Source: Planctomycetota bacterium (GTDB lineage: Bacteria; Planctomycetota; PLA2). Taken from it: a stretch of DNA of 64,000 nucleotides. Below are positions 1 to 64,000 of the stretch, one piece after another. How positions within the stretch are numbered: position 1 is the stretch's first letter; every line of letters starts with the position of its first letter. Location of the stretch: the NCBI GenBank assembly GCA_021776735.1, contig JAJFFH010000015.1, positions 1 through 64,000 of the forward strand, written 5' to 3'. Position numbers and translations under genes: made by a program. A model generated the notes under the pieces. The model searched no databases. It was not told the DNA's origin and worked only from the letters and a program-made list of their open reading frames with translations.

Positions 1-81
1 CTCGGGGAGTTGGTCCAAGAACCGTTCGGCCTGCTCGCGCCACTCAGTGTCGGCGAGCCACGGAGGAAGTTGCGCGCTCAT
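1..81 (-). CDS. N-terminus of an unidentified protein, cut by left edge
   Basis: On the complement an ATG at 81 opens a frame with no stop to base 1 (27 codons), beginning MSAQLPPWLADTEW. The stretch is acidic and Trp-rich with no recognisable motif. An AAGGG lies too close to the ATG to be a convincing ribosome site. The downstream neighbour on the same strand starts at 1338, so this could be the last gene of the same direction. Function is unknown. Confidence 0.45.
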   Translation of the reverse strand, partial: MSAQLPPWLADTEWREQAERFLDQLPE

Positions 82-99
82 ACCCTTCAGGTCGGCAGC

Positions 100-155
100 G
101 GCGTCAGGATCCCGGAGTAGTTTCCTGACGCCGTCTTAGCGGTTCCTCCGCTAAG
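100..155. repeat. Two adjacent inverted repeats in a short intergenic gap
   Basis: GGCGTCAGGA (100-109) pairs with TCCTGACGCC (123-132). CTTAGCGG (135-142) pairs with CCGCTAAG (148-155) around a 5-base loop. Neither is followed by a T-run on either strand, so a classical intrinsic terminator is not clear. They sit between the 3' end of the citrate synthase gene and the start of the edge gene. Confidence 0.5.
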
Positions 156-183
156 CAACACCAACCCCAAAAGCCATGCAGCC

Positions 184-1338
184 TCAAACGGCGTCAGCCG
201 TTGAGGCAAAGGCACGGAGCGCCTCGCCGACATACTCTGCGCTGGGACGCAGGAGACGGCCGGTGGCCACCTGTTCCTCGAAGTGGGCGGCCCAGCCCGC
301 CACCCGCGCGCAGGCGAACGTGGGCGTGAACAGCGACGGGTCCAAGCCGACGCCGTGCAGCAGCAATGCGGTGTAGAACTCCACGTTCGTCTGCAGGTCG
401 CGGCCCGGCTTCAGTTCCGCCAGCGTTTCGATCACGGCCCGTTCGAACACACGGGCGTCGGCGAACAGACCGCTTTGCTCCGGGTCGTCCCGCAGCAATT
501 CGTCCGCAGCCGCACCGAGCACATCGGCCCGCGGGTCGCGCACCTTGTACACGCGGTGCCCGAAGCCCATGATCCGCCCCGCCGCGCCGACCTGCTCCCG
601 AACCCAGCCACGCGTGTTCGCGTCGAGGTCGCCCGAACGCGCACGCAGTTCGAGAAGCGACGCCAGCGCCGGGCCCGGCGCGCCTCCGTGCAACGGACCC
701 TTGAGCGCCGCGAGCGCCGCCGGCACGGCCGACCAGAAATCGGAACCGGTGCTCGCCACGACACGCGCCGTAAACGTGGACGCGTTCAGCCCGTGATCGA
801 CGACGGTATTGAAGTACGTCTCGAGCGCGCGAGCACGCGAGGAATCCGGCTCGGAGCCGGTGAGCATCCACAGATAGTTGGCCACATGGCCCAGATCGCG
901 CCGTGGCGGCACCGGTTCCTCGCCTTGCCGCAACCGATCGTACGTCGCGACAAGCGCCGGCAGCGCGCCGACCACCACCCCAAAAGCATCGCCGTCCGTT
1001 CCTGCCGCCTGGAGTGCGGCGCACCCCGCCAAGAGCGCATCCATGGGATCGGTCCGGCGTGTCGCGGCGGCACGCAGCAACTCGATCACCACGGGCGCCA
1101 AGGGCGTCCGGTCGGTCAAACCTGCCAGCCGGGGTGACCCCGGCCCCGCCGGGCGTGCTTCGCGCAACAGCAGTTCGGCAACCTGCTCGAAACTCGCCTT
1201 GGGCGCCAGGTCCTCAATCGCGTATCCCGCCACCAGAAGCTGGCCACGCACGCCATCGACACGGCTCAGGCGGGTTCGCGCGGCCACGACCCCGTCGAGG
1301 CCAGCGGACGGTCGGGAAGGGCTCGTTTGGGTTGTCAT
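184..1338 (-). CDS. Citrate synthase family protein
   Basis: A 384-residue citrate synthase or 2-methylcitrate synthase family enzyme (acyl-CoA plus oxaloacetate condensation, cytoplasm). Family landmarks are present in order: DHGLNAST with the first His, GPLHGGAP, the catalytic-His segment GFGHRVYKVRDPRA, and NVEFYTALLLHGVGL, where the usual catalytic Asp of NVDF is Glu, as in some CitA-type enzymes. Start chosen at 1338, with GGGGAC a few bases upstream. It is divergent, across 57 bp, from a second citrate-synthase-like gene that carries a DNA-binding domain. Bases 988-999 are an exact copy of the iterated 12-mer and are read as TDGD. The true substrate (acetyl- or propionyl-CoA) cannot be decided from sequence. 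Confidence 0.88.
   Translation of the reverse strand: MTTQTSPSRPSAGLDGVVAARTRLSRVDGVRGQLLVAGYAIEDLAPKASFEQVAELLLREARPAGPGSPRLAGLTDRTPLAPVVIELLRAAATRRTDPMDALLAGCAALQAAGTDGDAFGVVVGALPALVATYDRLRQGEEPVPPRRDLGHVANYLWMLTGSEPDSSRARALETYFNTVVDHGLNASTFTARVVASTGSDFWSAVPAALAALKGPLHGGAPGPALASLLELRARSGDLDANTRGWVREQVGAAGRIMGFGHRVYKVRDPRADVLGAAADELLRDDPEQSGLFADARVFERAVIETLAELKPGRDLQTNVEFYTALLLHGVGLDPSLFTPTFACARVAGWAAHFEEQVATGRLLRPSAEYVGEALRAFASTADAV
988..999 (-). repeat. Iterated motif copy ACGGACGGCGAT
   Basis: Exact copy on the sense strand of the citrate synthase gene, read in frame as T-D-G-D. The flank GGCAGGA before the core is shared with the copies at 2592, 45052 and 59924. Confidence 0.85.
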
Positions 1339-1378
1339 GTCGTCCCCAGCTTCGCCCGGCTAGCACAGCCCGTCAATC

Positions 1379-1394
1379 TTGATAACATAATCAA
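1379..1394. promoter_or_regulatory. AT-rich dyad in the divergent promoter gap, candidate operator
   Basis: TTGATAACATAATCAA is an inverted repeat (TTGAT/ATCAA, 6-base spacer) and the only strongly AT-rich stretch nearby. It lies between the two divergent citrate-synthase-family genes and ends one base before the ATG at 1396. The second gene encodes a MerR-like HTH domain, so autoregulation through this site is a reasonable inference. It could equally be promoter elements of a leaderless transcript. Confidence 0.45.
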
Positions 1395-1395
1395 C

Positions 1396-2583
1396 ATGGA
1401 CGGGCATTTGGACGCGCAAGAAGCGGCGGAGCGCCTCGGCGTAAGCACGCCGACGGTCTACGCCTATGTGAGCCGGGGGTTGATTCGCTCCGAGTCGATT
1501 CCCGGAACGCGCCGGCATCGCTATCGGGCGGCGGATGTCGAGGCGTTGGCTCAGCGGCAAAAGGCACGGCGCGAGCCGGAAGCGGCGGCTCGCGGGACGT
1601 TGTCGTTTCACGGCATGCCGGTCCTCGATTCGGCGCTCACGCTGATCGAGGGCGGGCGGCTGTATTACCGCGGCCATGACGCGTTGCAACTCGCGCAGAC
1701 GTGGCCGCTCGAGCGGGTCGCCGATCTCTTGTGGGGCGCGCCGTTTCCCGACACCGAGGTTCTCGTGGCGCCGTCGCTGCCGTGGTCCCGGCTCGGCGCG
1801 TTGCCGCCGGTGTCCGCGTTCCACTCGTACCTGGCAGCCGCAGCGGCCGCGGACCGCGGCGCCTACGATCTGCGCGCACCCGCCGTGCGCCGCGCCGGGG
1901 CGCGGATCCTGCGCGGACTGACGGCAGTGGCCGCGGATGTTGCTCCGTCCTCCCGCCCCACCGCGGACACCCTCGTCGAGGGTTGGACGATTTCGAATCC
2001 GGGCGCGACCGGGCTGCTCCAAGCGGCACTCGTGCTGTGTGCGGACCACGAGTTGAACTCGTCGGCGTTCACCGCCCGCTGCATCGCGTCGGCAGCGGCC
2101 ACGCCGTACATGGCGGTGACCGGGGCGCTCGCAGCGTTGCAGGGCAAGAAACACGGCGGGCATACCGAGCGCATCGCGGAACTGATCGAAGAGGGCGGCG
2201 AGCCCGCGGACGTGCTCGCCGCAACGCTGCGCCGGGACGGGGCCCTGCCGGGCTTTGGACATCCGCTCTATCCGCAAGGCGACCCGCGCGCGACGCTGCT
2301 GCTGAAACTCGCGCCACCGTCGCGCGAACGCAATCGGGCGTTGCGCTTTGTAGAAGCCGCGGCAGACCTCACCGGCGACCAGCCCAACCTGGACTTCGGA
2401 CTCGTCACGTTCACGCGGGCACTGGGGCTGCCCCGGACCGCACCCTTCGTGCTCTTCGCTTTGGGCCGCACGGTCGGCTGGATTGCGCACGCCCTGGAGC
2501 AGTATGATCGCGACACGCTGATCCGTCCGCGAGCGCGATACACGGGCCCGTGGCCGGATGACGGGAAGGCGATGTCACCATGA
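1396..2583 (+). CDS. HTH-citrate synthase fusion
   Basis: A 395-residue protein. Residues about 1-70 form a MerR-type helix-turn-helix (DAQEAAERLGVSTPTVYAYV then a wing RHRYR). The rest is a citrate-synthase-like domain: DHELNSSAFTAR, GKKHGGHTER, GFGHPLYPQGDPRA and LDFGLVTFTRALGL are recognisable. The normal active-site RV of GHRVY is altered to PL, so catalysis may differ. ATG at 1396 fits the domain start; the frame is open upstream but adds non-conserved residues. No Shine-Dalgarno precedes it, so the message may be leaderless. Divergent from another citrate synthase gene, which it may regulate. The architecture is known in bacteria as a citrate synthase family protein with HTH; sensing of a CoA ester is speculative. 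Confidence 0.85.
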   Translation: MDGHLDAQEAAERLGVSTPTVYAYVSRGLIRSESIPGTRRHRYRAADVEALAQRQKARREPEAAARGTLSFHGMPVLDSALTLIEGGRLYYRGHDALQLAQTWPLERVADLLWGAPFPDTEVLVAPSLPWSRLGALPPVSAFHSYLAAAAAADRGAYDLRAPAVRRAGARILRGLTAVAADVAPSSRPTADTLVEGWTISNPGATGLLQAALVLCADHELNSSAFTARCIASAAATPYMAVTGALAALQGKKHGGHTERIAELIEEGGEPADVLAATLRRDGALPGFGHPLYPQGDPRATLLLKLAPPSRERNRALRFVEAAADLTGDQPNLDFGLVTFTRALGLPRTAPFVLFALGRTVGWIAHALEQYDRDTLIRPRARYTGPWPDDGKAMSP

Positions 2584-2591
2584 GTACAGGA

Positions 2592-2603
2592 ACGGACGGC
2601 GAT
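2592..2603 (+). repeat. Iterated motif copy ACGGACGGCGAT
   Basis: Exact intergenic copy, 9 bases after the stop of the HTH-citrate synthase gene and 32 bases before the methyltransferase start. Confidence 0.85.
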
Positions 2604-2635
2604 ATCTTCTGGGGGATCTGAACCACGAGGACCGC

Positions 2636-3280
2636 ATGACGATTTCCGATCAACCCGATCCGTTCTGGAACCGGGCCTACCGCGACGGTTCGTCGCCGTT
2701 TGGAAAACCGAGCGAGGAGGTTGTTCGGCTCGCCGCCGGCGATCGGGAGCTCATCGCGAAGGGTGCCCGCATTCTGGTTGCGGGATGCGGAGACGGCCGG
2801 CACGCGCTGTATCTCGCCAAGGAGGGATTCGTCGTCGATGCCTTCGATATCTCCCCTGACGCCGTCGCCCACGTACGGGCCAACGCGACGCCCGGTCTCC
2901 ACTTGCGTGCCTGGCAAGCCGATCTCGATGGCGTTGAGCTGGCGGACCAATATGACTGGGTCATTGCCCACGGGATGTTGCACATGGTCCCGGACCCCGC
3001 ACGCGACAAGGCCATGGCGCGGCTTCGCGCACAGACGCACCCGGGCGGGATCCACGTCGTGGCCGTATTCACCGACACGATTCCGCCGCCGCCGGATCTC
3101 GCACCGCTACATGTCGCCCTCTTCAGTGAGGGTGAGCTCTTCGAACAATACCGTGCCGCAGGCTGGGAACTCCTCGAAACGCGATCGTATGTTCTTGAAG
3201 ACGAACATCCCGGCGGCATCCGGCATCGCCACCCGATCAACAAGCTCGTCGCGCGCGCACCCGCCCCCGCGCTCCCCTGA
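2636..3280 (+). CDS. Class I SAM-dependent methyltransferase, TehB-like
   Basis: A 214-residue cytoplasmic methyltransferase. Motif I is VAGCGDGRHA at about residue 50, followed by an acidic post-I (DAFDIS) and motif IV region (YDWVIAHGMLHM). The overall order resembles small TehB/thiopurine-type methyltransferases. Start placed at the ATG at 2636, with GAGG about 8 bases upstream; the open frame reaches 2558 but that part translates the intergenic region. Follows the HTH-citrate synthase gene by 52 bp and converges with the cupin gene. Substrate unknown. Confidence 0.8.
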   Translation: MTISDQPDPFWNRAYRDGSSPFGKPSEEVVRLAAGDRELIAKGARILVAGCGDGRHALYLAKEGFVVDAFDISPDAVAHVRANATPGLHLRAWQADLDGVELADQYDWVIAHGMLHMVPDPARDKAMARLRAQTHPGGIHVVAVFTDTIPPPPDLAPLHVALFSEGELFEQYRAAGWELLETRSYVLEDEHPGGIRHRHPINKLVARAPAPALP

Positions 3281-3301
3281 TTGCCCACGAGCCGGCCCTA
3301 A

Positions 3302-3982
3302 CTAACTCAGCAGTTCACCCATGCCCTGGTCCGCTTCCCCGGACGTGGCGTACGGTCCCCGAACAACGCGGACATTTTCGCCGGCGCAAACTCGCGCAAG
3401 GATCTCCTCGGTCGATTCCGCGGCGTGGCGGCCTCCGTGGAACTCGCAAAAAAAGAACTGTCCTGCCACCTCGCTCGCGGGCGTGGTGTCCAGCACGGTT
3501 TCGCCGGCATCGCCTGATTCGTCGTTACGGCGAAATCCGCGGCGGGCAGGCGCGACTCCATCGCGGTAGGTGACCAGCGCGAACTCTGCCGGATCGACCG
3601 GTTCGACCGGCGCGTTGTTCGCGAGCGCAACCTCGGCCATGAACCGATCGGGGTCGAGCCCGGGCGCCTCGACCACGAACGCGGCCATGCTGTCCTCCGT
3701 GCCTGACGCATGCGTCTCGCCGTCGGCAAAAAACGCCGCCTGGCCCTCGGCGATAGGGTGCCGCACGCCGTCGCCACCGGACACCCAACCGCTCCCCGCA
3801 ACCACGAACAGGAGCTGGCAGCCTGCGGCGGGATGTTCGCCCAGCACGCTGTTGTCGGAGTAGTGAAAACACCCGACCTGGGTCGCTTCGCCGGTCCGCA
3901 CGCCGCGTACGAGCGTGACGCCGGTGCTGCCGAAGCGTGTCAGGGGAGAGCCGGCATGGCGGTCAAATCGAAACAGGCGCAT
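3302..3982 (-). CDS. Cupin-domain protein
   Basis: A 226-residue protein starting MRLFRFDRH. Residues about 40-115 form a cupin beta-barrel: GEHPAAGCQLLFVVAGSG with the first His-containing strand, then IAEGQAAFFADGETHASG carrying the second motif. The C-terminal 100 residues (VAGQFFFCEFHGGRHAAEST) hold a further His-rich segment of unknown role. The frame is open upstream to 4126 but that extension is Arg/Pro-rich and looks non-coding. No substrate can be named. Confidence 0.65.
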   Translation of the reverse strand: MRLFRFDRHAGSPLTRFGSTGVTLVRGVRTGEATQVGCFHYSDNSVLGEHPAAGCQLLFVVAGSGWVSGGDGVRHPIAEGQAAFFADGETHASGTEDSMAAFVVEAPGLDPDRFMAEVALANNAPVEPVDPAEFALVTYRDGVAPARRGFRRNDESGDAGETVLDTTPASEVAGQFFFCEFHGGRHAAESTEEILARVCAGENVRVVRGPYATSGEADQGMGELLS

Positions 3983-4149
3983 GGTTTCCGCAGCATAATG
4001 CACTGCGACCCCTCGGGTTGCGCGACGACCCGGCGCGAACGCGTTGGCGATCAGCGGCGGCCCGAAGGGCCGTCCGCTGCATCGTCTCGTTGGGCCGGCC
4101 GCGCCCGGGAACTGGTTTTCAGCCACAGAGGACTCCGGGGTCTCAGAGA

Positions 4150-4269
4150 GACCCGCCGAACACCATCCACCAATCGCGGATTGCCGAAGTTGACGACCAG
4201 GCCACGCTTCAATCCCGTGCTCTTCGGGTAGGACAGGACTTGGGCCAAGAAGGAGTCGTGATCTTCCAT
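4150..4269 (-). pseudogene. Remnant of a GxxExxY-family gene
   Basis: In the 338-bp gap between the cupin and VWA genes the complement reads AQVLSYPKSTGLKRGLVVNF followed by NPRLVDGVRRV. This matches the C-terminal half of GxxExxY proteins (consensus like AQLLSYLKATGLKLGLLINF...RLKDGIRRV). No N-terminal half or GxxExxY signature is present. At 4268-4294 three near-tandem CTCTGTG units occur, a feature I recall next to such genes. I see no other gene in the gap. Confidence 0.6.
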
Positions 4270-4320
4270 CTCTGTGATCTCTGTGAACTCTGTGGCAAGA
4301 GCTTCTCAGCGTCCGCCCAA

Positions 4321-5901
4321 CTACTTCTTCGCGGCCTTGCGGCGCGGCATGCCGACCGCGCGATAGGTGCCGCCGGTTTTCTCTGCCAGCCGCCGCATGA
4401 GCTGTTCGCTATGCGCCGGACCGACGCCGATCGTGTGCACCACGCAGCGGTAGATTCGGTTGAGCTTCAAAAAGCGCGCGACCTCCTTGTCGATGCGCTC
4501 TTGAGACATCGACGCGTCGCTATACGTCGGGTATCCGTCGGACAAGAGAAAGATCGTGTCCGCGCCGTCCGCATCCGCATCGGCCGCACCCGAAGCCCCG
4601 GGCTTTCGGCGTCCCATTGTCTTGGCGTAGCCGAGTGCCTTGTGCAGCGCCGTGAACAGCCGGGTCGCGCCGCTTGGACCGATCGGATCGAACCACTGCT
4701 CGGCCTCATGCTTGTCCTTCGGCGTCGCCGGACGCAGCACGGGCGCCTTGGTCCAGCTCTCCACCACGCTGTCAAAAAACACGACGGTGAACTTCACGTC
4801 TGGGTGCAGCGTGCGGATCGTGCGCGCAAGCTGGTTCTTGGCCACTTCCATCTTGGTCTTGCCTGGCACCGTGTTGTCGCGCTTCGAGCCGGACACGGGC
4901 CCGCGCTGCGGGACGGGCTCCCTCATCGAGCCGGACCGGTCGAGCACGAAGACGATCCGCGTCGAGCGGGTGTGAATGCCGTAGAACGCCGCGCGAAACT
5001 CCTTTTGCTTCGCCTTGTCGAGCCAGCGCTTGCCGTTCTCCGCCGCCAGCCACGCCACCCCGTGCTGCATCCACCAGCGCGAATACTGCGCTCCGGATCC
5101 GAAGCCGGTGAACGGCTGTCCGGTGTACCAGCGCAGCGCATCCTCGATCTCGTGCGCGAGTTGTCCCTTGGCCGTCGCCAGGGCGCGCACCAACGCCGCA
5201 ACCGCACGCGGATCGTCGATCCCGCGCAACGCCCGCACGGCCGCGCGGCGGATCGCGGCGGCGTCCGCGCCGAGACACTGCTGCGCGGCCTCGCGGCCTT
5301 CTCTCACCTTGTGGCGCGCGATCCAGTCCAGCACACGGATACGCGCGTGCGGCAATTCCTCATCGTTCGCAAATCCAAGGATCGCCACCTTGAACCGGTG
5401 AAACGAAGGGTGCGCGAGCAGCACCTGCACAAGCGAGAGCCGAAAGCGAAGCGAGGCCCGTGCCTGCTGCACAACGCGGTCCTCGTTCGCCCCGAGCCAG
5501 GTCAACGCGTCGCCATCCGTGAGTCGCCCGATACGGACGGCGATTTCCTCACGCACGCTGCGCTCGGCATCACGGCGACGGACCGCGTCGTCGTAGGCGT
5601 CTCGTTTGCTCTCGCTCACCCGACCCTTACGAAAACGAGCCCGTGCCCGCGCGACATCGCGCACGAGTTTTTTCTCGAACCCGAGCGACGCGGCCATCCA
5701 CGCCGCATATTCGCGCGCCACGCGCAGACTGTCTTCCTTGCCGAGGTCACGCAGTGCCGCAAGCTTTTCGTCGCGCGCGCCGGACTTGCGACGCAGCACT
5801 CGCGCCCGCCGCTTCAGCTTGGCCCACTCCGCCCCGGAATAGTCGGCCCGAGCCGGCGCAAGCGCGAACACGAGCAACAGGACAGCGCAGAAGAGCCGCA
5901 T
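4321..5901 (-). CDS. Exported protein with HEAT-like repeats and a VWA domain
   Basis: A 526-residue secreted protein. Residues 1-20 are a signal peptide (MRLFCAVLLLVFALAPARA). A basic coiled region follows, then HEAT-like helices around 150-225 (IRRAAVRALRGIDDPRAVAAL). From about 285 a von Willebrand A domain is present: the MIDAS DRSGSM, the Thr in GATRLFTAL and the Asp in FLLSDGYP. The gene is flanked by a gap on each side and reads away from the GNAT and kinase genes. Metal-dependent adhesion or protein binding outside the cytoplasm is inferred from the VWA fold. Carries an antisense copy of the iterated 12-mer. Confidence 0.8.
   Translation of the reverse strand: MRLFCAVLLLVFALAPARADYSGAEWAKLKRRARVLRRKSGARDEKLAALRDLGKEDSLRVAREYAAWMAASLGFEKKLVRDVARARARFRKGRVSESKRDAYDDAVRRRDAERSVREEIAVRIGRLTDGDALTWLGANEDRVVQQARASLRFRLSLVQVLLAHPSFHRFKVAILGFANDEELPHARIRVLDWIARHKVREGREAAQQCLGADAAAIRRAAVRALRGIDDPRAVAALVRALATAKGQLAHEIEDALRWYTGQPFTGFGSGAQYSRWWMQHGVAWLAAENGKRWLDKAKQKEFRAAFYGIHTRSTRIVFVLDRSGSMREPVPQRGPVSGSKRDNTVPGKTKMEVAKNQLARTIRTLHPDVKFTVVFFDSVVESWTKAPVLRPATPKDKHEAEQWFDPIGPSGATRLFTALHKALGYAKTMGRRKPGASGAADADADGADTIFLLSDGYPTYSDASMSQERIDKEVARFLKLNRIYRCVVHTIGVGPAHSEQLMRRLAEKTGGTYRAVGMPRRKAAKK
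5533..5544 (+). repeat. Iterated motif copy ACGGACGGCGAT
   Basis: Exact copy on the strand opposite to the VWA gene; the gene reads it as I-A-V-R. One of only two antisense coding copies in the window. Confidence 0.8.
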
Positions 5902-5997
5902 ACGAAGATACTAACGCGTATGACCCGATGACTGGGAACGGGATCGACTCAAACGTAAGCCGTCGCGCGGAGCGGCTTGTTCGGCGACTCGCACAGG

Positions 5998-6618
5998 TCA
6001 CCCCAGCAGCAGGTCGACGACTTCCGCCACGCCATCACGAAATGGTCTCTCGTCCATCTCAACGTAGTCGAAACCGTATGTACGGGCTTCGTTCTCGATG
6101 TAGCCGCTCATTTGGGTGACAAATACCGCAAAAGCGTCAACGTATTCCTCACTTGCGTGACGCATCCAGTCATGCTCGCGCTCGATGGCCCCTCTCTTGA
6201 TGTTCCCGTTGTGTGTGGTCCCCTGGTTTCCAAGGAACACGGCTCGGAACTCCACGCCGTCCAACCGGGCGACCAGCTCGGGAAGAACGGCAACGCCTTC
6301 GACCACGAGACTCCGACCCTCTTCTTGTTCCCTTAGAACAAAAGGCACGACGGCTCGCCAAACCGCCTTGCTCTCCTCGATCTGGTACTCAATACGCCTT
6401 GCCGGATTCTCTGCCATCAGCCTGATCCTATCTGCCTCAGGCATCTCGTTGAGTCGGCTGACAACAAAAAGGCCGGGTTCGGATTCCGGGGACAACACGG
6501 CCTCCAGCACAACGCCCAGCGAGTCAGTCGCGACGCTGCCGATACCACGCTCCCTGGTGATCGCCTCGGCTATGACTGACTTGCCGACCCTCGGAGGTCC
6601 GCCAATGAAGCAGATCAT
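5998..6618 (-). CDS. P-loop kinase-like protein
   Basis: A 206-residue protein starting MICFIGGPPRVGKS, a Walker A motif right at the N-terminus, as in AAA_33, 2-phosphoglycerate-kinase-like and zeta-toxin-like small-molecule kinases. LVVEGVAVLPEL resembles the Walker B/substrate region of that group, and a conserved ERE-HD helix follows. Start chosen at 6618 because the P-loop begins there and GGAGG lies about 9 bases upstream; the open frame up to 6825 is non-conserved. Substrate unknown. The adjacent GNAT gene on the same strand could be cotranscribed, across 228 bp. Confidence 0.6.
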   Translation of the reverse strand: MICFIGGPPRVGKSVIAEAITRERGIGSVATDSLGVVLEAVLSPESEPGLFVVSRLNEMPEADRIRLMAENPARRIEYQIEESKAVWRAVVPFVLREQEEGRSLVVEGVAVLPELVARLDGVEFRAVFLGNQGTTHNGNIKRGAIEREHDWMRHASEEYVDAFAVFVTQMSGYIENEARTYGFDYVEMDERPFRDGVAEVVDLLLG

Positions 6619-6846
6619 CGGACATGACCTCCATCCCTGGATTGCCGGGGCAGCGGGACGCCTAGGCCGTCCGCAAGCATCGGCGACCGCTCGATTCCCT
6701 TCATCGTTTCGTCCTCGCCGAACTGGAAAGCAAAGCGAACATGCCGCCGAGAACGAGCGCCACAAGGCCTCAAGGCTACGCAGCCCCGAGAAACCCCGGC
6801 GGAATTGACTCGATCGCGCACACACAGCCGCTGTGCACGACTGTGG

Positions 6847-7353
6847 TCATGCGCCTTGTTCACGCAAGATCTTTCGCATGTAGATCCGACCTTCATCGCC
6901 GGGGCCGAAGACGTCGGGCAGGGTCGCCACCGGGGTGAAGCCGCTCTTGCCGTAGAACGCCACGCGATCGTGATTCCTGGCATAGGTGGCCATGTAGAGG
7001 CAATACGCGTCCGACTCTCGCGCAAAAACCTCGGCGTGGGCAAGTAGGCGTCTGCCGTGACCCTTGCCGCGATGCTCTGGCAGGAGGCCGATATCGAGAA
7101 GCTCGGAATACTGCGCAAAACAAGGGGCGCCATCCAGAGGCGGCTCGACCAGAACCGCGGCGAACCCGATGGGCGTGCCGTCCTCCTCCAGGGCGAAGAA
7201 GCGCGTGCCGCGAAAGTAGTGCACGGCTACCCGACGCCGAAGCCACTGGACGTGGGACTCCTTCGAACCGTCAAAGTGTCGACCGCACTCGACCTCGGCC
7301 ATGAGATCGAAGAAGACGTCGAGAAACTCAGGTTCGTGTATCTCACGAATCAT
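6847..7353 (-). CDS. GNAT-family N-acetyltransferase
   Basis: A 168-residue acetyltransferase. Motif A, the acetyl-CoA pyrophosphate loop, reads LLPEHRGKGHGRRLL at about residues 92-106. It is preceded by the typical FAAVLVE strand and followed by YMATYARNHDRVAFYGKSGF, the motif B Asn/Tyr segment. Cytoplasmic. The acceptor cannot be predicted. The 135-bp gap upstream to the HEAT gene end shows no clear feature. Confidence 0.82.
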   Translation of the reverse strand: MIREIHEPEFLDVFFDLMAEVECGRHFDGSKESHVQWLRRRVAVHYFRGTRFFALEEDGTPIGFAAVLVEPPLDGAPCFAQYSELLDIGLLPEHRGKGHGRRLLAHAEVFARESDAYCLYMATYARNHDRVAFYGKSGFTPVATLPDVFGPGDEGRIYMRKILREQGA

Positions 7354-7488
7354 GTTGTGTCCAGTTCAGTACACCTAACCGCCTTGGCGCCGCAGCGCCG
7401 TGTTGGCCAGAGGCCGCGCTGGACTCCCTGACGAGCCGGCCGCCGTCACGAAACTCCAGCTTCGTTGTTCGCGGGTTCGGGGTCGGGG

Positions 7489-9387
7489 TCAATAGATCGT
7501 CAGAAACGCTCGGGTCACCTCGGTGGTCGCGAAGTAGTTTGTGTAGGCGTCCAGCACCAGGAATCGATCTTCGTCGCGTGGGTCGCCGATCATGCCTACC
7601 GCGACGGCCGCGAGTTCGCGCACGACCTCGGGACGCTTTTTGTCCGCTACGATTTCGAGCAGCGGTGCGATCGAGGAGACCTGGCCCAGATGCGCCAGTG
7701 CCAGGACCAGACGGCCCTGAACGACCGCCGACGATTCCTTGCGCAGGCGCTCGAGCAACAGGAGCGACGCGCCGCGCCGGCCCATCAGGCCCAGGCCCAT
7801 CGCGGCGCCGCCAGCGGCTTCGGGCCGGCCCTCTTTCAGGAGAGATTCGAGCAGTTTCGGTACCTCCGGGTTGTTGCCCCCGAGCAGGCCGAGAGCTTCC
7901 GCGGCGGCGGCGCGCGCGCGGGCGGCACCCTTTTGGGCGCGCTCGAGAAGGAGCGGCTGCGCGGCCTGCGCGCCGGCCAGGGCGCACGCCAAACCGAGGG
8001 CCGAAACCAGTTCGGGGTCGTGCGCCTTTTTGTATTCGAGCGCCAGGAATGCGCGGATCGAGTCACGGTCGCGGTGTGGCGCATGGCGGGCGCCGAGACC
8101 GAGTGCCAACGCGGCATAGGGTTTGACGATCGGGTTGCCGCCCTTGTCCACGATTCGGCGCAACTCGTCGAGCGCCATGGGCTCGCGGGCGCCGCCGAGC
8201 GCAATCGCGGCGAACGCGCGCAGCGGCGCATCGGAGTCCTTGGTCAGGGCCCGGACGAACGCACGTTTGGCCGCGCGAAGGTCTTCGCCGGTCGGCGGCG
8301 CCTCGCGCAGCAGGCGACCGAGAGCAAGCGCCGCGGAACGACGGGTCTGCACGCGCGCCCGGCGCGAACGCAGGACTTGCACAAGCAAGGCCACGGCGCG
8401 CGGGCTCCTCAGGAGACCGGCGGCCGTCGCGGCGTGCGAGCGACCCACATCGCCGAGGCGCTGGCGGCCGAGTCGACCCGACTTCGCCGCGCCCAGGATC
8501 TCCCCGAGGAGCATCGGCTCGCGCGAGATACCGCAGGCAAACACGAGGTTTGCCGCTTCCTCCTGCCCCCGGGCCCTCTGACAATGCTGAACCAAATCCA
8601 TTGCCAGACCACGGTCCTCGCCCGCGCGCAGTCCCATGGCAAGCGCGAGAAAGCCACGCACCTTGTGGGGACGGAGGTTGCGCGCGCGCATCAGTTCGTC
8701 GAGGTGCTTGCGGATGCGCGCGCGCACGGCGTGCGACTCCACCGGCAGGATGCCGATGCCGAGCGCCGCACCGATCTGCACGAACGACGGCGCCTTGCCA
8801 CGGCGCAGAATGCGCAGGAGCACTTCGGCGTCGTTTTCGTTGCCGATACGTCCGAGCGCCATCGCCGTCGTGCCGCGCAGGTTCTTCGGTTCGTGGACGC
8901 TCGCCGTGATCCCGGCGAGCACTTTGCGCGCGTGCGCGCGTTCAAACACGCGATCCGCCGCGCCCGCCGCGGGGTCGTCGGTGGCGGTCGGTGTCACGGT
9001 CCCGCCCGCGCGCACGGTGCGGCGCACGCCGAGGAGATACTCGCGGTTGTACTCCCACCAGACGCGCCACGATGTGTAGGTGCGGCTCTTCGCGCGCGAG
9101 CGCGGCGGCGGCGTGTTCTCCGGCGGCTGGGCCGGCGGCGGTGTGGGTTGCGGCGGAATCGGATCGGCACCGCCGGAATCGGGCGGAGGCGGACCGGTGG
9201 GTCGGGGGGTCTCGGGGGGATCCGGATCGGGGTCACGCAGACCCGGCGGCGCGCCACCGTTGGGCGTCACCGGGCCATCGGGCCGCGGCGGCGGAGGCGG
9301 AGGAGGAGGCGGCTCGATCGGCCGGATTCCCGGAGTGTGAGCCAGCGCCAGGGCAACGAGAAACAACCAGCCGACGGCGACGCGCAT
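7489..9387 (-). CDS. Secreted HEAT-repeat protein with proline-rich neck
   Basis: A 632-residue exported protein. Signal peptide at residues 1-16 (MRVAVGWLFLVALALA), then about 65 residues dominated by Pro and Gly (a run of nine prolines), then a TSWRVWWEYNREYLLGVRR segment and about a dozen HEAT/Armadillo-like helical pairs rich in ALALG. Start at 9387 fits GGAGG 8 bases upstream; the longer open frame to 9834 overlaps the divergent ATPase gene. Clearly paralogous to the C-terminal half of the ORF at 13332-16670: same neck, WWRLNRE segment, repeat order and an F-x2-D/E-A-x2-N-x-FAT ending. Likely a protein-binding scaffold outside the inner membrane. Confidence 0.78.
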   Translation of the reverse strand: MRVAVGWLFLVALALAHTPGIRPIEPPPPPPPPPRPDGPVTPNGGAPPGLRDPDPDPPETPRPTGPPPPDSGGADPIPPQPTPPPAQPPENTPPPRSRAKSRTYTSWRVWWEYNREYLLGVRRTVRAGGTVTPTATDDPAAGAADRVFERAHARKVLAGITASVHEPKNLRGTTAMALGRIGNENDAEVLLRILRRGKAPSFVQIGAALGIGILPVESHAVRARIRKHLDELMRARNLRPHKVRGFLALAMGLRAGEDRGLAMDLVQHCQRARGQEEAANLVFACGISREPMLLGEILGAAKSGRLGRQRLGDVGRSHAATAAGLLRSPRAVALLVQVLRSRRARVQTRRSAALALGRLLREAPPTGEDLRAAKRAFVRALTKDSDAPLRAFAAIALGGAREPMALDELRRIVDKGGNPIVKPYAALALGLGARHAPHRDRDSIRAFLALEYKKAHDPELVSALGLACALAGAQAAQPLLLERAQKGAARARAAAAEALGLLGGNNPEVPKLLESLLKEGRPEAAGGAAMGLGLMGRRGASLLLLERLRKESSAVVQGRLVLALAHLGQVSSIAPLLEIVADKKRPEVVRELAAVAVGMIGDPRDEDRFLVLDAYTNYFATTEVTRAFLTIY

Positions 9388-9441
9388 GAACCGGCCTCCT
9401 GCGAAAAGCCCTGCAAGACACCCAGAGCAAGACAAGACCCT

Positions 9442-9456
9442 GGGTACCCAATAGAC
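9442..9456 (-). promoter_or_regulatory. Shared element GTCTATTGGGTACCC upstream of HEAT gene
   Basis: This 15-mer, 54 bases upstream of the HEAT ATG at 9387, recurs with one base missing at 15129-15142, directly before the internal ATG of the paralogous HEAT domain. It could be a duplicated promoter or leader. Function unproven. Confidence 0.4.
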
Positions 9457-9551
9457 AGAGTGCATTCTCGCATGGAATGCGGGCGATCCGGGGCGAAATT
9501 GGCTTCGCCGCGAGCCGAAAAACGTCCGCGTCATGGACAATGCGGAGCGCG

Positions 9552-10901
9552 ATGGCCGACCAGATCGACGCGCTGCGGCTCGCGCTGCAGCACTCCCCCG
9601 AAAACGTGCCCCTGCGGTGCCACCTGGCCGAGGTCCTGCTCGCGCACGGTCGCGCCGACGAGGCGGCGACCGAGTACCGCGCCGCGCTCGCGCTCGATCC
9701 CGACAATGCGGTGCTGAAAACCGGACTGGCGGGCGCGTTTTGGCAGGCGGGCAAGAAGTCGGAGGGCCTCGTGGTCCTCGAAGACGTGCTGCAAAAGGAC
9801 AACACGCCGGCCGAGGCTTACGTGCTGCACGCACACATGCTCTTGCAGGAGGGCGATCCGGGTCGAGCCGCCCGGCAGTACCGGCGCGCGCTCGAACTCA
9901 ACCCCGAACTCGCCGACCAAGAGTTGGCCGACCGGCTCGGCGTCCATCCGGAGCAGGACGAAACCGCCCACGAGGTGGTGGACGGCCGCATGCGCCAGGG
10001 CATGGAGGACGGCGCGCCGGAGACCGAGTTCGTCAGCGAACGGCCCGACATCGACTTCTCCGATGTCGGCGGCATGGAGGGGGTCAAGGACGAGATCCAA
10101 AAAAAGATCATCCTGCCGCAGACGCGGCCGGACCTGTTTGCGGCCTACGGCAAGAAGGCCGGCGGCGGCATCCTCCTGTACGGACCGCCGGGCTGCGGCA
10201 AGACGCACCTGGCGCGCGCGACCGCTGGCGAAGTACAAGCCGGCTTCTTGGCCATCGGCCTGCACGACGTGCTCGACATGTGGATCGGAAACAGCGAGAA
10301 GAACCTCCACGCGATCTTCAACCACGCGCGCGGCAACACGCCGGCCGTCCTTTTCTTCGACGAGGTGGACGCGCTCGGCGCCAGCCGCAGCGACATGCGG
10401 CAGAGCAGCTCGCGCCACCTGATCAACCAGTTCCTGTCCGAGCTCGACGGCGTCGAACACGACAACGAGGGCGTGCTGATTCTCGCGGCCACGAACGCGC
10501 CGTGGCACCTCGACACGGCGTTTCGCCGTCCCGGCCGTTTCGATCGCATGATTTTCGTGCCCCCGCCGGATCTCGGCGCGCGCGCGGAAATCTACCGCAT
10601 CCTGTTGCGAGACAAACCCGTCCGCGACATCGACCATCAACACGTCGCCAAGAAAACGAAGGGGTTTTCGGGCGCGGACCTGAAGGGCGTTGTCGATCGC
10701 GCCATCGAGGCGAAACTGGACGAGGCCCTCGCCGCGGGCGAACCGCAACCGCTTACGACGAAGGACCTGGTCGCGGCCGCCAAGCGCGCGAAACCGACTA
10801 CGAGGGAGTGGTTTGCCACAGCCCGCAACTACGCGATGTATGCCAACCAGGGCGGGGTGTACGACGATGTGCTCGAGTACCTCGACGCCAAGCACGACTA
10901 G
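9552..10901 (+). CDS. TPR-AAA ATPase
   Basis: A 449-residue cytoplasmic ATPase. Residues 1-130 contain TPR-like repeats (ALALDPDNAVLKTGLAGAFW, ALELNPELADQ). The AAA module follows: DFSDVGGMEGVKDEI linker, Walker A GPPGCGKT, Walker B VLFFDEVDAL, sensor 1 AATNAP, and arginine-finger region RRPGRFD. It is closest in order to FtsH/Cdc48/spastin-like classic AAA proteins without a protease domain. Start at 9552 (MADQIDALR); upstream residues to 9477 are not conserved. It runs into a second TPR gene 39 bp downstream and is divergent from the secreted HEAT gene, suggesting an unfoldase or disassembly role with a TPR substrate selector. That role is inferred. Confidence 0.85.
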   Translation: MADQIDALRLALQHSPENVPLRCHLAEVLLAHGRADEAATEYRAALALDPDNAVLKTGLAGAFWQAGKKSEGLVVLEDVLQKDNTPAEAYVLHAHMLLQEGDPGRAARQYRRALELNPELADQELADRLGVHPEQDETAHEVVDGRMRQGMEDGAPETEFVSERPDIDFSDVGGMEGVKDEIQKKIILPQTRPDLFAAYGKKAGGGILLYGPPGCGKTHLARATAGEVQAGFLAIGLHDVLDMWIGNSEKNLHAIFNHARGNTPAVLFFDEVDALGASRSDMRQSSSRHLINQFLSELDGVEHDNEGVLILAATNAPWHLDTAFRRPGRFDRMIFVPPPDLGARAEIYRILLRDKPVRDIDHQHVAKKTKGFSGADLKGVVDRAIEAKLDEALAAGEPQPLTTKDLVAAAKRAKPTTREWFATARNYAMYANQGGVYDDVLEYLDAKHD

Positions 10902-10917
10902 CCCGAGTTCCGAAAAC

Positions 10918-10929
10918 ATCGCCGTCCGT
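10918..10929 (-). repeat. Iterated motif copy ACGGACGGCGAT in a 5' leader
   Basis: Exact copy in the 39-bp gap between the AAA gene and the TPR membrane gene, ending 11 bases before the ATG at 10941. It occupies the position where a ribosome site would be. Confidence 0.85.
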
Positions 10930-10940
10930 TTGCCACACTC

Positions 10941-12170
10941 ATGGAACTCCAGCGCGCGCAACTCCTGTTTGAACGCAACCGTTTCCCGGAAGCGGCGGAC
11001 GCGGTGCGCCAGGTTCTGGCGAGCGATCCGGACAACGGGCTGGCGCACGCCATGCTGGCGCTTTGCCTCGTGCAGCAAAAACAGCTGAAGGAGGCGCAGC
11101 GCGAGGCCGAGATCGCGGTCGGGCTGGCGCCGGAGCACCCGTTCGCCTTCCACGCGATCGCCGCCGTCGCGATGGAGCAGGGTCGGTACGACAAGGCGCG
11201 CGAAGCGATCGACGAGATGATCCGGATCGATCCGTCCGACGCGCATCACTTCATGCTGCTGGCGCTGGTGCACAGCAACCTCGCCCAGTGGGCCGAGATG
11301 CTGCATGCTGCGGAGACCGGCCTCCGGCTCGACTCGGAACACGTTCAGTGCACGAACCTGCGCGCCTTCGCGCTGCGCAAGCTCGGCCGCCGCGACGAGG
11401 CCAGGACACACCTCGACGCATCGCTGGCGCTCGATCCCGAAAACGCCGACACGCACACCGTCCTCGGATGGCAGCGGCTGGAGGCGGGCGACACGAAGGG
11501 CGCGCTCGTAGCGTTTCGCGAAGCGCTCCGGCTCGATCCCGAGCACGGCTGGGCGCAGGAAGGGATTGTCGAGGCGCTCAAGGCGCGCCATGCGATCTAC
11601 CGCGTGTTCCTGGGCTATGCGTTCCGAATGTCGCGGCTCAGTGGCCGTGCACAGTTCGCCGTTCTGGTCGGCGGGTACGTGCTCTACCGCGTCGTCTTTT
11701 CGCTTCGCGCGAGCCATCCGTCCTGGTCGATCTGGCTGAGCCCCCTGCTGGGAATCTACATCGCGTTCGTACTGCTGACGTGGATCGGCCGTCCGCTGTT
11801 CGACCTGCTGTTGCTGCTGCATCCGATCGGCCGGCACGCGCTCCCCCGCAAGCGCATCGCGGGCGCCGTGATCATCGGCATCCTGCTTTTTGGCACCCTC
11901 ACCGGCATCGCCACGGCGCTGCTGGCCACGGGCTCCGCCGCAGACGTCGGGCTGATGTTCGCCGTCATGCTGGGCACGCTGATCATTCCGACCGCAGGCT
12001 TCCTGAACGCGACCAAGCCCCAAGAGCGGTGGATCATTGGCACGCTCCTCGGCGTCCAGGTGGCGTTGGGACTCGCCATCCTGCTCGGCGCTCCAGTCAT
12101 CGACGTCTGGCTCATCTGCGTCGTTGCCGCGCCGTGGGTCGTCAACATCGCAGCCGTTCGCGACCGGTAG
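10941..12170 (+). CDS. TPR protein with C-terminal membrane domain
   Basis: A 409-residue protein. Residues 1-215 hold about six TPR units (LASDPDNGLAHAMLALCL, GLAPEHPFAFHAIAAVAM, SLALDPENADTHTVLGW, ALRLDPEHGWAQEG). The second half has about five hydrophobic segments (FAVLVGGYVLYRVVF, LGIYIAFVLLTW, AVIIGILLFGTLTGI, VGLMFAVMLGTLII, LGVQVALGLAILLG). Related TPR-transmembrane proteins occur widely, without a settled function. It follows the TPR-AAA gene by 39 bp and is probably cotranscribed, so the pair could act at the membrane together. Confidence 0.75.
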   Translation: MELQRAQLLFERNRFPEAADAVRQVLASDPDNGLAHAMLALCLVQQKQLKEAQREAEIAVGLAPEHPFAFHAIAAVAMEQGRYDKAREAIDEMIRIDPSDAHHFMLLALVHSNLAQWAEMLHAAETGLRLDSEHVQCTNLRAFALRKLGRRDEARTHLDASLALDPENADTHTVLGWQRLEAGDTKGALVAFREALRLDPEHGWAQEGIVEALKARHAIYRVFLGYAFRMSRLSGRAQFAVLVGGYVLYRVVFSLRASHPSWSIWLSPLLGIYIAFVLLTWIGRPLFDLLLLLHPIGRHALPRKRIAGAVIIGILLFGTLTGIATALLATGSAADVGLMFAVMLGTLIIPTAGFLNATKPQERWIIGTLLGVQVALGLAILLGAPVIDVWLICVVAAPWVVNIAAVRDR

Positions 12171-12271
12171 CATCTTCCGGGGAAGCAAACCGCTTGCCCG
12201 CCATAACGCCGAAGGCGCGACGGCTGGGACGCCGATGTCTCGCCGCCTGGCCCCCCGCACCCCCACGAAGG

Positions 12272-12303
12272 AAAAAAAAGGGCGGCCCTAAAAGGGACCG
12301 CCC
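12272..12303 (-). terminator. Intrinsic terminator of the PEP-CTERM gene
   Basis: On the minus strand GGGCGGTCCC-TTTTA-GGGCCGCCC forms a strong hairpin (12280-12303) followed directly by eight T residues. It lies 90 bases beyond the PEP-CTERM stop. Confidence 0.85.
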
Positions 12304-12393
12304 CGCGGAAACAGCGGAGGGAGCCATGCTCCCTGCCGATGCGGAGAGTTTCGATGGACGCGCATCGTCTGGTGTTGGGCCAAAAACTACTGT

Positions 12394-13107
12394 CTACGCC
12401 TCTTGCTTCTTGCGGCGTCGGCGGCGCAGTGCAAGACCGGCGACCGCGATGCCGGCGACGAGCGCCAACGTGCCCGGCTCCGGGTTGCCCTGGAAGACGA
12501 ACGAAGGACCGTGGTAGCGGTTCTCCGGACCAAAGTCCGCATTGACCGGAAACGCGAGACCGAGCCCCCAACGACCGCCGCCGATGTTGAGCAGGTGGCC
12601 GCCTCCGTCGTCGAACACCGGTGTCGGCTCCAGATCCTGGCTGGTCTTGCCACTGTTGCCGCTGGAGTCGCCGTTCCCGCTCGGATAGTGAACCGACACG
12701 GTGAAGTTTGTGCCGTCGACCATGGTCACCGTTCCCGGAAACTCGTAGTAGCGATAGCCCTCCACCAAGAGACCGCCTGTCCCAGCCGGCAGGATCATGC
12801 TGAACAGCTCGACGCCGCTGTCGGTGTCGTGGATCAGAAACGTGTGGTCGTTGGCGAGACCGTCACCGTTGTCGTCCCATATGCCGCCCGCAGAGATGAG
12901 CAGTTCGTCTGCGATGACGGTGAAGTCCAGGCCGATCGTGACGTTGTTGAGCGTCTGCCGACCTTTGCCCGTGACGTTTACGCCACCATTTTGGTGGACA
13001 CCAACGAATACTGTGCCTTCAAAAGCCAAGGCATCGGCACGGGTAGGGGTGCTTAGCGCCAATACAGCGCATAGCGCCAAAGAGAAGCCCGCAATAGCGC
13101 GGAACAT
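12394..13107 (-). CDS. PEP-CTERM sorting-domain protein
   Basis: A 237-residue exported protein. Signal peptide MFRAIAGFSLALCAVLALS, a beta-rich central region (IGLDFTVIADELLISAGGIW, DDNGDGLANDHTF) and a C-terminal sorting signal: NPEPGTLALVAGIAVAGLAL then RRRRRKK. The PEP motif, hydrophobic helix and basic tail match substrates of exosortase. Start at 13107 with GGAGGG just upstream. No exosortase gene is in the window, but two exosortase-system polysaccharide genes lie at 16.8-20 kb. Likely a surface or matrix protein; the DDNGDGLAND stretch could bind Ca2+. Confidence 0.85.
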   Translation of the reverse strand: MFRAIAGFSLALCAVLALSTPTRADALAFEGTVFVGVHQNGGVNVTGKGRQTLNNVTIGLDFTVIADELLISAGGIWDDNGDGLANDHTFLIHDTDSGVELFSMILPAGTGGLLVEGYRYYEFPGTVTMVDGTNFTVSVHYPSGNGDSSGNSGKTSQDLEPTPVFDDGGGHLLNIGGGRWGLGLAFPVNADFGPENRYHGPSFVFQGNPEPGTLALVAGIAVAGLALRRRRRKKQEA

Positions 13108-13300
13108 GGTACTTGCCCTCCAAATCAGTCGTGTTGTCGTCTCCAAGGAAGCACCACACATCCTAAGAAGCTGCAAGGATCAATGCGACGTTTCTTGAGA
13201 CAATTCTCAGTCCCAAAAAGAAACACCCACCTAACAAACGTCCAAGAGACTCAACGTACGCGCCTCATGCCTCATGTCGGCCCAAGGCCCGTCCGGCCAA

Positions 13301-13325
13301 GAGAATCCGCGCAGCGCGGACTCTC
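13301..13325. repeat. AATCCGC-type intergenic palindrome
   Basis: GAGAATCCGCG-CAG-CGCGGACTCTC has one mismatch in the stem. It lies 7 bases beyond the stop of the HEAT ORF. Related palindromes occur at 39140, 41186, 41437 and 57467. The rest of the gap 13108-13331 should hold the promoter of the PEP-CTERM gene, but I cannot name boxes. Confidence 0.6.
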
Positions 13326-13331
13326 GCGGAT

Positions 13332-15128
13332 TCAATAAAGCCGAATCAGCTCGTGCGAGGCGATCGAAGTCGCAAAGGGGTTGAACCACGCCTCCACGTC
13401 GAAAAGCGCGTCGTGTGGCCGGCGATCGGCCATCAGGGCGAGGGCCACCGCGGAGAACTCGCGGACCGACGTGCGCTCCCGCTTGTCGAGCAGGATCTCC
13501 AGCAGCGGCCGGACGGTGCCGCCGTGATCCATGTGGCCAAGCGCCAGCGCGATCCGGCCTTGGGCCAGCGCGGAGTTGGTCTGTTGCATCAACTTGACCA
13601 GTTCGAGAGCCATGGCGCGACGACGCGACAGTCCGAGCGCAATCGCCACGTCTTCAAGCAGCGCGGGTTTCTTCGTCTTGCGCGCGATCTCCTGAAGCGT
13701 GTCCAGCACCTCGGGGTTGCGGCCGCGCAAGAGGCCGAGTCCCTGCGCCGCGGCGCCGCGGAGCTTCGGGGGCGCGCTGCGCCGCCGCAACACGGACATG
13801 AGATCGGGGGCGGCTTCGTTCGCTCCGGCCAGACCGAGCGCAATTGCCAGGGCCGATTTGAGGTCCGGGTTCTTGGCCCGGCTGTACCGCTTCGCCAGGA
13901 ACGCCCGGATCTGATGACCCGCGCCGTCCCGGGGACCGTAGGTCCGGGCCGCGAGGCCCAGAGCGAGCGCGCAAACGGGACGGATCTGCACGTCGGCTCC
14001 GTCCGCGAAAGACTTGCGCAAGGTCTCGACCCCGAACGGAGCACGCCCCCCACCAAGAGCGAGCGCGCAAAAGGCGCGGACGCTTTGGTCGCGCGCCTTC
14101 TCGAAAGTCTTCAAGAGGGCATCGCGGGCGCGTTCGACCTGCGGCAAGGGCGGATCGGTTTCACGCAGGATGCGGCCGATCGCCAAGGCGGCGGACTGCC
14201 GGGCCGCCACACGCGCGCGGCGGGAACGCAACAGCGCGACAAGATGGTCGAGGCGGCCGGAAACCTCGATCAGGCCCAACGCCTGGGCCGCGTGGGCCCG
14301 TGCGAGCGGGCTGAGCTTGTGGCGCCCCAGACGACCGCGGCGCACCGCACGGATCAGGTCGGGCACCGCCATCGCATTGCCGGTCAGTCCCAGCGAGAAC
14401 GCGAGATCCGCCTCCTCCTGCGTCTTGAGCTTGGCCACCTGGATGCGTCCCAGCAGCGCCAACAACAGGGTCGGATCCTGGCGACCGCGCAGACCCGCAG
14501 CGAGCAGCGCCAGGCCCGCGGCCCGGTTCGGCAGGCGCACCTTGCCCGCCGCAGCCTGCTGGAAGAAATCGCGCAGATCGGGTGCACGCTGCCCGACATC
14601 GCCGACGATACCCAGCGCGACGATGGCGGCCTCGCGAACAACGCTTCTCGTCTTGTCGCGCGTAGCCAACTCCAGGAAAAACGGAACATCCTCCGCGTTG
14701 CCGGCACGTCCCAGCGAAAGCACGGCGGCAGCGCGAAGCGTTCGGTCCTCGGCCCGGCGCGCGACACGGCGCAGCGCGGCCAAAATGTCTGGGCGCATGT
14801 CGGCGACCGGATCGACCGGTCCCGCTCCGAGCGACCGCGTGGCCGAGGTCCGCTCGCGCAGGAGGCGGCGTAGTCCCACGACACGCTCGCGGTTGAGCCG
14901 CCACCAGAGGCGCCACAGCGTGGTTCCGCCGCCGCCTCCCCCGGACGTAGTCGGGCCGCCTCCGCCGGAGCCGCCCCCCGTGCCCGGTCCGCCGCCCCCC
15001 GGCGTCGCCGTCGGCGGCGGCGCTCCGGCGCCAGGAGTCGGCCCGGACGACGGCGGCGGCATGTCCGCGGTGGAACCGTGAGTCCAAGCCAACGCGGCCA
15101 CCAAGAGCAACATGAACGCGGCTCTCAT
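13332..15128 (-). other. Probable separate HEAT product from internal ATG
   Basis: An ATG at 15128 starts a 598-residue product with its own signal peptide, neck (a Gly-rich run) and about a dozen HEAT units, matching the 632-residue paralog at 7489-9387 in length and architecture. The element GTCTATTGGTACCC that precedes it resembles one upstream of the paralog. This supports independent expression of this part, but no clear ribosome site is visible. Confidence 0.5.
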
Positions 15129-16670
15129 GGGTACCAATAGACCCGAAACCGGGTGCAAGCGAGCGCAGCTTTCCGATTCGCGGGCTTGTTTGACATTCCT
15201 GCGCTGGCGCAGAGCCCGCCGTGCCGCGTCCGCCAGCGGGGCCGAATCCAGCTCGGCAAGCGCTCTAATCACCTGCATCGCCGTCCGTCCCTGTACTCGT
15301 CGGAGAGCTCCGATCAGACGCCACCAGCGCCATTCTTCCGGGCTGCGCGGCCAGTGGACGCCAGCCATTCCCTTCAGAATCGAACGTGCCGCCCGGAGCG
15401 CCTCCGGTGGTCGTTTCACAGCGCGCAGGGCTTCTTCGGCGTCCAGTCCATACTCCCGCAGGCGGGCCCGGGCACGCCGCCGCAGGCGCTCCGACGAATC
15501 GGCCAGGCGCACGATCCAACGATCGATCTCTTTTTTGTCCGGTTTTTTGGCCCGTCGCTTCGGCACTCGCGGTAGCAGGTAGCGCGCGCTGGCCTCCCCC
15601 GCTTGCGCAAACACACGCGCGGCGCGATAGGCCTCTCCGGGCTTGCCCGTCAGTTGGCCCCACGCCGCGTCAAGCTCGGCCGCGGTCGCCGGCTTGGAGC
15701 CTTGTCCAAGCGGCGGAAACCCCCGCGCCACGCGCCAGTCGAACAGGTCCCAGCGGATCGCGCGGCTGTCCCGAGCACCCGTTACGAGTCCGAGCCCGTC
15801 GGAGGTGAACTTGACGCTCAGAACGAGATCGGTATGCCGGCTCAGCGTCAGCAGCTCCTTGCCGTCGTCGAAGGCGAGCAATTTGACGCTCGTGTCCCAC
15901 GAGCCCGTGGCGATGAGGCGGGAGTCGGGCGAAACCGCCAGACCGCGTACGGATTTTTCGTGCGCGACGACCTGGAAGCGGAGCCGCCCGTCCTTGGCAT
16001 TGAAAACCGCAACCTCACCCGACTGCAGCCCGATCACCACCGCGCTGCCGTCCGGCGAGAACACCGCGCTGGCGACGTTGCCGTCAACCTTGACCTGCCA
16101 GAGCTCGCGCTTGGTCTTCACGTGGTACAGCGCCAGCCGGTTCCGGCCGATCTCGCCAGCAAGACAGACACCGTCGGGCGAGAACGTGACAGGATCCCCG
16201 AGCGGCAGGATCTGGATCGTCTTCAGCGTCTTCGTGTCCCGCACCCAGGTGTCCTTGGTGGTCGCCGACGCGACCCGCGCGCCGTCCGGGCTCACGCGGA
16301 TCGCGTAGATCGTCTGGCCCTGCTCCTTCGACACCCAATCCTGGCGGCCCGTACGCAGATCGAAGCGACGCACGGCGTGGTCGTAGCCGCCGCTGAAGAG
16401 CCAGCGTCCGTCCGTCGTGAAGCGAATGCTGGACACGTGGCTCGCGTGCCCTTTGAGCTCTTGGAGGATTTTGCCGGTCTCCCGGTCCCAGATAAGGACA
16501 GTACCGGCGTTGTCGCCCGACGCTCCCAAGGCGCCGTTGGGCCCCACCGCGACCCCCAAAACCTCTTTGGAATGCCGGATTTCGACGAACGGGAGCTCGC
16601 GGGCGGGCTCCCCAGCGGGCGCCACTGCCGCCAGCGCTCCCAGCATGAAGGCTGTGTGAAGCCCGGCCAT
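13332..16670 (-). CDS. WD40-HEAT in-frame fusion ORF
   Basis: One open frame of 1,112 codons. Residues 1-20 are a probable signal peptide (MAGLHTAFMLGALAAVAPAG). About 25-330 hold seven or so WD40 blades (SGDNAGTVLIWDRETGKIL, FSPDGSAVVIGLQSGEVAVF, ATGSWDTSVKLLAFDDGKEL). About 350-500 is helical with Arg-rich repeats. At about 515 a second signal-peptide-like segment appears (MRAAFMLLLVAALAWTHG). It is followed by a Pro/Gly neck and a HEAT array paralogous to the protein at 7489-9387. Two neighbouring genes have evidently lost the stop between them, or the second is started internally at 15128. Residues just before 15128 read like untranslated sequence. ATG at 16670 preferred over 16712. Confidence 0.7.
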   Translation of the reverse strand: MAGLHTAFMLGALAAVAPAGEPARELPFVEIRHSKEVLGVAVGPNGALGASGDNAGTVLIWDRETGKILQELKGHASHVSSIRFTTDGRWLFSGGYDHAVRRFDLRTGRQDWVSKEQGQTIYAIRVSPDGARVASATTKDTWVRDTKTLKTIQILPLGDPVTFSPDGVCLAGEIGRNRLALYHVKTKRELWQVKVDGNVASAVFSPDGSAVVIGLQSGEVAVFNAKDGRLRFQVVAHEKSVRGLAVSPDSRLIATGSWDTSVKLLAFDDGKELLTLSRHTDLVLSVKFTSDGLGLVTGARDSRAIRWDLFDWRVARGFPPLGQGSKPATAAELDAAWGQLTGKPGEAYRAARVFAQAGEASARYLLPRVPKRRAKKPDKKEIDRWIVRLADSSERLRRRARARLREYGLDAEEALRAVKRPPEALRAARSILKGMAGVHWPRSPEEWRWWRLIGALRRVQGRTAMQVIRALAELDSAPLADAARRALRQRRNVKQARESESCARLHPVSGLLVPMRAAFMLLLVAALAWTHGSTADMPPPSSGPTPGAGAPPPTATPGGGGPGTGGGSGGGGPTTSGGGGGGTTLWRLWWRLNRERVVGLRRLLRERTSATRSLGAGPVDPVADMRPDILAALRRVARRAEDRTLRAAAVLSLGRAGNAEDVPFFLELATRDKTRSVVREAAIVALGIVGDVGQRAPDLRDFFQQAAAGKVRLPNRAAGLALLAAGLRGRQDPTLLLALLGRIQVAKLKTQEEADLAFSLGLTGNAMAVPDLIRAVRRGRLGRHKLSPLARAHAAQALGLIEVSGRLDHLVALLRSRRARVAARQSAALAIGRILRETDPPLPQVERARDALLKTFEKARDQSVRAFCALALGGGRAPFGVETLRKSFADGADVQIRPVCALALGLAARTYGPRDGAGHQIRAFLAKRYSRAKNPDLKSALAIALGLAGANEAAPDLMSVLRRRSAPPKLRGAAAQGLGLLRGRNPEVLDTLQEIARKTKKPALLEDVAIALGLSRRRAMALELVKLMQQTNSALAQGRIALALGHMDHGGTVRPLLEILLDKRERTSVREFSAVALALMADRRPHDALFDVEAWFNPFATSIASHELIRLY
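15277..15288 (-). repeat. Iterated motif copy ACGGACGGCGAT
   Basis: Exact copy on the sense strand of the WD40 part of the fusion ORF, read in the second frame as R-T-A-M, like the copy at 21946. Confidence 0.85.
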
Positions 16671-16759
16671 ATGGCCGAGAATACCGTTGAGGCACCCTTC
16701 TTGCGGACCCAATTGTTGGCGGTCTGCCAGAAGCAGACCTAACCACGGGGTGACCCGGT

Positions 16760-18697
16760 ATGTGCGGAATTCACGGCATTGTTTCGTTGCGCGACCAGTC
16801 TGTGCCCGATCCGGCGGTTCTTACGCGGATGGGGAACGTCACGGTCCATCGCGGCCCGGACGACGAGGGGTCGTTCGTCGGCCCCGGCGTCGGCCTGGGC
16901 ATGCGGCGCCTGTCGATCATCGACCTTGCAGGCGGCCACCAGCCGATCACGAACCACGACGGCTCGCTCGTCATGGTCTGCAACGGCGAAATCTACAACT
17001 ACCGCGAGCTGCGCGCCGAGCTGGCCGCTTGCGGGCACCGCTTCAAGACGGACTCCGACAGCGAAGTCGTCCTGTACGGCTACGCCGAGTGGGGCGATCG
17101 ATTCGTCGAGCGCCTCAACGGCATGTTCGCGTTCGCGATCTGGGACAAGAAACAGCGCCGCACCGTCATCGGCCGCGACCGTCTGGGCATCAAGCCCGTC
17201 TATTACCTGAACGACGGCGAACGGCTGACGTTTTCCACGGAAGCCAAGGCGATCCTCGAATGCCCGTGGAGCGAGCGCGCACTCGATCCGGCGGGGCTCG
17301 AAGCCTATCTCTCCCTCGGCTACGTGCCCGGTCCGCTCACCCTGTTCAAGGGCATGCGGAAACTGCCGGTCGCGTCCCTGATGGTAGTCAAGGACGGCGA
17401 TGTCTCCATCCGCTCCTACTGGTCGCCGCCCGAGAACACGGAAAGCGGCCGCTCCGAGGAAGAGTGGGCCACGCTCGTGCGGGAGCAGCTCGAAAAATCG
17501 ATCGAGATGCAGATGGTCAGCGACGTGCCGATCGGTGCGTTCTTGTCCGGCGGCATCGATTCCAGCGCGATCGTCGCCTACATGGCGAAGCACTCGTCGC
17601 GGCCCGTGAACACGTACGCCATCGGTTTTGACGGTGGCGACGCGGAGGGCTATTACAACGAGCTTCCGTACGCGCGTCAGGTCGCGGAGATGTTTGGCAC
17701 CAAGCACCGCGAGATCGTGGTGAAGCCCGATGTCGCGCGCCTGCTCCCGAAGCTCTTGTGGCACATGGACGAGCCCATCGCCGACGCTGCCTTCATCACG
17801 ACGTACCTGGTCGCGGAGTTCGCGCGCCAGGACGTGACCGTGATCCTGTCCGGCTGCGGCGGCGACGAGCTCTTCGGCGGCTACCGGCGCTACCTCGGCG
17901 AACACTACGGCGCGCGCTATCGCCGCCTGCCGCGCTGGCTGCGGCGCGGCCTGATCGAGCCCGTGGCCCGGCGGCTGCCCTCGGACCGCCACTCGAAGCT
18001 CCTCAACCTGTTCCGCTATGCCCGCGGCTTCCTGCTGTCCGCCGACTTGTCGTTCGAGGAGCGCTACCGCAGCTACGTCGGGGTGTACACGGATGAGGCT
18101 CTGGACGGCCTGCTGAACGCCCGCGCTGCGGAGTCGTACGACGCGATCGGCGCCGCGTTTGAAACCGCACAGGACGAGGATCCGATCAAGCGGATGTTCA
18201 AGGTCGATCTCGCGACGCAGTTGCCGGACGACCTGCTCGTCTTGACCGACAAGATGACGATGGCCACGTCGCTGGAGTGCCGCGTCCCGTTCCTCGACCA
18301 CGAACTCGTCGAGCTGGCTGCGCGCATGCCGGGCAGCATGGCGATCCGCGGCCGCAACCTGAAGCACATCCTGAAGCGCGCGCTGAAGGGCGTGCTTCCC
18401 GACGACATCCTCTACCGCAAAAAACGCGGCTTCGGCGCTCCCATGGGTGCCTGGATCAAGAAGGAGCTGCAGCCCGTCATGAAGGCGCTGCTCTCCCGCG
18501 ACGTCATCGAGGGCCGCGGCCTGTTCCGCTGGGAGGCCATCGAGGAGACGGTCGCCATGCACGAGTCGAACCGCGAGGACTGCACGGACCATCTCCTGTC
18601 GCTCATGAACCTGGAAATCTGGATGCGGCTTTTCCTCGACGGGGATTCGCCCGAAGTCGTCACCGAACAGCTCTCCGGGGCGCTCGTTCCCGCGTAA
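16760..18697 (+). CDS. Exosortase-associated asparagine synthetase-like amidotransferase
   Basis: A 645-residue class II glutamine amidotransferase/asparagine synthetase. The nucleophile Cys2 follows the start (MCGIHGIVSLRD). Glutaminase landmarks HRGPDDEG and NGEIYNYRELR are intact, and the synthetase P-loop SGGIDSSAIVAYM and GCGGDELFGGY follow. Its length and its direct partnership with an EpsH1-system glycosyltransferase match the amidotransferase 1 family of exosortase A systems, which modifies an exopolysaccharide or surface substrate rather than making free asparagine. Ends 45 bp before the glycosyltransferase. KDGDV at about residue 212 resembles the iterated motif but is probably ordinary family sequence. 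Confidence 0.88.
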   Translation: MCGIHGIVSLRDQSVPDPAVLTRMGNVTVHRGPDDEGSFVGPGVGLGMRRLSIIDLAGGHQPITNHDGSLVMVCNGEIYNYRELRAELAACGHRFKTDSDSEVVLYGYAEWGDRFVERLNGMFAFAIWDKKQRRTVIGRDRLGIKPVYYLNDGERLTFSTEAKAILECPWSERALDPAGLEAYLSLGYVPGPLTLFKGMRKLPVASLMVVKDGDVSIRSYWSPPENTESGRSEEEWATLVREQLEKSIEMQMVSDVPIGAFLSGGIDSSAIVAYMAKHSSRPVNTYAIGFDGGDAEGYYNELPYARQVAEMFGTKHREIVVKPDVARLLPKLLWHMDEPIADAAFITTYLVAEFARQDVTVILSGCGGDELFGGYRRYLGEHYGARYRRLPRWLRRGLIEPVARRLPSDRHSKLLNLFRYARGFLLSADLSFEERYRSYVGVYTDEALDGLLNARAAESYDAIGAAFETAQDEDPIKRMFKVDLATQLPDDLLVLTDKMTMATSLECRVPFLDHELVELAARMPGSMAIRGRNLKHILKRALKGVLPDDILYRKKRGFGAPMGAWIKKELQPVMKALLSRDVIEGRGLFRWEAIEETVAMHESNREDCTDHLLSLMNLEIWMRLFLDGDSPEVVTEQLSGALVPA

Positions 18698-18742
18698 CAC
18701 GCCCCCGCACCCCCTGAATCCACATCGAAGACCTCCCCAACA

Positions 18743-19966
18743 ATGAAAATCCTCTACGTCACCCATCGCTTCCCGTTTCCTCCGAACCGCGGCGGCAAGA
18801 TTCGCCCGTTCAACATGATCAAGCACCTGACGGGACGCGGCGACGAGGTCACCGTCTGCTCGATCGCCCGGTCGGCCGGGGAAGCGCAGGCCGGCGAGGG
18901 GCTCAACGAGTACTGCCACCGCTCGTTCATGGCCGTGGTCAAAAGGCCCGTCCAGGCGCTGCGCATGGCCGCGCGCCTGCCGACATCCACGCCGTCCTCG
19001 ATGGGCTTTTTCTACTCTCGATCACTGGACCGCGACATCCAGCGGCTGCTCGCGACCGAGAGCTTCGACCTGATCTTCGCGCACTGCTCGTCGGTCGCGC
19101 CGTATGTCGCGCACGTCACGGGAACACCGAAGATCCTCGACTACGGCGACATGGACTCGCACAAGTGGCTGTCGTACCGCGCGTTCAAGCCGTGGCCGCT
19201 CTCCTGGGGCTACTGGCTCGAGGGCACGAAGCTCATGGCCGCCGAAAAGAGGCTCGCCCCCCAGTTCGACCTCTGCACGGCCACGACGCGCGCCGAGCGC
19301 GAGACGCTGGACTCGTATGAGACCGGTGTCTTGTCCGACTGGTTCCCGAACGGGGTGAACGCCGAATACTTCGCCCCGGACGAAACGGCCTACGACACGG
19401 ACACGATTTGTTTCGTAGGCCGGATGGACTACTACCCGAACCAGGAGTGCATGTACGATTTTGTCGCGAACACGTTCCCGTTGATCCGGAAGCGACGGCC
19501 GAATGCGAAGCTGCTCATCGTGGGCGCGAACCCGATCCCGCAGGTCCATGCACTCGCCGAGACACCGGGGGTCGAGGTCACCGGGTCGGTACCCGACGTG
19601 CGGCCCTATCTGCGCCGGTCGGCGTTGATGGTCGCGCCGCTCAACATTGCCCGCGGCACCCAAAACAAGATCCTCGAGGCGCTCGCGATGGAGGTGCCGG
19701 TGGTCTGCACGACACTCGCCGCCGGCGGCGTGGACGCGGTCGACGGCGAACACATGCTTGCCGCCGATGGTCCCGCCGACTCGGCCAACGCCTGTCTTCG
19801 GTTCATGGACGACGCCGAAGAGCGCCGCCAGTTCGCCGAGGCCGGACGCGCCCGCATGCTCAGCCACCACAGTTGGAGCGGATCCATGCAGCGATTCGAC
19901 GGTATCATCGGACGCGTCGCCCGCCCACCACAACAAGCGGTCCCCGCTGAATCGAAGGCGACTTGA
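18743..19966 (+). CDS. Glycosyltransferase, PEP-CTERM/EpsH1 system associated
   Basis: A 407-residue GT4-like sugar transferase starting MKILYVTHRFPFPPNRGGKI, a start highly typical of the TIGR03087 family. FPNGVNAEYFAP, ICFVGRMDYYPNQ and LMVAPLNIARGTQNKILEAL mark the two Rossmann halves and the nucleotide-sugar binding region. The HSW motif near the C-terminus is also typical. It follows the amidotransferase gene and is probably in the same operon. Role inferred: assembly of the exopolysaccharide linked to exosortase systems. Confidence 0.88.
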   Translation: MKILYVTHRFPFPPNRGGKIRPFNMIKHLTGRGDEVTVCSIARSAGEAQAGEGLNEYCHRSFMAVVKRPVQALRMAARLPTSTPSSMGFFYSRSLDRDIQRLLATESFDLIFAHCSSVAPYVAHVTGTPKILDYGDMDSHKWLSYRAFKPWPLSWGYWLEGTKLMAAEKRLAPQFDLCTATTRAERETLDSYETGVLSDWFPNGVNAEYFAPDETAYDTDTICFVGRMDYYPNQECMYDFVANTFPLIRKRRPNAKLLIVGANPIPQVHALAETPGVEVTGSVPDVRPYLRRSALMVAPLNIARGTQNKILEALAMEVPVVCTTLAAGGVDAVDGEHMLAADGPADSANACLRFMDDAEERRQFAEAGRARMLSHHSWSGSMQRFDGIIGRVARPPQQAVPAESKAT

Positions 19967-20051
19967 CCCGGACGCACCTGCTCACGCTAGACTTCCGTCT
20001 CCTCCCCGGCAATTCCATTCCCCTTCCCCCGGGGCCCCCTTCCCCTTTTTC

Positions 20052-20780
20052 ATGCGCATCGCACTTCTTGGTCTTTTTGGGCTCGTGCTTGCGGGTTGCC
20101 AGGCCTCGCTGCCGTTTCTCGAGCCGGAGAACGCCGAAGAGTACGAGCCGTACTGGCGCGCGGCGCGGGACTGCTTTCTCGAGGCGACGGTCGTCATGCA
20201 CGATGCCGTTCTCGATCTCGAGTTGACTTCGCTCGACGCGCTCGTCTGGGGCGAGGACAAGCTCAAGCCGGCGACGAAGCAGCGCTTGCTCGAGCTCTCG
20301 GAACGGGGCACGAAATGGGCGGAACGCGCCGTGAGTGCGCAACCGGATGGCGTAGAGGGACACGCGTGGCTCGCACTCAACCTCGCGATGGGCGTGGCCG
20401 GGCGGACCCGCACGCGCGCGTTTTTTCTCGGGCTTCCGCGCCGCATCCGGAAGGAGTACACGAGAGCCCTCGAACTGGATCGCGCGGCGCTGAGCGGCGG
20501 CGTGCTCCGACTCCGGGGCAAGTTCGAGACCCTCGCGCCGTGGCCGTACCGCGATCACGCAAGCGCGATCCAGGCCCTGGAAGAGTCGCTCGAGGTCGCG
20601 CCGGTGCCGATGAGCGCGCTGCAACTCGGCGACGTGCACCACCTGAGCGGAAACGACGCCGAGGCTCAGGCCGCTTGGGAACGCGCCCGCGACATGCCGC
20701 CCCACCAGACGACGCGCTTCTTGAACGACCGCGTCCGCGAAATGGCCCGCCGCCGCCTCGAACTCGTCGAGAAACGGTAG
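20052..20780 (+). CDS. TPR-like lipoprotein
   Basis: A 242-residue predicted lipoprotein. The lipobox LVLAGC places the lipidated Cys at residue 15 or 16. The mature part is helical and contains TPR-like helices (RAVSAQPDGVEGHAWLALNL, SLEVAPVPMSALQLGDVH). Start at 20052; the frame is open upstream into the glycosyltransferase gene but the lipobox fixes the N-terminus. It converges with the zinc-ribbon gene, leaving 6 bp. It could anchor the polysaccharide machinery encoded upstream, but nothing proves this. Confidence 0.65.
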   Translation: MRIALLGLFGLVLAGCQASLPFLEPENAEEYEPYWRAARDCFLEATVVMHDAVLDLELTSLDALVWGEDKLKPATKQRLLELSERGTKWAERAVSAQPDGVEGHAWLALNLAMGVAGRTRTRAFFLGLPRRIRKEYTRALELDRAALSGGVLRLRGKFETLAPWPYRDHASAIQALEESLEVAPVPMSALQLGDVHHLSGNDAEAQAAWERARDMPPHQTTRFLNDRVREMARRRLELVEKR

Positions 20781-20786
20781 AGCGGA

Positions 20787-21497
20787 TCAGTCGCGGCGGC
20801 GGCGCAGGGGGTTGCGCTTCGCGAGGGCGTCTCCGCCGCGCGAGATGAAATCGGCCAGCTCGCCGAAGTTTTGCTGCGAGACCCAATGGCCATGGTCGCC
20901 GCAATGGCTCAGGATGATGCCGGACACGCCCGCGTAGTTCTTGCGCGGCATGAAGTCGTCGCAGATCGGGCAGCGCAGGTAGCGCACCTTGTCCGGCAGC
21001 ACACGGCGCTCGTCCCCGCGCAGGTCGCGCAGGATGGCCGCAATGTCGTGCGCGTTCTGCTCGCGCATCGCGCGCAGCTTGTTGAGTAGCGCCTCAAGAC
21101 CACTCGGCGGAAAGAGCGCGCCGTTGCACGTCGGGCAAACGCGCACATCGATACCGTCCCACGAGTCGTCCCGCAGGGCCTCCTCGCAGTGCGGACACTC
21201 CGGTTCGTCACCCTTCCGGCGCCGTCCGCCGCGCCCGGCGTCGCAGACCAGACACGCCTCGCCGCTGCGCACGTTGTTCCCGCATTGACGGCACATCGTC
21301 CACGACTCGGTTTCCGACGTCTTGCGGCCGCGTCCGGCGTTGCAAACCGGACACGGCCGGTCCGCCGCCACTTCGTTGCCGCATCCGGAACAAAGCTGCG
21401 TGTTCTCCCGACGTGAAACCTCGGACGCGTCGTCCTTCGGCCCGCAGTACGGGCAGGGCAACGCGTCGATCTCGTGACCACAGCCTTGACACAGCAT
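20787..21497 (-). CDS. Multi-zinc-ribbon protein
   Basis: A 236-residue cytoplasmic protein with serial CxxC pairs: CQGCGHE...CPYC, CSGCGNE...CPVC, CRQCGNN...CLVC, CPHCEE...CPTCNG and CPICDDF. The pattern C-P-T-C-N-G-x-x-F-x-x-x-G-L-E resembles the TFIIB-type zinc-binding domain (zf-TFIIB). A helical segment (LLNKLRAMREQNAHDIAAIL) follows, then a His-rich tail (HCGDHGHWVSQQNFGEL). Zinc binding is clear; the role is not. No obvious operon partner. Confidence 0.7.
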   Translation of the reverse strand: MLCQGCGHEIDALPCPYCGPKDDASEVSRRENTQLCSGCGNEVAADRPCPVCNAGRGRKTSETESWTMCRQCGNNVRSGEACLVCDAGRGGRRRKGDEPECPHCEEALRDDSWDGIDVRVCPTCNGALFPPSGLEALLNKLRAMREQNAHDIAAILRDLRGDERRVLPDKVRYLRCPICDDFMPRKNYAGVSGIILSHCGDHGHWVSQQNFGELADFISRGGDALAKRNPLRRRRD

Positions 21498-21587
21498 GTC
21501 GCGACTTCCTTATCGGCAGGGAGGCGACTTCCGCTTCAGTTGGCGAACGGACGGCGAGTTTTCTGGAAATCTGCGCCGCGAGGCGCC

Positions 21588-23627
21588 CTACTTCGCCAGA
21601 TCGCTGGCCTTCTGCACGAGTTCCAGGAACTCCTTGCGGTAGCCGTGGATGTCGTTGCCGACCGCGCCCTGCGCGATTTCGAGCACCCCGTCCCAGGTAA
21701 GGTCAGGGACGTTCTTGGAGCGCCGCAAGAGCAACCCAAAACCGGCGACGGCGCTCGCCCACCGCAAATCCTCGGTCGCGGCGTCGTAGGTTCCCCCGGA
21801 GTCCGTGACCTCGGTCTCCATCAGCGTGCTCTTGTCGCCGTCCGGCTGCTTGTAGCGCAGGCGCAGCATCAGCAACGCGCCCGAGTCCGCGCGCGCCGAC
21901 GGCTTCGCCGCATCGACGTACGGATTCTCGTCCACCTTCGGTTGCATCGCCGTCCGTTCGCTTCCCTCGATCGGAACGATCTCGTAGAGCGCGGTGACCG
22001 CGTGACCCGCGCCGATTTCGCCGGCGTCTTTTTGGTCGTCGTTGAAGTCCTCGGCTTTGAGCACGCGATTCTCGTAGCCCACGAGCCGCCATGCGGCGAC
22101 CGTCTTGGGGTTGAAGAACACCTGAATCTTGACGTCCTTGGCGATGGTGACGAGCGTGCCGCTCATCTGATCGACGAGGACCTTTTTCGCCTCGCGAAGA
22201 GTGTCGATGTAGGCGTAGTTGCCGTTGCCCTTGTTCGACAGATCCTCCATTGTCGCGTCCTTGAGATTGCCCATGCCGTAGCCGAGGATGCTCAGGTACA
22301 CACCGCTCTTGGCTTTCTCCTCGATCAGGCGCGTGAGCTGGCCGCGGTCGGTGACACCGACGTTGAAGTCGCCGTCGGTGCACAGGATCACGCGGTTCAC
22401 GCCGCCCCTGACGAAGTGTTTTTGGGCGACCGAGTACGCGAGCTCGATGCCCGCGCCGCCGTTGGTGGAACCGCCCGCATGCAGCTTGCCCAGCGTCTGC
22501 GTGATCTTTGTGAGCTCGTTGGCCGGAGTGCTGTCGAGAGCGAGCCCGGACGCGCCGGCGTACACCACGATCGCGACGCGGTCGCCCTCGTCGAGCTTTT
22601 CGAGAAGCAGTTTCAGCGACTGCTGCACGAGCGGCAGCTTGTTTGCGTCGCGCATCGAGCCCGAAACGTCGAGCAGGAACACGAGATTGCTCGGCGGACG
22701 CTCCCGCACGGGAATCGTGCGGCCCTTGAGCGCGATCCGCACGAGGCGGCGCTTGGTGTTCCAGGGACAGCCCGCAACCTCAACGTTCGCCCGAAACGGA
22801 TGCGCCCCGGCCCGCGGCGGCGCATAGTCGTACGAAAAGTAGTTGACGAGTTCCTCGAGCCGCACGGCATCCGGCGGCGGTAGTGAGCCCCCGCGCAAGT
22901 GCCGCCGCACGTTGGAATACGACGCGGTATCGACATCGATGGAAAACGTGGACACATGCCGATCCACGGTCCGCCGCACGGGATTCTCGACGACGCGGTC
23001 GTAGGTCTCGGTGCGCCCTCCCGACTCGTCGAACTCGAGCGTAAGGTCGAACAGGTTCTCGACCCGGCCCTTGTACTCGCCGGCGCCACGGTCACCAAAA
23101 AACACCGAACTCGCGGCCACTTTCGGCGGCCGGACGTTCAGCGAATCGAGGCCATTCGTAATGTCTACAGTCACCACCCCTTGGCTTGAGAAAGCTCGCG
23201 CATCAGTGGTCGTGGTCAGGCCTCCTACATCGACAAATCCAGCGTCGTCCGTGGCCCCACCTCCCCCGCCAGCGCCGCCGGTCGCGAAGATCTCCCCCGG
23301 CCAGGTCGCCGCCTCCCGTTCCCCGGTCGTCGCCCAAACCGACAATCCGGCGGCGACCACTAGCGTCGCCGCGGCGGCGAACGGGACCAGCCAGGCGCGG
23401 CTCCGTTTCGGAACGGCGCGTTCGATACGAGCGCGTTGCTGCGCGGTCAGGCTCGAGCCCGGCTCTCCCGCGAAGTGTTCCTCCAAGGGATCCAGCAGTT
23501 CGCGCAGGGCCTCGACCTCGCCAGCGATATCGCCGTCCGTAAGCTGTTTTTCAAAGGCCTCCCTCTCCACCGGCGAAAGCTCGCCCAGCAGGTAGGCCGT
23601 GATGCGCGGATCCGTTTTGCGGCTCAT
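21588..23627 (-). CDS. Anti-sigma-like membrane protein with YfbK-type VWA domain
   Basis: A 679-residue protein. Residues 1-55 resemble the start of anti-sigma factors (ITAYLLGELSPVEREAFE). One membrane span lies at about 82-103 (WLVPFAAAATLVVAAGL), then a Gly-rich linker. The large extracytoplasmic part matches the YfbK/YfbK-like VWA family: SFSIDVDTASYSN, LVFLLDVSGSM (MIDAS), GGSTNGGAGIELAY, and ILCTDGDFNVG. Its start codon overlaps the stop of the ECF sigma gene (ATGA, 23624-23627), so both are translationally coupled. A sigma-binding tail exposed to the cytoplasm with an outer sensor is inferred. Two exact copies of the iterated 12-mer lie inside (21946, 23529). Confidence 0.85.
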   Translation of the reverse strand: MSRKTDPRITAYLLGELSPVEREAFEKQLTDGDIAGEVEALRELLDPLEEHFAGEPGSSLTAQQRARIERAVPKRSRAWLVPFAAAATLVVAAGLSVWATTGEREAATWPGEIFATGGAGGGGGATDDAGFVDVGGLTTTTDARAFSSQGVVTVDITNGLDSLNVRPPKVAASSVFFGDRGAGEYKGRVENLFDLTLEFDESGGRTETYDRVVENPVRRTVDRHVSTFSIDVDTASYSNVRRHLRGGSLPPPDAVRLEELVNYFSYDYAPPRAGAHPFRANVEVAGCPWNTKRRLVRIALKGRTIPVRERPPSNLVFLLDVSGSMRDANKLPLVQQSLKLLLEKLDEGDRVAIVVYAGASGLALDSTPANELTKITQTLGKLHAGGSTNGGAGIELAYSVAQKHFVRGGVNRVILCTDGDFNVGVTDRGQLTRLIEEKAKSGVYLSILGYGMGNLKDATMEDLSNKGNGNYAYIDTLREAKKVLVDQMSGTLVTIAKDVKIQVFFNPKTVAAWRLVGYENRVLKAEDFNDDQKDAGEIGAGHAVTALYEIVPIEGSERTAMQPKVDENPYVDAAKPSARADSGALLMLRLRYKQPDGDKSTLMETEVTDSGGTYDAATEDLRWASAVAGFGLLLRRSKNVPDLTWDGVLEIAQGAVGNDIHGYRKEFLELVQKASDLAK
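21946..21957 (-). repeat. Iterated motif copy ACGGACGGCGAT
   Basis: Exact sense-strand copy in the VWA gene, read as R-T-A-M. A close variant with one change, ACGGACGGCGAG, lies 400 bases away at 21547 in the intergenic gap. Confidence 0.85.
23529..23540 (-). repeat. Iterated motif copy ACGGACGGCGAT
   Basis: Exact sense-strand copy near the N-terminus of the anti-sigma-like protein, read as T-D-G-D in the helical segment KQLTDGDIAGEV. Confidence 0.85.
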
Positions 23628-24133
23628 CGCTTGTTCCTTTCGGTTCCGATCTGTTTTTTGAGGCGGCGCAGGGCGGTGTGGATCAAGACGCCGACGTGGC
23701 TGACGGAGAGCTGCATCGCGGCCGCGATCTCGCGGTACGACATCGCCTCCTGGAACTTGAGCCGCAGCACTTCGCGCTGGCGTTCGGGCAGCTCGCCGAG
23801 GCCGCGCGCCAGCAGGCTCTCGTGTTCGTTGCGGACCGCGTGTGCGTCGGGTGCGACGCCGTTCGCGGGGCGGTCGGCAAGTTGGCGTTGATCCACGGAT
23901 GCCATGCGTCCTTTCCTTCTCAGGTGGTCCAGGGATCGGTTGCGGCAGACGGTGTAGAGCCATTCGGTCAGGTGGCCGTCGAGCTCCGCGGGCTGCCGCT
24001 TGCACAGGCGCAGAAAACAGTCCTGCACGATGTCGCGGGCCAGGTCGAGGTCGCCGACCAGCCGACGGGCGTACCGCACCAGCGGCCGCTCGTGGCGGGC
24101 AAGGGCGTGCTTGACCCAACTTTGGTGATCCAT
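23624..24133 (-). CDS. ECF-type RNA polymerase sigma factor
   Basis: A 169-residue sigma-70 family factor of the ECF type. Region 2 is DLDLARDIVQDCFLRLCKR with the polymerase-binding acidic helix. Region 4 is ELPERQREVLRLKFQEAMSY then REIAAAMQLSVSHVGVLIHT, a typical HTH. ATG at 24133 gives a standard length; the open frame extends far upstream without homology. Coupled by ATGA to the anti-sigma-like VWA gene. Likely directs a cell-envelope regulon under control of that partner, as is usual for such pairs. Confidence 0.88.
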   Translation of the reverse strand: MDHQSWVKHALARHERPLVRYARRLVGDLDLARDIVQDCFLRLCKRQPAELDGHLTEWLYTVCRNRSLDHLRRKGRMASVDQRQLADRPANGVAPDAHAVRNEHESLLARGLGELPERQREVLRLKFQEAMSYREIAAAMQLSVSHVGVLIHTALRRLKKQIGTERNKR

Positions 24134-24438
24134 GAACGCTGTCGGGAGGAACAACGCGAAAAGCACCGTTTTCTTAGACGAATTCCGCGGGCTTGGCCAT
24201 TTTGCCCCGGCCCGCCCTCCGGCGACAACCTCCCCTCCAGCGCCGGCAAGAAAGACGGCATGGACTGCGGCCACTCTCCGTGGAACAGGTCGCGCACGCC
24301 CCCGCCGGAGGACACGTGGACGCCGCCCCCGGGAACGTTCAGGGAGGTAGCACGCCGAAGAGCCCCCGAAAAAAAGCAGACGGACGGCGATGTCAACTCG
24401 GACGAGTAGCACGAGCCGCGCGGGCGCTATCAGGAACG
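24134..24438. other. Intergenic gap with iterated motif
   Basis: About 305 bases between the sigma factor start and a small gene. An exact iterated-motif copy lies at 24380-24391, preceded by seven A residues. I see no ORF with protein-like composition. The sigma factor promoter should be here but I cannot assign boxes with confidence. Confidence 0.5.
24380..24391 (+). repeat. Iterated motif copy ACGGACGGCGAT
   Basis: Exact intergenic copy in its fullest context, AAAAAAAGCAG + core + GTC, which sets the extended consensus A-rich/AAGCRN/core/GTC shared with 28156, 29894, 31560 and 36276. Confidence 0.88.
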
Positions 24439-24750
24439 CTATGAGGTGGCTTCGGAGCCATTCGGGCCGGAATCCTCGTCGATGACGAGGTCCGGAATGC
24501 CCGCTGCGTTGGCCTGGAGCCGGGCGCCATCGCCGTGAACGCGCCGGAACGCCTCCGAAAACGCCTGGAGGCGGGGAGAGTCCGCGATCACCGGGGAATC
24601 CGCGATATCGAAGTAGCCGTTCGCGATCAGCTCGGTCAGGGCCGAGCCGGCCCGCACGAGATACTCCGTCATCACACCCTCGGTTACCCCGGCGCGTGTG
24701 GATTCGTCGGCGATCAACCGCGCGAGATCGGCGGAAAGCTCCTTGACCAT
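24439..24750 (-). CDS. Small hypothetical protein
   Basis: A 103-residue acidic, helical protein starting MVKELSADLARLIADES. The N-terminal half reads as amphipathic helices and the tail is Asp/Glu-rich (DLVIDEDSGPNG). The open frame continues upstream to 24903, but that part is Arg-rich and crosses the divergent gene start. Not recognised. It is divergent from the thioredoxin-like selenoprotein candidate with about 95 bp between the starts. Confidence 0.5.
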   Translation of the reverse strand: MVKELSADLARLIADESTRAGVTEGVMTEYLVRAGSALTELIANGYFDIADSPVIADSPRLQAFSEAFRRVHGDGARLQANAAGIPDLVIDEDSGPNGSEATS

Positions 24751-24845
24751 GGGTGGCTTGTAGCAATCCGGGCGGACGAAAACAACGGCCCCGTCGCACC
24801 AAAACGTTCTCCGCGCCCGCGCCGGGACCGCGCTAGGATGGCGGC

Positions 24846-25688
24846 ATGTCCAAAACGATTCCGTTCGTGCTCGCCTTGATGGGCGTCGCAGTGTGCGCCG
24901 CACCCGCGTTTGCGGGAGACAAGGAGTGGGCGAAGGGCGTGCCCTACACCACCGACTGGAAGGACGCCATCAGGCAGGCCCACGCGACCGGAAAGATCCT
25001 GCTGATCTACAACGGCTGGGAACGCGAGAAGATATGAGCACCCTGCGATGGACTGAAGGGCGCCGTGCGCGCCCTCGCCGTCGGCAAGGGTGACTACAAG
25101 AAGTACAAGAAGCTCCTGCAGGAGAAATTCATCCTGCTCAACGTCTACTGCCGTTCGGTCAAGGAAGAGCACGACCCGCGCGGCCCCGAGGGCCCTTATC
25201 AGTTCACCGATCGCAGCGTGCCCGTTCTTCTGTTCAAGCGGTGGAACGGCGAAACACTGGTGCAGCAGCTCGGCTTCGCCTCCAGCATCGATCGGGCGAC
25301 ACCGGCACTCGCCCGTTTCGTCGACAAGGCCCTGAAGAAAAACGGCCCGGTCGCGCCGCCCAAAGCGCTCCGTCCGCTACTCAAGAGCATGAAGAAGGCG
25401 GAAGCCAGCCTCGAAAAGCAGCGCATCGGCGCCGCCGTTCGCGAGCTTCAAGAAATCGTCAAGGCCGCGGCCAACAAGAAGAAGTTCTCCGAGCAGCCCG
25501 TGGTCGCTGCCAAGGCTCAGGAGCATCTGGACGCACTGCTCAAGGACGCCCGAAAGAAACTCGAAGAAGCGGACCGCCTAGAAGGCATCGTCAAGAAAAA
25601 GGAATTCAACCGCATCGCGCGCGAGTACGGTGCCCTCGGCGACATCAAGAAGAGGGCCAAGGCGGCCCTGAAGGCGATGAACGAGTAG
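24846..25688 (+). CDS. Candidate selenoprotein, exported thioredoxin-like (Sec64, UAPC)
   Basis: One reading frame of 281 codons interrupted only by TGA at 25035-25037. It has a signal peptide (MSKTIPFVLALMGVAVCAAP AFA), then a thioredoxin-like start (DWKDAIRQAHATGKILLIYN) and EKI-[TGA]-APC-DGLK, so Sec64-Ala-Pro-Cys67 stands where thioredoxins have CxxC. After the TGA the same frame continues for over 200 codons: KKYKKLLQEKFILLNVYC, SVPVLLFKRW (with the conserved cis-Pro), then a coiled, Lys-rich tail. A hairpin 19 bases downstream of the TGA (25057-25075) has a CGUGC loop, fitting a bacterial SECIS. Conventional annotation would split it into a 63-residue fragment and a second ORF at 25065. 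Alternatives: a TGC-to-TGA mutation or a sequencing error. Confidence 0.7.
25057..25075 (+). promoter_or_regulatory. Candidate SECIS hairpin
   Basis: AGGGCGC-CGTGC-GCGCCCT is a 7-bp stem with a 5-base loop whose second base is G. The loop begins 26 bases after the TGA, inside the spacing reported for bacterial SECIS elements. Less typical than the GGU-loop hairpins at 32338 and 33223. Confidence 0.5.
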
Positions 25689-25697
25689 GGCCCGCAG

Positions 25698-26231
25698 CTA
25701 TTCGAGCCGGGCGCCGCCGCCAGTGCGACGTCCGTTGCCGCCGCCGGTGCCGTTGCCGAGCGCGTGGTCGCGAATAAGGCGCAGCTTGGCGCGGGCCTCA
25801 TGCGCGGTACTCAGCTCCGTGTCGTCATGCGTGTTCGCGAGGCAACGGACGAGCGCGCGGGATCGCACCCGATACGCCGCACGGACATCGTCGTTCGAGG
25901 CGTCGGGTGCCAAGTCAAAAAAGGAACACGCCGCGCCGCGGTCGAGCTGGGCGGGCTCGGTGCGGGACAGGACGTCGAGCACCCGTTTGCCTGAGAATCC
26001 GAGATGGGTCTGCGCGGCCCAGTCCGAGCGCATGGGTCGCCCCAACGCGGCGTCGCGCGCCTGCACCAGTTCGCGGAGCTCGGCACGGATCTGCTCTTTC
26101 TCCTCGGCCACGGTCGCGCGCAGCAGGCGCACCTTGAGCGGACGGCAAAGACGCTTGTAGGCGCGCTGTATGTCCTTGGGTGATGCGTCGAGCGGCGCGT
26201 CGAGCCGCTTTACGGCGTGCTCGCGATCCAT
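25698..26231 (-). CDS. J-domain-like protein lacking HPD
   Basis: A 177-residue protein with two segments that look like helices I-II of J domains (LDAPLDASPKDIQRAYKRLC at about 10 and LAPDASNDDVRAAYRVRSRA at about 100). The HPD tripeptide needed to stimulate Hsp70 is absent in both. The C-terminus is Gly/Asn/Arg-rich and probably disordered. Start at 26231; upstream residues to 26270 are unconserved. It converges with the selenoprotein candidate, leaving 9 bp. Function unknown. Confidence 0.55.
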   Translation of the reverse strand: MDREHAVKRLDAPLDASPKDIQRAYKRLCRPLKVRLLRATVAEEKEQIRAELRELVQARDAALGRPMRSDWAAQTHLGFSGKRVLDVLSRTEPAQLDRGAACSFFDLAPDASNDDVRAAYRVRSRALVRCLANTHDDTELSTAHEARAKLRLIRDHALGNGTGGGNGRRTGGGARLE

Positions 26232-26483
26232 GCACCGTTTATACACCAAAAGCCGGGGCGGCGGACCCACGAACGCGACGAACGGTGCCGTTCGGCCCGC
26301 CCAAGAAAAAAGAGCGGGTGGTGTGTCCGATGGCCTCTGCGTTCAAAAAGAGGTGAATGTACGGGGCCCGGATTTTTTTACCAACCGCTCGTGGTTTCCA
26401 TAGATCGGACGTTTCCCCCACCGGCTACAGTCGAAAAACCGGATTGGGCGACAGCAAAAATCGCCAAGGCAATTTTCGTTAGC

Positions 26484-27416
26484 ATGAGCATGACCGTGAA
26501 TCTCGTGCCGCTGTCCGCCGTGCCTACTCGCTACACGGTGTTTGGGGCTGGGTCGGTTGGCACCGTCTTGGCGGGGTTGTTGGCCGACGGCGGTGTCGAT
26601 GTGCGATTGGCCGGACGTGGTGCCGTCTCGGATCTTGTGCTCGAGGGAAACGGCGAAACCGTGCGCACGCGCGTACCCGTTGTGAATGAAACCGAGGGCA
26701 CGATCTTGTTGTGCGTTCACGAAACCGACGTTGCGGAACTCTGCGCGGGTTGGGCCGGACGGACGGTGGTCACACTCTGCAACGGTGTGACCGCGGAGAA
26801 AGCCGCGGCGCAATGGTGCGATGTGATCGGCGGGGTGTGGCGGTTTACGTGCGAACTGCTCGCGCCGGGGCACGCACGTTTCACGCGGCGCGGGCGTGTG
26901 ATCGTGCAACGGACGGCGTTGCCCTTGGCCGACGACCTGCGCCGCGCCGGCCTCGACGTCGGCGAGTCGGACGACATCGGCGCGGACGTCCGGCTCAAGC
27001 TGTGTTTGAATCTCGCCAGCACACCGAACGCACTGATCCGTCCTGCAGATCACGCCACGTCGGCGTTCGGGGAAATCAAGGCGCGCCTGCTCGAGGAAGC
27101 ACGCGACGTACTCGCAGCCGCAGGACTCAGCGTCGACCCGGGTGCCGGCGATCGCACGTTGGACGAGGAGATCGAACTCCACCGACAAACCGGCGGCGGA
27201 AGCCGGTGCCGGATCGGGATGGTACACAACGACACCTGGCGCACGCTATCGCGCTGTCGCAAGCCGAAGGAGCGCTATCACACCGCGGTTGCCCGCTGGG
27301 GCGCCGCACCCCAAAATCGCGCGATGGGAGCACTCCTCGATCGCGCCACAGGCCCGGAGTGCTACACCGCACGCGAGGTTCTAGCGGCGCTGGACGAGGC
27401 GCTCATCCAGCCTTGA
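26484..27416 (+). CDS. Ketopantoate reductase family protein
   Basis: A 310-residue NAD(P)H-dependent reductase of the ApbA/PanE family. The dinucleotide fold starts with TVFGAGSVGTVLAGLLADGG. ILLCVHETDVAEL and VVTLCNGVTAEK match the second half of the Rossmann fold. VRLKLCLNLASTPNALI corresponds to the conserved catalytic-Lys and Asn helix. Start at 26484 (MSMT) or two codons later. Preceded by a 252-bp gap in which I see no gene. It may make pantoate, or act on another 2-keto acid; many paralogs exist. Confidence 0.78.
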   Translation: MSMTVNLVPLSAVPTRYTVFGAGSVGTVLAGLLADGGVDVRLAGRGAVSDLVLEGNGETVRTRVPVVNETEGTILLCVHETDVAELCAGWAGRTVVTLCNGVTAEKAAAQWCDVIGGVWRFTCELLAPGHARFTRRGRVIVQRTALPLADDLRRAGLDVGESDDIGADVRLKLCLNLASTPNALIRPADHATSAFGEIKARLLEEARDVLAAAGLSVDPGAGDRTLDEEIELHRQTGGGSRCRIGMVHNDTWRTLSRCRKPKERYHTAVARWGAAPQNRAMGALLDRATGPECYTAREVLAALDEALIQP

Positions 27417-27436
27417 TTCGTCGCCATGTCGAGCGC

Positions 27437-28018
27437 TCATGACGACATGGGGGTTGCGAAAGTCCACCAGCGACCCCATAGGTGACAATACTCAGTAGGC
27501 GAGCCCAAGAACCTGGCAGTAGGCTCGGCGCCGGTGTGTGAGTAGGCAAGTCCGAACTGGGCGTAGAAGAGGAATCCGGTATCGGTCTGGAACAACTCGG
27601 CATCGCCGGCGACCTCGACGGGCCCCACAAACATCAGCCCCGCGCGGCCACCCTCGGGAAGGGCCTCGTGCGCCATGCGGTGCAACGCGCTGTCGCTCAG
27701 CAAGACGCGAACGACCAACGGCGCCCGAGTCAGCGTTGCCAGAGCCACAAGCACCGCGACAACCGGGGGAACGGCCCATGATGCCGCCTCGCGCGGACCC
27801 ACGGGCGTGCCGCGAAGCCAACGACGCAGCCGGCGGTACGCACAGACCAGCCAGGTCAGGACCAACACCACGAGTCCGCCGAACCAGACAGCAGCGAGCC
27901 AGAGTAGATTCGGGGCAACCGTCGCCACGACTGCCGCGGCCGTCGCTGCCCACGCCAAGGTCAAGCCGTGAAAGAGCGGGTTGGGCGTCTCCGGGGGCCT
28001 CGACGCGCCCGTGGTCAC
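27437..28018 (-). CDS. Membrane protein of unknown function
   Basis: A 193-residue protein with three hydrophobic segments (LAWAATAAAVVATVAPN, LWLAAVWFGGLVVLVLTWLV and WAVPPVVAVLVALATL) followed by a soluble C-terminus ending FLFYAQFGLAYSHTGAEP. A GTG at 28018 overlaps the stop of the cytochrome gene as GTGA and is the preferred start; an ATG at 28036 is possible. The coupling suggests it works with the cytochrome lipoprotein. Not recognised. Confidence 0.6.
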   Translation of the reverse strand: MTTGASRPPETPNPLFHGLTLAWAATAAAVVATVAPNLLWLAAVWFGGLVVLVLTWLVCAYRRLRRWLRGTPVGPREAASWAVPPVVAVLVALATLTRAPLVVRVLLSDSALHRMAHEALPEGGRAGLMFVGPVEVAGDAELFQTDTGFLFYAQFGLAYSHTGAEPTARFLGSPTEYCHLWGRWWTFATPMSS

Positions 28019-28464
28019 TGATACTCCTGGTGACAATCGACGCAGGAGCGCTCCAGCGCGAGCGCTTCGTCAGCCGCTTGGCCATCAATCCGCGCACGGG
28101 CGTAGTCGCGCGCGCGGCGGCGCGCCTCGTCCAGCAACGCGCGCAATCGGCCGATATCGCCGTCCGTTTGCTTTTGTCCGTTCTTGTTCCGGCGCAACAA
28201 GTCCGTTTGACTGGGCCGGGCTCGTTGCAGCAGGTTCTCGATTCGTAACGCCCCTTCCAAGTCCGCCGACGCGGACGCGAGCGGGCGTTCGTAACGTTCC
28301 AGGCGGCGCATGGCCTCTTTCAATTCCAGCGGTTCGTCGCGCAGGCCTAGCGCCGCGCGCTTTTGGCTGAGAAGCTCGTCGGTGTCGGGCGAGTCGTCCG
28401 AGCACGCGGCAAGAAAAACGGCTCCCGCAAGCCGGGCCAAAACGCCGAAGACGAACCCACGCAT
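28015..28464 (-). CDS. Lipoprotein with a single c-type heme motif
   Basis: A 149-residue exported lipoprotein: lipobox FLAAC at about residue 21, then a helical body and a C-terminal CVDCH, the CxxCH heme attachment motif, four residues from the end. This layout (heme at the extreme C-terminus of a helical protein) recalls four-helix cytochrome c-prime-like folds. TDGD at about 103 is a copy of the iterated motif in a KNGQKQTDGDIGRLR helix. The start codon shares the tetramer CATG with the divergent HAD gene. Probably an electron carrier outside the membrane. Confidence 0.7.
   Translation of the reverse strand: MRGFVFGVLARLAGAVFLAACSDDSPDTDELLSQKRAALGLRDEPLELKEAMRRLERYERPLASASADLEGALRIENLLQRARPSQTDLLRRNKNGQKQTDGDIGRLRALLDEARRRARDYARARIDGQAADEALALERSCVDCHQEYQ
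28156..28167 (-). repeat. Iterated motif copy ACGGACGGCGAT
   Basis: Exact sense-strand copy in the cytochrome lipoprotein gene, read as T-D-G-D, with the extended flank AAAAGCAA before the core. Confidence 0.88.
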
Positions 28465-29089
28465 GGACGCGCATTCTACGGTGGTCGTGTTCGACCTCGA
28501 CGACACGCTGATCGACACCCGGGGCATCCTCGTACCCGACGCGCTCCGGCGGGTTGCGGCGGCCGTGGGGACTCCGGTCGAGAGGCTCAACGCCGTGGGC
28601 AAGGCGATCGGCGAGGTGCTTGCGGGTCTCGACGTGACGGATGAGCAGCGGGCCGCGGCGGCAGCGGTCTGGTACGCCCCGGACGTTGCGCCGCTCACGG
28701 CGTTGCCCGGAGCGCGCGAGTTGCTCGATGCGTTGCGCGCACACCCGGACGTGGGGCTGGTGCTTCTGACGCGCGGAGATCCGGCGCGTCAGCAGCAAAA
28801 ACTCGATGCGTGCGGGCTGCGCGGTTGCTTCGACGAGGTCCGCATCCGGCCCATCGAAGGGCCCGGGACCAAACGCGACGACCTCGCCGCGATCCTCGCC
28901 AAGTTCAATGTGCCGCCCGGCCGCTGCCTCGTGGTCGGCGACGACGAGGCCGACGAGCTCGCACACGCACGCGCGCTCGGCTGCGTGGCGATCAAGGTGC
29001 CGCAGGCGACCTGGGCCGACGTGGAGCGGACGATCGCGACTTTGCGCGGCGCAAATCCCGAATCTCGCCGAAAACCGGAATCCTCGTAA
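28463..29089 (+). CDS. HAD-superfamily hydrolase
   Basis: A 208-residue HAD hydrolase. Motif I is VVFDLDDTL (nucleophile and acid Asp), motif II LLTRG, motif III region GPGTKRDD and motif IV VVGDDEADELAHA. A small alpha cap fits phosphoglycolate-phosphatase or beta-phosphoglucomutase-like enzymes. The ATG at 28463 overlaps head-on with the divergent cytochrome start, leaving no separate ribosome site; the true start could be a GTG slightly downstream. Substrate unknown. Confidence 0.8.
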   Translation: MDAHSTVVVFDLDDTLIDTRGILVPDALRRVAAAVGTPVERLNAVGKAIGEVLAGLDVTDEQRAAAAAVWYAPDVAPLTALPGARELLDALRAHPDVGLVLLTRGDPARQQQKLDACGLRGCFDEVRIRPIEGPGTKRDDLAAILAKFNVPPGRCLVVGDDEADELAHARALGCVAIKVPQATWADVERTIATLRGANPESRRKPESS

Positions 29090-29119
29090 CATCGCGCCGG
29101 TCTCGCGCAAGAGGCTGTC

Positions 29120-31510
29120 GTGACGGGAACCGAAGAACAGCGTCTCTGGCAGCGATGGGCCCAGCGCCGCGATCGTGGCGCTTTCGAAGCCCTCGTGGCC
29201 CACCTCCAGGTCTTTGCGTTCGACTTCGCGCGCCGGGTCACCGGCCACGACGCCGACGCCGCCGATCTCGCGCAGGAAGCACTGGTCGAGCTGTCGGGCA
29301 CCGACCCGCAAACGCCGGCCGCCGTCGGCCTCAAGGCGTTCCTGGGTCGCCACATCCACCTGGGCGCGAAGATGCTGCGTCGCGCCGCGCTCACGCGCAC
29401 GCGCCACGAACACGCAGCGGCCGAGGCCCGGGAGCGCGCCGCCCAAAGCGCCCGGGAGCCGCAAGGACAAGAAACCGAGGAAGCGCTCGCGCTCCTCGAC
29501 GCCGACCAGCGCCGCGCCGTCGAGCTGCGTTTCTTGCACGGCCTGTCGTACCGCGAAATCGGCCATGTGCTCGGCATCAGCGAGCTCAACGCCCGCGTCC
29601 GCGTCCACCGCGCCCTCAAACGCCTGCGCGAACGCCTCGGCCCGCGCACCAAGGCCTCGCTCGCCGCCCTGGCGCTGTTCTCGCCCCCGTCACGGTTCGT
29701 TTCCCACACCGTACGCACGGCAGTTGCCGTGGGAGGAGTGCTCGCCGTGACTTCCATTCTCAAGAAAACCCTCGTCGTCGCAATCCTCCTGGCCGCCACC
29801 GCCACCGGCGCCTATGTGTGGCGGACCGGCAGCCGCGATAGCGGAGCGCAACGGGCGGACGTTCCGGAGCGAAGGGCATCCGCAAAAAGGCAAACGGACG
29901 GCGATGTCTTGAAGCCCTCCACGGACGACGACGCGCAGGCTCCGGCTGCGGCGCCCACAGCGCCGGCACAAGCAAGAACCTGGAGCGGCCACTTGAAGGG
30001 CCGCGTGGTGCTGGACGACGGCACGCCCTTCGCCCACCGCACACTCGCGCTCTGGGGCTACGAACAGGTCACCGCCAAGACCGATGCGGACGGACGTTTC
30101 GAACTGGCCGGCGTCTATCCCGGCGAACGCACGCTGTACATCGCGGAACCCGGTTTCGACTTCGCGATCTTTTCAACGGAGGTGGGCGCCCACGACGTGT
30201 CCGACATCGCTGCTCGTGTTGAGCGCGGCCAAACCCTGCGAGGAACGATCCTGTCGGGACGCGACGTTGTTTCCGGCGCGACACTCACGTTGCGGCGCCA
30301 AGGCGCACGCGGGTCCGGCGCGGCCGTACAGGCGGATTTCGCGTTCCTCAAGACGGACGCGCAGGGCCACTTCGCTGTCCCGCTCCTGCCGTCCGGTTCC
30401 TACACCCTCGCCATCACCGCCGATGGATTCGAGCCTGCGGCCGTGAGGCTGCAAGTCACGTCGGTCCCTGCCCCCGCCCCCCTCACCCTCCAACTCAAGC
30501 GTGCCGTCCGGCTCACGTTTCGGTTCGACAATCTGCCGCCGGAGTGGCGACGAACCGCTGTGTACGTCGCGATTCACAACCTTGACGGCCGCGAAATCGA
30601 AACGCAGGCGGAAGGCCGGCTAGACGAGTCCAACTCCCTCGGTTTCGATGCGCCGCCGCCGGGGCGCTACCACTTCGAGACCCTGCCCGGCGGCAAGGGT
30701 GTGCTTCCGCGGATGCGACAGACCGTCACCATCACGAGAGCGGCCGGACAGACCGTGGTCTTCCGCTTGCCCGATGGCGCTCGCGTGACAGGCACGCTCC
30801 GCGACGTCGATGGAGCAGTGGTCGCGCGCGCGCGGCTGTTCGTGGAGGGCGCCGATCTGTACGCAACGACCGACACACGGGGCCGCTTTGTCTTTCCTCG
30901 CGTACCCACCGGGCAGCGCGTTTTCTCGCTGGCTGCCGGACAGCGGCGCCTGAGACGCGCTGAAATCCCGACTGGCGGCGCCCTGCAGCTCGACCTGAGA
31001 TTCCCCGGCACCGCGGAGATCCGGGGACGCGTGGACGCGAAGGGCCCGAACTACGCGAAATCCGTGGCGCTCTTCGACCTGTCGGACGCGGAGAAGCCCA
31101 TGGCCAGACACGATCTCCGAGAGGACGGCTCGTTCGTACTGCCCCATCTCGCACCGGGCACGTACCGACTCGTCGCCTTCGCCTACGAGGCACCGGCGTT
31201 GGAACAACGGGTCACGGTCGATCGCGGCAGTGTCGATGTCGGTACGTTGCTGGTGGAGCCCTACGTGCGGATCCCACTTCGAGTCGCTGCACCCACCGCG
31301 GTGAAACTCGCAGGGAAACACTACGCGACCTGGAGCGGCGGCCTCTGCAGGTACGAGTTGGACGGGCACGGACACGGCCACCTGTGGGGCCTGCCACTCG
31401 GCACGCACATCGTCCACTTCACGCTCACGGGCACGAAGCAGACCACGACCGAGGTCCGCGTCGAGACGCAGGACAGCCCCACCGTGCGCGTAACCCTGGA
31501 ATTGAAGTAG
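29120..31510 (+). CDS. ECF sigma factor fused to membrane span and carboxypeptidase-regulatory-like domains
   Basis: A 796-residue protein with a GTG start. Residues 1-175 form an ECF-type sigma factor (region 2 DADAADLAQEALVELSG; region 4 ELRFLHGLSYREIGHVLGIS). A single span at about 214-235 (LKKTLVVAILLAATATGAYV) is followed by a Gln/Pro/Ala-rich linker containing a TDGD copy of the iterated motif. About 290-796 hold serial beta-sandwich units of the CarboxypepD_reg type (GRVVLDDGTPFAHRTLALWG, TDADGRFELAGVYPGERTL, TLRDVDGAVVARARLFVEG). Such sigma-membrane-sensor chains are characteristic of Planctomycetes. The sigma part would have to be released or act at the membrane in response to an outer ligand, which is inferred. 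Confidence 0.85.
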   Translation: MTGTEEQRLWQRWAQRRDRGAFEALVAHLQVFAFDFARRVTGHDADAADLAQEALVELSGTDPQTPAAVGLKAFLGRHIHLGAKMLRRAALTRTRHEHAAAEARERAAQSAREPQGQETEEALALLDADQRRAVELRFLHGLSYREIGHVLGISELNARVRVHRALKRLRERLGPRTKASLAALALFSPPSRFVSHTVRTAVAVGGVLAVTSILKKTLVVAILLAATATGAYVWRTGSRDSGAQRADVPERRASAKRQTDGDVLKPSTDDDAQAPAAAPTAPAQARTWSGHLKGRVVLDDGTPFAHRTLALWGYEQVTAKTDADGRFELAGVYPGERTLYIAEPGFDFAIFSTEVGAHDVSDIAARVERGQTLRGTILSGRDVVSGATLTLRRQGARGSGAAVQADFAFLKTDAQGHFAVPLLPSGSYTLAITADGFEPAAVRLQVTSVPAPAPLTLQLKRAVRLTFRFDNLPPEWRRTAVYVAIHNLDGREIETQAEGRLDESNSLGFDAPPPGRYHFETLPGGKGVLPRMRQTVTITRAAGQTVVFRLPDGARVTGTLRDVDGAVVARARLFVEGADLYATTDTRGRFVFPRVPTGQRVFSLAAGQRRLRRAEIPTGGALQLDLRFPGTAEIRGRVDAKGPNYAKSVALFDLSDAEKPMARHDLREDGSFVLPHLAPGTYRLVAFAYEAPALEQRVTVDRGSVDVGTLLVEPYVRIPLRVAAPTAVKLAGKHYATWSGGLCRYELDGHGHGHLWGLPLGTHIVHFTLTGTKQTTTEVRVETQDSPTVRVTLELK
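29894..29905 (+). repeat. Iterated motif copy ACGGACGGCGAT
   Basis: Exact sense-strand copy in the linker of the sigma fusion (KRQTDGDVLKPS), with extended flank AAAAAGGCAA and trailing GTCTT. Confidence 0.88.
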
Positions 31511-31533
31511 GCGCTTCCGTCCGGCAAAAGAAA

Positions 31534-31580
31534 ACGGCGACTGCCCCTCTTCGGGAGCAGTCGCCGTCCGTTTGCTTTTT
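31534..31580. terminator. Bidirectional terminator built around an iterated-motif copy
   Basis: ACGGCGACTGC (31534-31544) pairs with GCAGTCGCCGT (31557-31567). On the plus strand the stem is followed by CCGTTTGCTTTTTT and on the minus strand by TTCTTTTG. It sits between the convergent sigma-fusion and thioredoxin-like genes. One arm is an 11/12 match to the iterated motif (31560-31571). Confidence 0.75.
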
Positions 31581-31593
31581 TGGCGTTGCGCGT

Positions 31594-32448
31594 CTACGCC
31601 TTGGCGGGCGTCGGCTTCAGCTCGTAGAGAGCTGCTTCGCGTGTGTTGGCGGCGTCCTCAAGATCGCCGATCTTCTTGTCGAGGGCGTCGCGCTGCTTGT
31701 TCAGCTTCGCCCGCTTGCTCGCGCTCTTGGTGTCCGCAATGGTCTGCTCGAGCTCGTTGAGCTTGGCGCGGAGCTTGTCGGTCTTGGCGCGCTCCTTTTG
31801 AATCGACTTTTGCGCCGAGGCAACGCGCGACAGTTTGTTTTGGTAATCGAGCTTGAGCGTCGCGCGCATCGCCGCGACGATCTTGCCGGCGTTGAACTTC
31901 TTTGTGGTCCGCACCATCTTGGTGGCCTCGTAGTTCGGACGCAGGAACACGAGGGTCGGACGCGTGGACGCGTACGACTTCAGGACCCGGTCCGTGCGCG
32001 CCGTCTCGGCGTCGATGCGCAGGCAATCGAAAAAGCGCGCGCCCATCGCGACCTTGTCGTCGGCGAACGCTGCGTCTTCTTCGACCATGAAGCGATAGTC
32101 CGGCGCGTCGTCATCGTCCGCAGTCTCCGGATAGATGAAGACCAGCATCGGCTTCCCGGCCCGGCCGGCCGTGGCGGCTTCCTGCTCGGTCATGCCCGTC
32201 ACGGTGTCGGGAGCGAGTCGCGCGACATCGCGCCAGCCGATCCGGAATTGCGCTTGGCTCGAGACCCCGCCGGAGCGCGTGCGCGCCTTGGCCGAGGCGG
32301 AGGGATTGGCTGTCGGAGTCGGAGTGGGAGCGTTACCGCGTCCGCCACCGGCGGACGCACTGGATCCCCGTCATCATCCGTAGACGTCGGGTTGGAATCC
32401 GGCGAACGCGAGCGCGGCCGCCAAAAGGGCCAGAAGAGAAATGCGCAT
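31594..32448 (-). CDS. Candidate selenoprotein, exported thioredoxin-like (Sec25-Sec26)
   Basis: The frame starts at 32448 with a signal peptide (MRISLLALLAAALAFAG), continues FQPDVYG, then two in-frame TGA codons (32371-32376), then a Ser/Gly/Thr/Pro linker, QFRIGWRDVARLAPDTV and a thioredoxin-like domain (GRAGKPMLVFIYPE, AFADDKVAMGARFFDCLRID, RPTLVFLRP) and a coiled coil. 285 codons in all including the stop. The paralog next door aligns from the WRD segment onward, so coding extends upstream of the first ATG normally found (32202). A perfect 9-bp hairpin with a GGU loop follows the TGAs by 12 bases. Insertion of two adjacent selenocysteines is the inference. The thioredoxin part itself lacks CxxC. 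Alternative: two adjacent stops with an internally started cytosolic protein. Confidence 0.65.
32338..32358 (-). promoter_or_regulatory. Candidate SECIS hairpin with GGU loop
   Basis: In the mRNA GCGUCCGCC-GGU-GGCGGACGC is a perfect 9-bp stem with a triloop GGU. The loop begins 24 and 21 bases after the two UGA codons. A G at the start of the apical loop and such spacing are hallmarks of bacterial SECIS elements. Confidence 0.65.
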
Positions 32449-32505
32449 GATGACAAGCCTAGCCTTATTTGGCCGGCGCGGGGACCGGGATTGGCCGGAT
32501 TGCGT

Positions 32506-32542
32506 AAAAAAAGGGCGCCTATCGGGATTTCCGATAGACGCC
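32506..32542 (-). terminator. Intrinsic terminator between the two selenoprotein candidates
   Basis: On the minus strand GGCGTCTATCGG-AAATC-CCGATAGGCGCC (one mismatch) is followed by seven T residues. It lies 20 bases beyond the stop of the 32562-33326 gene, so the two paralogs are probably separate transcripts. Confidence 0.85.
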
Positions 32543-32561
32543 ATCGAGGCTAAAAAGGGGG

Positions 32562-33326
32562 TCAGGCTCGAGGCTTCAGGTCGAAAACCGAGTTTTCGCG
32601 CTTCAGCAGCGCCGCATCGGCCTTGGCGAGCTTGTCGTTCAGCGTTTCACGCTTCTTCTCGAGGCTGACCTTCCGGGCGCCACGGGTGTCCGTGAGCTTT
32701 TTGTCGAGCCGGGCCAGAACATCCCGGTCACGCTGCAGCTTGGCACGCGCCTTGTCGATGCCCTTCAGGCTCTTCACGGCGGTGGCCACGCAGTTTTCGT
32801 AGTCCAGGCGCATGGTCTTGCACATGGCCCCAAAGATCTTGCCGCCGCTCGGAGTCCCACGCAGGGTCGCGGCGATCTCGAAGTTCGGTCGTACAAACAC
32901 GAGGCACGGCGCGGAACGCGCCATTTTGGCGAGAATCCGGTCCTTCTTTGCTTCCGCGGCGGTCATCCGCAGACAGTCAAAGAAGCGGGCGCCGATTGCC
33001 ACCTTGTCCGTCGCGAAGGCACGGTCGGACTCGATGGCCCCCCGCGGATCCTCGCTATCCTTGTCGCTGTCACGGTAGACGTAGACCAACATCGGCCGGT
33101 CGGCCCGGCTGGCCTTGGCGGCTTCCGCCTCCGTCATGCCGGTCACGACATTGCGTGCCAGCTCGGAGGCATCGCGCCACTGAACCGTGAATTCGGGTCG
33201 GGAAGCAGCTCCCCGGGCTCGTCCGCGGGCACCGCCCGCGGCACCGCCACATCAGCCAGCTTCGAGGGCCGGCATCCATACTGCGGCCACGAGCACCGCA
33301 GCGAAGATTCCGATGGTCTTTCGCAT
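32562..33326 (-). CDS. Candidate selenoprotein, exported thioredoxin-like (Sec25-Cys26)
   Basis: The frame starts at 33326: signal peptide MRKTIGIFAAVLVAAVW, MPALEAG, then TGA (33252-33254) and TGT, giving Sec25-Cys26, a Gly/Arg/Ala linker, PEFTVQWRDASELARNVV and the thioredoxin-like domain (ADRPMLVYVYRDSD, AFATDKVAIGARFFDCLRM, APCLVFVRP) with a coiled-coil tail. 255 codons including the stop. The TGA is at the same codon as the first TGA of the paralog at 31594-32448, where codon 26 is also TGA rather than TGT. An 8-bp hairpin with a GGU loop starts 10 bases after the TGA. Usual annotation would begin at 33146 and lose the signal peptide. Confidence 0.7.
33223..33241 (-). promoter_or_regulatory. 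Candidate SECIS hairpin with GGU loop
   Basis: In the mRNA CCGCGGGC-GGU-GCCCGCGG is a perfect 8-bp stem with a GGU triloop, the loop starting 19 bases after the UGA. The same loop occurs in the paralog's hairpin although the stem sequence differs, which suggests selection on structure. Confidence 0.65.
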
Positions 33327-33481
33327 TGTTGTTGTATCTCCCGTGAGCCGAAAAAGGGCACCGTCTTCTCTATCTTAAACGTCGCCAGGACGGGGTTTTT
33401 CGAACCAAAATCCGCGGGCAACGCGGGAGGGGCCGGGGGAACTGTCGGCGGGCGCCGGTAGCGTACGTGGTTCGAGGAACC

Positions 33482-36208
33482 ATGACCGAAACCCCGATGA
33501 TGCAGCAGTACCGGGCGGCGAAAGGCAAGGCACCGGAGGCCCTGCTCTTTTTCCGCATGGGCGACTTTTACGAGCTGTTCTTCGAAGACGCCAAGGTCGC
33601 CTCGAAAGCGCTCGGGCTGACCCTGACGTCGCGCAGCAAGGAGAAGAACATCCCGATGGCCGGGGTGCCGGTCCGGTCCGCGCCGACCTACCTGCGGCGC
33701 CTGGTGCAGCAGGGATACTGCGTGGCGATCTGCGAGCAGCTTGAGGATCCGGCCCAAAAAAAGGGCATCGTTGATCGCGATGTCGTCCGCATCGTCACGC
33801 CGGGAACCCTCACCGAGGAGTCCGTTCTCGAAGAGAAGACCCACAACTTCCTGCTGGCGGCGGTATTCACGGCGAAGGGCGTGGGCTTGGCTTGGGCCGA
33901 GCTGTCCACGGGGCGGTTTCTGATCGAGGACGTCGCCACGGCGGATGCGCTCGACGCGATCGCACGGGTCTGTCCGGCAGAGTTGCTCTTGCCCGAGTCG
34001 TCCCTGGGGCCCGAAGGGAGCGACGACGAGCACCCCCTCCGCGCGGAGATCGAGCGCGTGACCGGCATCCCCGCGCGGGCGATCCCCGGTTGGGTCTTGT
34101 CCGAAGCAAATGCGACGCGCACGATCAAGGACCACTTCGGGGTCGCGACCCTCGAAGGATTCGGCCTGACCCGTCGCGATCCGTCGCTGGGCGCCGCCGC
34201 CGCCATCCTGCACTACCTCGGCGAGACCCAACGCCAAAGCCTTGTCCACCTGACGGCGCTGCGCCGCTTCGACAGTGGCAGGCACCTGATCCTCGACCAC
34301 GGAACGCGCACACGTCTCGATCTCGATGCGCTCGTGCCGGTGCTCGACTACACCGCCACGCCCGCGGGCGGCAGGGCGCTGCGCGAGCGCCTGAACCTGC
34401 CGCTCACCGATCCCGCGGCGATCGCGCGCCGGCTCGACGGCGTCGAGGAACTCACCCGCGATACGTTCTTGCGCCGCGACCTGCGCGAGACCCTAAAACC
34501 CGTGCGCGACATCGAGCGCATCACGGCGCGGGCCGCCACGGGACGGGCGTCGCCGCGCGACCTGGCGGGTCTCGCCGCATCGCTCGCGGCCGTACCCTCG
34601 GTCCAGAACATGCTGGCGGGCGCGGCGTCCGAGTTGCTGCAAAAAACACGCGCCGAACTCGATTCGGTCCCGGAGCTGCGCGACCTGCTCGCTCGTGCGA
34701 TGGCCGACGAACCGCCGGCGCACATGCGCGACGGCGGCGCGATTCGCGACGGCTACTCCGCAAAACTCGACGAGCTGCGCGCGATGGCCCGCGACGGCAA
34801 GAGCACGATCGCCTCGCTTCGTGCGCGCGAGGTCGAACGCACCGGCATCGACTCGCTCAAGGTCGGCTACAACAAGGTTTTCGGCTACTACATCGAGGTC
34901 ACGCACAAACACAAGGACCGGATTCCGGACGACTACATCCGCAAGCAGACGCTCACAAACGCCGAGCGCTACATCACGCCGGAGCTCAAGGAGATCGAGC
35001 AACGGGTGCTCACGGCCGGCGAACGTGCCCTCGCCCTCGAACACGATCTCTTCGAGGAACTGCGCGCGGCCGTGGTGGCGCAGGTCGCACGTCTCCAGCG
35101 AACCGCAACGCTGCTCGCCGAAATCGACGTAACCCGTTCGCTCGCGGAGGCAGCCATCGCCCGGGGCTACATTCGACCCACGGTTCACACCGGCAAGGGG
35201 GCTCACACCGGCAAGGGGGCTCATGACGGCAAAGGGGGTCGGGACGGCGATGTCTTGGAAATCCGGGACGGTCGGCATCCGGTCGTCGAGCACGCGCTCG
35301 CGGACGAGCGCTTTGTGCCCAACGACCTCGTGCTGGACCGTGACGAGCGCATGGTCGCGGTCTTGACCGGCCCGAACATGGCGGGCAAGTCGACCTACAT
35401 CCGGCAGGCGGCGCTCATCGTGCTCATGGCGCAGGCCGGCTCGTTCGTTCCGGCCGCGAGTGCCGACATCGGCGCGTGCGACCGCATCTTCACGCGCATC
35501 GGCGCGGAAGACGACTTGGCCGGAGGCCGCTCCACGTTCATGGTCGAGATGGCCGAGACCGCGCACATCCTCAGGCACGCGACAGGCCGCTCGCTCGTGA
35601 TTCTCGACGAGGTGGGCCGCGGCACGTCGACCTTCGACGGCGTCGCCATCGCGTGGGCCGTGACGGAGTTCCTGGCGCAGACCGTCCGCTGCCGCACGCT
35701 CTTCGCGACCCACTATCACGAGCTCACCGCGCTGGGCGAGCGGTGTTCCCAGGAAAATCCCAAGCGGGGTTCGCAGGAACACGTCAAAGAGGGCGAACAC
35801 GGGATGCCCGGGGTGTTCAACCTGCACGTCGCGGTCGAGGAAGAGGGCGACGACGTCGTGTTCCTGCACCGCATTCAGGACGGCGGCACGGATCGTTCCT
35901 ACGGCATCCATGTCGCCCGACTCGCCGGCTTGCCGCAAACGGTCCTTGCCCGCGCGCGCGCACTGCTCGGCGGCCTGAACACCAGCACGAACAGCCTCGG
36001 CACAAACGGCACCGCAACACCGCCGCCCGAAAAGCCGCAAGCCGAGAACCCGAACCGCCCGCGCTCGCCGGGTCAGCAGCTTTCCCTGTTCGGCTCGGAC
36101 AGCGACCTCCTGCGCGAAGAGCTGGCGGGGCTCGATCCGGAAAACATGACCCCGTTCGAAGCCTTGCTGAAACTCCGCGAACTAGTCCAAAAATCCCAAG
36201 AAAGCTAG
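33482..36208 (+). CDS. mutS: DNA mismatch repair protein MutS
   Basis: A 908-residue MutS. The N-terminal mismatch-binding Phe motif is intact: [11 protein letters not shown]. Domain II-IV landmarks ([20 protein letters not shown]) and the clamp follow. The ATPase domain has Walker [11 protein letters not shown], the VLIVLMAQ helix, SFMVEM-type [14 protein letters not shown], Walker [17 protein letters not shown] and ATHYHEL. Start at 33482 with GAGG upstream. Between the clamp and the ATPase domain (at GYIRPTV) there is a local insertion encoded by an 18-base tandem repeat ending in an iterated-motif-like copy. Initiates mismatch repair with MutL; no mutL is here. Confidence 0.96.
35186..35254 (+). 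repeat. Tandem 18-base repeat with terminal motif copy inside mutS
   Basis: CACACCGGCAAGGGGGCT occurs twice in tandem (35186-35221), then a diverged third unit (35222-35239), then CGGGACGGCGATGTC, a 10/12 match to the iterated motif with its GTC extension. It encodes three HTGKGA-like hexapeptides and RDGDV in a loop where other MutS proteins are short. Confidence 0.85.
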
Positions 36209-36345
36209 GGCCCGATGGATCCGCACTCGCCGGATCGACCCAACCCCTAAATCCACCATGCGGGTTTTCGGGATTAACGCCGTCCGTCTGCTTTCTCCGA
36301 CTCGCGCTCCGGAACTTCTGTAGGCTGGCTACAAGCTCAAGTTCC

Positions 36346-38019
36346 ATGCGGCGAATTCTCCTGGTCGTACTCGGGCTGACGCTGGCGGCGGGAGCCGCCG
36401 GGCAGCCGATCGGTCTGCCGTTTCCGGCTCCCACCCCTATGGGGGGCAAGGTCGATCACGACTGGCGTAACTGGTTTCGGGCACACCAACACGACTGGTA
36501 CCGGCTTCCGCAACTCCTCGGCGAGCGATATCACGCTGAAGGCCAAGCCGACGGCGAGAAAGACAAGCCGACGGGGAACAGCAAACCGGACGAGAAGTGG
36601 CGCGCAGGGCTCGCGGCACGGCTGGAGCCGATCCTTGTCCAGCTAGTGGACAAGGGCGGTGCGCTGGAGCGCCGGGTTGCAATGGTCGGGTTGGGGCGGC
36701 TCAAGCGAACCGCGCAGCTCTCGCGCTTGACCGAACTCGCCGAGAAAAAACACCTCCCCGCGGCGCATGCTCTCGTGCTGATGGAGCACGCCCAACTCTA
36801 CGACACCCTCGTCGCGTGGGCCTCGGCCCAGAGTCGCGACATCCGTCTCCGTACGCTCGCGTTGCTCGGGATCGGGTCCGGGGGCAGCCCGCAGGCCGCC
36901 GCATGGCTGGTGCGATTTTTCGACCACAAGGACAAAGACATCCGCGCGCGCATGCCGAAGACGCGGGGCAAGAAGCGCGACTTCCGAATCGCGGCGCTGG
37001 CCGCGCTGGCTCTTGCCTGGCGAGACCAGGGGCAACACAGGAAATTCGTGAAACTGTGCGGAACCGTCTGGCACGACAAGAAGTTCCACGAGGACGTGCG
37101 CGCGTACGCCGTGTCCTGGATCGGAAAACGCGGCGGCGAAGAGCACGTCGAACCGATGCTGAAGGCGCTGCGCCGCGAGCGCCGCGAGCAGATTCGGCGC
37201 TCCGCGGCCCTGGCGGTCGGCCTGATCGCGCCTGCGGGAGACCCCAAAACGGCCAAAGCGGTCGCCAGCGCGTTCTCGAAGGAGCGCAACAAGCCGATCC
37301 GGCATTTTCTTGCCCTGTCGCTCGGCCGCATCGGAGGCGAGGAGGGTGTGCAGCGCCTGAAGCGGCTGATGGACGGGGCCAAGAAGGTGGACCGCGGCTT
37401 TTTGTACCTCGCTCTCGGCTACACCCGGCACCGCGACGCCATCCCGCTCCTTACGCGCTCCGTGCAACGGGATCCCGACGAGTTCGATGTCGCGGCGGCA
37501 GCCATGGGGCTCTTCTTGCACGGACCGGACAGCGGAACCAAAGAACTCCGCGACCGGCTCAAAACAGCGAACAGCACGCTACTGTGGACCAACCTCACGA
37601 TGTCGCTCGCGGTACGCCGCGACAAGGAGACCTTGAAGCTCCTGGAGCGCATCAAGAAAACTACGGCCCTGACCTCGAAACTGCCTGCGCTGGCACTCTT
37701 TCGGCCGCGCGAGACGCTGGCCGAGATGGATCGGCGGATGGCGAACCCCAAGACTGAGTGGGAGCGGCTTTCCCTGCCCCGCATCGTGGCGTGTTGCGGA
37801 TCCCGCGCCGCAGCCGGAGCCCTCGAGCGACACTGGGCAGGGAGCACCGGCAAGAAGCGTCAGGAAAGCCGGATGCAAAGCCTCCTCGCGCTGATCGATC
37901 TCGCGGCCGGCCCAGAGCTTGTTCCGCTGCCGGAACTCCGACGTGACATGAACTACTTCATTCGGCTGGACGCCCTCGATCGGCTGTTCGGCGACCCGCT
38001 CCGGCACGACTCGAAGTAG
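36346..38019 (+). CDS. Exported HEAT-repeat protein
   Basis: A 557-residue protein. Signal peptide MRRILLVVLGLTLAAGAAG, a segment KVDHDWRNWFRAHQHDWYRL reminiscent of the WW/NRE segment in the other secreted HEAT proteins of the window, then about nine HEAT-like units (RRVAMVGLGRLKRTAQLSRL, RRSAALAVGLIAPAGDPKTA, RHFLALSLGRIGGEEGVQRL). Ends in FIRLDALDRLFGDP. It follows mutS by 137 bp, in which an 11/12 copy of the iterated motif lies (36276-36287). Protein-binding scaffold outside the cytoplasm is inferred. Confidence 0.75.
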   Translation: MRRILLVVLGLTLAAGAAGQPIGLPFPAPTPMGGKVDHDWRNWFRAHQHDWYRLPQLLGERYHAEGQADGEKDKPTGNSKPDEKWRAGLAARLEPILVQLVDKGGALERRVAMVGLGRLKRTAQLSRLTELAEKKHLPAAHALVLMEHAQLYDTLVAWASAQSRDIRLRTLALLGIGSGGSPQAAAWLVRFFDHKDKDIRARMPKTRGKKRDFRIAALAALALAWRDQGQHRKFVKLCGTVWHDKKFHEDVRAYAVSWIGKRGGEEHVEPMLKALRRERREQIRRSAALAVGLIAPAGDPKTAKAVASAFSKERNKPIRHFLALSLGRIGGEEGVQRLKRLMDGAKKVDRGFLYLALGYTRHRDAIPLLTRSVQRDPDEFDVAAAAMGLFLHGPDSGTKELRDRLKTANSTLLWTNLTMSLAVRRDKETLKLLERIKKTTALTSKLPALALFRPRETLAEMDRRMANPKTEWERLSLPRIVACCGSRAAAGALERHWAGSTGKKRQESRMQSLLALIDLAAGPELVPLPELRRDMNYFIRLDALDRLFGDPLRHDSK

Positions 38020-38165
38020 GAGACTGGACGCCCTCGCGGAATAAGCCACATTCCGCCAAAAAAGGGGCCATAATGTCTCGTGACACGCCGCCGCCTGTCC
38101 CCCCGACACGCTACTACTGAGCCTTCGCACCGAGAAGAACAAGGTCGGTGCCTACAGGAGAAGCC

Positions 38166-38582
38166 ATGATCGACAAAGCTGGCGGTAACGGAAACAACTT
38201 CACCACGGTCATCGGCAACGATGCCACCTTCAAGGGCGAACTTCACTTCGAGAAGGGTGTTCGCGTTGATGGAAAGGTCGAGGGAAAGATCACGACGAAG
38301 GGCCACCTCGCGGTCTCGCAGGGAGGCAAGCTTCAAGCGGATGTTTCCGCGGGCAACATCGTCGTCGATGGCCAAGTCGTCGGAAACCTGAACGCGTCCG
38401 AGAAGGTCGAACTGCGCAAGACGGCACGACTGAAGGGTGACATCGTTGCGGCGAAGCTGCTTGTCGCCGAGGGCGCCGCCTTCACCGGCCACTGCTCCGT
38501 CGGCCCCGACGCCGGCAAGAGTGGTGGAAACGCGACCCCCGCGAACCGCATGACCGAGAAGGAAGCGCTGCCGCGAAAGTAA
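38166..38582 (+). CDS. Bactofilin
   Basis: A 138-residue bactofilin: TVIGNDATFKGELHFEKGVRV, VDGKVEGKITTKGHLAVSQG and the repeated short beta strands (NIVVDGQVVGNLNASEKVEL) form the right-handed beta-helix that polymerises without nucleotide. Short unstructured tails flank it. Start at 38166 with AGGAG 8 bases upstream. Followed by a second, zinc-ribbon bactofilin 71 bp downstream, with a GC-rich hairpin between (38607-38637). Role in cell shape or envelope organisation is known for the family. Confidence 0.9.
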   Translation: MIDKAGGNGNNFTTVIGNDATFKGELHFEKGVRVDGKVEGKITTKGHLAVSQGGKLQADVSAGNIVVDGQVVGNLNASEKVELRKTARLKGDIVAAKLLVAEGAAFTGHCSVGPDAGKSGGNATPANRMTEKEALPRK

Positions 38583-38653
38583 GAGACCCCTTCGTGGACC
38601 AGGCTCCGGGTGGCCGCTGCTAACAGGGGCCGCCCGGGGTCTTGGCAACCGCT

Positions 38654-39109
38654 ATGGCAGGAGATCAGTCCCGTCTCGATGCTCCCAAGCCGGAAACCAG
38701 GGAGGTCTTGTGCACGCACTGCGACCGCTCGATCGACATCCCCGCTACGGCGATGTCCGTCAACTGCCGGCACTGCCACCGACGCGTGATCATCGAGGAC
38801 ATCCGCATCAAGAGCTACCACGCCGTGATGCGACTCGCGACGGCTGGCCTCGTGGAAGTGACCAAGCGTGCCCAGATCGTCGCCCAAGTGCGCGTGAACG
38901 ACCTCGTCGTCGAGGGCGGCGTCAAGGGTGATGTCACCGCGGTGGGCTCGATTTCGATCGGCAAGAAGGGCTGGATCCAGGGCGACGTAAACTGCCGTAC
39001 CCTGATCGTGCAACCCGGCGCGGGCCTGAACGGCTTTTACCGCGTCGATCCAACATTCACGCCCGAGCCGACGACCGCCGAGGTCGAGCAAGAGGATGAG
39101 TTCTTGTAG
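38654..39109 (+). CDS. Bactofilin with N-terminal zinc ribbon
   Basis: A 151-residue protein. Residues about 18-45 carry CTHCDRS and CRHCHRRV, two CxxC pairs forming a zinc ribbon. From about 55 a bactofilin beta-helix follows (GLVEVTKRAQIVAQVRVNDL, VVEGGVKGDVTAVGSISIGK). An ATG at 38642 is an equally possible start. Adjacent to a plain bactofilin, so both may copolymerise, with the ribbon recruiting another partner. That interaction is inference. Confidence 0.82.
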   Translation: MAGDQSRLDAPKPETREVLCTHCDRSIDIPATAMSVNCRHCHRRVIIEDIRIKSYHAVMRLATAGLVEVTKRAQIVAQVRVNDLVVEGGVKGDVTAVGSISIGKKGWIQGDVNCRTLIVQPGAGLNGFYRVDPTFTPEPTTAEVEQEDEFL

Positions 39110-39562
39110 GGGGCCCGGGGGCGGCGGCGTTTGCCGCTACGAGAATCCGCATGGCGGACTTTCGCCAGGTTGAGCGATGACCCGCAGGAGTGCGCGCGCG
39201 GGGCTCCCCTTGTACGCCCGCGTGTGTGTCTTTTCGCCGCGCCGCGCGGCGACCCCGACCCCCGTTCGCGTTCACAAAGTGACGTTTACGTTCACGTAGC
39301 GCTTGCTGTCGCCGCGCGCCGGGATCAACCCGGCATCCTTGCACCAGCCCATTCCCGCGGACTCCAGCACCCCTGCAATCCGCTCTTCATCCCTCATGCC
39401 GCGCCCCGGGCGGCGCCAGCCGCACCCGGCGCCCTAGCGAAAATCCGCGCTGGCAAAGTTTCGCGGGGACCCGACCGTATCTCGCATTCTGGGCTGATTT
39501 GGGCCGATCCCCCGAGTCTGGGTTCATCTTGGGCGCTCCAAAAGCCGAAAAGGGTCGCAGAG
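39110..39562. other. Gene-free gap with AATCCGC palindromes
   Basis: About 450 bases without a convincing gene. CGAGAATCCGCATGGCGGACTTTCG-type palindrome at 39140-39164 is preceded by TTTGCCGCTA, exactly as at 41186. A weaker relative lies at 39438-39465 (GCGAAAATCCGC...GTTTCGC). The middle contains TTCACAAAGTGACGTTTACG-like short repeats of unknown meaning. Confidence 0.5.
39140..39164. repeat. AATCCGC-type intergenic palindrome
   Basis: CGAGAATCCGC-ATG-GCGGACTTTCG, 30 bases after the bactofilin stop, with two stem mismatches. It shares 10 further upstream bases (TTGCCGCTAC) with the copy at 41186, so the repeat unit is longer than the hairpin. Confidence 0.65.
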
Positions 39563-40522
39563 ATGGCTTCGGAAGCGATTGGTATGGAATTCATTGCAGT
39601 CAGTCCCGCCATGCGGGAAGTGCTCCAACAGGTCCAGCTCGTCCGGGATTCCGGCGTGGCGGTCATGGTTACCGGCGAGCCGGGGTCGGGGAAGGAAAAG
39701 GTCGCTCGGACCATCCATCACACCGGCATCCGCTGCCGCGAGCCGTTCGTTCACGTCGACTGTTCCGAACTGCCGGCGGACGTACTCGGTACGGTGCTGT
39801 TCGGCGAACGCGACGAGGGCCGTTTCGAACTTGCCGGAGGCGGCACGTTGTTCCTCGACGGGATCGACACGCTGCCGCTCGACCTGCAACAGCGGTTGCT
39901 GGAAGTGCTGGAGCGCGCCACGATTACACGCGATGGCGGCAAGCAGATCGTGCCGGTGCGCGCGCGTCTAGTCGCTGCTACCAACCGCGCGCTGCGAGAG
40001 CTGGTCGAGGCGGACGAGTTCCGCAAGGACCTCTTTTGCCGCCTCAACGTCTTCCCGATCGGGCTGCCGTCCTTACGCGAGCGCCGTGAAGACATCGCGA
40101 AGCTGGCGCAACACTTCCTCGAGCACCACCAGCACGAACGCACGCCGCCGGTCCAGGCGATCGAGGAGCGTGCCATGGCGGCGCTCAAGGCCTACGGCTG
40201 GCCGCAAAACGTGCGCGAGCTTGAAACCGTCGTCCTCGGCGGCGTGCTCGCCTGCGACAACGACCGTGTGATCCGACTCGAGAACCTGCCGGCCGAGATT
40301 CGCGCGCTGGCACCGGCCTCGACAACGTCACGCCCGGCGCCGCTGCCGACGCCGCAGGTCGAAGACGACACGATCGTCCCGCTCGCGGAACTGGAGCGAC
40401 GGGCCATCGCACACGCGCTACGCGTCACCGGCGGCAACGTCACCCGCGCCGCGCGCGCACTCGGCATCGGCCGCGCCACGATGTATCGCAAGCTCGACCG
40501 GTTCAAACTGACGACGTCGTAG
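39563..40522 (+). CDS. Degenerate sigma-54-type AAA+ regulator
   Basis: A 319-residue protein with the AAA+ fold of bacterial enhancer-binding proteins: Walker A GEPGSGKEKVA, GGGTLFLDGIDTLPLDLQQR as Walker B region, RLVAATNRAL sensor and FCRLNVFPIGLPSLRERRED. A Fis-type HTH closes it (GGNVTRAARALGIGRATMYR). The GAFTGA loop that contacts sigma-54 is missing (the stretch between FGE and RFELAGG is shortened) and the Walker B Glu is replaced by Gly (FLDGID). It therefore probably cannot activate sigma-54 promoters in the usual way. No receiver domain. It overlaps the convergent trmB gene by 20 bp. Confidence 0.82.
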   Translation: MASEAIGMEFIAVSPAMREVLQQVQLVRDSGVAVMVTGEPGSGKEKVARTIHHTGIRCREPFVHVDCSELPADVLGTVLFGERDEGRFELAGGGTLFLDGIDTLPLDLQQRLLEVLERATITRDGGKQIVPVRARLVAATNRALRELVEADEFRKDLFCRLNVFPIGLPSLRERREDIAKLAQHFLEHHQHERTPPVQAIEERAMAALKAYGWPQNVRELETVVLGGVLACDNDRVIRLENLPAEIRALAPASTTSRPAPLPTPQVEDDTIVPLAELERRAIAHALRVTGGNVTRAARALGIGRATMYRKLDRFKLTTS

Positions 40523-41150
40523 CCCCCGCGCCACCTCCAGGCGCGAGGTCCTTCGTTTCCGGACTTCGCCAGCGCAGCCAGGTCACGGACTCCCCCAGCC
40601 GTTCGAACCGCTGGGCGAACAGCGTCCGGTCGTCGTCCGGCACGCCGGGTCGCTCCTCCAGGAGTTCGAATCCCGCGCCGGCCATCACGACTTTCATCTG
40701 GTCGCGGTAGTGGTCGTGATCGGTCGCCAGCGTCACCATGCCGCCGGGCATGAGCGCCACCCGCATCTGACGCGCGGTCGCCTCGCGAATCCACCGGTGC
40801 TTTTGCTGGTTCCACTTCGGCCACGGATCCGGAAACAACGCGGTAAACGAGGCCACGGAACCGGGCGGCAACCGCTCCGCCAAGACGGGACGCACATCAC
40901 CGCGATACGCTCGCACGTTGGCGAGTCCGGCGCGCACCGCCTTCCGGCAAAGACTCCGCGCCTTCTTGCCCGATATCTCGATGCCCAAGAACAACTCGTC
41001 CGGCATCCGCGCCGCTTCGCGCAGCACGCGAACATCCTTGCCGAAGCCAACCTCGACATGAATCGGCCGCCGCGCTCCCATGAGTTCAGGCAGCGCCCCG
41101 ACGTCCGGAAGGAGCACGGTCTCGGGATTGGTTTGGAAGATCTCCGGCAT
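40503..41150 (-). CDS. trmB: tRNA (guanine-N7-)-methyltransferase
   Basis: A 215-residue TrmB. VEVGFGKDVRVLREAARMPD is the SAM-binding motif I (GxGKG-like, here GFGKD). FLGIEISGKKA, the TALFPDPWPKWNQQKHR signature and ATDHDHYRDQM are all typical. Methylates G46 in the variable loop of tRNAs in the cytoplasm. Length is normal for the family, though the C-terminus is extended and disordered where it overlaps the convergent AAA+ gene. Confidence 0.93.
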   Translation of the reverse strand: MPEIFQTNPETVLLPDVGALPELMGARRPIHVEVGFGKDVRVLREAARMPDELFLGIEISGKKARSLCRKAVRAGLANVRAYRGDVRPVLAERLPPGSVASFTALFPDPWPKWNQQKHRWIREATARQMRVALMPGGMVTLATDHDHYRDQMKVVMAGAGFELLEERPGVPDDDRTLFAQRFERLGESVTWLRWRSPETKDLAPGGGAGATTSSV

Positions 41151-41185
41151 TAGGCGAGACGATTATGCAACAGGGGTTGCCGCTA

Positions 41186-41210
41186 CGAAAATCCGCAGGG
41201 CGGATTTTCG
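41186..41210. repeat. Perfect AATCCGC palindrome
   Basis: CGAAAATCCGC-AGG-GCGGATTTTCG has an 11-bp perfect stem and a 3-base centre. Preceded by TTGCCGCTA as at 39140. An imperfect relative, CGAAAATCCGC-CAT-GCGAATTCTCG, lies at 41437-41461. Confidence 0.75.
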
Positions 41211-41468
41211 CTGTGGCCGGGAGCGGCTTCGCCGCCCCTACGGCCTGCATGAGTATGAGTGTGCGATTTGGCTCGCATGACTTCGGGGCAGGAGCTGACG
41301 GACCGCGGTGTTCGGTCGGGTTCGGGTCGCGGTCACGTCGTGGGTTGTTCGATTGATCGACTCCCGCGGATTTGGCAAGCGCCACGTGAACGTCGTTCGT
41401 GCACGAGAACGGGTTCGGGAGTTGGGCACAACCTATCGAAAATCCGCCATGCGAATTCTCGCAGGCAC

Positions 41469-41480
41469 ATCGCCGTCCGT
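41469..41480 (-). repeat. Iterated motif copy ACGGACGGCGAT
   Basis: Exact intergenic copy 11 bases beyond the stop of the TPR/HEAT gene (41492), next to the imperfect palindrome at 41437-41461. Confidence 0.85.
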
Positions 41481-41491
41481 CTGCTCCCTCG

Positions 41492-43756
41492 CTACTGCTT
41501 TCGCGCGCTGCGCGCGGCCAACTCGTGGTACTTCACAGCCAGCTTTCGGCGCTTGGCGTTGCGCTCCAGAATGCGCATCTTATTGAAGTAGCGGATCGCA
41601 CGCGGGTCGCCTGTTCGAGCAAGTGCACGGGCCAGCCGTGACCACTCCTCTTCGCTCTTGGTCTTTCCGGCGAGGTCGAGGAGTGTCGTGGCCACCTTCT
41701 TGCCGCCGATGGCGCCGAGTTCCTTCAGGATGAAATCGTCCGCGTCGGGCTGCTTGGCCAGCCCGAGGAGAATCGTGACCACCTCGGAGCGGACCTTGTC
41801 CCAACCGCGGCGGCGCAGTTCGGCGAGCATCTTCGGGCGCATCTCGGCGGGGCCCTCGCGCAGTGCCTGCAGGAAACTGTCGCGCACCGAGTCGCCCTGG
41901 CACTTGCGCAGGTAGTCGAACGCGATTCGGGACGTGTTCGGAGCGAGGAGCGCTTCCTCTACGCCCTTGAGCGCGGATTCGTCGCCCACGAGCCGGTAGA
42001 GGCCGTAGCCGGCCACGACTTCGAAGCCCTTCTCCTTGCGCAGGCGACCCAGCGCCTCGATCGAACGCGGATCGCGAAACGCCGCCAGCGCCGCCGCGGA
42101 CTCGACGCGGCGTTCCAACGGCCGGCGGACATCGAACGCGGCCTCGACAAGGGCGGCAATCGCAACCGGGTCACCGAGGCGTTCGAGGGCCGCGGCCACA
42201 CCCAGGGAATACTGCTTTTCCCGGTCCCACTTGAGCGCGTCAACCAAGGGCCGCGCCGCGCGCTTGTCGTCAAGCCCCGCGAGGATTCCGATAGCCCGGC
42301 GACGCCGCGCCGGGGTGTCGGCTTGGCGCAGGAACCGGTCCGCGAGCGGAAAAGCTACGGTCCCCAGCCCCGTGATCGCCTTGACGGCCGCCTCCTCCAC
42401 CGTGCGCGCGTCGATGCTGTCCTGGGTGGCTTGCGCGCGGCCGCCTGCTTGGCGCCAGTCGCGAAAGTGCCACAAGAACGAGGCGAGGATTCCGGCGGCC
42501 TCACGATCGGCGCGCCGCCCCAGGCGAGCGATGACTGGCAAGCGATCCCGCGTCTGCGCGTGGGGGAAGTACACGACTATCCAGCGCCGGTAATAGATGC
42601 GCCCGGCGTTGCGCCATGCGTTTTTTTGTTGATCCCGATACCAGACGGGCGTGAAGACATCGTCCCACAGTCCATTGGCGACCTTTGGGCCAATCAGGTC
42701 GCGCAGCATGCGCCACGTGTCCTGACGGTACGGCACATCCGCCAGCTCCTTGCGAATCGCCAGGTGAAACGCGCCGCGGCGTTCCAGCTCCTTGATTCGC
42801 GCGGTCGCCTTGCGGCCGGATCGTTCCGCGATCAGACGCACAAAGCGAAGCGCACTGCGCGCATGGTCGGGCGCGTCGCGCAGGTTCTCTTGCAAGAGTG
42901 CGATCGCCTCGTCCCGGGTCTTGTCCCACGGTCCCGCCGGGGGCGGCCCTTCGGTACCGCCGTCCTCGCTCTGCTTCCATTTTGTGCGGCGCGCCTGCAC
43001 ATATTTCTTGATGAGCGCTTCGGCAAGGTCGTAGCGCGCGCCGGCGGCATCCGGGATGCGCGAGCAGATCGCGCGATACTGCGCCACGAGTTCGTCGAGT
43101 AGCCGTTCCTTGCGGAGCAGCTCGGCAAACACCCGGCGGCGTGCCACGTCGTCCGGCCTCCGCTTGATGATCTCTCTATGCGCGCGAAGCACGCGCATGT
43201 GCCGCTCCGTATCGGTCAACCAGTCGTTCTTGCCCTGACCCCGTTGCCTGTTGACGAAGACGAACCCGCCCTGCCGAATCTGCTCTCCGCCCGGGTCCTT
43301 CGACTCCATCGCGTACAGCCGGAGCAGGCCCTCCCACGGACGGATCGAATCGGGATCGCGTTGGGAGCAGGCGAGGTACTCGGCCTCGCACTGCTTGAAC
43401 CACTTGTGCTCCAGATAAAACTCCGCGAGCCGATAACGGATTCCAGCGTCATCGGGAGTCCGGGCGCGCTGCGCCAGCAGTTCCTCGTGGCGCACCCGGG
43501 CAACCTTCGTCAACGCCGGCGGTCGCCACTTGCCGACCTCGATGGGCTTGGGCCGGTTCTCCTCGTGCTTCGGCTTGATCGTCTCCTCGAACGGATCGGC
43601 CCGGATCCCGAGATCCCCGGACTCTTCCGCGCCGCCATCGATGGTGATCTCCACCTCGTCGCCGTCGCCACAGCCGCAGCCGCAACCGTCGTCCTGTGCA
43701 TGCACTGACGCCGCCGACAGCAGCGTCCAAAGACAGAGTGTCCCAACAAACCGCAT
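41492..43756 (-). CDS. Exported TPR/HEAT-repeat protein
   Basis: A 754-residue protein. Signal peptide MRFVGTLCLWTLLSAASVHA, then a Cys-rich patch CGCGCG, an acidic linker, TPR-like units (GIRYRLAEFYLEHKWFKQCE) and from about 440 HEAT-like units (RRRRAIGILAGLDDKRAARPL, YSLGVAAALERLGDPVAIAAL). Helices are Arg-rich. It ends with a basic tail. Transcribed away from tRNA-Met. Not a named family; likely a periplasmic scaffold. The Cys patch right after the signal peptide recalls the Sec/Cys pair of the selenoprotein candidates, but no homology is visible. Confidence 0.72.
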   Translation of the reverse strand: MRFVGTLCLWTLLSAASVHAQDDGCGCGCGDGDEVEITIDGGAEESGDLGIRADPFEETIKPKHEENRPKPIEVGKWRPPALTKVARVRHEELLAQRARTPDDAGIRYRLAEFYLEHKWFKQCEAEYLACSQRDPDSIRPWEGLLRLYAMESKDPGGEQIRQGGFVFVNRQRGQGKNDWLTDTERHMRVLRAHREIIKRRPDDVARRRVFAELLRKERLLDELVAQYRAICSRIPDAAGARYDLAEALIKKYVQARRTKWKQSEDGGTEGPPPAGPWDKTRDEAIALLQENLRDAPDHARSALRFVRLIAERSGRKATARIKELERRGAFHLAIRKELADVPYRQDTWRMLRDLIGPKVANGLWDDVFTPVWYRDQQKNAWRNAGRIYYRRWIVVYFPHAQTRDRLPVIARLGRRADREAAGILASFLWHFRDWRQAGGRAQATQDSIDARTVEEAAVKAITGLGTVAFPLADRFLRQADTPARRRRAIGILAGLDDKRAARPLVDALKWDREKQYSLGVAAALERLGDPVAIAALVEAAFDVRRPLERRVESAAALAAFRDPRSIEALGRLRKEKGFEVVAGYGLYRLVGDESALKGVEEALLAPNTSRIAFDYLRKCQGDSVRDSFLQALREGPAEMRPKMLAELRRRGWDKVRSEVVTILLGLAKQPDADDFILKELGAIGGKKVATTLLDLAGKTKSEEEWSRLARALARTGDPRAIRYFNKMRILERNAKRRKLAVKYHELAARSARKQ

Positions 43757-43848
43757 CGATCTACTGTATATCCTCGCCGCGCGTCCGGCTGCTCCGCCCG
43801 AGTTTTTGACAAACCTCCAACCTCGTGTAGCTTCGGGGGCTTCACCAC

Positions 43849-43923
43849 CGCGGGGTGGAGAAGTGGTATCTCACCAGGCTCATAACCTGGGGACCGGGGG
43901 TTCGAATCCCTCCCCCGCCACCA
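43849..43923 (+). tRNA. tRNA-Met (CAT), probably initiator
   Basis: A full cloverleaf with encoded CCA. Acceptor arm CGCGGGG pairs with CCCCGCC except for C1xC72, D stem GAGA/TCTC, anticodon stem CCAGG/CCTGG around CTCATAA (anticodon CAT at 43881-43883), T arm GGGGGTTCGAATCCCTC. The unpaired 1-72 end and A11-U24 pair are initiator features; the three consecutive G-C pairs usual at the foot of the initiator anticodon stem are not complete (A-U at 29-41). Hence initiator is likely, not certain. Confidence 0.93.
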
Positions 43924-43935
43924 TCCAAAAAGCAT

Positions 43936-43972
43936 GACGGCCGCGCCTGAAAGGGCGCGGCCGTCGTCTTTT
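43936..43972 (+). terminator. Terminator after tRNA-Met
   Basis: GACGGCCGCGCC-TGAAAG-GGCGCGGCCGTC is a perfect 12-bp hairpin (43936-43965) followed by GTCTTTTGG. It begins 12 bases after the tRNA. Confidence 0.85.
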
Positions 43973-44308
43973 GGCCCCTTGCGATCCGAGCGCACCGGAA
44001 CTCCGAATGCGGCCCGCCGACATGGACCGAAGTCGAGCCTGGAAAGCGTACGGACGGCGATTTTCGCGCCGAACGAAGCGCTCATCCGTCCGCTCCCCTG
44101 GGCCGTCCCCCCCCTGAGCGCGTCGTCGCGTCCGGGAACTCCTTCATGGCTGCCGCCGAGGCCGCCGAACGGGAAGGACACGAGTCGCCCCTCGTCATTT
44201 GGTCACCGCCCACGATGGGAGGTTTCGAGGGGAGGTTTCAAGCAATAGACGGCGCCTCCTACACGTACCTCGATCTTTCGGACGACCTGCGGCAGCCGGT
44301 CGTTGTCG
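43973..44308. other. Gap with motif copy and a doubtful small ORF
   Basis: An exact iterated-motif copy lies at 44050-44061. A plus-strand ORF at 44146-44397 (start MAAAEAAEREGHESPLVIW) has protein-like composition in its first 60 residues, then turns Arg-rich and overlaps the CBS gene antisense; I do not call it a gene. Nothing else is evident. Confidence 0.4.
44050..44061 (+). repeat. Iterated motif copy ACGGACGGCGAT
   Basis: Exact intergenic copy with the flank AAAGCGT before the core, the same 7 bases as the coding copies at 50179 and 56114. Confidence 0.85.
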
Positions 44309-44806
44309 TCACACTACGGCGAGGATTCCGTCGGCGATTGTGCGGTAGAGCGTGGAGCGGTACAGGATGCCCGCGACGCGGCCCTCGTCGTCGATGACCG
44401 GGACGCTCTTGATCTTGTGGCTCGTGACGACGTCCGCCGCCCTGAAGAGATCGTCGTCCGGGGCTAGCGTCACCACTTCGCGGGACATGACGTCCTTGAC
44501 CTTGACCCTGCCGGCGAACACGCCCAGGGCCTTGAAATCCTCGGTGCGAAGCGGCGGACTCTCTTGGCCGGTTACGTTGGCCAGATCGCGCACGAAATAG
44601 GGAAGCAGGATCTCGCCGACAACATCCGACTGCGTCAGAATCCCGGTCACCTGATCGTTTTCCCCGAGCACGATGACGCACTTGATCCCGATCTCGTCGA
44701 CAACCTCCGGGCAGTCGCGCAGATGCTTCATCGCGTCGAGCAGGCTCTGATCCTCACAAACGGTCTCGAATTCGGGCGTCATGACCGCGGAAACCTTGAT
44801 GCTCAT
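44309..44806 (-). CDS. Tandem CBS-domain protein
   Basis: A 165-residue protein made of two CBS domains: SIKVSAVMTPEFETVCEDQS...VIVLGENDQVTGILTQSDVV and VKDVMSREVVTLAPDDDLFR...VPVIDDEGRVAGILYRS. Such pairs bind adenosine nucleotides and sense energy charge. The start codon overlaps the stop of the hybrid histidine kinase (ATGA, 44803-44806), so the two are coupled. Likely a regulatory partner of the kinase system. Confidence 0.87.
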   Translation of the reverse strand: MSIKVSAVMTPEFETVCEDQSLLDAMKHLRDCPEVVDEIGIKCVIVLGENDQVTGILTQSDVVGEILLPYFVRDLANVTGQESPPLRTEDFKALGVFAGRVKVKDVMSREVVTLAPDDDLFRAADVVTSHKIKSVPVIDDEGRVAGILYRSTLYRTIADGILAVV

Positions 44807-46302
44807 ACGTCGCTCCCTTGCAAGCCGGAGGCCGAACCGGCCACCGGAAGACGGATAACAAAACACGACCCTTCGCCGGGGCGGCTTTGTACCGAGATCG
44901 TGCCGCGATGCTCTTCGACGATCTCCCGGCTCAGCGCCAGGCCGAACCCCGTGCCCTTTTCGCCCTTGGTCGTAAACAGGAAATCGAACACGCGGCCAAG
45001 GTTTTCGGGCGGGATCCCCACGCCTTCGTCCTCCACGCCGATCTCGACAACATCGCCGTCCGTTCCTGTCCACGCCCGGATCGCTCCGCCGTCGGGCATC
45101 GCGTCGCGCGCGTTCGTGATCAGGTTCAAGAGCACCTGGGACAACTTGCCGGCATCCCCGTGCACGCTGACGCCCGCCCCGCCCTCCACCGTCATTTCGA
45201 CGCCCCGGCGGTGCAACCCGTGGCGCATGAGTGCCCGGACGTCGCTGAGGAGGACGAACATGTCGATCGCCGCGACCGGCCGGACGGCCGACCGCGTGAA
45301 GCCGCGCAGGTTGCGAATCAGCTCGTTCGTCCGCTCCAGCGCATCGCGCATCACCGACGCGCCGCGCTGCAATTCGTCCGAGGCGATCACCTCGCCGCGA
45401 TCAAGCCGCGTCAGAACGGCGTCGAGGTAGTGCGCCACGCCCGAGACCGGGTTCGCGATCTCGTGGACGATGCTGGCGGCGAGCCGACCTACGGCGGCCT
45501 GAGTTTCCTGCTGCTTGGCAATCCGCTCCAGGCGGCGACGCGCCGTCACGTCCTGCAGGTAACCGACGAAACCGGCCGACCCGCCATCGTCGCCGTCGCT
45601 GGCGACCCGGTCGTCGTAGGCGGGAACGGCATGTCCGTCCTTGTGCCGCGCCATGGCCTCGCCCTGCGCCCGGCCCTCCTCGCGAACCAGTTCGAGCCAG
45701 TAGGCCGCGTCGTAGCCCTCGGCGAACAGTGCGCCGACGTTCTTGCCGATCACTTCGGCGGCGGCGTACCCGAGGAGACTCTCGAGGTAGCGGTTGAACG
45801 ACGTCACGCGCCCGGACTCGTCCAGCGTGTAGATGCCGACCGGCACCGTGTCGTAAACGCGATTCAGCTCCTCGGTGCGCTGCCGCACCTGCCCCTCGAG
45901 GTCGAGATTGAGCGACTCCAGCCGCTCCTGCAGGTCGCGGATGCGCAGCATGGCGTGAACCCGGGCACGCAACTCCTGCTGATCCACCGGCTTGGCGACG
46001 AACTCGTCGGCGCCCGCCGCCAGCCCCTCCACGACGCTGGGCGTGCCGCGGCTGTGCGCGGTCACCAGGATGACGGGAACCGACCGGGTCTTGGGCTCGG
46101 CGCGCAGGCGCCGGCACACCTCGTGGCCATCCATGCCCGGCATGTTCACGTCGAGCAGGATGCAGTGGGGTGCGGCGCGTTGCGCCTCGGCCAGCGCCGC
46201 TTCGCCGTCCGCGGCCTCGACGACCTCGTAGCCGGGGCCGAGCTGCAACCCGAGTGCGTAGCGGCTGTCGGCGTCGTCGTCCACGATCAGGATTCGTTTC
46301 AC
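44803..46302 (-). CDS. Receiver-PAS-histidine kinase
   Basis: A 499-residue cytoplasmic kinase with GTG start. Receiver at 1-120 with phospho-acceptor Asp51 (CILLDVNMPGMDGHE) and the Lys in FVAKPVD. PAS at about 145-250 (VPVGIYTLDESGRVTSFNRY). HisKA phospho-accepting His in AASIVHEIANPVSGV. HATPase boxes NLITNARDAMPDGG, EDEGVGIPPE and GTGFGLALS. No membrane span, so a soluble sensor. Divergent from an NtrC-type response regulator, its likely partner, and coupled to a CBS protein. Contains a TDGD motif copy in the ATPase domain. Confidence 0.9.
   Translation of the reverse strand: MKRILIVDDDADSRYALGLQLGPGYEVVEAADGEAALAEAQRAAPHCILLDVNMPGMDGHEVCRRLRAEPKTRSVPVILVTAHSRGTPSVVEGLAAGADEFVAKPVDQQELRARVHAMLRIRDLQERLESLNLDLEGQVRQRTEELNRVYDTVPVGIYTLDESGRVTSFNRYLESLLGYAAAEVIGKNVGALFAEGYDAAYWLELVREEGRAQGEAMARHKDGHAVPAYDDRVASDGDDGGSAGFVGYLQDVTARRRLERIAKQQETQAAVGRLAASIVHEIANPVSGVAHYLDAVLTRLDRGEVIASDELQRGASVMRDALERTNELIRNLRGFTRSAVRPVAAIDMFVLLSDVRALMRHGLHRRGVEMTVEGGAGVSVHGDAGKLSQVLLNLITNARDAMPDGGAIRAWTGTDGDVVEIGVEDEGVGIPPENLGRVFDFLFTTKGEKGTGFGLALSREIVEEHRGTISVQSRPGEGSCFVIRLPVAGSASGLQGSDV
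45052..45063 (-). repeat. Iterated motif copy ACGGACGGCGAT
   Basis: Exact sense-strand copy in the HATPase domain of the kinase (AWTGTDGDVVEIGVEDEG), with flank GGACAGGA like the copies at 988 and 2592. Confidence 0.85.
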
Positions 46303-46410
46303 GTTCGCTCGATTCTCCCAGGAGCGGGGGATTTTCCGCGCGATCTTGCGCAATGGACCGAGAGAGATGTAGATTGCGGGACCGGTACGAAGTTTGTGCC
46401 AGCAACGACG

Positions 46411-47859
46411 ATGACCGATACGACGCTCTTGGTCGTCGATGACGACCCCGCTCTGCGACTGGGCCTTTCGGAGTCCCTGCGCGCGCTTGGCTACGCCGTG
46501 GAGGAAGACGACGGGTTCAAGTCGGCCTGCCGGCGACTGGAACAGGGCTCCGCCCCTGACGGGGTCCTGCTCGACCTCCAACTCGGTGACGGGTCCGGAC
46601 TCGACCTCTTGCCCCGCCTCCGGGAAACGTGGCCGGACACGCCGGTCGTCGTGATGACGGCGCACAGCTCGGTCACATCCGCGGTCGCGGCCATGGAGCA
46701 GGGGGCCTTCACCTACCTCCAAAAGCCGCTGAACACGTCCGAACTCAAGGTGGTCTTGAACCGCGCCCTCGATACGGGGCGGCTCCGGCGCCAAAAAAAC
46801 GACCGCCGGCGCCGACGGGCCGACCGCTTCAGCTTCCGACGCATCGTCGCCCACAGCGACGAGATGAAAAAGGTCCTCGACCAGGCCAGCCGCGTCGCCG
46901 AGTCCCCCGCCTCGACGGTTCTTCTTCTCGGCGAGAGCGGTACCGGCAAGGGTCTGGTCGCGCGCGCCATCCACTACGCTTCCGACCGCTCCGCCGAACC
47001 CTTCCTGACGGTCACCTGCTCCGCGATCCCGGAGCCCCTGCTGGAGGCCCAGATTCTGGGCCATGAAAAGGGGGCGTTCACCGACGCGAAGGAAAGACGG
47101 CGCGGGGTCTTTGAAGCAGCGGACGGCGGAACGGTTTTTCTGGACGAGATCGGAGACATGCCGCTTGCGCTGCAGGCGAAGCTCCTCGGCGTCCTCGAGG
47201 ATCGCACGTTTTGTCGCGTCGGCTCGACCGATCCGATTCGCGTCGATGTCCGCATCGTCGCCGCAACCCACCGCGACCTGTTCGCAGCAGTCGAAGCGGG
47301 CCAATTCCGCGAGGATCTCCTGTACCGCCTACGCGTCGTCCCCATCGTGATCCCACCGGTGCGCGACCGGCTCAAGGACATCGTGCCGCTCACGGACGTC
47401 TTCATCCGCGACTTCAACCGCGAGTTCGGACGCTCGATCAAGGGGCTGACGCCGGCCGCCGAGGAGAGTCTGCGCGCCCACTCCTGGCCGGGCAACGTTC
47501 GCGAGTTGCGCAACGTCATTGAGCGCGCGATGCTGTTCGCCGAGACCGAGCGCCTCGACGCCCCCGACCTCCTGCTCGCGCCGGTCTACCGACCGCGGTC
47601 GCTACGGGCTGCGCCGCAGACCGCGAGCGTTCCGGCGGCGACGGGGTCCACGGTACAAGTTGCGGCCCCCGCCGCCCCCCAACCCACCGATGAACGGCCG
47701 TTCATCCTGCCGAGCCAGGGCGTCGATCTCGAGAAACTCGAAAACGATCTCGTGCGCCAGGCCCTCGACCACGCCGGCGGCAACAAGAGCCGCGCGGCGA
47801 AGCTGCTGGGCATCTCACGCGACCAGATCCGCTATCGCCTCGACAAGATGAACAGCTGA
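46411..47859 (+). CDS. NtrC-type sigma-54 response regulator
   Basis: A 482-residue regulator. Receiver with Asp55 (DGVLLDLQLGDGSG) and Lys in YLQKPLN. AAA+ domain at about 150-390: Walker A GESGTGKG, the sigma-54 contact loop GHEKGAFTDAKE (GAFTGA with Asp), Walker B GGTVFLDEIGDMP, sensor IVAATHRDL. C-terminal Fis HTH GGNKSRAAKLLGISRDQIRY. The receiver-kinase gene lies divergently 108 bp away. A 16-base tandem duplication spans the stop codon. The target promoters would need sigma-54; none was identified. Confidence 0.93.
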   Translation: MTDTTLLVVDDDPALRLGLSESLRALGYAVEEDDGFKSACRRLEQGSAPDGVLLDLQLGDGSGLDLLPRLRETWPDTPVVVMTAHSSVTSAVAAMEQGAFTYLQKPLNTSELKVVLNRALDTGRLRRQKNDRRRRRADRFSFRRIVAHSDEMKKVLDQASRVAESPASTVLLLGESGTGKGLVARAIHYASDRSAEPFLTVTCSAIPEPLLEAQILGHEKGAFTDAKERRRGVFEAADGGTVFLDEIGDMPLALQAKLLGVLEDRTFCRVGSTDPIRVDVRIVAATHRDLFAAVEAGQFREDLLYRLRVVPIVIPPVRDRLKDIVPLTDVFIRDFNREFGRSIKGLTPAAEESLRAHSWPGNVRELRNVIERAMLFAETERLDAPDLLLAPVYRPRSLRAAPQTASVPAATGSTVQVAAPAAPQPTDERPFILPSQGVDLEKLENDLVRQALDHAGGNKSRAAKLLGISRDQIRYRLDKMNS

Positions 47860-47892
47860 CAAGATGAACAGTTAGGGGGCCCCGGGGGCGCG

Positions 47893-48822
47893 CTAACCGG
47901 ACGCGGCAGCGGGCGGATACACGAGCACGGCCGCCTTCTCGCAGTGGCGCACCACGTACTCCGAAACGCTACCGAGCCACATCCGGTTCAGACCGGTGCG
48001 CGCGTGCGTGCGAAGCACTACAAGATCCGCCCCGCAGTCGTCAGCGACATCCACGAGCCCCGGACCCGGGCGGCCCGGACGCGCGACCGCGGTGGTCCGA
48101 TCGGCCAGGTCGGGGAGTTCCGTGTCGGCGAGTTGCTCAACGCTCTTTTGCGCTGCTTCGAGGAGCAGCGGCATGTCGGGTTGCGGCATCGCGAATTCGG
48201 TCCCGTACGGCATCGGCGACAGGTACATCGACTGCACGACATGGGCGAGCGTCAGCGTGTTCTTCGTGTCGGGCCCGCCGACGAACGCTGCCGCGCGTTT
48301 TACCAGATCCCCGTCGCCGTCCCCCAGCTCCAGGCCCGCGAGCACGCGCAGCGGCGCCCCCTGCGCCGGGAATTGACCGTGTCGGGTGAGCAGGACCGGA
48401 CACAACGCGGCGCGCAGCGTGTGCTCGGCGATACTGCCGAGCAGCAGGTGCTTCATGCCTGTGCGGCCGTGCGTGGCCATGACGACGACATCGGGCTGGG
48501 TCTTCGCGATGAGCAACTCCACGCCCGAGCGCCCGTTGCTCGCATCGACCGTGACCACGCCCTTGAGCCGCAGGGGGTCGATGCACTCCGCCGAGAGCTC
48601 CTGTAGACGCCGCTCGTCTTCGGAGCGGACCCAACTCGCAAGCCGCACGGCGTCGTCCACCTCACGCGTGAAGTCGCGCAGGATGTCAACGCGCGTGTGC
48701 GCGTAGCCGACCATGACCCGCGCCTCAAGACGGCGGGCCACTCGCTCGGCCAGCTCGAGGCCGGGCCGGGAGGCCGGGGAGAGATCGGTCAGGGCAAGGA
48801 GCTTTCGAAACGGCATGGTCAT
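47893..48822 (-). CDS. Tandem universal stress protein
   Basis: A 309-residue protein with two UspA domains: KLLALTDLSPASRPGLELAE opens the first, followed by VVMATHGRTGMKHLLLGSIA, the GxxG...GS/T ATP-binding motif. The second domain has LVVLRTHARTGLNRMWLGSV. Both retain the nucleotide-binding pattern. Start at 48822 (MTMPFRK) or two codons later. It lies in a cluster of CBS, UspA and kinases typical of energy or redox stress regulation. Converges with the NtrC gene. Confidence 0.88.
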   Translation of the reverse strand: MTMPFRKLLALTDLSPASRPGLELAERVARRLEARVMVGYAHTRVDILRDFTREVDDAVRLASWVRSEDERRLQELSAECIDPLRLKGVVTVDASNGRSGVELLIAKTQPDVVVMATHGRTGMKHLLLGSIAEHTLRAALCPVLLTRHGQFPAQGAPLRVLAGLELGDGDGDLVKRAAAFVGGPDTKNTLTLAHVVQSMYLSPMPYGTEFAMPQPDMPLLLEAAQKSVEQLADTELPDLADRTTAVARPGRPGPGLVDVADDCGADLVVLRTHARTGLNRMWLGSVSEYVVRHCEKAAVLVYPPAAASG

Positions 48823-48968
48823 GCCCTACTCCGCTCAAACCGCGTGCCTGCGCCAAGAACGCGTTACAGCGCGACCCGACCTGCGAATTCACGCGGGATT
48901 TCTCGCGCGGCACGGGGAATCGGGCCAGCTCTCGGGTTGGCAGAGCTTGTGCAAACCGGCCCCGTACG

Positions 48969-49385
48969 ATGCCCAAGACAATCACCGCCGGCGACGTGAT
49001 GACGCGTGAAGTCATCACCGTGACCCCCGCCACCCCCATCAGCGAGTTCGCCCGCATCTGTGCGGAAGACAACATCTCCGGCGCTCCGGTCATGCGCGTC
49101 GATGGGACCCTGGTCGGAATCGTGAGCAAGACGGATCTCGTTCGCGGCATGCTGGACGCGGACTCCCGCTTCGGCACCCATGACGAACGCCCCGCGTGGG
49201 ACGACCCGGACCGTCAGGTCGGCGACATCATGATCGACCGCGTACTCACGGCCACGCCCGACACGCCGCTCGCGGATCTGGCAGAACGCATGGCGGCCGA
49301 GCGGGTACACCGCGTCGTGGTCACCGACAACGATCACGTCGTTGGCATCGTGACCTCGATCGACCTGCTCAGTCACTATCGGTAG
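48969..49385 (+). CDS. Tandem CBS-domain protein
   Basis: A 138-residue two-CBS protein: ITAGDVMTREVITVTPATPI...GAPVMRVDGTLVGIVSKTDL and VGDIMIDRVLTATPDTPLAD...RVVVTDNDHVVGIVTSIDLL. Probably binds adenosine nucleotides. Divergent from the UspA gene, 146 bp apart. A 15-base tandem duplication containing the stop codon (49374-49403) lies at its 3' end. Confidence 0.88.
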   Translation: MPKTITAGDVMTREVITVTPATPISEFARICAEDNISGAPVMRVDGTLVGIVSKTDLVRGMLDADSRFGTHDERPAWDDPDRQVGDIMIDRVLTATPDTPLADLAERMAAERVHRVVVTDNDHVVGIVTSIDLLSHYR

Positions 49386-49426
49386 GGGCACTATCGGTAG
49401 GGGCACTATCCTCTGGGGCCCTGTCC

Positions 49427-49798
49427 CTAGGAGCGATCTCCGGCGAACAGGTTCTCAATGGCGGCCTGGAGTTGGTCGCCGCGGACCGGCTTGGGCAAAA
49501 AGAACGCCCCGAGCGCGTGCACGCGTTCCTTCGTGGCGGCGTCCTGATAACCGGAGAGCACGATCGCGCGGACCGGACTGACCGCCGCCAGCGCGTCCAG
49601 TCCGTCCATGTCGGGCATCCGCACGTCGGTCAAGACGAGGTCGGGGCGGTGCCTCTTGCAGGCGGCGATCAACTCGGCGCCCGTGCCGACAACGGCGAGA
49701 ACCTCGTGTCCCAGCCGCGGCAGAATCGCGCCAAACCACTCGCGCGTGTCCCGCTCATCGTCTGCGGCAACGATGCGGAGTTGCAGGCTCTTCGTCAC
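49427..49798 (-). CDS. Single-domain response regulator
   Basis: A 123-residue receiver. IVAADDERDTREWFGAIL carries the acidic pair, DLVLTDVRMPDMDGLDAL the phospho-acceptor Asp, and FFLPKPVRGDQL the conserved Lys. GTG start at 49798 overlaps the kinase stop (GTGA, 49795-49798). No output domain, so a phospho-relay or modulator for the adjacent kinase. Confidence 0.88.
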   Translation of the reverse strand: MTKSLQLRIVAADDERDTREWFGAILPRLGHEVLAVVGTGAELIAACKRHRPDLVLTDVRMPDMDGLDALAAVSPVRAIVLSGYQDAATKERVHALGAFFLPKPVRGDQLQAAIENLFAGDRS

Positions 49799-51624
49799 AG
49801 TTCGTCCCGAGGCAGGGTCACCCGGACGGCGGCGCCGGGAAGCGGGCCCTCGACCACCTCGACGCGGCCTCCGTGCGCCTCGACGATCCGCCGAACGATC
49901 GCCATGCCGAGGCCGGTGCCCTTCGTCTTGGTCGTAAAAAACGGCCGGAAGATCCGCTCGCGCGCGCCATCGGGAAGACCGTGCCCATCGTCGTTGAACG
50001 TGACTGCCACAGCGGGCTCTCCCGCAAGCTCGGCTTTCTCCGCGAACGCATGGATCTCGCCGCTCGCCCCCACGGCGGCCAGGCCGTTGTCCAGGATGTT
50101 GCGAAACACCTGACCAAGCGCAAACGGATCGGCGCGACAGCTCACGTCCAGCCCCTCGGTCCGATCGATCAGGGAGACATCGCCGTCCGTACGCTTTACC
50201 GCCAGATCCGCCCAGGACGCCCCCCACAGTCGGCGCAGATCGCAGGGTTGACGCTCGAGATAGATCGGCGCGGCGTACCCGCGCACCTCGTCGTAGAGCC
50301 GCCCCAGGCCGTCCTGCGCGACCTGGATTCGCTGAATCAACTCCGCGGCGCGCGCCTCGCCGCCGACCTCGATCTCGAGCATCTCGAGACACGATTGGAT
50401 GCGCTGCAACGCGTTGCGGCTTTCGTGGGCGAGCCCCGTGACCATCTCGCCGATGCCGGCGAGCCGTTCCGCGCGACGCAGCTCGGTGACATCGTGGCCA
50501 ATGGCAAGCAGTCCGATGCGCTGGCCGGATTCGTCCTCGAGGATGCGGTCCCACCAGGCGATCTCACGCTCCTCGCCGCTCTTGGTCAGGATCGCGTTGA
50601 CGCTGCCGCGCGCGCCATTGCCGTCGAACGCCGTGGCAAAGAGCGCGCGAATGTGGTTGCGGTCGCGCTCGGGCAGAAACGTCGTGAACCAGTCCTTGCC
50701 CCGCACCTCGTCCAGCGTGTAGCCGCTGAGTTCCTCGGTGTAGCGGTTGATGCGCATCACACAGCCGTCGAGATCGAGCACGACGACGATCACCTGCGCC
50801 GTATCGACGAGGCGCTGTGCAAAGTCGCGCTCGTGGCGCAACGCGCGCTCCACGCCCTTGATGTCCTCGATGTCGCGGATGAAGCCGGCAAAACGGCGGC
50901 GATGATCGAACGTCACCTCGCTCACGGCGAGATGCACCGGAAACACCGTCCCGTCCTTGCGCCGCGCCTCCACCTCGCGTCCGATACCGATGATTTTTCT
51001 TTCGCCCGTCCGGAGGTAGCGGCGAATGTTTTCGTCGTGTTCGTCCCGATAGGGCGGAGGCATAAGGACGGCGATATTTTTGCCGATCAGTTCGTCCTCC
51101 GCGTAGCCGAACATCTTCACGGTCGCACGGTTTACGGACTCGACCACGCCGCGCTCGTCGATGGTCACGATCGCCTCGACCGCTTCGGCAAAAACCGCGC
51201 CGAGCAGACGCCGGTGGCGCTCCTCGGCGTTCCGGAGTCCTTCCTGCTCTCGCTTTTGCCGGGCGATGTGTTTCGCGGTAATCGCAATGCCCAGCGGTGC
51301 TCCGTCTTCGTTCCGGATCAGCGACAGCGTCACGAGCACGGGATGGGTTGCGTCCGACCGGCTCCGGTGCAGACCCTCCACGTTGCGCACCGCGCGCCCC
51401 TCGCGACACCGTTCGAGAAGCCGGTCGGCCTGGTTGCGCCAGTGCGCCGGACACAATTCACGCCACGGCTTGTCGATAAGTTCGGCGCGGGACCAGCCGT
51501 ACAGCCGCTCCACTTCCTCGTTGAGGTCGAGGATCAGGCCCTCCAGATTGAGGATGACGATCGGGTCCTGCGCCCCCAGAAAAGCCTGGGAGCGGCGCTG
51601 GAGCGGGACATTGGAGTCGTTCAT
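49795..51624 (-). CDS. Multi-PAS histidine kinase
   Basis: A 609-residue soluble kinase. Three PAS units: DPIVILNLEGLILDLNEEVE, AVEAIVTIDERGVVESVNRA (with IGKNIAVLMPPPYRDEHDEN, the FixL-type heme-PAS-like signature) and AQVIVVVLDLDGCVMRINRY. HisKA His in GLAHESRNALQRIQ (HxSRNAL variant). HATPase boxes NILDNGLAAVG, NDDGHGLPDG and GTGLGMAIV. A heme in PAS2 is possible but unproven. Start at 51624. Coupled to the receiver gene and divergent from a UspA gene. A TDGD copy of the iterated motif lies between HisKA and HATPase. Confidence 0.9.
   Translation of the reverse strand: MNDSNVPLQRRSQAFLGAQDPIVILNLEGLILDLNEEVERLYGWSRAELIDKPWRELCPAHWRNQADRLLERCREGRAVRNVEGLHRSRSDATHPVLVTLSLIRNEDGAPLGIAITAKHIARQKREQEGLRNAEERHRRLLGAVFAEAVEAIVTIDERGVVESVNRATVKMFGYAEDELIGKNIAVLMPPPYRDEHDENIRRYLRTGERKIIGIGREVEARRKDGTVFPVHLAVSEVTFDHRRRFAGFIRDIEDIKGVERALRHERDFAQRLVDTAQVIVVVLDLDGCVMRINRYTEELSGYTLDEVRGKDWFTTFLPERDRNHIRALFATAFDGNGARGSVNAILTKSGEEREIAWWDRILEDESGQRIGLLAIGHDVTELRRAERLAGIGEMVTGLAHESRNALQRIQSCLEMLEIEVGGEARAAELIQRIQVAQDGLGRLYDEVRGYAAPIYLERQPCDLRRLWGASWADLAVKRTDGDVSLIDRTEGLDVSCRADPFALGQVFRNILDNGLAAVGASGEIHAFAEKAELAGEPAVAVTFNDDGHGLPDGARERIFRPFFTTKTKGTGLGMAIVRRIVEAHGGRVEVVEGPLPGAAVRVTLPRDEL
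50179..50190 (-). repeat. Iterated motif copy ACGGACGGCGAT
   Basis: Exact sense-strand copy in the multi-PAS kinase, encoding KRTDGDVSL; identical in flank (AAAGCGT + core + GT) to the copy in another kinase at 56114. Confidence 0.88.
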
Positions 51625-51737
51625 GCGGCGCTCTGCAGGGTAGCGAAGATTCGAGTGTAAGTGCGCGCGGGATCCCGCGAAATCGGGCGGTGATCGCCTC
51701 GAACGGGCCGGACCGGCATTTGCCGGACCGATCGGCG

Positions 51738-52643
51738 ATGAACGCACCCGATCGAGTCCTTGCCCCGACCGATTTCTCGGCGGCTTCGGCCGACGGCGTG
51801 CGGACCGCGGCAGATGTCGCGCGCCGATTCGACGCCGCGCTGACCGTCGTCCACGTCGATGCCACGGCGACGTATCTCGCCGCGATGCGCGCCGCCGCGA
51901 CGGGACTCAACGCCGCGCAAGAGGCTATCGAGGAGTTTCACCGGACGCTTGCCGTCCGGCTTGACGAGTTCATCCGCGAGACGCTCGGTGACGACGCGAA
52001 AGCCGCGCCGGTGCTCGCCCAGGACGACGACGCCGCCCGGGGCATCGTCACGACGGGGCGGCAACGCAACATGGACTGGATCGTGATGAGCACCGCCGGG
52101 CGCACGGGATGGCGCGCCGCGCTGGCGGGAAGCACCACCGCCCGCGTGATTCGTGACGCGGCGATACCGGTCCTGACCGTGCGCGAGCGAACCGGCGACC
52201 CGTCGAAGCTCCTGTTCGACGACTTCCAGAACGTCTTGGCCGTCACCGACCTCGACGAGCACGCCGCACCGCTGATCGCCGCGGCCGCCCAACTCGCCGG
52301 ACCGCGCGGCGACCTTACCTTTCTCCATGTCGTCGAAGGCACCAGCGTGCTCGGCCTGTACGGCACCCCCCTGCGCATTCCGGCCGAGGACCTGGAAGCC
52401 GCACGCGAGTGGTCCGAAGCCGCCCTCGCGCGGCTCGCCGGAAACGACCGCGGCACGATTCGCGTGGAGTGCGGCCGCCCCATCGACCGGATCCTCGCGG
52501 TCGAAGCCGAACTCGAACCCGACCTTGTCGTGGTCGGCACCCATGGCCGCCACGGGCTCGACCGGGTCGCTCTGGGCAGCGTCGCACAAGCCGTTGTCTC
52601 CCGAGCCCGCAGCCCGGTCCTCGTGGTCCCGACCGCGCCGTAG
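51738..52643 (+). CDS. Tandem universal stress protein
   Basis: A 301-residue protein with two UspA domains: RVLAPTDFSAASADGVRTAA...WIVMSTAGRTGWRAALAGST and NVLAVTDLDEHAAPLIAAAA...LVVVGTHGRHGLDRVALGSV, each with the nucleotide-binding GxxG-GS/T pattern. Start at 51738 (MNAPDRV). Divergent from the multi-PAS kinase by 113 bp. Fits the stress/redox island. Confidence 0.88.
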   Translation: MNAPDRVLAPTDFSAASADGVRTAADVARRFDAALTVVHVDATATYLAAMRAAATGLNAAQEAIEEFHRTLAVRLDEFIRETLGDDAKAAPVLAQDDDAARGIVTTGRQRNMDWIVMSTAGRTGWRAALAGSTTARVIRDAAIPVLTVRERTGDPSKLLFDDFQNVLAVTDLDEHAAPLIAAAAQLAGPRGDLTFLHVVEGTSVLGLYGTPLRIPAEDLEAAREWSEAALARLAGNDRGTIRVECGRPIDRILAVEAELEPDLVVVGTHGRHGLDRVALGSVAQAVVSRARSPVLVVPTAP

Positions 52644-52694
52644 CTGGAACGCGCCGGACACATCGGTAGGGGCGGCCTATAATCGCCGGTTCCT

Positions 52695-53840
52695 ATGCGA
52701 AACGACCGTTGGTTCTTGCCGGCCACGATTCTCCTGGCCTTGACCGTCGCGCTGGCCGTCTTCATGCGGGTCGAAGCGGCCCGCCACGAGGCCACGGGCG
52801 CAGCGTCGAGCTGCCGCATCAACGAAACCCTGGACTGCGACAAGGTCCAAGGCTCGGCTTGGGGCAAGGTCTTCGGTGTTTCGCTCTCCACATGGGGTGC
52901 CGCGGGCAACCTGGTCGTGCTCCTTTGGCTGCTTGCCGCGCGGCGTCGGCGCGGCCTCTTGCCGCTCGTCGGGCTGTTCGCCCTCGCCAACGCGGTCGTC
53001 GGTGTGGCCATGTTCCTCGTGTCCTGGCTGGGCCTGGGCGCGTTTTGCCTCTACTGCTCGGGCCTGCAGGTGCTCATGCTCGCCATCGCGGCGCTCGTGG
53101 TGCCGCCCGGGCTGCGAGCGTTTCGCGCGGCGCGCACCGAGGGCGCCGGCACACGCCGGGACCACCTGGGGCTCGCGGGCATCGCGGCCGCGCTCGTCGT
53201 GTCGCTGTTTGTCGCCGGCGATGCATACGCCGGCAACCGGGCCAACTTCGCCCACCTGCTCATTCCCTACGAAGGCAAGGCGACGCGTATCGACCTGGCC
53301 GGACGGCTCGTCATGGGCGACCCCGCGACGCCCAACACCGTCGTAGTGTTCTTTTGTTTCGGGTGCCCGAACTGCCGCGCTTGCTACCACAGCGCGCGGG
53401 CCGCACTCAAGCACAGACAGGTCCGGGCCAAGGTCCACTTCGTCTTCAAGCACTTCCCGCTCGACGAGAAGTGCAACAAGAAGCTGGAGGGAGGCGCCAA
53501 CAAGGGATCGTGCCGGGCATCGCATGCGGCCCAGGCCGCCGCGGAACGGGGCAAGGCCGAGGAAGCGATGGCCTACCTCTTCGGGCTCAAGGACAAGAAC
53601 CAGCAGTTCACCAACTACAACATCGACGCGATGCCCCGCAAGCTGCGGCTCCGCTACGAGAGCAAAGGGAAGTGGCGTGCGGCCCGAGAGCAGCCGCGAG
53701 TCCGCGAGGTCATCCGCCGCGACATCGCGGAAGGCACCGAAATGGGCCTGATCGGGGTGCCCGCGGTCTACCTGAACGGCCGCTCCATCCGCTCCAAGGA
53801 CCTGCTCACCGACGTCAAGCGGCTCGCCGGCGCACGATGA
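52695..53840 (+). CDS. VKOR-DsbA fusion oxidoreductase
   Basis: A 381-residue membrane protein. The VKOR part (1-165) has four to five spans, the loop Cys pair CRINETLDC and the active-site FCLYC. After a further span the exported DsbA-like domain contains CFGCPNC and VHFVFKHFPLDEKC, ending with GVPAVYLNGR, which supplies the conserved cis-Pro. VKOR reoxidises DsbA by passing electrons to quinone, so this protein makes disulfides in exported proteins. Its stop overlaps the next gene's start (ATGA), and the selenoprotein candidates are possible clients. Confidence 0.88.
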   Translation: MRNDRWFLPATILLALTVALAVFMRVEAARHEATGAASSCRINETLDCDKVQGSAWGKVFGVSLSTWGAAGNLVVLLWLLAARRRRGLLPLVGLFALANAVVGVAMFLVSWLGLGAFCLYCSGLQVLMLAIAALVVPPGLRAFRAARTEGAGTRRDHLGLAGIAAALVVSLFVAGDAYAGNRANFAHLLIPYEGKATRIDLAGRLVMGDPATPNTVVVFFCFGCPNCRACYHSARAALKHRQVRAKVHFVFKHFPLDEKCNKKLEGGANKGSCRASHAAQAAAERGKAEEAMAYLFGLKDKNQQFTNYNIDAMPRKLRLRYESKGKWRAAREQPRVREVIRRDIAEGTEMGLIGVPAVYLNGRSIRSKDLLTDVKRLAGAR

Positions 53841-54871
53841 TCCGTCGCCAGCACGCATTCCTTACCGCGCTCGCGGTACTGGGCCTTCTTGTCTCGGTCT
53901 TCCAGGCCTGGGTCGTGCACCTGCCGCCCGGGGACGCCGCGACGATCGACTGGTGCCGGTTCACGCGCCAGGTCGATTGCTACGAGTCCCTCATCCGTTA
54001 CGGCAAGTCGATCACGGTCGGCCCGCTGCCGGTCTTCGCCACCCTCCTCGCGCTGTACTTCTTCATGGCGACCCTCGTCGGCACGTCGTGGTTCGTCCGC
54101 CCCGCACGCGCGGAGGGACTCATCGGCCTCGCCGGGATCACCGCGTTCCTTGCGACCGGCCTCGCCCTGTTCGTCCTGTTGCACGACTACCAGGTCGCGA
54201 AGGTCACGAGCGCCAGCGCGATCGCGTCGGCGGGTCTTGGCCTGACGCTGTCCATCCTCGCAGTGCTACGCGGCTTTCCCGCCGCCGGACTTCGCGCCGG
54301 CCTTCCCGCCGCCGGCGCCCTCCTGGCCATCGCCGCACTCTTCGCCTTCCTGGTGCACGAAGCCGGAGCAACACGCCTGGACGCCTACTGGTTCAAGATT
54401 CACCAGGAGAGCGAGCATGCGCCGCGCCACATCCTGCACGCCGGCCCGCCGCGCGACCTGCCCCGCGCCGGCGCCGCCCGCCTCGGCCAACCGTCGGCCG
54501 AAAACGAGGCCCTCGTGTTTCTCAGCGACGACGACGCCTCGCGCGGACTCGCCCGAGCCCTGGCCGCCCGCGAACGCGAATTCGCCGACCGCTTCCTCGT
54601 GCACCTCTTTGCCACCGGTGAATTCGGCAGGGATCTTCTCCGCGCCCAGCGCCGCGGCAAGCTGCGACAGTTCCTCGAAACGGGGATCTTGCCCAAAAAA
54701 CCAAGCGAAAAAAAACCTGCGGACGGCGATGCTTTTGATGCCGCCGCCCTGCTGCAATGGCAGATCGAAAAGACCCCGAACCTGCCCACCCGCCCGGCGA
54801 CCATGATCGCCGGCCGCGCGCACTCCACGCCCACCGCGGAATCAGTTCTTGCAGCGCTAAGCGGCGAGTAG
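53837..54871 (+). CDS. VKOR-like paralog lacking the CxxC
   Basis: A 344-residue protein. The first half has VKOR-like topology: WCRFTRQVDCYESL (the loop Cys pair is retained), then four spans (FATLLALYFFMATLVGTSWF, LIGLAGITAFLATGLALFVL). The catalytic CxxC of the active-site helix is replaced by HDYQVAKV. The C-terminal part is a soluble domain without CxxC. It contains AEKKPADGDAFDAA, an 11/12 copy of the iterated motif. Coupled to the VKOR-DsbA gene, so it may be a degenerate subunit or regulator. Start at 53837. Confidence 0.7.
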   Translation: MIRRQHAFLTALAVLGLLVSVFQAWVVHLPPGDAATIDWCRFTRQVDCYESLIRYGKSITVGPLPVFATLLALYFFMATLVGTSWFVRPARAEGLIGLAGITAFLATGLALFVLLHDYQVAKVTSASAIASAGLGLTLSILAVLRGFPAAGLRAGLPAAGALLAIAALFAFLVHEAGATRLDAYWFKIHQESEHAPRHILHAGPPRDLPRAGAARLGQPSAENEALVFLSDDDASRGLARALAAREREFADRFLVHLFATGEFGRDLLRAQRRGKLRQFLETGILPKKPSEKKPADGDAFDAAALLQWQIEKTPNLPTRPATMIAGRAHSTPTAESVLAALSGE

Positions 54872-54907
54872 CGGGCTACCAACCCACGGGGCCATGAATG
54901 ATGCGGT

Positions 54908-57082
54908 CTAGAGAGAGTCGGCCATGCCGATTCTCGAGACTCCGCGCACGGCTGCCAGCAGCTCCGCGGCGCGGTACGGCTTTTTCAAGAACGCGGCATC
55001 CTCGCCGACGCCCTTCGCGCGGACCTGACTCGCGCCGTAGCCCGACATGAAGAGCACCGCGAGATCGGGCCGCCGCTCCCGGAGTTGGCGCGCGAGTTCC
55101 GCACCGCTTTCGTCGGGCAGCACGACGTCGATGATCGCCGCGCGAAACGGACCCTCGCGCGCCGCAGCAAGTTCCAGCGCTTCTTTCGCCGAATGGGCCG
55201 CGAGCACCGCATAGCCTGCGCCACGCAGAATCTCGGTCACGAGATCGCGCACCATCGGCTCATCGTCGACGAGCAGGATCGTGCCGGTTCCGCGCAACTC
55301 GTCGAGCGACGGCTCGGCCACCGGGTCGGCAACCTCGGCATCTTCGCCGGCCAGCGGAAAAAACGCCGCGATGATCGTTCCGCGGCGCGGCTCGGACTGC
55401 ACGGTGATATCGCCTCCGGCGCGCGTGACGATGGCCTGCACCGTGGCCAGCCCCAGACCCGTCCCGTCGGGTTTCGTTGTAAAAAACGGCTCGAGCACCC
55501 GCGCCCGCGTGGCCTCGTCCATACCCTGTCCGGTGTCGGCCACGGCCAGGACGAACCGGCGCACACCGTCATGCTCGCGCACACCCGTCGAAACCGTCAA
55601 CCGTCCGCCCCGAGGCATCGCGTCCCGCGCGTTGGACACCAAGTTCAAGACGACCTGCTCGAACTCGCCGCGGTCGAGAAGCACGCGCGCCTGCTCGTCG
55701 TGGATATCGACCAGCAACTCGATGTCGTCCTCGACAACGCTGCGCAACACCGGCTCGGCGCGCTCCAGCACCTCCGCCGGAGCGAACACCTCGGGCGTGT
55801 GTTCCTCGCGCCGGCCCAACGCGAGCAGCCGGCGCGTTAGCTCGGCGGCACGCTGGGCCGCTTTTGTGATCTCGGCCACGAACGCGGACGAGGGACGTTC
55901 GGCGAGCAGGCTCGCGTAGCCGTGGATCACGGTGAGGAGGTTGTTGAAGTCGTGCGCAAGGCCGCCCGCGAGTTCACCGACCGCCCCGAGGCGTTGCGAG
56001 CGCCGAAGCTGTTCCTCGAGCTCCTGCCGGTCGGACAGGTCGCGCACGACCACCGCGATGGCGGTCTCCTTGCCGTAGGACACACGGATGTCGGCGGTCT
56101 CCCCCTCAAAAACATCGCCGTCCGTACGCTTTAGCCTGAGTCGTAACAACCCCTGCCGGGGCGCACCCGCGAGCAGGCGCCGCATGCGCTCGCGCACGAT
56201 GGGAACGTATTCCGGACAAATCAGCTCCACGACGGCGAGGCCTTCGAGTGCCGCGGACGACGGCGCGCCGAAGAGGTCCGCGGCACGCGGGTTGGCGTAG
56301 CGCACGACGCCGTCGACGTGGACGCAAACCGCGTCGGGCAAACCGTCGAGCAGCGTGCGGGCGCGCTCTTCACTCTCGCGCAGTTCGCGTTCCGTGCGCT
56401 TGCGGTCGTCGATGGCGAGCGCGACGAGCCGGAGTTCGCTCACGTGGCCGTCGGCGTCGAACACGGGCACGCCGGACAGGCTTACCCAGTAGGTCGTCCC
56501 GTCCGCCGCGCGCACGAGTGCCTCGCAGTTTTCCACGCTCTCGCCGTCGCGCAGGCGCTGCAAGGCGTCTTCCACGCGCGGGCGGCCGGCCGACTCGTCG
56601 GCGAACAGGCGCACGAACTCTCGCCCCACGGGCTCGGCGCCGACCATGCGCCCGGCGCGACCGCTCGCCTCAATCACCCGGCCGTGCGCACCTATCGCGA
56701 ACGCCGCCAGGGGCGCGTTCTCGTAGAGCCGCCGATACCGCGTTTCGTCCGGAGCACCCGGCGGATCGGCCGGCACGGCCAACGCCAGCGCCCCGGCAAT
56801 CGTCCCGTCGGGACCGAGCACGGGCCGATAAGACACGTCCCACGCGCACCCGTTCCACTCGATCACGCCCGAACACGACTGCCCGGCCAGCGCGCTGCGC
56901 GCCATCCCGATGGCCCCGTGATTGGGGTCGCGGGTGTCGAACCACTCGAACAGCGTCGCGTCCGGGTCCGAATCCGTGGAACCATTCACGAAGGGACCGC
57001 CCACACCCGCGCAACGCAGATCGTGGTCCACGGTCCAGGCCAAGGCCCGGCAATGATCGCCCGAAACACCCGCCGACGGCAT
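54908..57082 (-). CDS. Hybrid histidine kinase with PAS domains and C-terminal receiver
   Basis: A 724-residue soluble hybrid kinase. At least three PAS-like units (NGCAWDVSYRPVLGPDGTIA, APLAAFAIGAHGRVIEASGR, LPDAVCVHVDGVVRYANPRA), then HisKA with His in GLAHDFNNLLTVIHGY, HATPase boxes NLVSNARDAMPRGG, DTGQGMDEATR and GTGLGLATV, and a receiver (ILLVDDEPMVRDL, IIDVVLPDESG). Start at 57082. Converges with the VKOR operon. A TDGD motif copy (LKRTDGDVFEGE) sits in the third PAS. Confidence 0.9.
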   Translation of the reverse strand: MPSAGVSGDHCRALAWTVDHDLRCAGVGGPFVNGSTDSDPDATLFEWFDTRDPNHGAIGMARSALAGQSCSGVIEWNGCAWDVSYRPVLGPDGTIAGALALAVPADPPGAPDETRYRRLYENAPLAAFAIGAHGRVIEASGRAGRMVGAEPVGREFVRLFADESAGRPRVEDALQRLRDGESVENCEALVRAADGTTYWVSLSGVPVFDADGHVSELRLVALAIDDRKRTERELRESEERARTLLDGLPDAVCVHVDGVVRYANPRAADLFGAPSSAALEGLAVVELICPEYVPIVRERMRRLLAGAPRQGLLRLRLKRTDGDVFEGETADIRVSYGKETAIAVVVRDLSDRQELEEQLRRSQRLGAVGELAGGLAHDFNNLLTVIHGYASLLAERPSSAFVAEITKAAQRAAELTRRLLALGRREEHTPEVFAPAEVLERAEPVLRSVVEDDIELLVDIHDEQARVLLDRGEFEQVVLNLVSNARDAMPRGGRLTVSTGVREHDGVRRFVLAVADTGQGMDEATRARVLEPFFTTKPDGTGLGLATVQAIVTRAGGDITVQSEPRRGTIIAAFFPLAGEDAEVADPVAEPSLDELRGTGTILLVDDEPMVRDLVTEILRGAGYAVLAAHSAKEALELAAAREGPFRAAIIDVVLPDESGAELARQLRERRPDLAVLFMSGYGASQVRAKGVGEDAAFLKKPYRAAELLAAVRGVSRIGMADSL
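56114..56125 (-). repeat. Iterated motif copy ACGGACGGCGAT
   Basis: Exact sense-strand copy in a PAS domain of the hybrid kinase, coding KRTDGDVF, with the same AAAGCGT flank as 44050 and 50179. Confidence 0.88.
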
Positions 57083-57505
57083 TCGCAGCCCAGTCTATCG
57101 GGTCCGACGGTCGCAAAATCGGCTGCACCGGTTTTTGTCAGGACGGGCCGCGGGGGCTGCTTCGCAGCCAGCGACCCCCATGAGCATGATGGACGCGGCG
57201 GGCGCGCCTGCGGCGCTATCGCGACACGACTCTGGCAAGGCTACGTGAACGAGTGCATCGAGCACACGTGCCGCAGGGCCCGGTGACGCTTGGCGGCTAT
57301 CGCGGGCTCCTTGTCTTGCGCATCACTCTCCGAATGCACAGCGAAAAAACGTCATGCGTCAAGGGCCGCCACGAAGAGCCGCGAAGCGACCAGCCGTCCG
57401 GGAACACAGCCCGACGTTCAGGGGCCCGGAGCGCACGCAGCCACGCGGGTCGTCCGTTCCCCCTAGTGATTCAATCCGCGCAGCGGATTGAATCAGAGGA
57501 TTGAA
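57083..57505. other. Gene-free gap with palindromes
   Basis: About 420 bases without a convincing gene. It contains GGGGGCTGCTTCGCAGCC followed by CATGAGCATGA, resembling the stretch at 41216-41250 (GGGAGCGGCTTCGCCGCC then CATGAGTATGA). A perfect palindrome lies at 57467-57495. I see no promoter I could name. Confidence 0.5.
57467..57495. repeat. Perfect AATCCGC palindrome with tandem extension
   Basis: TGATTCAATCCGC-GCA-GCGGATTGAATCA is a 13-bp perfect stem with a 3-base centre, 10 bases beyond the DUF1501 stop. The right arm is then duplicated in tandem (GGATTGAATCAGA at 57485-57497 and 57498-57510) and the duplicate contains the stop codon. Confidence 0.75.
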
Positions 57506-58681
57506 TCAGAGGAACGGAATCGGTGTGTATGCCTGGCCCAGGACGGCCTTGCTGTCGGTCTTCAGCCAGCGTTCCAGAACCGTGGCGTAGGCCGAGCGGA
57601 AGTCCGTATGGTGCTTCAGGTCGCCGCGTTCCAGGAGCGTGAGCGACGGATGGTCGCCGTGCAGGCCGCCCTTGATTTCGCTGCCCATCACGAACATCGG
57701 TGCCGCCGTGCCGTGGTCGGTGCCCAGCGAACGGTTCTCCTTCACGCGCCGGCCGAACTCGGAATACGTGACCGTCAGGACGCGCTTCGACAGGTTGCGT
57801 GCGGTCAGATCCTTTTGGAACGTGCCGAGGGCGTCGCCGAGCATTTTCAGCAGTTGCGCATGTGCGTCTTTTTGTCGCGAATGCGTATCGAAGCCCGACA
57901 GGCGCACCGCGTAGACACGCGCACCGAAACCGGCCTCGATCAGCCGCGCAACCTGATACAGCCGCCGACCGAGATCGGTCTTCGGGTAGGCATCAGCCCC
58001 CGTCCCCCCCTTCAGCGCCGTCTCGACGCGCGCCGCCGTCTTGTACGCCTGCCGGGCCGAACGGCGCACGTACTCCAGCGCATCGCCGGTCCGCGCACGA
58101 TCCGCGACCGAAGCCAGCAGCTCCTTGTTGCCGCGCACGACGAAGCGCTGCGCGTCCGCGATCGACGGCACGACAACGCGTTCGCCGACGAGGGCAAGCG
58201 AGAGCGGCCCCGGATCGAGGTGCAGCGCCGGGATGTCGAGCCCCTTCGCCCGGTCGAGCGTACGGCCGAGCCAACCGGTCCAGCGCCCCTGCGGCGCGGT
58301 CGACGCGGTGTGCCAGATGTCGCTCGACGTGAAGTGGCTGCGACTCGGGTTCGCATAGCCGATGCCCTGCAGAATGCCGAGCGCCCCGTCGTCCCAAACG
58401 CCCTGCAATCCACCGAGCGACGGATGCAGCCCGTGGTACTCGTCGAGCTTCACGACCTGCCCGGCGGCCACGCCGACACCGGGACGCGCGCGATGATACG
58501 CATCGTCGCCGTACGGCACCACGGTGTTGAGCCCGTCGTTGCCGCCGTCGAGTTGCACGAGCACCAGAATCCGGTTGTCGGGCTCGCCGGCGAACAGCGC
58601 GCGCGCAAAAAACGCAGGCAGCGTCGCCGCGGCGGGCGCGGCCAGCGCGCCCTTGAGGAACGTGCGTCGATCGACGGTCAT
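57506..58681 (-). CDS. DUF1501 protein with Tat-like signal
   Basis: A 391-residue DUF1501 (sulfatase-like fold) protein. MTVDRRTFLKGALAAPAAAT is a Tat-type signal with the RRTFLKG motif. ILVLVQLDGGNDGLNTVVPY is the DUF1501 signature, with YSEFGRRVKENRSLGTDHGT toward the C-terminus. Start at 58681, overlapping the DUF1800 stop as ATGA. The DUF1800/DUF1501 pair is common in Planctomycetes; the biochemical role is unsettled. Confidence 0.88.
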   Translation of the reverse strand: MTVDRRTFLKGALAAPAAATLPAFFARALFAGEPDNRILVLVQLDGGNDGLNTVVPYGDDAYHRARPGVGVAAGQVVKLDEYHGLHPSLGGLQGVWDDGALGILQGIGYANPSRSHFTSSDIWHTASTAPQGRWTGWLGRTLDRAKGLDIPALHLDPGPLSLALVGERVVVPSIADAQRFVVRGNKELLASVADRARTGDALEYVRRSARQAYKTAARVETALKGGTGADAYPKTDLGRRLYQVARLIEAGFGARVYAVRLSGFDTHSRQKDAHAQLLKMLGDALGTFQKDLTARNLSKRVLTVTYSEFGRRVKENRSLGTDHGTAAPMFVMGSEIKGGLHGDHPSLTLLERGDLKHHTDFRSAYATVLERWLKTDSKAVLGQAYTPIPFL

Positions 58682-59925
58682 GACATGTGCGCCTCGGGAA
58701 GGGCCAGGAGCGCGTGCGCGAGATCCCGTTTGCTCGCGCCGCTCTTTTGGAGCCGGTCGATTTCGGTCTGGGGAACACGGTCGCCCAGGAGGGCACGACC
58801 CGCTTGAGTAAGGCTGACGGACGGCGATGTCACCAGGTTGCGGATGCCGTTGACCCGGGCGAGCCAGCTCGCGGTGTTGATCCACTCGTTATGGCCGGGC
58901 CAGCCCGCGACATTCGGCGGCGCCAGAAGATCCTGGCCCATGTGCCGCAGCGCGGGCACCGCGGCTCCGCCGTCGAGCTTGACCTGAAACGCGCGGGCGG
59001 CGCCGACGACGTACTCGATCGGCGACTTGATCATCCCTCCACGGTTTTTCCTGTCGAAGAAGTAGCGCGACCCGAACAGGAGCTTCAGCGTCGCGGACAA
59101 ATGGTAGCCGTTACGCCTCATCTCCTTGCCGAGCGAAGCCGCTACCTCGGCATCGGGCTTGGGGGTCACGAAGAACCGCAGCAGCTTGGTCGCGAGGAAC
59201 CGCCCGCACGCTTCCTGATCGAGCGCAATGCGGATGACGTCGTCGCCGCCGAAGGGTCCGGTTTTGCCCAGCACCGTCTTGACGCCGGCGTCGTGCAGCG
59301 TTTTGGAGAAGTGGTAGCGGTCGTTCAGGATGTGCCATCCGGTGAACGCGCGCGACGCCTCCTTGATGTCTTTCTCGGTGTAGTTGCCGTCGCCGAGCGT
59401 GAACAGCTCGAGCAGCTCGCGCCCGTAGTTCTCGTTCGCGTGCCCCTTGGCGTTCGTCTCGTTGTCGAGCCAGCGGATCATCGCGGGGTCACGCGTCACC
59501 GCCCGCAGCAGCGTCTCGAACGTGCCGAGGCCATGGCGCAGGAACAGGCGGTACTGCCTCGCCATCCAGTCGACCTTACGGACCTTGAGCAGGCTGGTGG
59601 CGAAGTGGCTGTGCCAGAACAGCGCGATTTTTTCGCGCACCTGGTGTGCACACCGCGCCTGCCGCGCGATCAGCCACGCGCGCAAGCCGTCCGCATCGCC
59701 GCCGCCGAGGACCGCCTCCCAGATGCTATCGAGACCGCGCTCCTCCGGATCGTCGCCCGGCCCATCGACCAGTGCCGCGACCGCTTCCCGGGGCGACCGG
59801 GCGGCCGTTTCCGTTATGGCGTCGAACGAGCCGCCGAACGCGGCGCGTTGCCAAAGATGGCCGGCTGCACCGAAGTCAAAGGGATGGGCGCGGGAAGGGG
59901 TGAAGGGCTTCAGTTCCGAATGCAT
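58678..59925 (-). CDS. DUF1800 protein
   Basis: A 415-residue DUF1800 protein: HLWQRAAFGGSFDAITETA at the N-terminus, KIALFWHSHFATSLLKVRKV, the ENYGRELLELFTLGDGNYTE signature and SPIEYVVGAARAFQVKLDG. Start at 59925 (MHSELKPF) is immediately preceded by a variant motif copy (59924-59935, 11/12). Coupled to DUF1501 by ATGA. An antisense copy of the 12-mer lies at 58817-58828. Probably exported with its partner, although no signal peptide is evident here. Confidence 0.88.
   Translation of the reverse strand: MHSELKPFTPSRAHPFDFGAAGHLWQRAAFGGSFDAITETAARSPREAVAALVDGPGDDPEERGLDSIWEAVLGGGDADGLRAWLIARQARCAHQVREKIALFWHSHFATSLLKVRKVDWMARQYRLFLRHGLGTFETLLRAVTRDPAMIRWLDNETNAKGHANENYGRELLELFTLGDGNYTEKDIKEASRAFTGWHILNDRYHFSKTLHDAGVKTVLGKTGPFGGDDVIRIALDQEACGRFLATKLLRFFVTPKPDAEVAASLGKEMRRNGYHLSATLKLLFGSRYFFDRKNRGGMIKSPIEYVVGAARAFQVKLDGGAAVPALRHMGQDLLAPPNVAGWPGHNEWINTASWLARVNGIRNLVTSPSVSLTQAGRALLGDRVPQTEIDRLQKSGASKRDLAHALLALPEAHMS
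58817..58828 (+). repeat. Iterated motif copy ACGGACGGCGAT
   Basis: Exact copy antisense to the DUF1800 gene, which reads the complement as S-P-S-V. Flank AAGGCTG + core + GTC. Confidence 0.8.
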
Positions 59926-59965
59926 CGCCGGCCGTTCCTGCCTCTCTGGTTGGTCGGTCTACCTG

Positions 59966-61672
59966 CTACTTGGTCGGCCCGAACACGGCCTTGATCGTAG
60001 CGCCCAAGGCTGCCCGCGACTCGTCTGCTGTGACAGAGAGCGAGCGGAGGTAACGCCCGGCGTCGAGCGCGAAGTCGATTTTTTGCTCGGCTTCCGCGCG
60101 CGTGTCACCTTCCTTCAGCATCGAGTTGGCGATGAGTGGCTCGCGGTTGTCCTTGAGCACCTCGCGCAGGGCAGCGGGCTCGAGCCACAGACCGCTATTG
60201 ATGCGGTCCGGGGCCGGGCCGGCACCGCCGTGCAGGTCCACGAGGCTCTTGAGGAGTTCCGAGGTGCTGGAGAGCACGAGATAGTCGCCGATGATCGCGA
60301 CCGAAGGGGTGAAGTTGAAGCGGAGCGGCAGGTTCTTGCGGCCGTCCATCTCGCCCGCCTTCGCCGGAAGGTAGCGCGAGGTGTGGATCATCGTGCCGTT
60401 GTATTCCATGGACTGCATGAGCAGCGGGTTCGCGCCCTCCTGTCCGGCCTGCAGGTTCAGGATGCCGATCAGGCTGTTGAACGTGAGCTGGAGTTTGAGC
60501 GCGAATTTCTTGCCGTCCTTGAGCGGCCACAGCAGCGCTCCCTGCGGAAGTTTGACGGCCGGTACCGGAGCGCCCGCCTTCCATGTGCGGCGCGTGCCGA
60601 GCAGGATGAGCTCGTCGCCGACGTTCGGCAGGAACTCCTCGACGAAGCTCATGTAGGTCAGGTTGGAGAAGTTGGTTTCGAACTCGACGAGGCCCGCGAG
60701 GCCGCGCTCGTCGATGAGGTCGTCGCGGTTCTCCCACAGCGCGGCGAGGTTGCGCTTGAAGCGCAGCACGCCGATGGTCTCCGCCGGCAGCTTGAACGGC
60801 AGCGGCTTGAGGGTGCCGCCGAAGCTCTTCACCACGGCTTGCTGGGGATCGCCCGGCAGCGGCACGACGCCGCGCGCGGACAGGCCCCACATGTCGCCCT
60901 CCTGCGGTTTGAGCGAAAGGCCGAAGCCCGCCCAATCGGCCTTGGGGACGTAGTGCGCGAACGCACCGAGAAAAAACGCCTGGCCCAGGTCCTTGGGCTT
61001 GCCGCCTTGTTGCAGCATCGCGCGAAACGGCTTCAGATCGACATAGCCAAAGAGATCCGCGGCGCCGACCTGCGCGCGCGCGGCTTGCAAACCGTCGGTC
61101 TTCAGACCGCCGCCGGAACGGGTGCGCGCCGATTCGGCGAGTGCTTGTACCGAGGATGCGAACAAGACGTTGCCGTCCAGCCCGACGAACGCCGGACCGA
61201 TCTTCCACAGTGCCGGACCGCGATCGTCCTTGGCAACGACCGTCTTGCGTTCCATGCCGCCCATCGTCTCGGCCGCCTTCAGCAGGCGCTGCACGATCTC
61301 GCCTTCTACATGCGCGACAAGCAGGACTTTCTTCTTGCCATAGAGCGCCGCTCCGACGCGCCGGCCGGCCACGGCCTTGAAGATGCCGAGCAGATCACGC
61401 CCAGTCGCTCCGCGCAAAAACATCTGCCCCATCTGAAGCTGGAGCCCCGGAGCTGACTTATGGAACGCCTGAACGGCGGGGTGGCTCTTGATGCTCTGGC
61501 CCAGCGGCGACGCCAGAAGCGCCGCGACCTTGTCGCCGAGGCCGTCCGCCTCGACATAGGCCACAACGCCCTCGGGAAAGCGGCCGCGAATGTCGACCGC
61601 CGCCTCGGCAGGCTCAGCGCGAGCAAGCGTGGGCAGGAAAAGGACAAGCGAAAGAACAAGAGCAGTGCGCAT
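59966..61672 (-). CDS. Exported protein, DUF3352-like
   Basis: A 568-residue protein. Signal peptide MRTALVLSLVLFLPTLARA, then RFPEGVVAYVEADGLGDKVA, a start resembling DUF3352-type proteins, and a mixed alpha/beta body (GADLFGYVDLKPFRAM-like YVDLKPF, VGFGLSLKPQEGDMW-like WAGFGLSLKPQEG). Start at 61672; residues from 61750 are not conserved-looking. It lies 40 bp upstream of the DUF1800 gene and likely shares its transcript. Function unknown. Confidence 0.6.
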   Translation of the reverse strand: MRTALVLSLVLFLPTLARAEPAEAAVDIRGRFPEGVVAYVEADGLGDKVAALLASPLGQSIKSHPAVQAFHKSAPGLQLQMGQMFLRGATGRDLLGIFKAVAGRRVGAALYGKKKVLLVAHVEGEIVQRLLKAAETMGGMERKTVVAKDDRGPALWKIGPAFVGLDGNVLFASSVQALAESARTRSGGGLKTDGLQAARAQVGAADLFGYVDLKPFRAMLQQGGKPKDLGQAFFLGAFAHYVPKADWAGFGLSLKPQEGDMWGLSARGVVPLPGDPQQAVVKSFGGTLKPLPFKLPAETIGVLRFKRNLAALWENRDDLIDERGLAGLVEFETNFSNLTYMSFVEEFLPNVGDELILLGTRRTWKAGAPVPAVKLPQGALLWPLKDGKKFALKLQLTFNSLIGILNLQAGQEGANPLLMQSMEYNGTMIHTSRYLPAKAGEMDGRKNLPLRFNFTPSVAIIGDYLVLSSTSELLKSLVDLHGGAGPAPDRINSGLWLEPAALREVLKDNREPLIANSMLKEGDTRAEAEQKIDFALDAGRYLRSLSVTADESRAALGATIKAVFGPTK

Positions 61673-61993
61673 GACGACCTCCGTCGAGTTGGACGTTGAC
61701 GATCCCTTTCGCGAAATCGGTGCCGGGAAAAACCCGCTGGGAATGGGCATCTCGCCTAATGCGCGTGTGAGAAATCCTCACACTTCGATCTAGAGCGCCG
61801 CGTGTGCGGACCCGCGTGTACAGCGTGTACGGCGTGTACGCGTGCGTGTACGGTGCCAGGGATTTCCTGCTGTTGTAGGCCGCCTGCCGGTGGGGACTGT
61901 ACGGCGAACTGTACGGTGCCAGGGATTCCTGCCGTAACCGCAACGTCCTGCGGCCCTTGACCGTACGGGGATTCGCGACACGCCTCGGCGCCG
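61673..61993. other. Repeat-rich gap
   Basis: About 320 bases between the DUF3352-like start and the PEP-CTERM remnant. It contains runs of GTGTAC (61804-61850) and repeats of GTACGGTGCCAGGGATT, described separately. No gene visible. Confidence 0.5.
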
Positions 61994-62050
61994 GTGCGAT
62001 CATGCGCACCGGCAGGGTTCCCTGGCACCGTACCGGGCATGGCACCGTAC
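61848..62050. repeat. GGTGCCAGGGAT repeat cluster
   Basis: GTACGGTGCCAGGGATT occurs directly at about 61849 and 61911. The inverted form CCCTGGCACCGTAC lies at about 62019 and GGCACCGTACC again at about 62041. Direct and inverted copies in 200 bases suggest a cluster of short mobile-like or structural repeats. Confidence 0.65.
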
Positions 62051-62332
62051 CGCGGCGACGTAGCAACCGCTGCGCCCAGCGTGCAGTACCGAAGCCAGCC
62101 TGCGCTCCCGTTGCCGCTCGCCGAGTTGGTCTTCTTCGGTGTCTTGGCTGACACGCCGTTCACGACGGTGTCGTTTACGCTTCCGAGAACCTTCGGGACG
62201 TCGAACGCCACGGGATTCGATGCGATGCTGTTCGGCCAGGCGCCGGCGCCGGTTCCCGAACCGGGAACACTCGCATTGTTCGCGCTCGGGGCCGTCGGAA
62301 TCGCGCTGGCGCGCAGGCGACGATCCTCTTAG
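61994..62332 (+). pseudogene. C-terminal remnant of a PEP-CTERM protein
   Basis: The last 60-odd residues are FTTVSFTLPRTFGTSNATGF, then APVPEPGTLALFALGAVGIA and LARRRRSS, a complete PEP-CTERM sorting signal with a beta-strand region before it. No signal peptide or start precedes it; upstream the frame translates the GGTGCC repeat cluster (GTVPG-like) and meets a stop. The gene seems truncated by the repeats. Confidence 0.6.
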
Positions 62333-62346
62333 TGGCCCGCGACCTC

Positions 62347-63180
62347 CTACGGCCCTTTGAGCCCTGTGGCATCACCCTCCCGGTCGAGTTCGTATGGTTG
62401 CAAGGCGTTCAGGACCAGCGTCTGTGACCATCGTTGCGCGCCGGTCCGCCTGAACATCGTGTAGATGCCCGGCGCGACCAGCACGGTCTGCGGGGGCCGG
62501 TAATCAAGCGAATAGCTATGCGTCCGTAGGTAGGTCGGCCCGCCGCGGCTGCTGCCCCATTCCTCCCAGGCCAGCGGTACTCGCTTGCCGTTGCGCCACA
62601 ACTCGGGCAAGCCCCGCTTTGGCTGGTGCACTATCATCTGGGCAGCGACCGGGACGGTCCATTCCCAGGTTCGGGGGGCGCCGGTGTCGATCGTCCAGCG
62701 TGGAATGCCGAGCGGGAGCGGATCGCCGCGGTGGGCTCCCAGGGCATCGTGCAACCATTTCACGCCATGGGTTCCGCGGGGCAGTTCGAGGCGAAAGACC
62801 CCGCTTCGATCGTCGTTGCCCCCCGCCCATCCCTTTCCATGGGGCGGCACGAGCAAGATCCGGCGCGGTCGCACACCGTTCGCATAGCGGACAAAGAGCG
62901 TGACCCGAACGCGCGAACCCCTCGCCTCCGAGCGCGCGCCACGATCCGTGCGCCCGTCCCGGCGATGCGGCTCGGCGACCGGGGCCCGCGCAAGAATGCC
63001 TCTCCGACTCCTTCCGGTCCAGCCGGTCGCAACGACGCCGACGGTCTCTACCGCCTCGCGATCGGCGCCCACCGCGCGGCGCGGACCGGACCCTGCAACG
63101 GTCCAGCCGAGCCCGGCAACGGCAACGGCGACGACGGCAAGCGCCAGCACAACACGGAGCGGCATGCGAATGAAACGCAT
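62347..63180 (-). CDS. Exported or membrane-anchored protein of unknown function
   Basis: A 277-residue protein. MRFIRMPLRVVLALAVVAVA is a signal or anchor, followed by an Arg-rich stretch and a folded part (RVRVTLFVRYANGVRPRRIL, TWEWTVPVAAQMIVHQPKRG, APGIYTMFRRTGAQRW). Start at 63180; upstream frame to 63225 is unlikely. It lies downstream of the dehydrogenase gene by 25 bp on the same strand, so possibly cotranscribed. Not recognised. Confidence 0.5.
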   Translation of the reverse strand: MRFIRMPLRVVLALAVVAVAVAGLGWTVAGSGPRRAVGADREAVETVGVVATGWTGRSRRGILARAPVAEPHRRDGRTDRGARSEARGSRVRVTLFVRYANGVRPRRILLVPPHGKGWAGGNDDRSGVFRLELPRGTHGVKWLHDALGAHRGDPLPLGIPRWTIDTGAPRTWEWTVPVAAQMIVHQPKRGLPELWRNGKRVPLAWEEWGSSRGGPTYLRTHSYSLDYRPPQTVLVAPGIYTMFRRTGAQRWSQTLVLNALQPYELDREGDATGLKGP

Positions 63181-63205
63181 CGCTCCGCCCCCGCGCCCCC
63201 CAGAC

Positions 63206-64000
63206 CTACAGCCAGCCGCGATCACGCACCGCTTGTGCCACGCGCTCCACCGCGACCAGGTACGCAGCCAGGCGCATGTGGACCTTTTCGCGTTCGCAGC
63301 GGGCCCACACGGCTTCGAAGGCTTCGGTCATCTTGCGGTCGAGGCGGTCGTGGACGACGTCGAGATCCCAGTAGTAGTTGTAGGTGTTTTGCACCTGCTC
63401 GAAGTAGCTCACGGTCACGCCACCCGCGTTGGCCAGAAAGTCCGGCAGAACGGTCACGCCTTTGTCGTGCAGGATCTTGTCCGCCTCGGGCGTCGTCGGG
63501 CCATTCGCAAGCTCGCAGACGATACGCGCTTTGATCTTGTTCGCGTTGTCGGCGGTGATGACGTTTTCGAGCGCGCTCGGATAGAGCACATCGACATCGA
63601 GTTCGAGCAGGTCGGCATTCGAGATGGGCTCAGACCCCGGGAAGCCGCCGACGCTGCCGGTGTCTTTCTTGTGGCGGACGAGCGCCTCGGGGTCCATCCC
63701 GCCCGCGCAATAGACTCCGCCCCGGCTGTCGCTCGCGGCGATGAACCGGCTCTTGCCCAGGAGTTCGCGATGGAGCGTGGCGCCGAACTGCCCCGCATTG
63801 CCAAACCCCTGCACGGCGTACGACGCGGCGTCCCAGTCGATGTCGAGATGACGCCCGGCCTCGCGGGTGCAGTAGACACCACCGCGCGCCGTCGCGTCCA
63901 TGCGCCCCTTGCTGCCCCCGAGCGTGAGCGGCTTGCCCGTAATCACACCGGGATGGCTCTCGCCGTTGATGGTCTCGTACTCGTCCATCATCCACGCCAT
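63206..64000 (-). CDS. Glu/Leu/Phe/Val dehydrogenase, C-terminal part
   Basis: 264 residues of an amino-acid dehydrogenase of the glutamate dehydrogenase family, cut by the right edge. MAWMMDEYETINGESHPGVI TGKPLTLGGS is the region near the catalytic core; AVQGFGNAGQFGATLHREL is the NAD(P)-binding Rossmann motif; CELANGPTTPEADKIL, LPDFLANAGGVTVSYFE and YNYYWDLDVV are family signatures. The N-terminal glutamate-binding domain lies beyond 64000. Probably oxidative deamination of glutamate, but specificity needs the missing part. Confidence 0.92.
   Translation of the reverse strand: MAWMMDEYETINGESHPGVITGKPLTLGGSKGRMDATARGGVYCTREAGRHLDIDWDAASYAVQGFGNAGQFGATLHRELLGKSRFIAASDSRGGVYCAGGMDPEALVRHKKDTGSVGGFPGSEPISNADLLELDVDVLYPSALENVITADNANKIKARIVCELANGPTTPEADKILHDKGVTVLPDFLANAGGVTVSYFEQVQNTYNYYWDLDVVHDRLDRKMTEAFEAVWARCEREKVHMRLAAYLVAVERVAQAVRDRGWL

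Follow-up and report, generated by a model that had tools for sequence, protein, structure and literature searches.

Exported proteins with apparent N-terminal selenocysteine in a planctomycete genome and across the Planctomycetota

Three exported proteins encoded within the 64,000 nt stretch of planctomycete DNA analysed here (the window; GenBank assembly GCA_021776735.1, contig JAJFFH010000015.1) appear to contain selenocysteine (Sec, U), and two of them belong to a large, apparently unlisted family spread through the Planctomycetota, the mature members of which seem to begin with Sec, sometimes with two in a row. Each gene, designated P0001, P0002 and P0003, has an in-frame TGA, tandem in the case of P0002, lying between a signal peptide and a conserved domain and followed by a hairpin with a GU-containing loop (Table 1). 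The preliminary description of these features, which reported in-frame TGA codons in three signal peptide-bearing genes, a Sec/Cys exchange between the two paralogues and a hairpin after each TGA, is confirmed. Its interpretation is only partly supported: the central inference that these are selenoproteins, rather than signs of an altered genetic code, has strong support from the Sec machinery, the conserved TGA, the Sec/Cys exchanges and the hairpins, but the proposal of a single exported thioredoxin-like family is half right, as the genes fall into two families. No relationship between P0001 and P0002/P0003 could be detected (hhalign probability 0.3%), and that the latter belong to a phylum-wide family in which Sec is nearly invariant could not have been apparent from the window.

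Table 1. Positions of the candidate selenoprotein genes and their features within the window
Feature	Position	Strand	Description
P0001	24846..25688	+	Exported Thioredoxin_7-type selenoprotein gene, 280 aa with TGA read as Sec
P0001 signal peptide	24846..24914	+	Approximate; judged by eye from the sequence
P0001 TGA	25035..25037	+	Codon 64, Sec in IUAPC (UxxC)
P0001 hairpin	25057..25075	+	SECIS-like, 7-bp stem, loop CGUGC
P0002	31594..32448	-	Exported family member with tandem Sec-Sec
P0002 signal peptide	32380..32448	-	Approximate; judged by eye
P0002 TGATGA	32371..32376	-	Codons 25 (32374-32376) and 26 (32371-32373), Sec-Sec in GUURG
P0002 hairpin	32337..32359	-	SECIS-like, 10-bp stem, loop GGU
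P0003	32562..33326	-	Exported family member with Sec-Cys; ordinary TGA stop at 32562-32564
P0003 signal peptide	33258..33326	-	Approximate; judged by eye
P0003 TGA	33252..33254	-	Codon 25, followed by TGT; Sec in GUCGG
P0003 hairpin	33223..33241	-	SECIS-like, 8-bp stem, loop GGU; not the MFE fold of the 53-nt stretch

The absence of Sec machinery from the genome had been named beforehand as grounds for rejecting this reading, but the machinery is present. Searches identified selA (516 bits), selB (339 bits) and selD (362 bits), the last of which itself contains a TGA (reading GGUAAK), adjacent to one another on a single contig. A tRNA-Sec was also found, scoring 65.7 bits and exceeding the Rfam cut-off, in which ARAGORN reads the anticodon TCA. 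A change in the genetic code can be rejected: of 25 gene calls between 18 and 46 kb of the window, 11 end in TGA, and as one of these is the P0001 Sec codon itself, TGA is the stop of 10 of the remaining 24, as well as that of P0003.

The family containing P0002 and P0003 was found in 16 of 17 genomes of the order and in 70 of 392 genomes of the phylum. Of its 117 places, four (L147, L166, L194 and L195; L numbers denote individual places) lack a readable N-terminus because they lie at contig edges. Of the remaining 113, 99, in 65 genomes, carry an in-frame TGA just after the signal peptide, 15 of these as tandem UU; one has Cys and 13 have neither, implying that the domain can exist without the Sec-bearing segment. 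The L104 entry was classified by reading L200, and L083, L192, L193 and L200 were added by eye, the signal peptide being incomplete in L083 and L200; across the family, signal peptides were judged by a hydrophobicity script rather than a dedicated predictor. Counts of hairpins, lipoboxes and Cys patterns, as well as the tree, use the 95 places classified by script, not all 99. Of the 117 places, 58 were found through a match that starts at profile position 28 or later and holds no stop, that is, without the motif, and 45 of the 54 of these that are readable have the TGA. The arrangement of Sec and Cys requires 24 changes on a 95-row quick tree built from the residues starting six after the first Sec. 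Matches to selA, read by eye from the list of hits, are present in 62 of the 65 genomes with Sec forms, against 213 of the other 327. In one genome, G040, two family genes lie just upstream of selA. Three genomes with TGA forms (G004, G016 and G180) have no selA match and a fourth, G064, has only a weak one; these assemblies are 92%, 77%, 77% and 90% complete, respectively.

Under a strict rule requiring GU in the loop, a hairpin follows 66 of 95 family TGAs, compared with a mean of 12.3 and a maximum of 21 in shuffled sequences; the signal also exceeds that in a downstream window. When the hairpin is required to lie at +15 to +30, it is found in 62 of 95 cases, against 2 of 71 ordinary TGA stops and 7 of 172 coding windows (at any place, 66 of 95, 6 of 71 and 15 of 172). 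Nevertheless, 29 of 95 TGAs lack such a hairpin, an Rfam search showed no SECIS and, when stretches of 53-56 nt are folded freely, the P0003 hairpin is not the minimum-energy structure (z -0.84), although the other two appear in the MFE fold (z -1.95 and -1.84). In 25 distinct AS[LMVS]A-type windows, the Ser codon in the loop is AGT in 25 of 25, against 8 of 304 Ser codons in the bodies of 28 members from the order, and 139 of 175 cells pair in register, compared with at most 82 when the register is slid. However, in the same test the double changes (22) and pair types (16) in register are not clearly above those in slid registers (up to 17 and 16), the three innermost pairs never vary, and the windows were chosen by a peptide motif that itself favours the stem.

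P0001 is a Thioredoxin_7-type protein with Sec at the first position of the CxxC motif. This assignment rests on relationship, as P0001 alone scores below the Pfam cut-off (13.4 against 27 bits) and has no NCBIfam match over a cut-off, whereas its relatives L187 (E 6.3e-19) and L188 (E 1.6e-12) exceed the Pfam threshold and align at the motif; L187 also matches TsoB (NF045694) and Trx7/PDZ (NF041199) below their cut-offs. P0001 resembles the Thioredoxin_7 / DsbD-C-like UxxC selenoproteins in being exported and in having Cys forms among its relatives: of 12 places, 8 have TGA and the other 4 have WCGWC at the aligned CxxC, although these Cys forms match weakly (E about 5e-5) and the alignment puts a gap before their motif. 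For P0002 and P0003, only weak matches to thioredoxin-like proteins were obtained: Thioredoxin_7 in 2 of 27 members (best E 0.0059), AGR3/AGR2 in the PDB (E 0.09-0.8) and, for the distant member L169, E 4.6e-5, below Pfam's cut-off. AlphaFold models were too weak to use (P0003, pLDDT 57 and pTM 0.37; P0001, pLDDT 41 and pTM 0.28), and Foldseek found nothing significant for P0003.

The most likely explanation, with a probability of roughly 0.85, is that all three genes encode exported selenoproteins made by the standard bacterial route, in which SelB and Sec-tRNA-Sec read an in-frame UGA because a short hairpin with a GU-containing loop lies just downstream. In this view P0001 is a thioredoxin-like UxxC oxidoreductase, while in the second family the signal peptide would be cleaved just before the Sec, usually before a G or Q that precedes it, such that the mature protein would start with Sec-Cys, Cys-Sec, Sec-Sec, Sec-x-Sec or Sec-x(n)-Cys in a flexible Gly/Ser/Pro/Ala/Arg-rich tail, followed by a putative thioredoxin-like domain, for which the evidence is weak, and a C-terminal helical coiled coil. 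The tail may act as a mobile extracytoplasmic redox arm, the vicinal selenenylsulfide or diselenide of which would shuttle electrons to or from the domain's own Cys (a CxxC pattern is present in 19 of 95 members, and an FxC pattern in 50 of 95) or to a partner. The conserved TGA, the Sec machinery and the hairpins are directly demonstrated by these analyses, whereas the insertion of Sec itself, the site of cleavage, the redox chemistry and any function are inferred from sequence alone, in the absence of transcript, protein or selenium data.

A tentative alternative is that the tail binds a soft metal or metalloid (Hg, Cu or As) in the periplasm, with the domain and coiled coil as scaffold. The tail is of low complexity and the spacing of its Sec and Cys residues varies freely (UU, UC, CU, UxU, U..C), which suits ligands better than a fixed active site. 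In G040, the two family genes next to selA have genes for YbjQ_1, a putative heavy-metal-binding protein, on their other side (one was scanned; the other clusters with it), and metal-related selenoproteins with CU or UxxU motifs (HgcA, SaoL, MbdU and a putative mercuric reductase) are listed in Table 1 of PMC13188914. However, the metal-related neighbour is seen in that genome only, and the CxxC and FxC patterns fit a redox partner. It is less likely that the family is structural, with the tails cross-linking exported coiled-coil proteins to one another or to the cell envelope through diselenide or selenenylsulfide bonds. The long C-terminal helical part (helices 161-213 and 217-247 are the best-scored part of the low-confidence model) and the tandem Sec-Sec forms are compatible with this, but no envelope genes were recognised among the 20 neighbouring proteins scanned, and five Sec forms have one Sec and no nearby Cys. 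That the Sec or adjacent Cys is the lipidated first residue of a lipoprotein is very unlikely: although it closely follows the hydrophobic signal sequence, only 3 of 95 members have a loose lipobox before the first Sec and 1 of 95 a strict one, the preceding residue is Gln in 26 of 95, and position -3 is Glu or Asp in 30 of 95. Finally, although standard gene finding would treat the TGAs as stops in decayed genes or after short leaders, and an open reading frame listing starts P0002 and P0003 downstream at GTG, this can be all but dismissed given the in-frame signal peptides upstream, the similar pN/pS upstream (0.45) and downstream (0.46) of the TGA over eight pairs (which reuse some sequences and include one, L032/L034, misregistered by an insertion), the conserved TGA and the placement of the hairpins.

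Neither NCBIfam nor the 2026 inventory of selenoproteins (PMC13188914, Table 1) matched the second family. P0001-P0003 and ten other proteins, nine of them members of this family, had no NCBIfam match over a curated cut-off; the inventory table was read by eye, without sequence comparison, and no UU motif was seen in it. Selenoproteins with CU or UC motifs listed there (KCU-star, SaoC, HgcA, MbdU and CopZ-like forms) share the vicinal Sec and Cys, whereas here the Sec sits next to the signal peptide. Mammalian thioredoxin reductase has a flexible Gly-Cys-Sec-Gly arm, and some members of the family (L025, L030 and L041) literally read GCUG, but that arm is C-terminal rather than N-terminal and the resemblance is one of analogy only, with no homology claimed. 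Glycine reductase selenoprotein A was once thought to lack Cys homologues, and such homologues are now reported (PMC12013277); in the family described here, 1 of 113 relatives is a Cys form.

It is about as likely as not that these proteins represent a phylum-wide exported class in which Sec is the near-obligatory first reactive residue of the mature chain, almost without Cys counterparts, and in eight planctomycete families is encoded as a tandem UGA-UGA giving a vicinal Sec-Sec (diselenide) arm. This would be a new kind of protein selenium chemistry and a clear exception to the rule that selenoproteins have abundant Cys homologues; the family runs against the published statement that all known selenoproteins seem to have Cys-containing homologues (PMC12013277), on which the usual Sec/Cys-pair searches rely. 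If the reading is correct, 99 selenoprotein genes in 65 of the 392 genomes sampled would be truncated or missed by gene finders that read TGA as stop, an expectation based on the UGA lying right after the signal peptide rather than on their public annotation. Tandem UGA decoding, apparently with one hairpin serving two UGAs, makes the limits of SelB-dependent recoding testable, and a protein that keeps Sec while its Cys comes and goes bears directly on why Sec is retained in evolution.

A codon-score scan of the window for further TGA-interrupted genes ranked the TGA of P0001 first but missed the two N-terminal cases. Of its nine other hits, five lie opposite called genes (24442, 27539, 29692, 30175 and 41639), one is the stop of a called gene (20789) and three are at 1135, 3515 and 61454. 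No partner gene conserved across the family was found in 20 gene neighbourhoods. One cluster, comprising a LysR regulator, homocysteine S-methyltransferase/MTHFR and a sigma-54 activator, lies beside the third own-genome copy (in G000), and is found in similar order in genome G013 and partly in G015.

The positions of the in-frame TGA codons are as the preliminary description gave them, and its observation of three interrupted genes holds. Codon 64 of P0001, within IUAPC, and codon 25 of P0003, where TGT follows, are each TGA, while P0002 has TGATGA at codons 25-26; each is followed by a hairpin with a GU in the loop. P0003 also ends in TGA, so the same codon has both uses within one gene. Of 25 gene calls at 18-46 kb, 11 end in TGA, one of which is the P0001 Sec codon itself.

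Coordinates of the genes, repeats and neighbouring loci discussed (window positions unless a genome and contig are named)
Feature	Location	Strand	Remarks
P0001	24846-25688	+	TGA at codon 64
P0002	31594-32448	-	TGATGA at codons 25-26
P0003	32562-33326	-	TGA at codon 25, then TGT
Dispersed 17-mer, exact copy	28157-28173
Dispersed 17-mer, exact copy	31561-31577
Dispersed 17-mer, other copies	near 24372, 29886, 36280
Terminator-like inverted repeat	31524-31580		includes one copy of the 17-mer
ORF with apparent ECF sigma-factor-like N-terminus	29120-31510		convergent with P0002
Third own-genome family member (L069, L108)	G000:C54:69240-69965		GUCPRS
Region with two family genes and selA (L112)	G040:C6:655500-667500

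The absence of the Sec machinery had been named beforehand as a result that would refute the reading, and it was not observed. The window's own genome (5.97 Mb, 71 contigs, 93% complete) has selA, selB and selD side by side on contig 20, and a tRNA-Sec on contig 50 that scores 65.7 bits, over the Rfam cut-off, and is confirmed by ARAGORN with anticodon TCA. The selD gene itself holds a TGA (reading GGUAAK), with a GU-loop hairpin after it, and serves as a positive control for Sec decoding.

The interpretation in the preliminary description, which grouped all three genes in one exported thioredoxin-like selenoprotein family, is only partly supported, because comparison of the P0001 and P0003 alignment profiles finds no homology (hhalign probability 0.3%). 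P0001 has matches in 3 of 17 genomes of the order and 12 of 392 of the phylum. Eight of the 12 places carry TGA (UAPC, UFGC or WUGYC), whereas four, all weak matches at E about 5e-5, carry WCGWC at the aligned position, with a gap before it. Two relatives, L187 and L188, are Thioredoxin_7 proteins over Pfam's cut-off (E 6.3e-19 and 1.6e-12), while P0001 alone scores below it. P0001 is thus best read as a divergent UxxC thioredoxin-like selenoprotein with a Sec/Cys exchange.

The family of P0002 and P0003 is more widespread. With P0003 as query, 16 of 17 genomes of the order match, and 31 of 40 matched stretches hold a TGA; with a 27-row profile, 70 of 392 genomes match across the phylum, taken as Planctomycetota, as for the near relatives JAJFFF010000016.1, JAKLKT010000164.1 and WYBS01000202.1. 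The DNA upstream of the match was read for the 115 places found with this profile and for two more from a separate search, of which four run off contig ends. Of the 113 readable, 99 have an in-frame TGA within a few residues of the signal peptide: UC 41, U..C 20, UU 15, CU 14, U only 5 and U..U 4. These Sec forms lie in 65 genomes, with 41 of the 99 in the own class and 58 outside, and tandem UU occurs in eight families of the phylum (handles f1, f2, f9, f26, f31, f37, f45 and f56). One place (L120) has Cys (CKGC), and thirteen have neither residue. Eight of these thirteen resemble one another, mostly with AQGM-type N-termini, and the two that were scanned (L118 on G000:C43, in the own genome, and L119 on G172:C28) are long (751-785 aa) HEAT/VWA proteins carrying a domain matched by the family profile, without Sec or Cys after the signal peptide. 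In 58 of the 117 places the match starts at profile position 28 or later and holds no stop, meaning that they were found without the motif; of the 54 of these that are readable, 45 have the TGA, so the count is not an artefact of a profile that contains the motif.

The arrangement of Sec and Cys varies within this family. On a quick tree of 95 rows, built from the residues starting six after the first Sec, the six arrangements need 24 changes, against a minimum possible of 5 and a shuffled mean of 49.7, and well-supported branches alone force at least six changes of the UU label. Sec and Cys have thus traded places repeatedly while at least one Sec was kept.

Hairpins resembling SECIS elements were sought as a stem of at least 5 bp with a loop of 3-7 nt and a GU starting at its first or second base. 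One was found in the 50 nt after the last TGA in 66 of 95 cases (shuffle mean 12.3, maximum 21 over 100 sets), whereas a control window at +65..+115 gave 6 of 95. With the G at +15..+30 the count is 62 of 95, against 2 of 71 ordinary TGA stops and 7 of 172 coding windows; at any place, the figures are 66 of 95, 6 of 71 and 15 of 172. An earlier set of 50 TGAs, including three of the P0001 family, gave 36 of 50 against 5.6 expected. Stem sequences differ widely between members. In 25 distinct windows of the AS[LMVS]A type the Ser codon in the loop is AGT in 25 of 25, although AGT is 8 of 304 Ser codons in the bodies of 28 order members, and 139 of 175 stem cells pair in register against at most 82 when slid. 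However, double changes and pair types in these windows are not clearly above slid registers (22 against up to 17, and 16 against up to 16), and the peptide motif used to choose them favours the stem. Furthermore, no hairpin was found in 29 of 95 cases, that of P0003 is not the MFE fold, and Rfam finds no SECIS. In P0002 and the family place L047, one hairpin seems to serve two UGAs. Apart from the points just listed against it, the hairpin signal fits the bSECIS model given in PMC13188914.

The distribution of selA between genomes is in agreement with this reading. It matches in 62 of the 65 Sec-form genomes, one of them weakly (G064), against 213 of the other 327 (Fisher p 8e-8, overstated because genomes are related), although three genomes (G004, G016 and G180) have TGA forms without a selA match. 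In G040, a genome outside the class, two family genes lie directly upstream of selA on the same strand, with two YbjQ_1 (putative heavy-metal-binding) genes divergently on the other side, one identified by scanning and the other clustering with it. No other partner is conserved across the family in the 20 regions read. P0003-type genes lie beside mutS in the own genome, G000, and beside a homologue of it in G013. The third family member of the own genome lies upstream of a LysR regulator, a homocysteine S-methyltransferase/MTHFR fusion and a sigma-54 activator, an order that is similar in G013 and partly so in G015.

The residue before the first Sec is mostly G (55 of 95), Q (26) or C (13), and a lipobox is absent (strict form in 1 of 95). 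Cleavage before the G or Q would leave Sec at about residue 2 of the mature protein. The next 20 residues are 71% G/P/S/A/T/R, against 38% for the rest, so the tail is probably flexible. The domain has a thioredoxin-like CxxC pattern in 19 of 95 members and an FxC pattern in 50 of 95, but fold evidence for this family is weak. It is proposed that the tail acts as a mobile extracytoplasmic redox arm, with soft-metal binding as the main alternative. Whereas the conserved TGA, the Sec machinery and the hairpins are read directly from the sequences, Sec insertion itself, the cleavage site and the redox role are inferred.

No family in NCBIfam release 20 matches the three window proteins, or ten other proteins of which nine are members of this family, over a cut-off. 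Table 1 of PMC13188914 (2026), said there to cover 119 families or subfamilies, was compared by eye in the parts consulted, and these hold no entry that can be equated with the family and no UU motif; families cited to Haft and Tolstoy 2025 are listed in PMC13188914. Searches of the literature for Planctomycetota selenoproteins, vicinal or tandem Sec and Sec near signal peptides gave no listing that describes it, although prior description cannot be excluded, as most subscription papers fell outside the collection searched. Selenoproteins in other Planctomycetes are reported in PMC4807772, and PMC12013277 states that all known selenoproteins now seem to have Cys homologues.

The sequence around these genes also contains a dispersed 17-mer (AAGCAAACGGACGGCGA, up to 2 mismatches), which occurs 985 times in this genome (482 + 503; reversed control 1 + 1) but 0-3 times in each of 16 relatives of the order. 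By position, the copies near 28160 and 29886 lie inside called genes. It looks like a recently amplified interspersed repeat. One copy is included in a terminator-like inverted repeat, seen by eye, between P0002 and the gene convergent with it, for which Rfam gives only a sub-threshold ctRNA match. Judging from its translation, that convergent ORF seems to fuse an ECF sigma-factor-like N-terminus to a transmembrane segment and repeated carboxypeptidase-regulatory-like domains.
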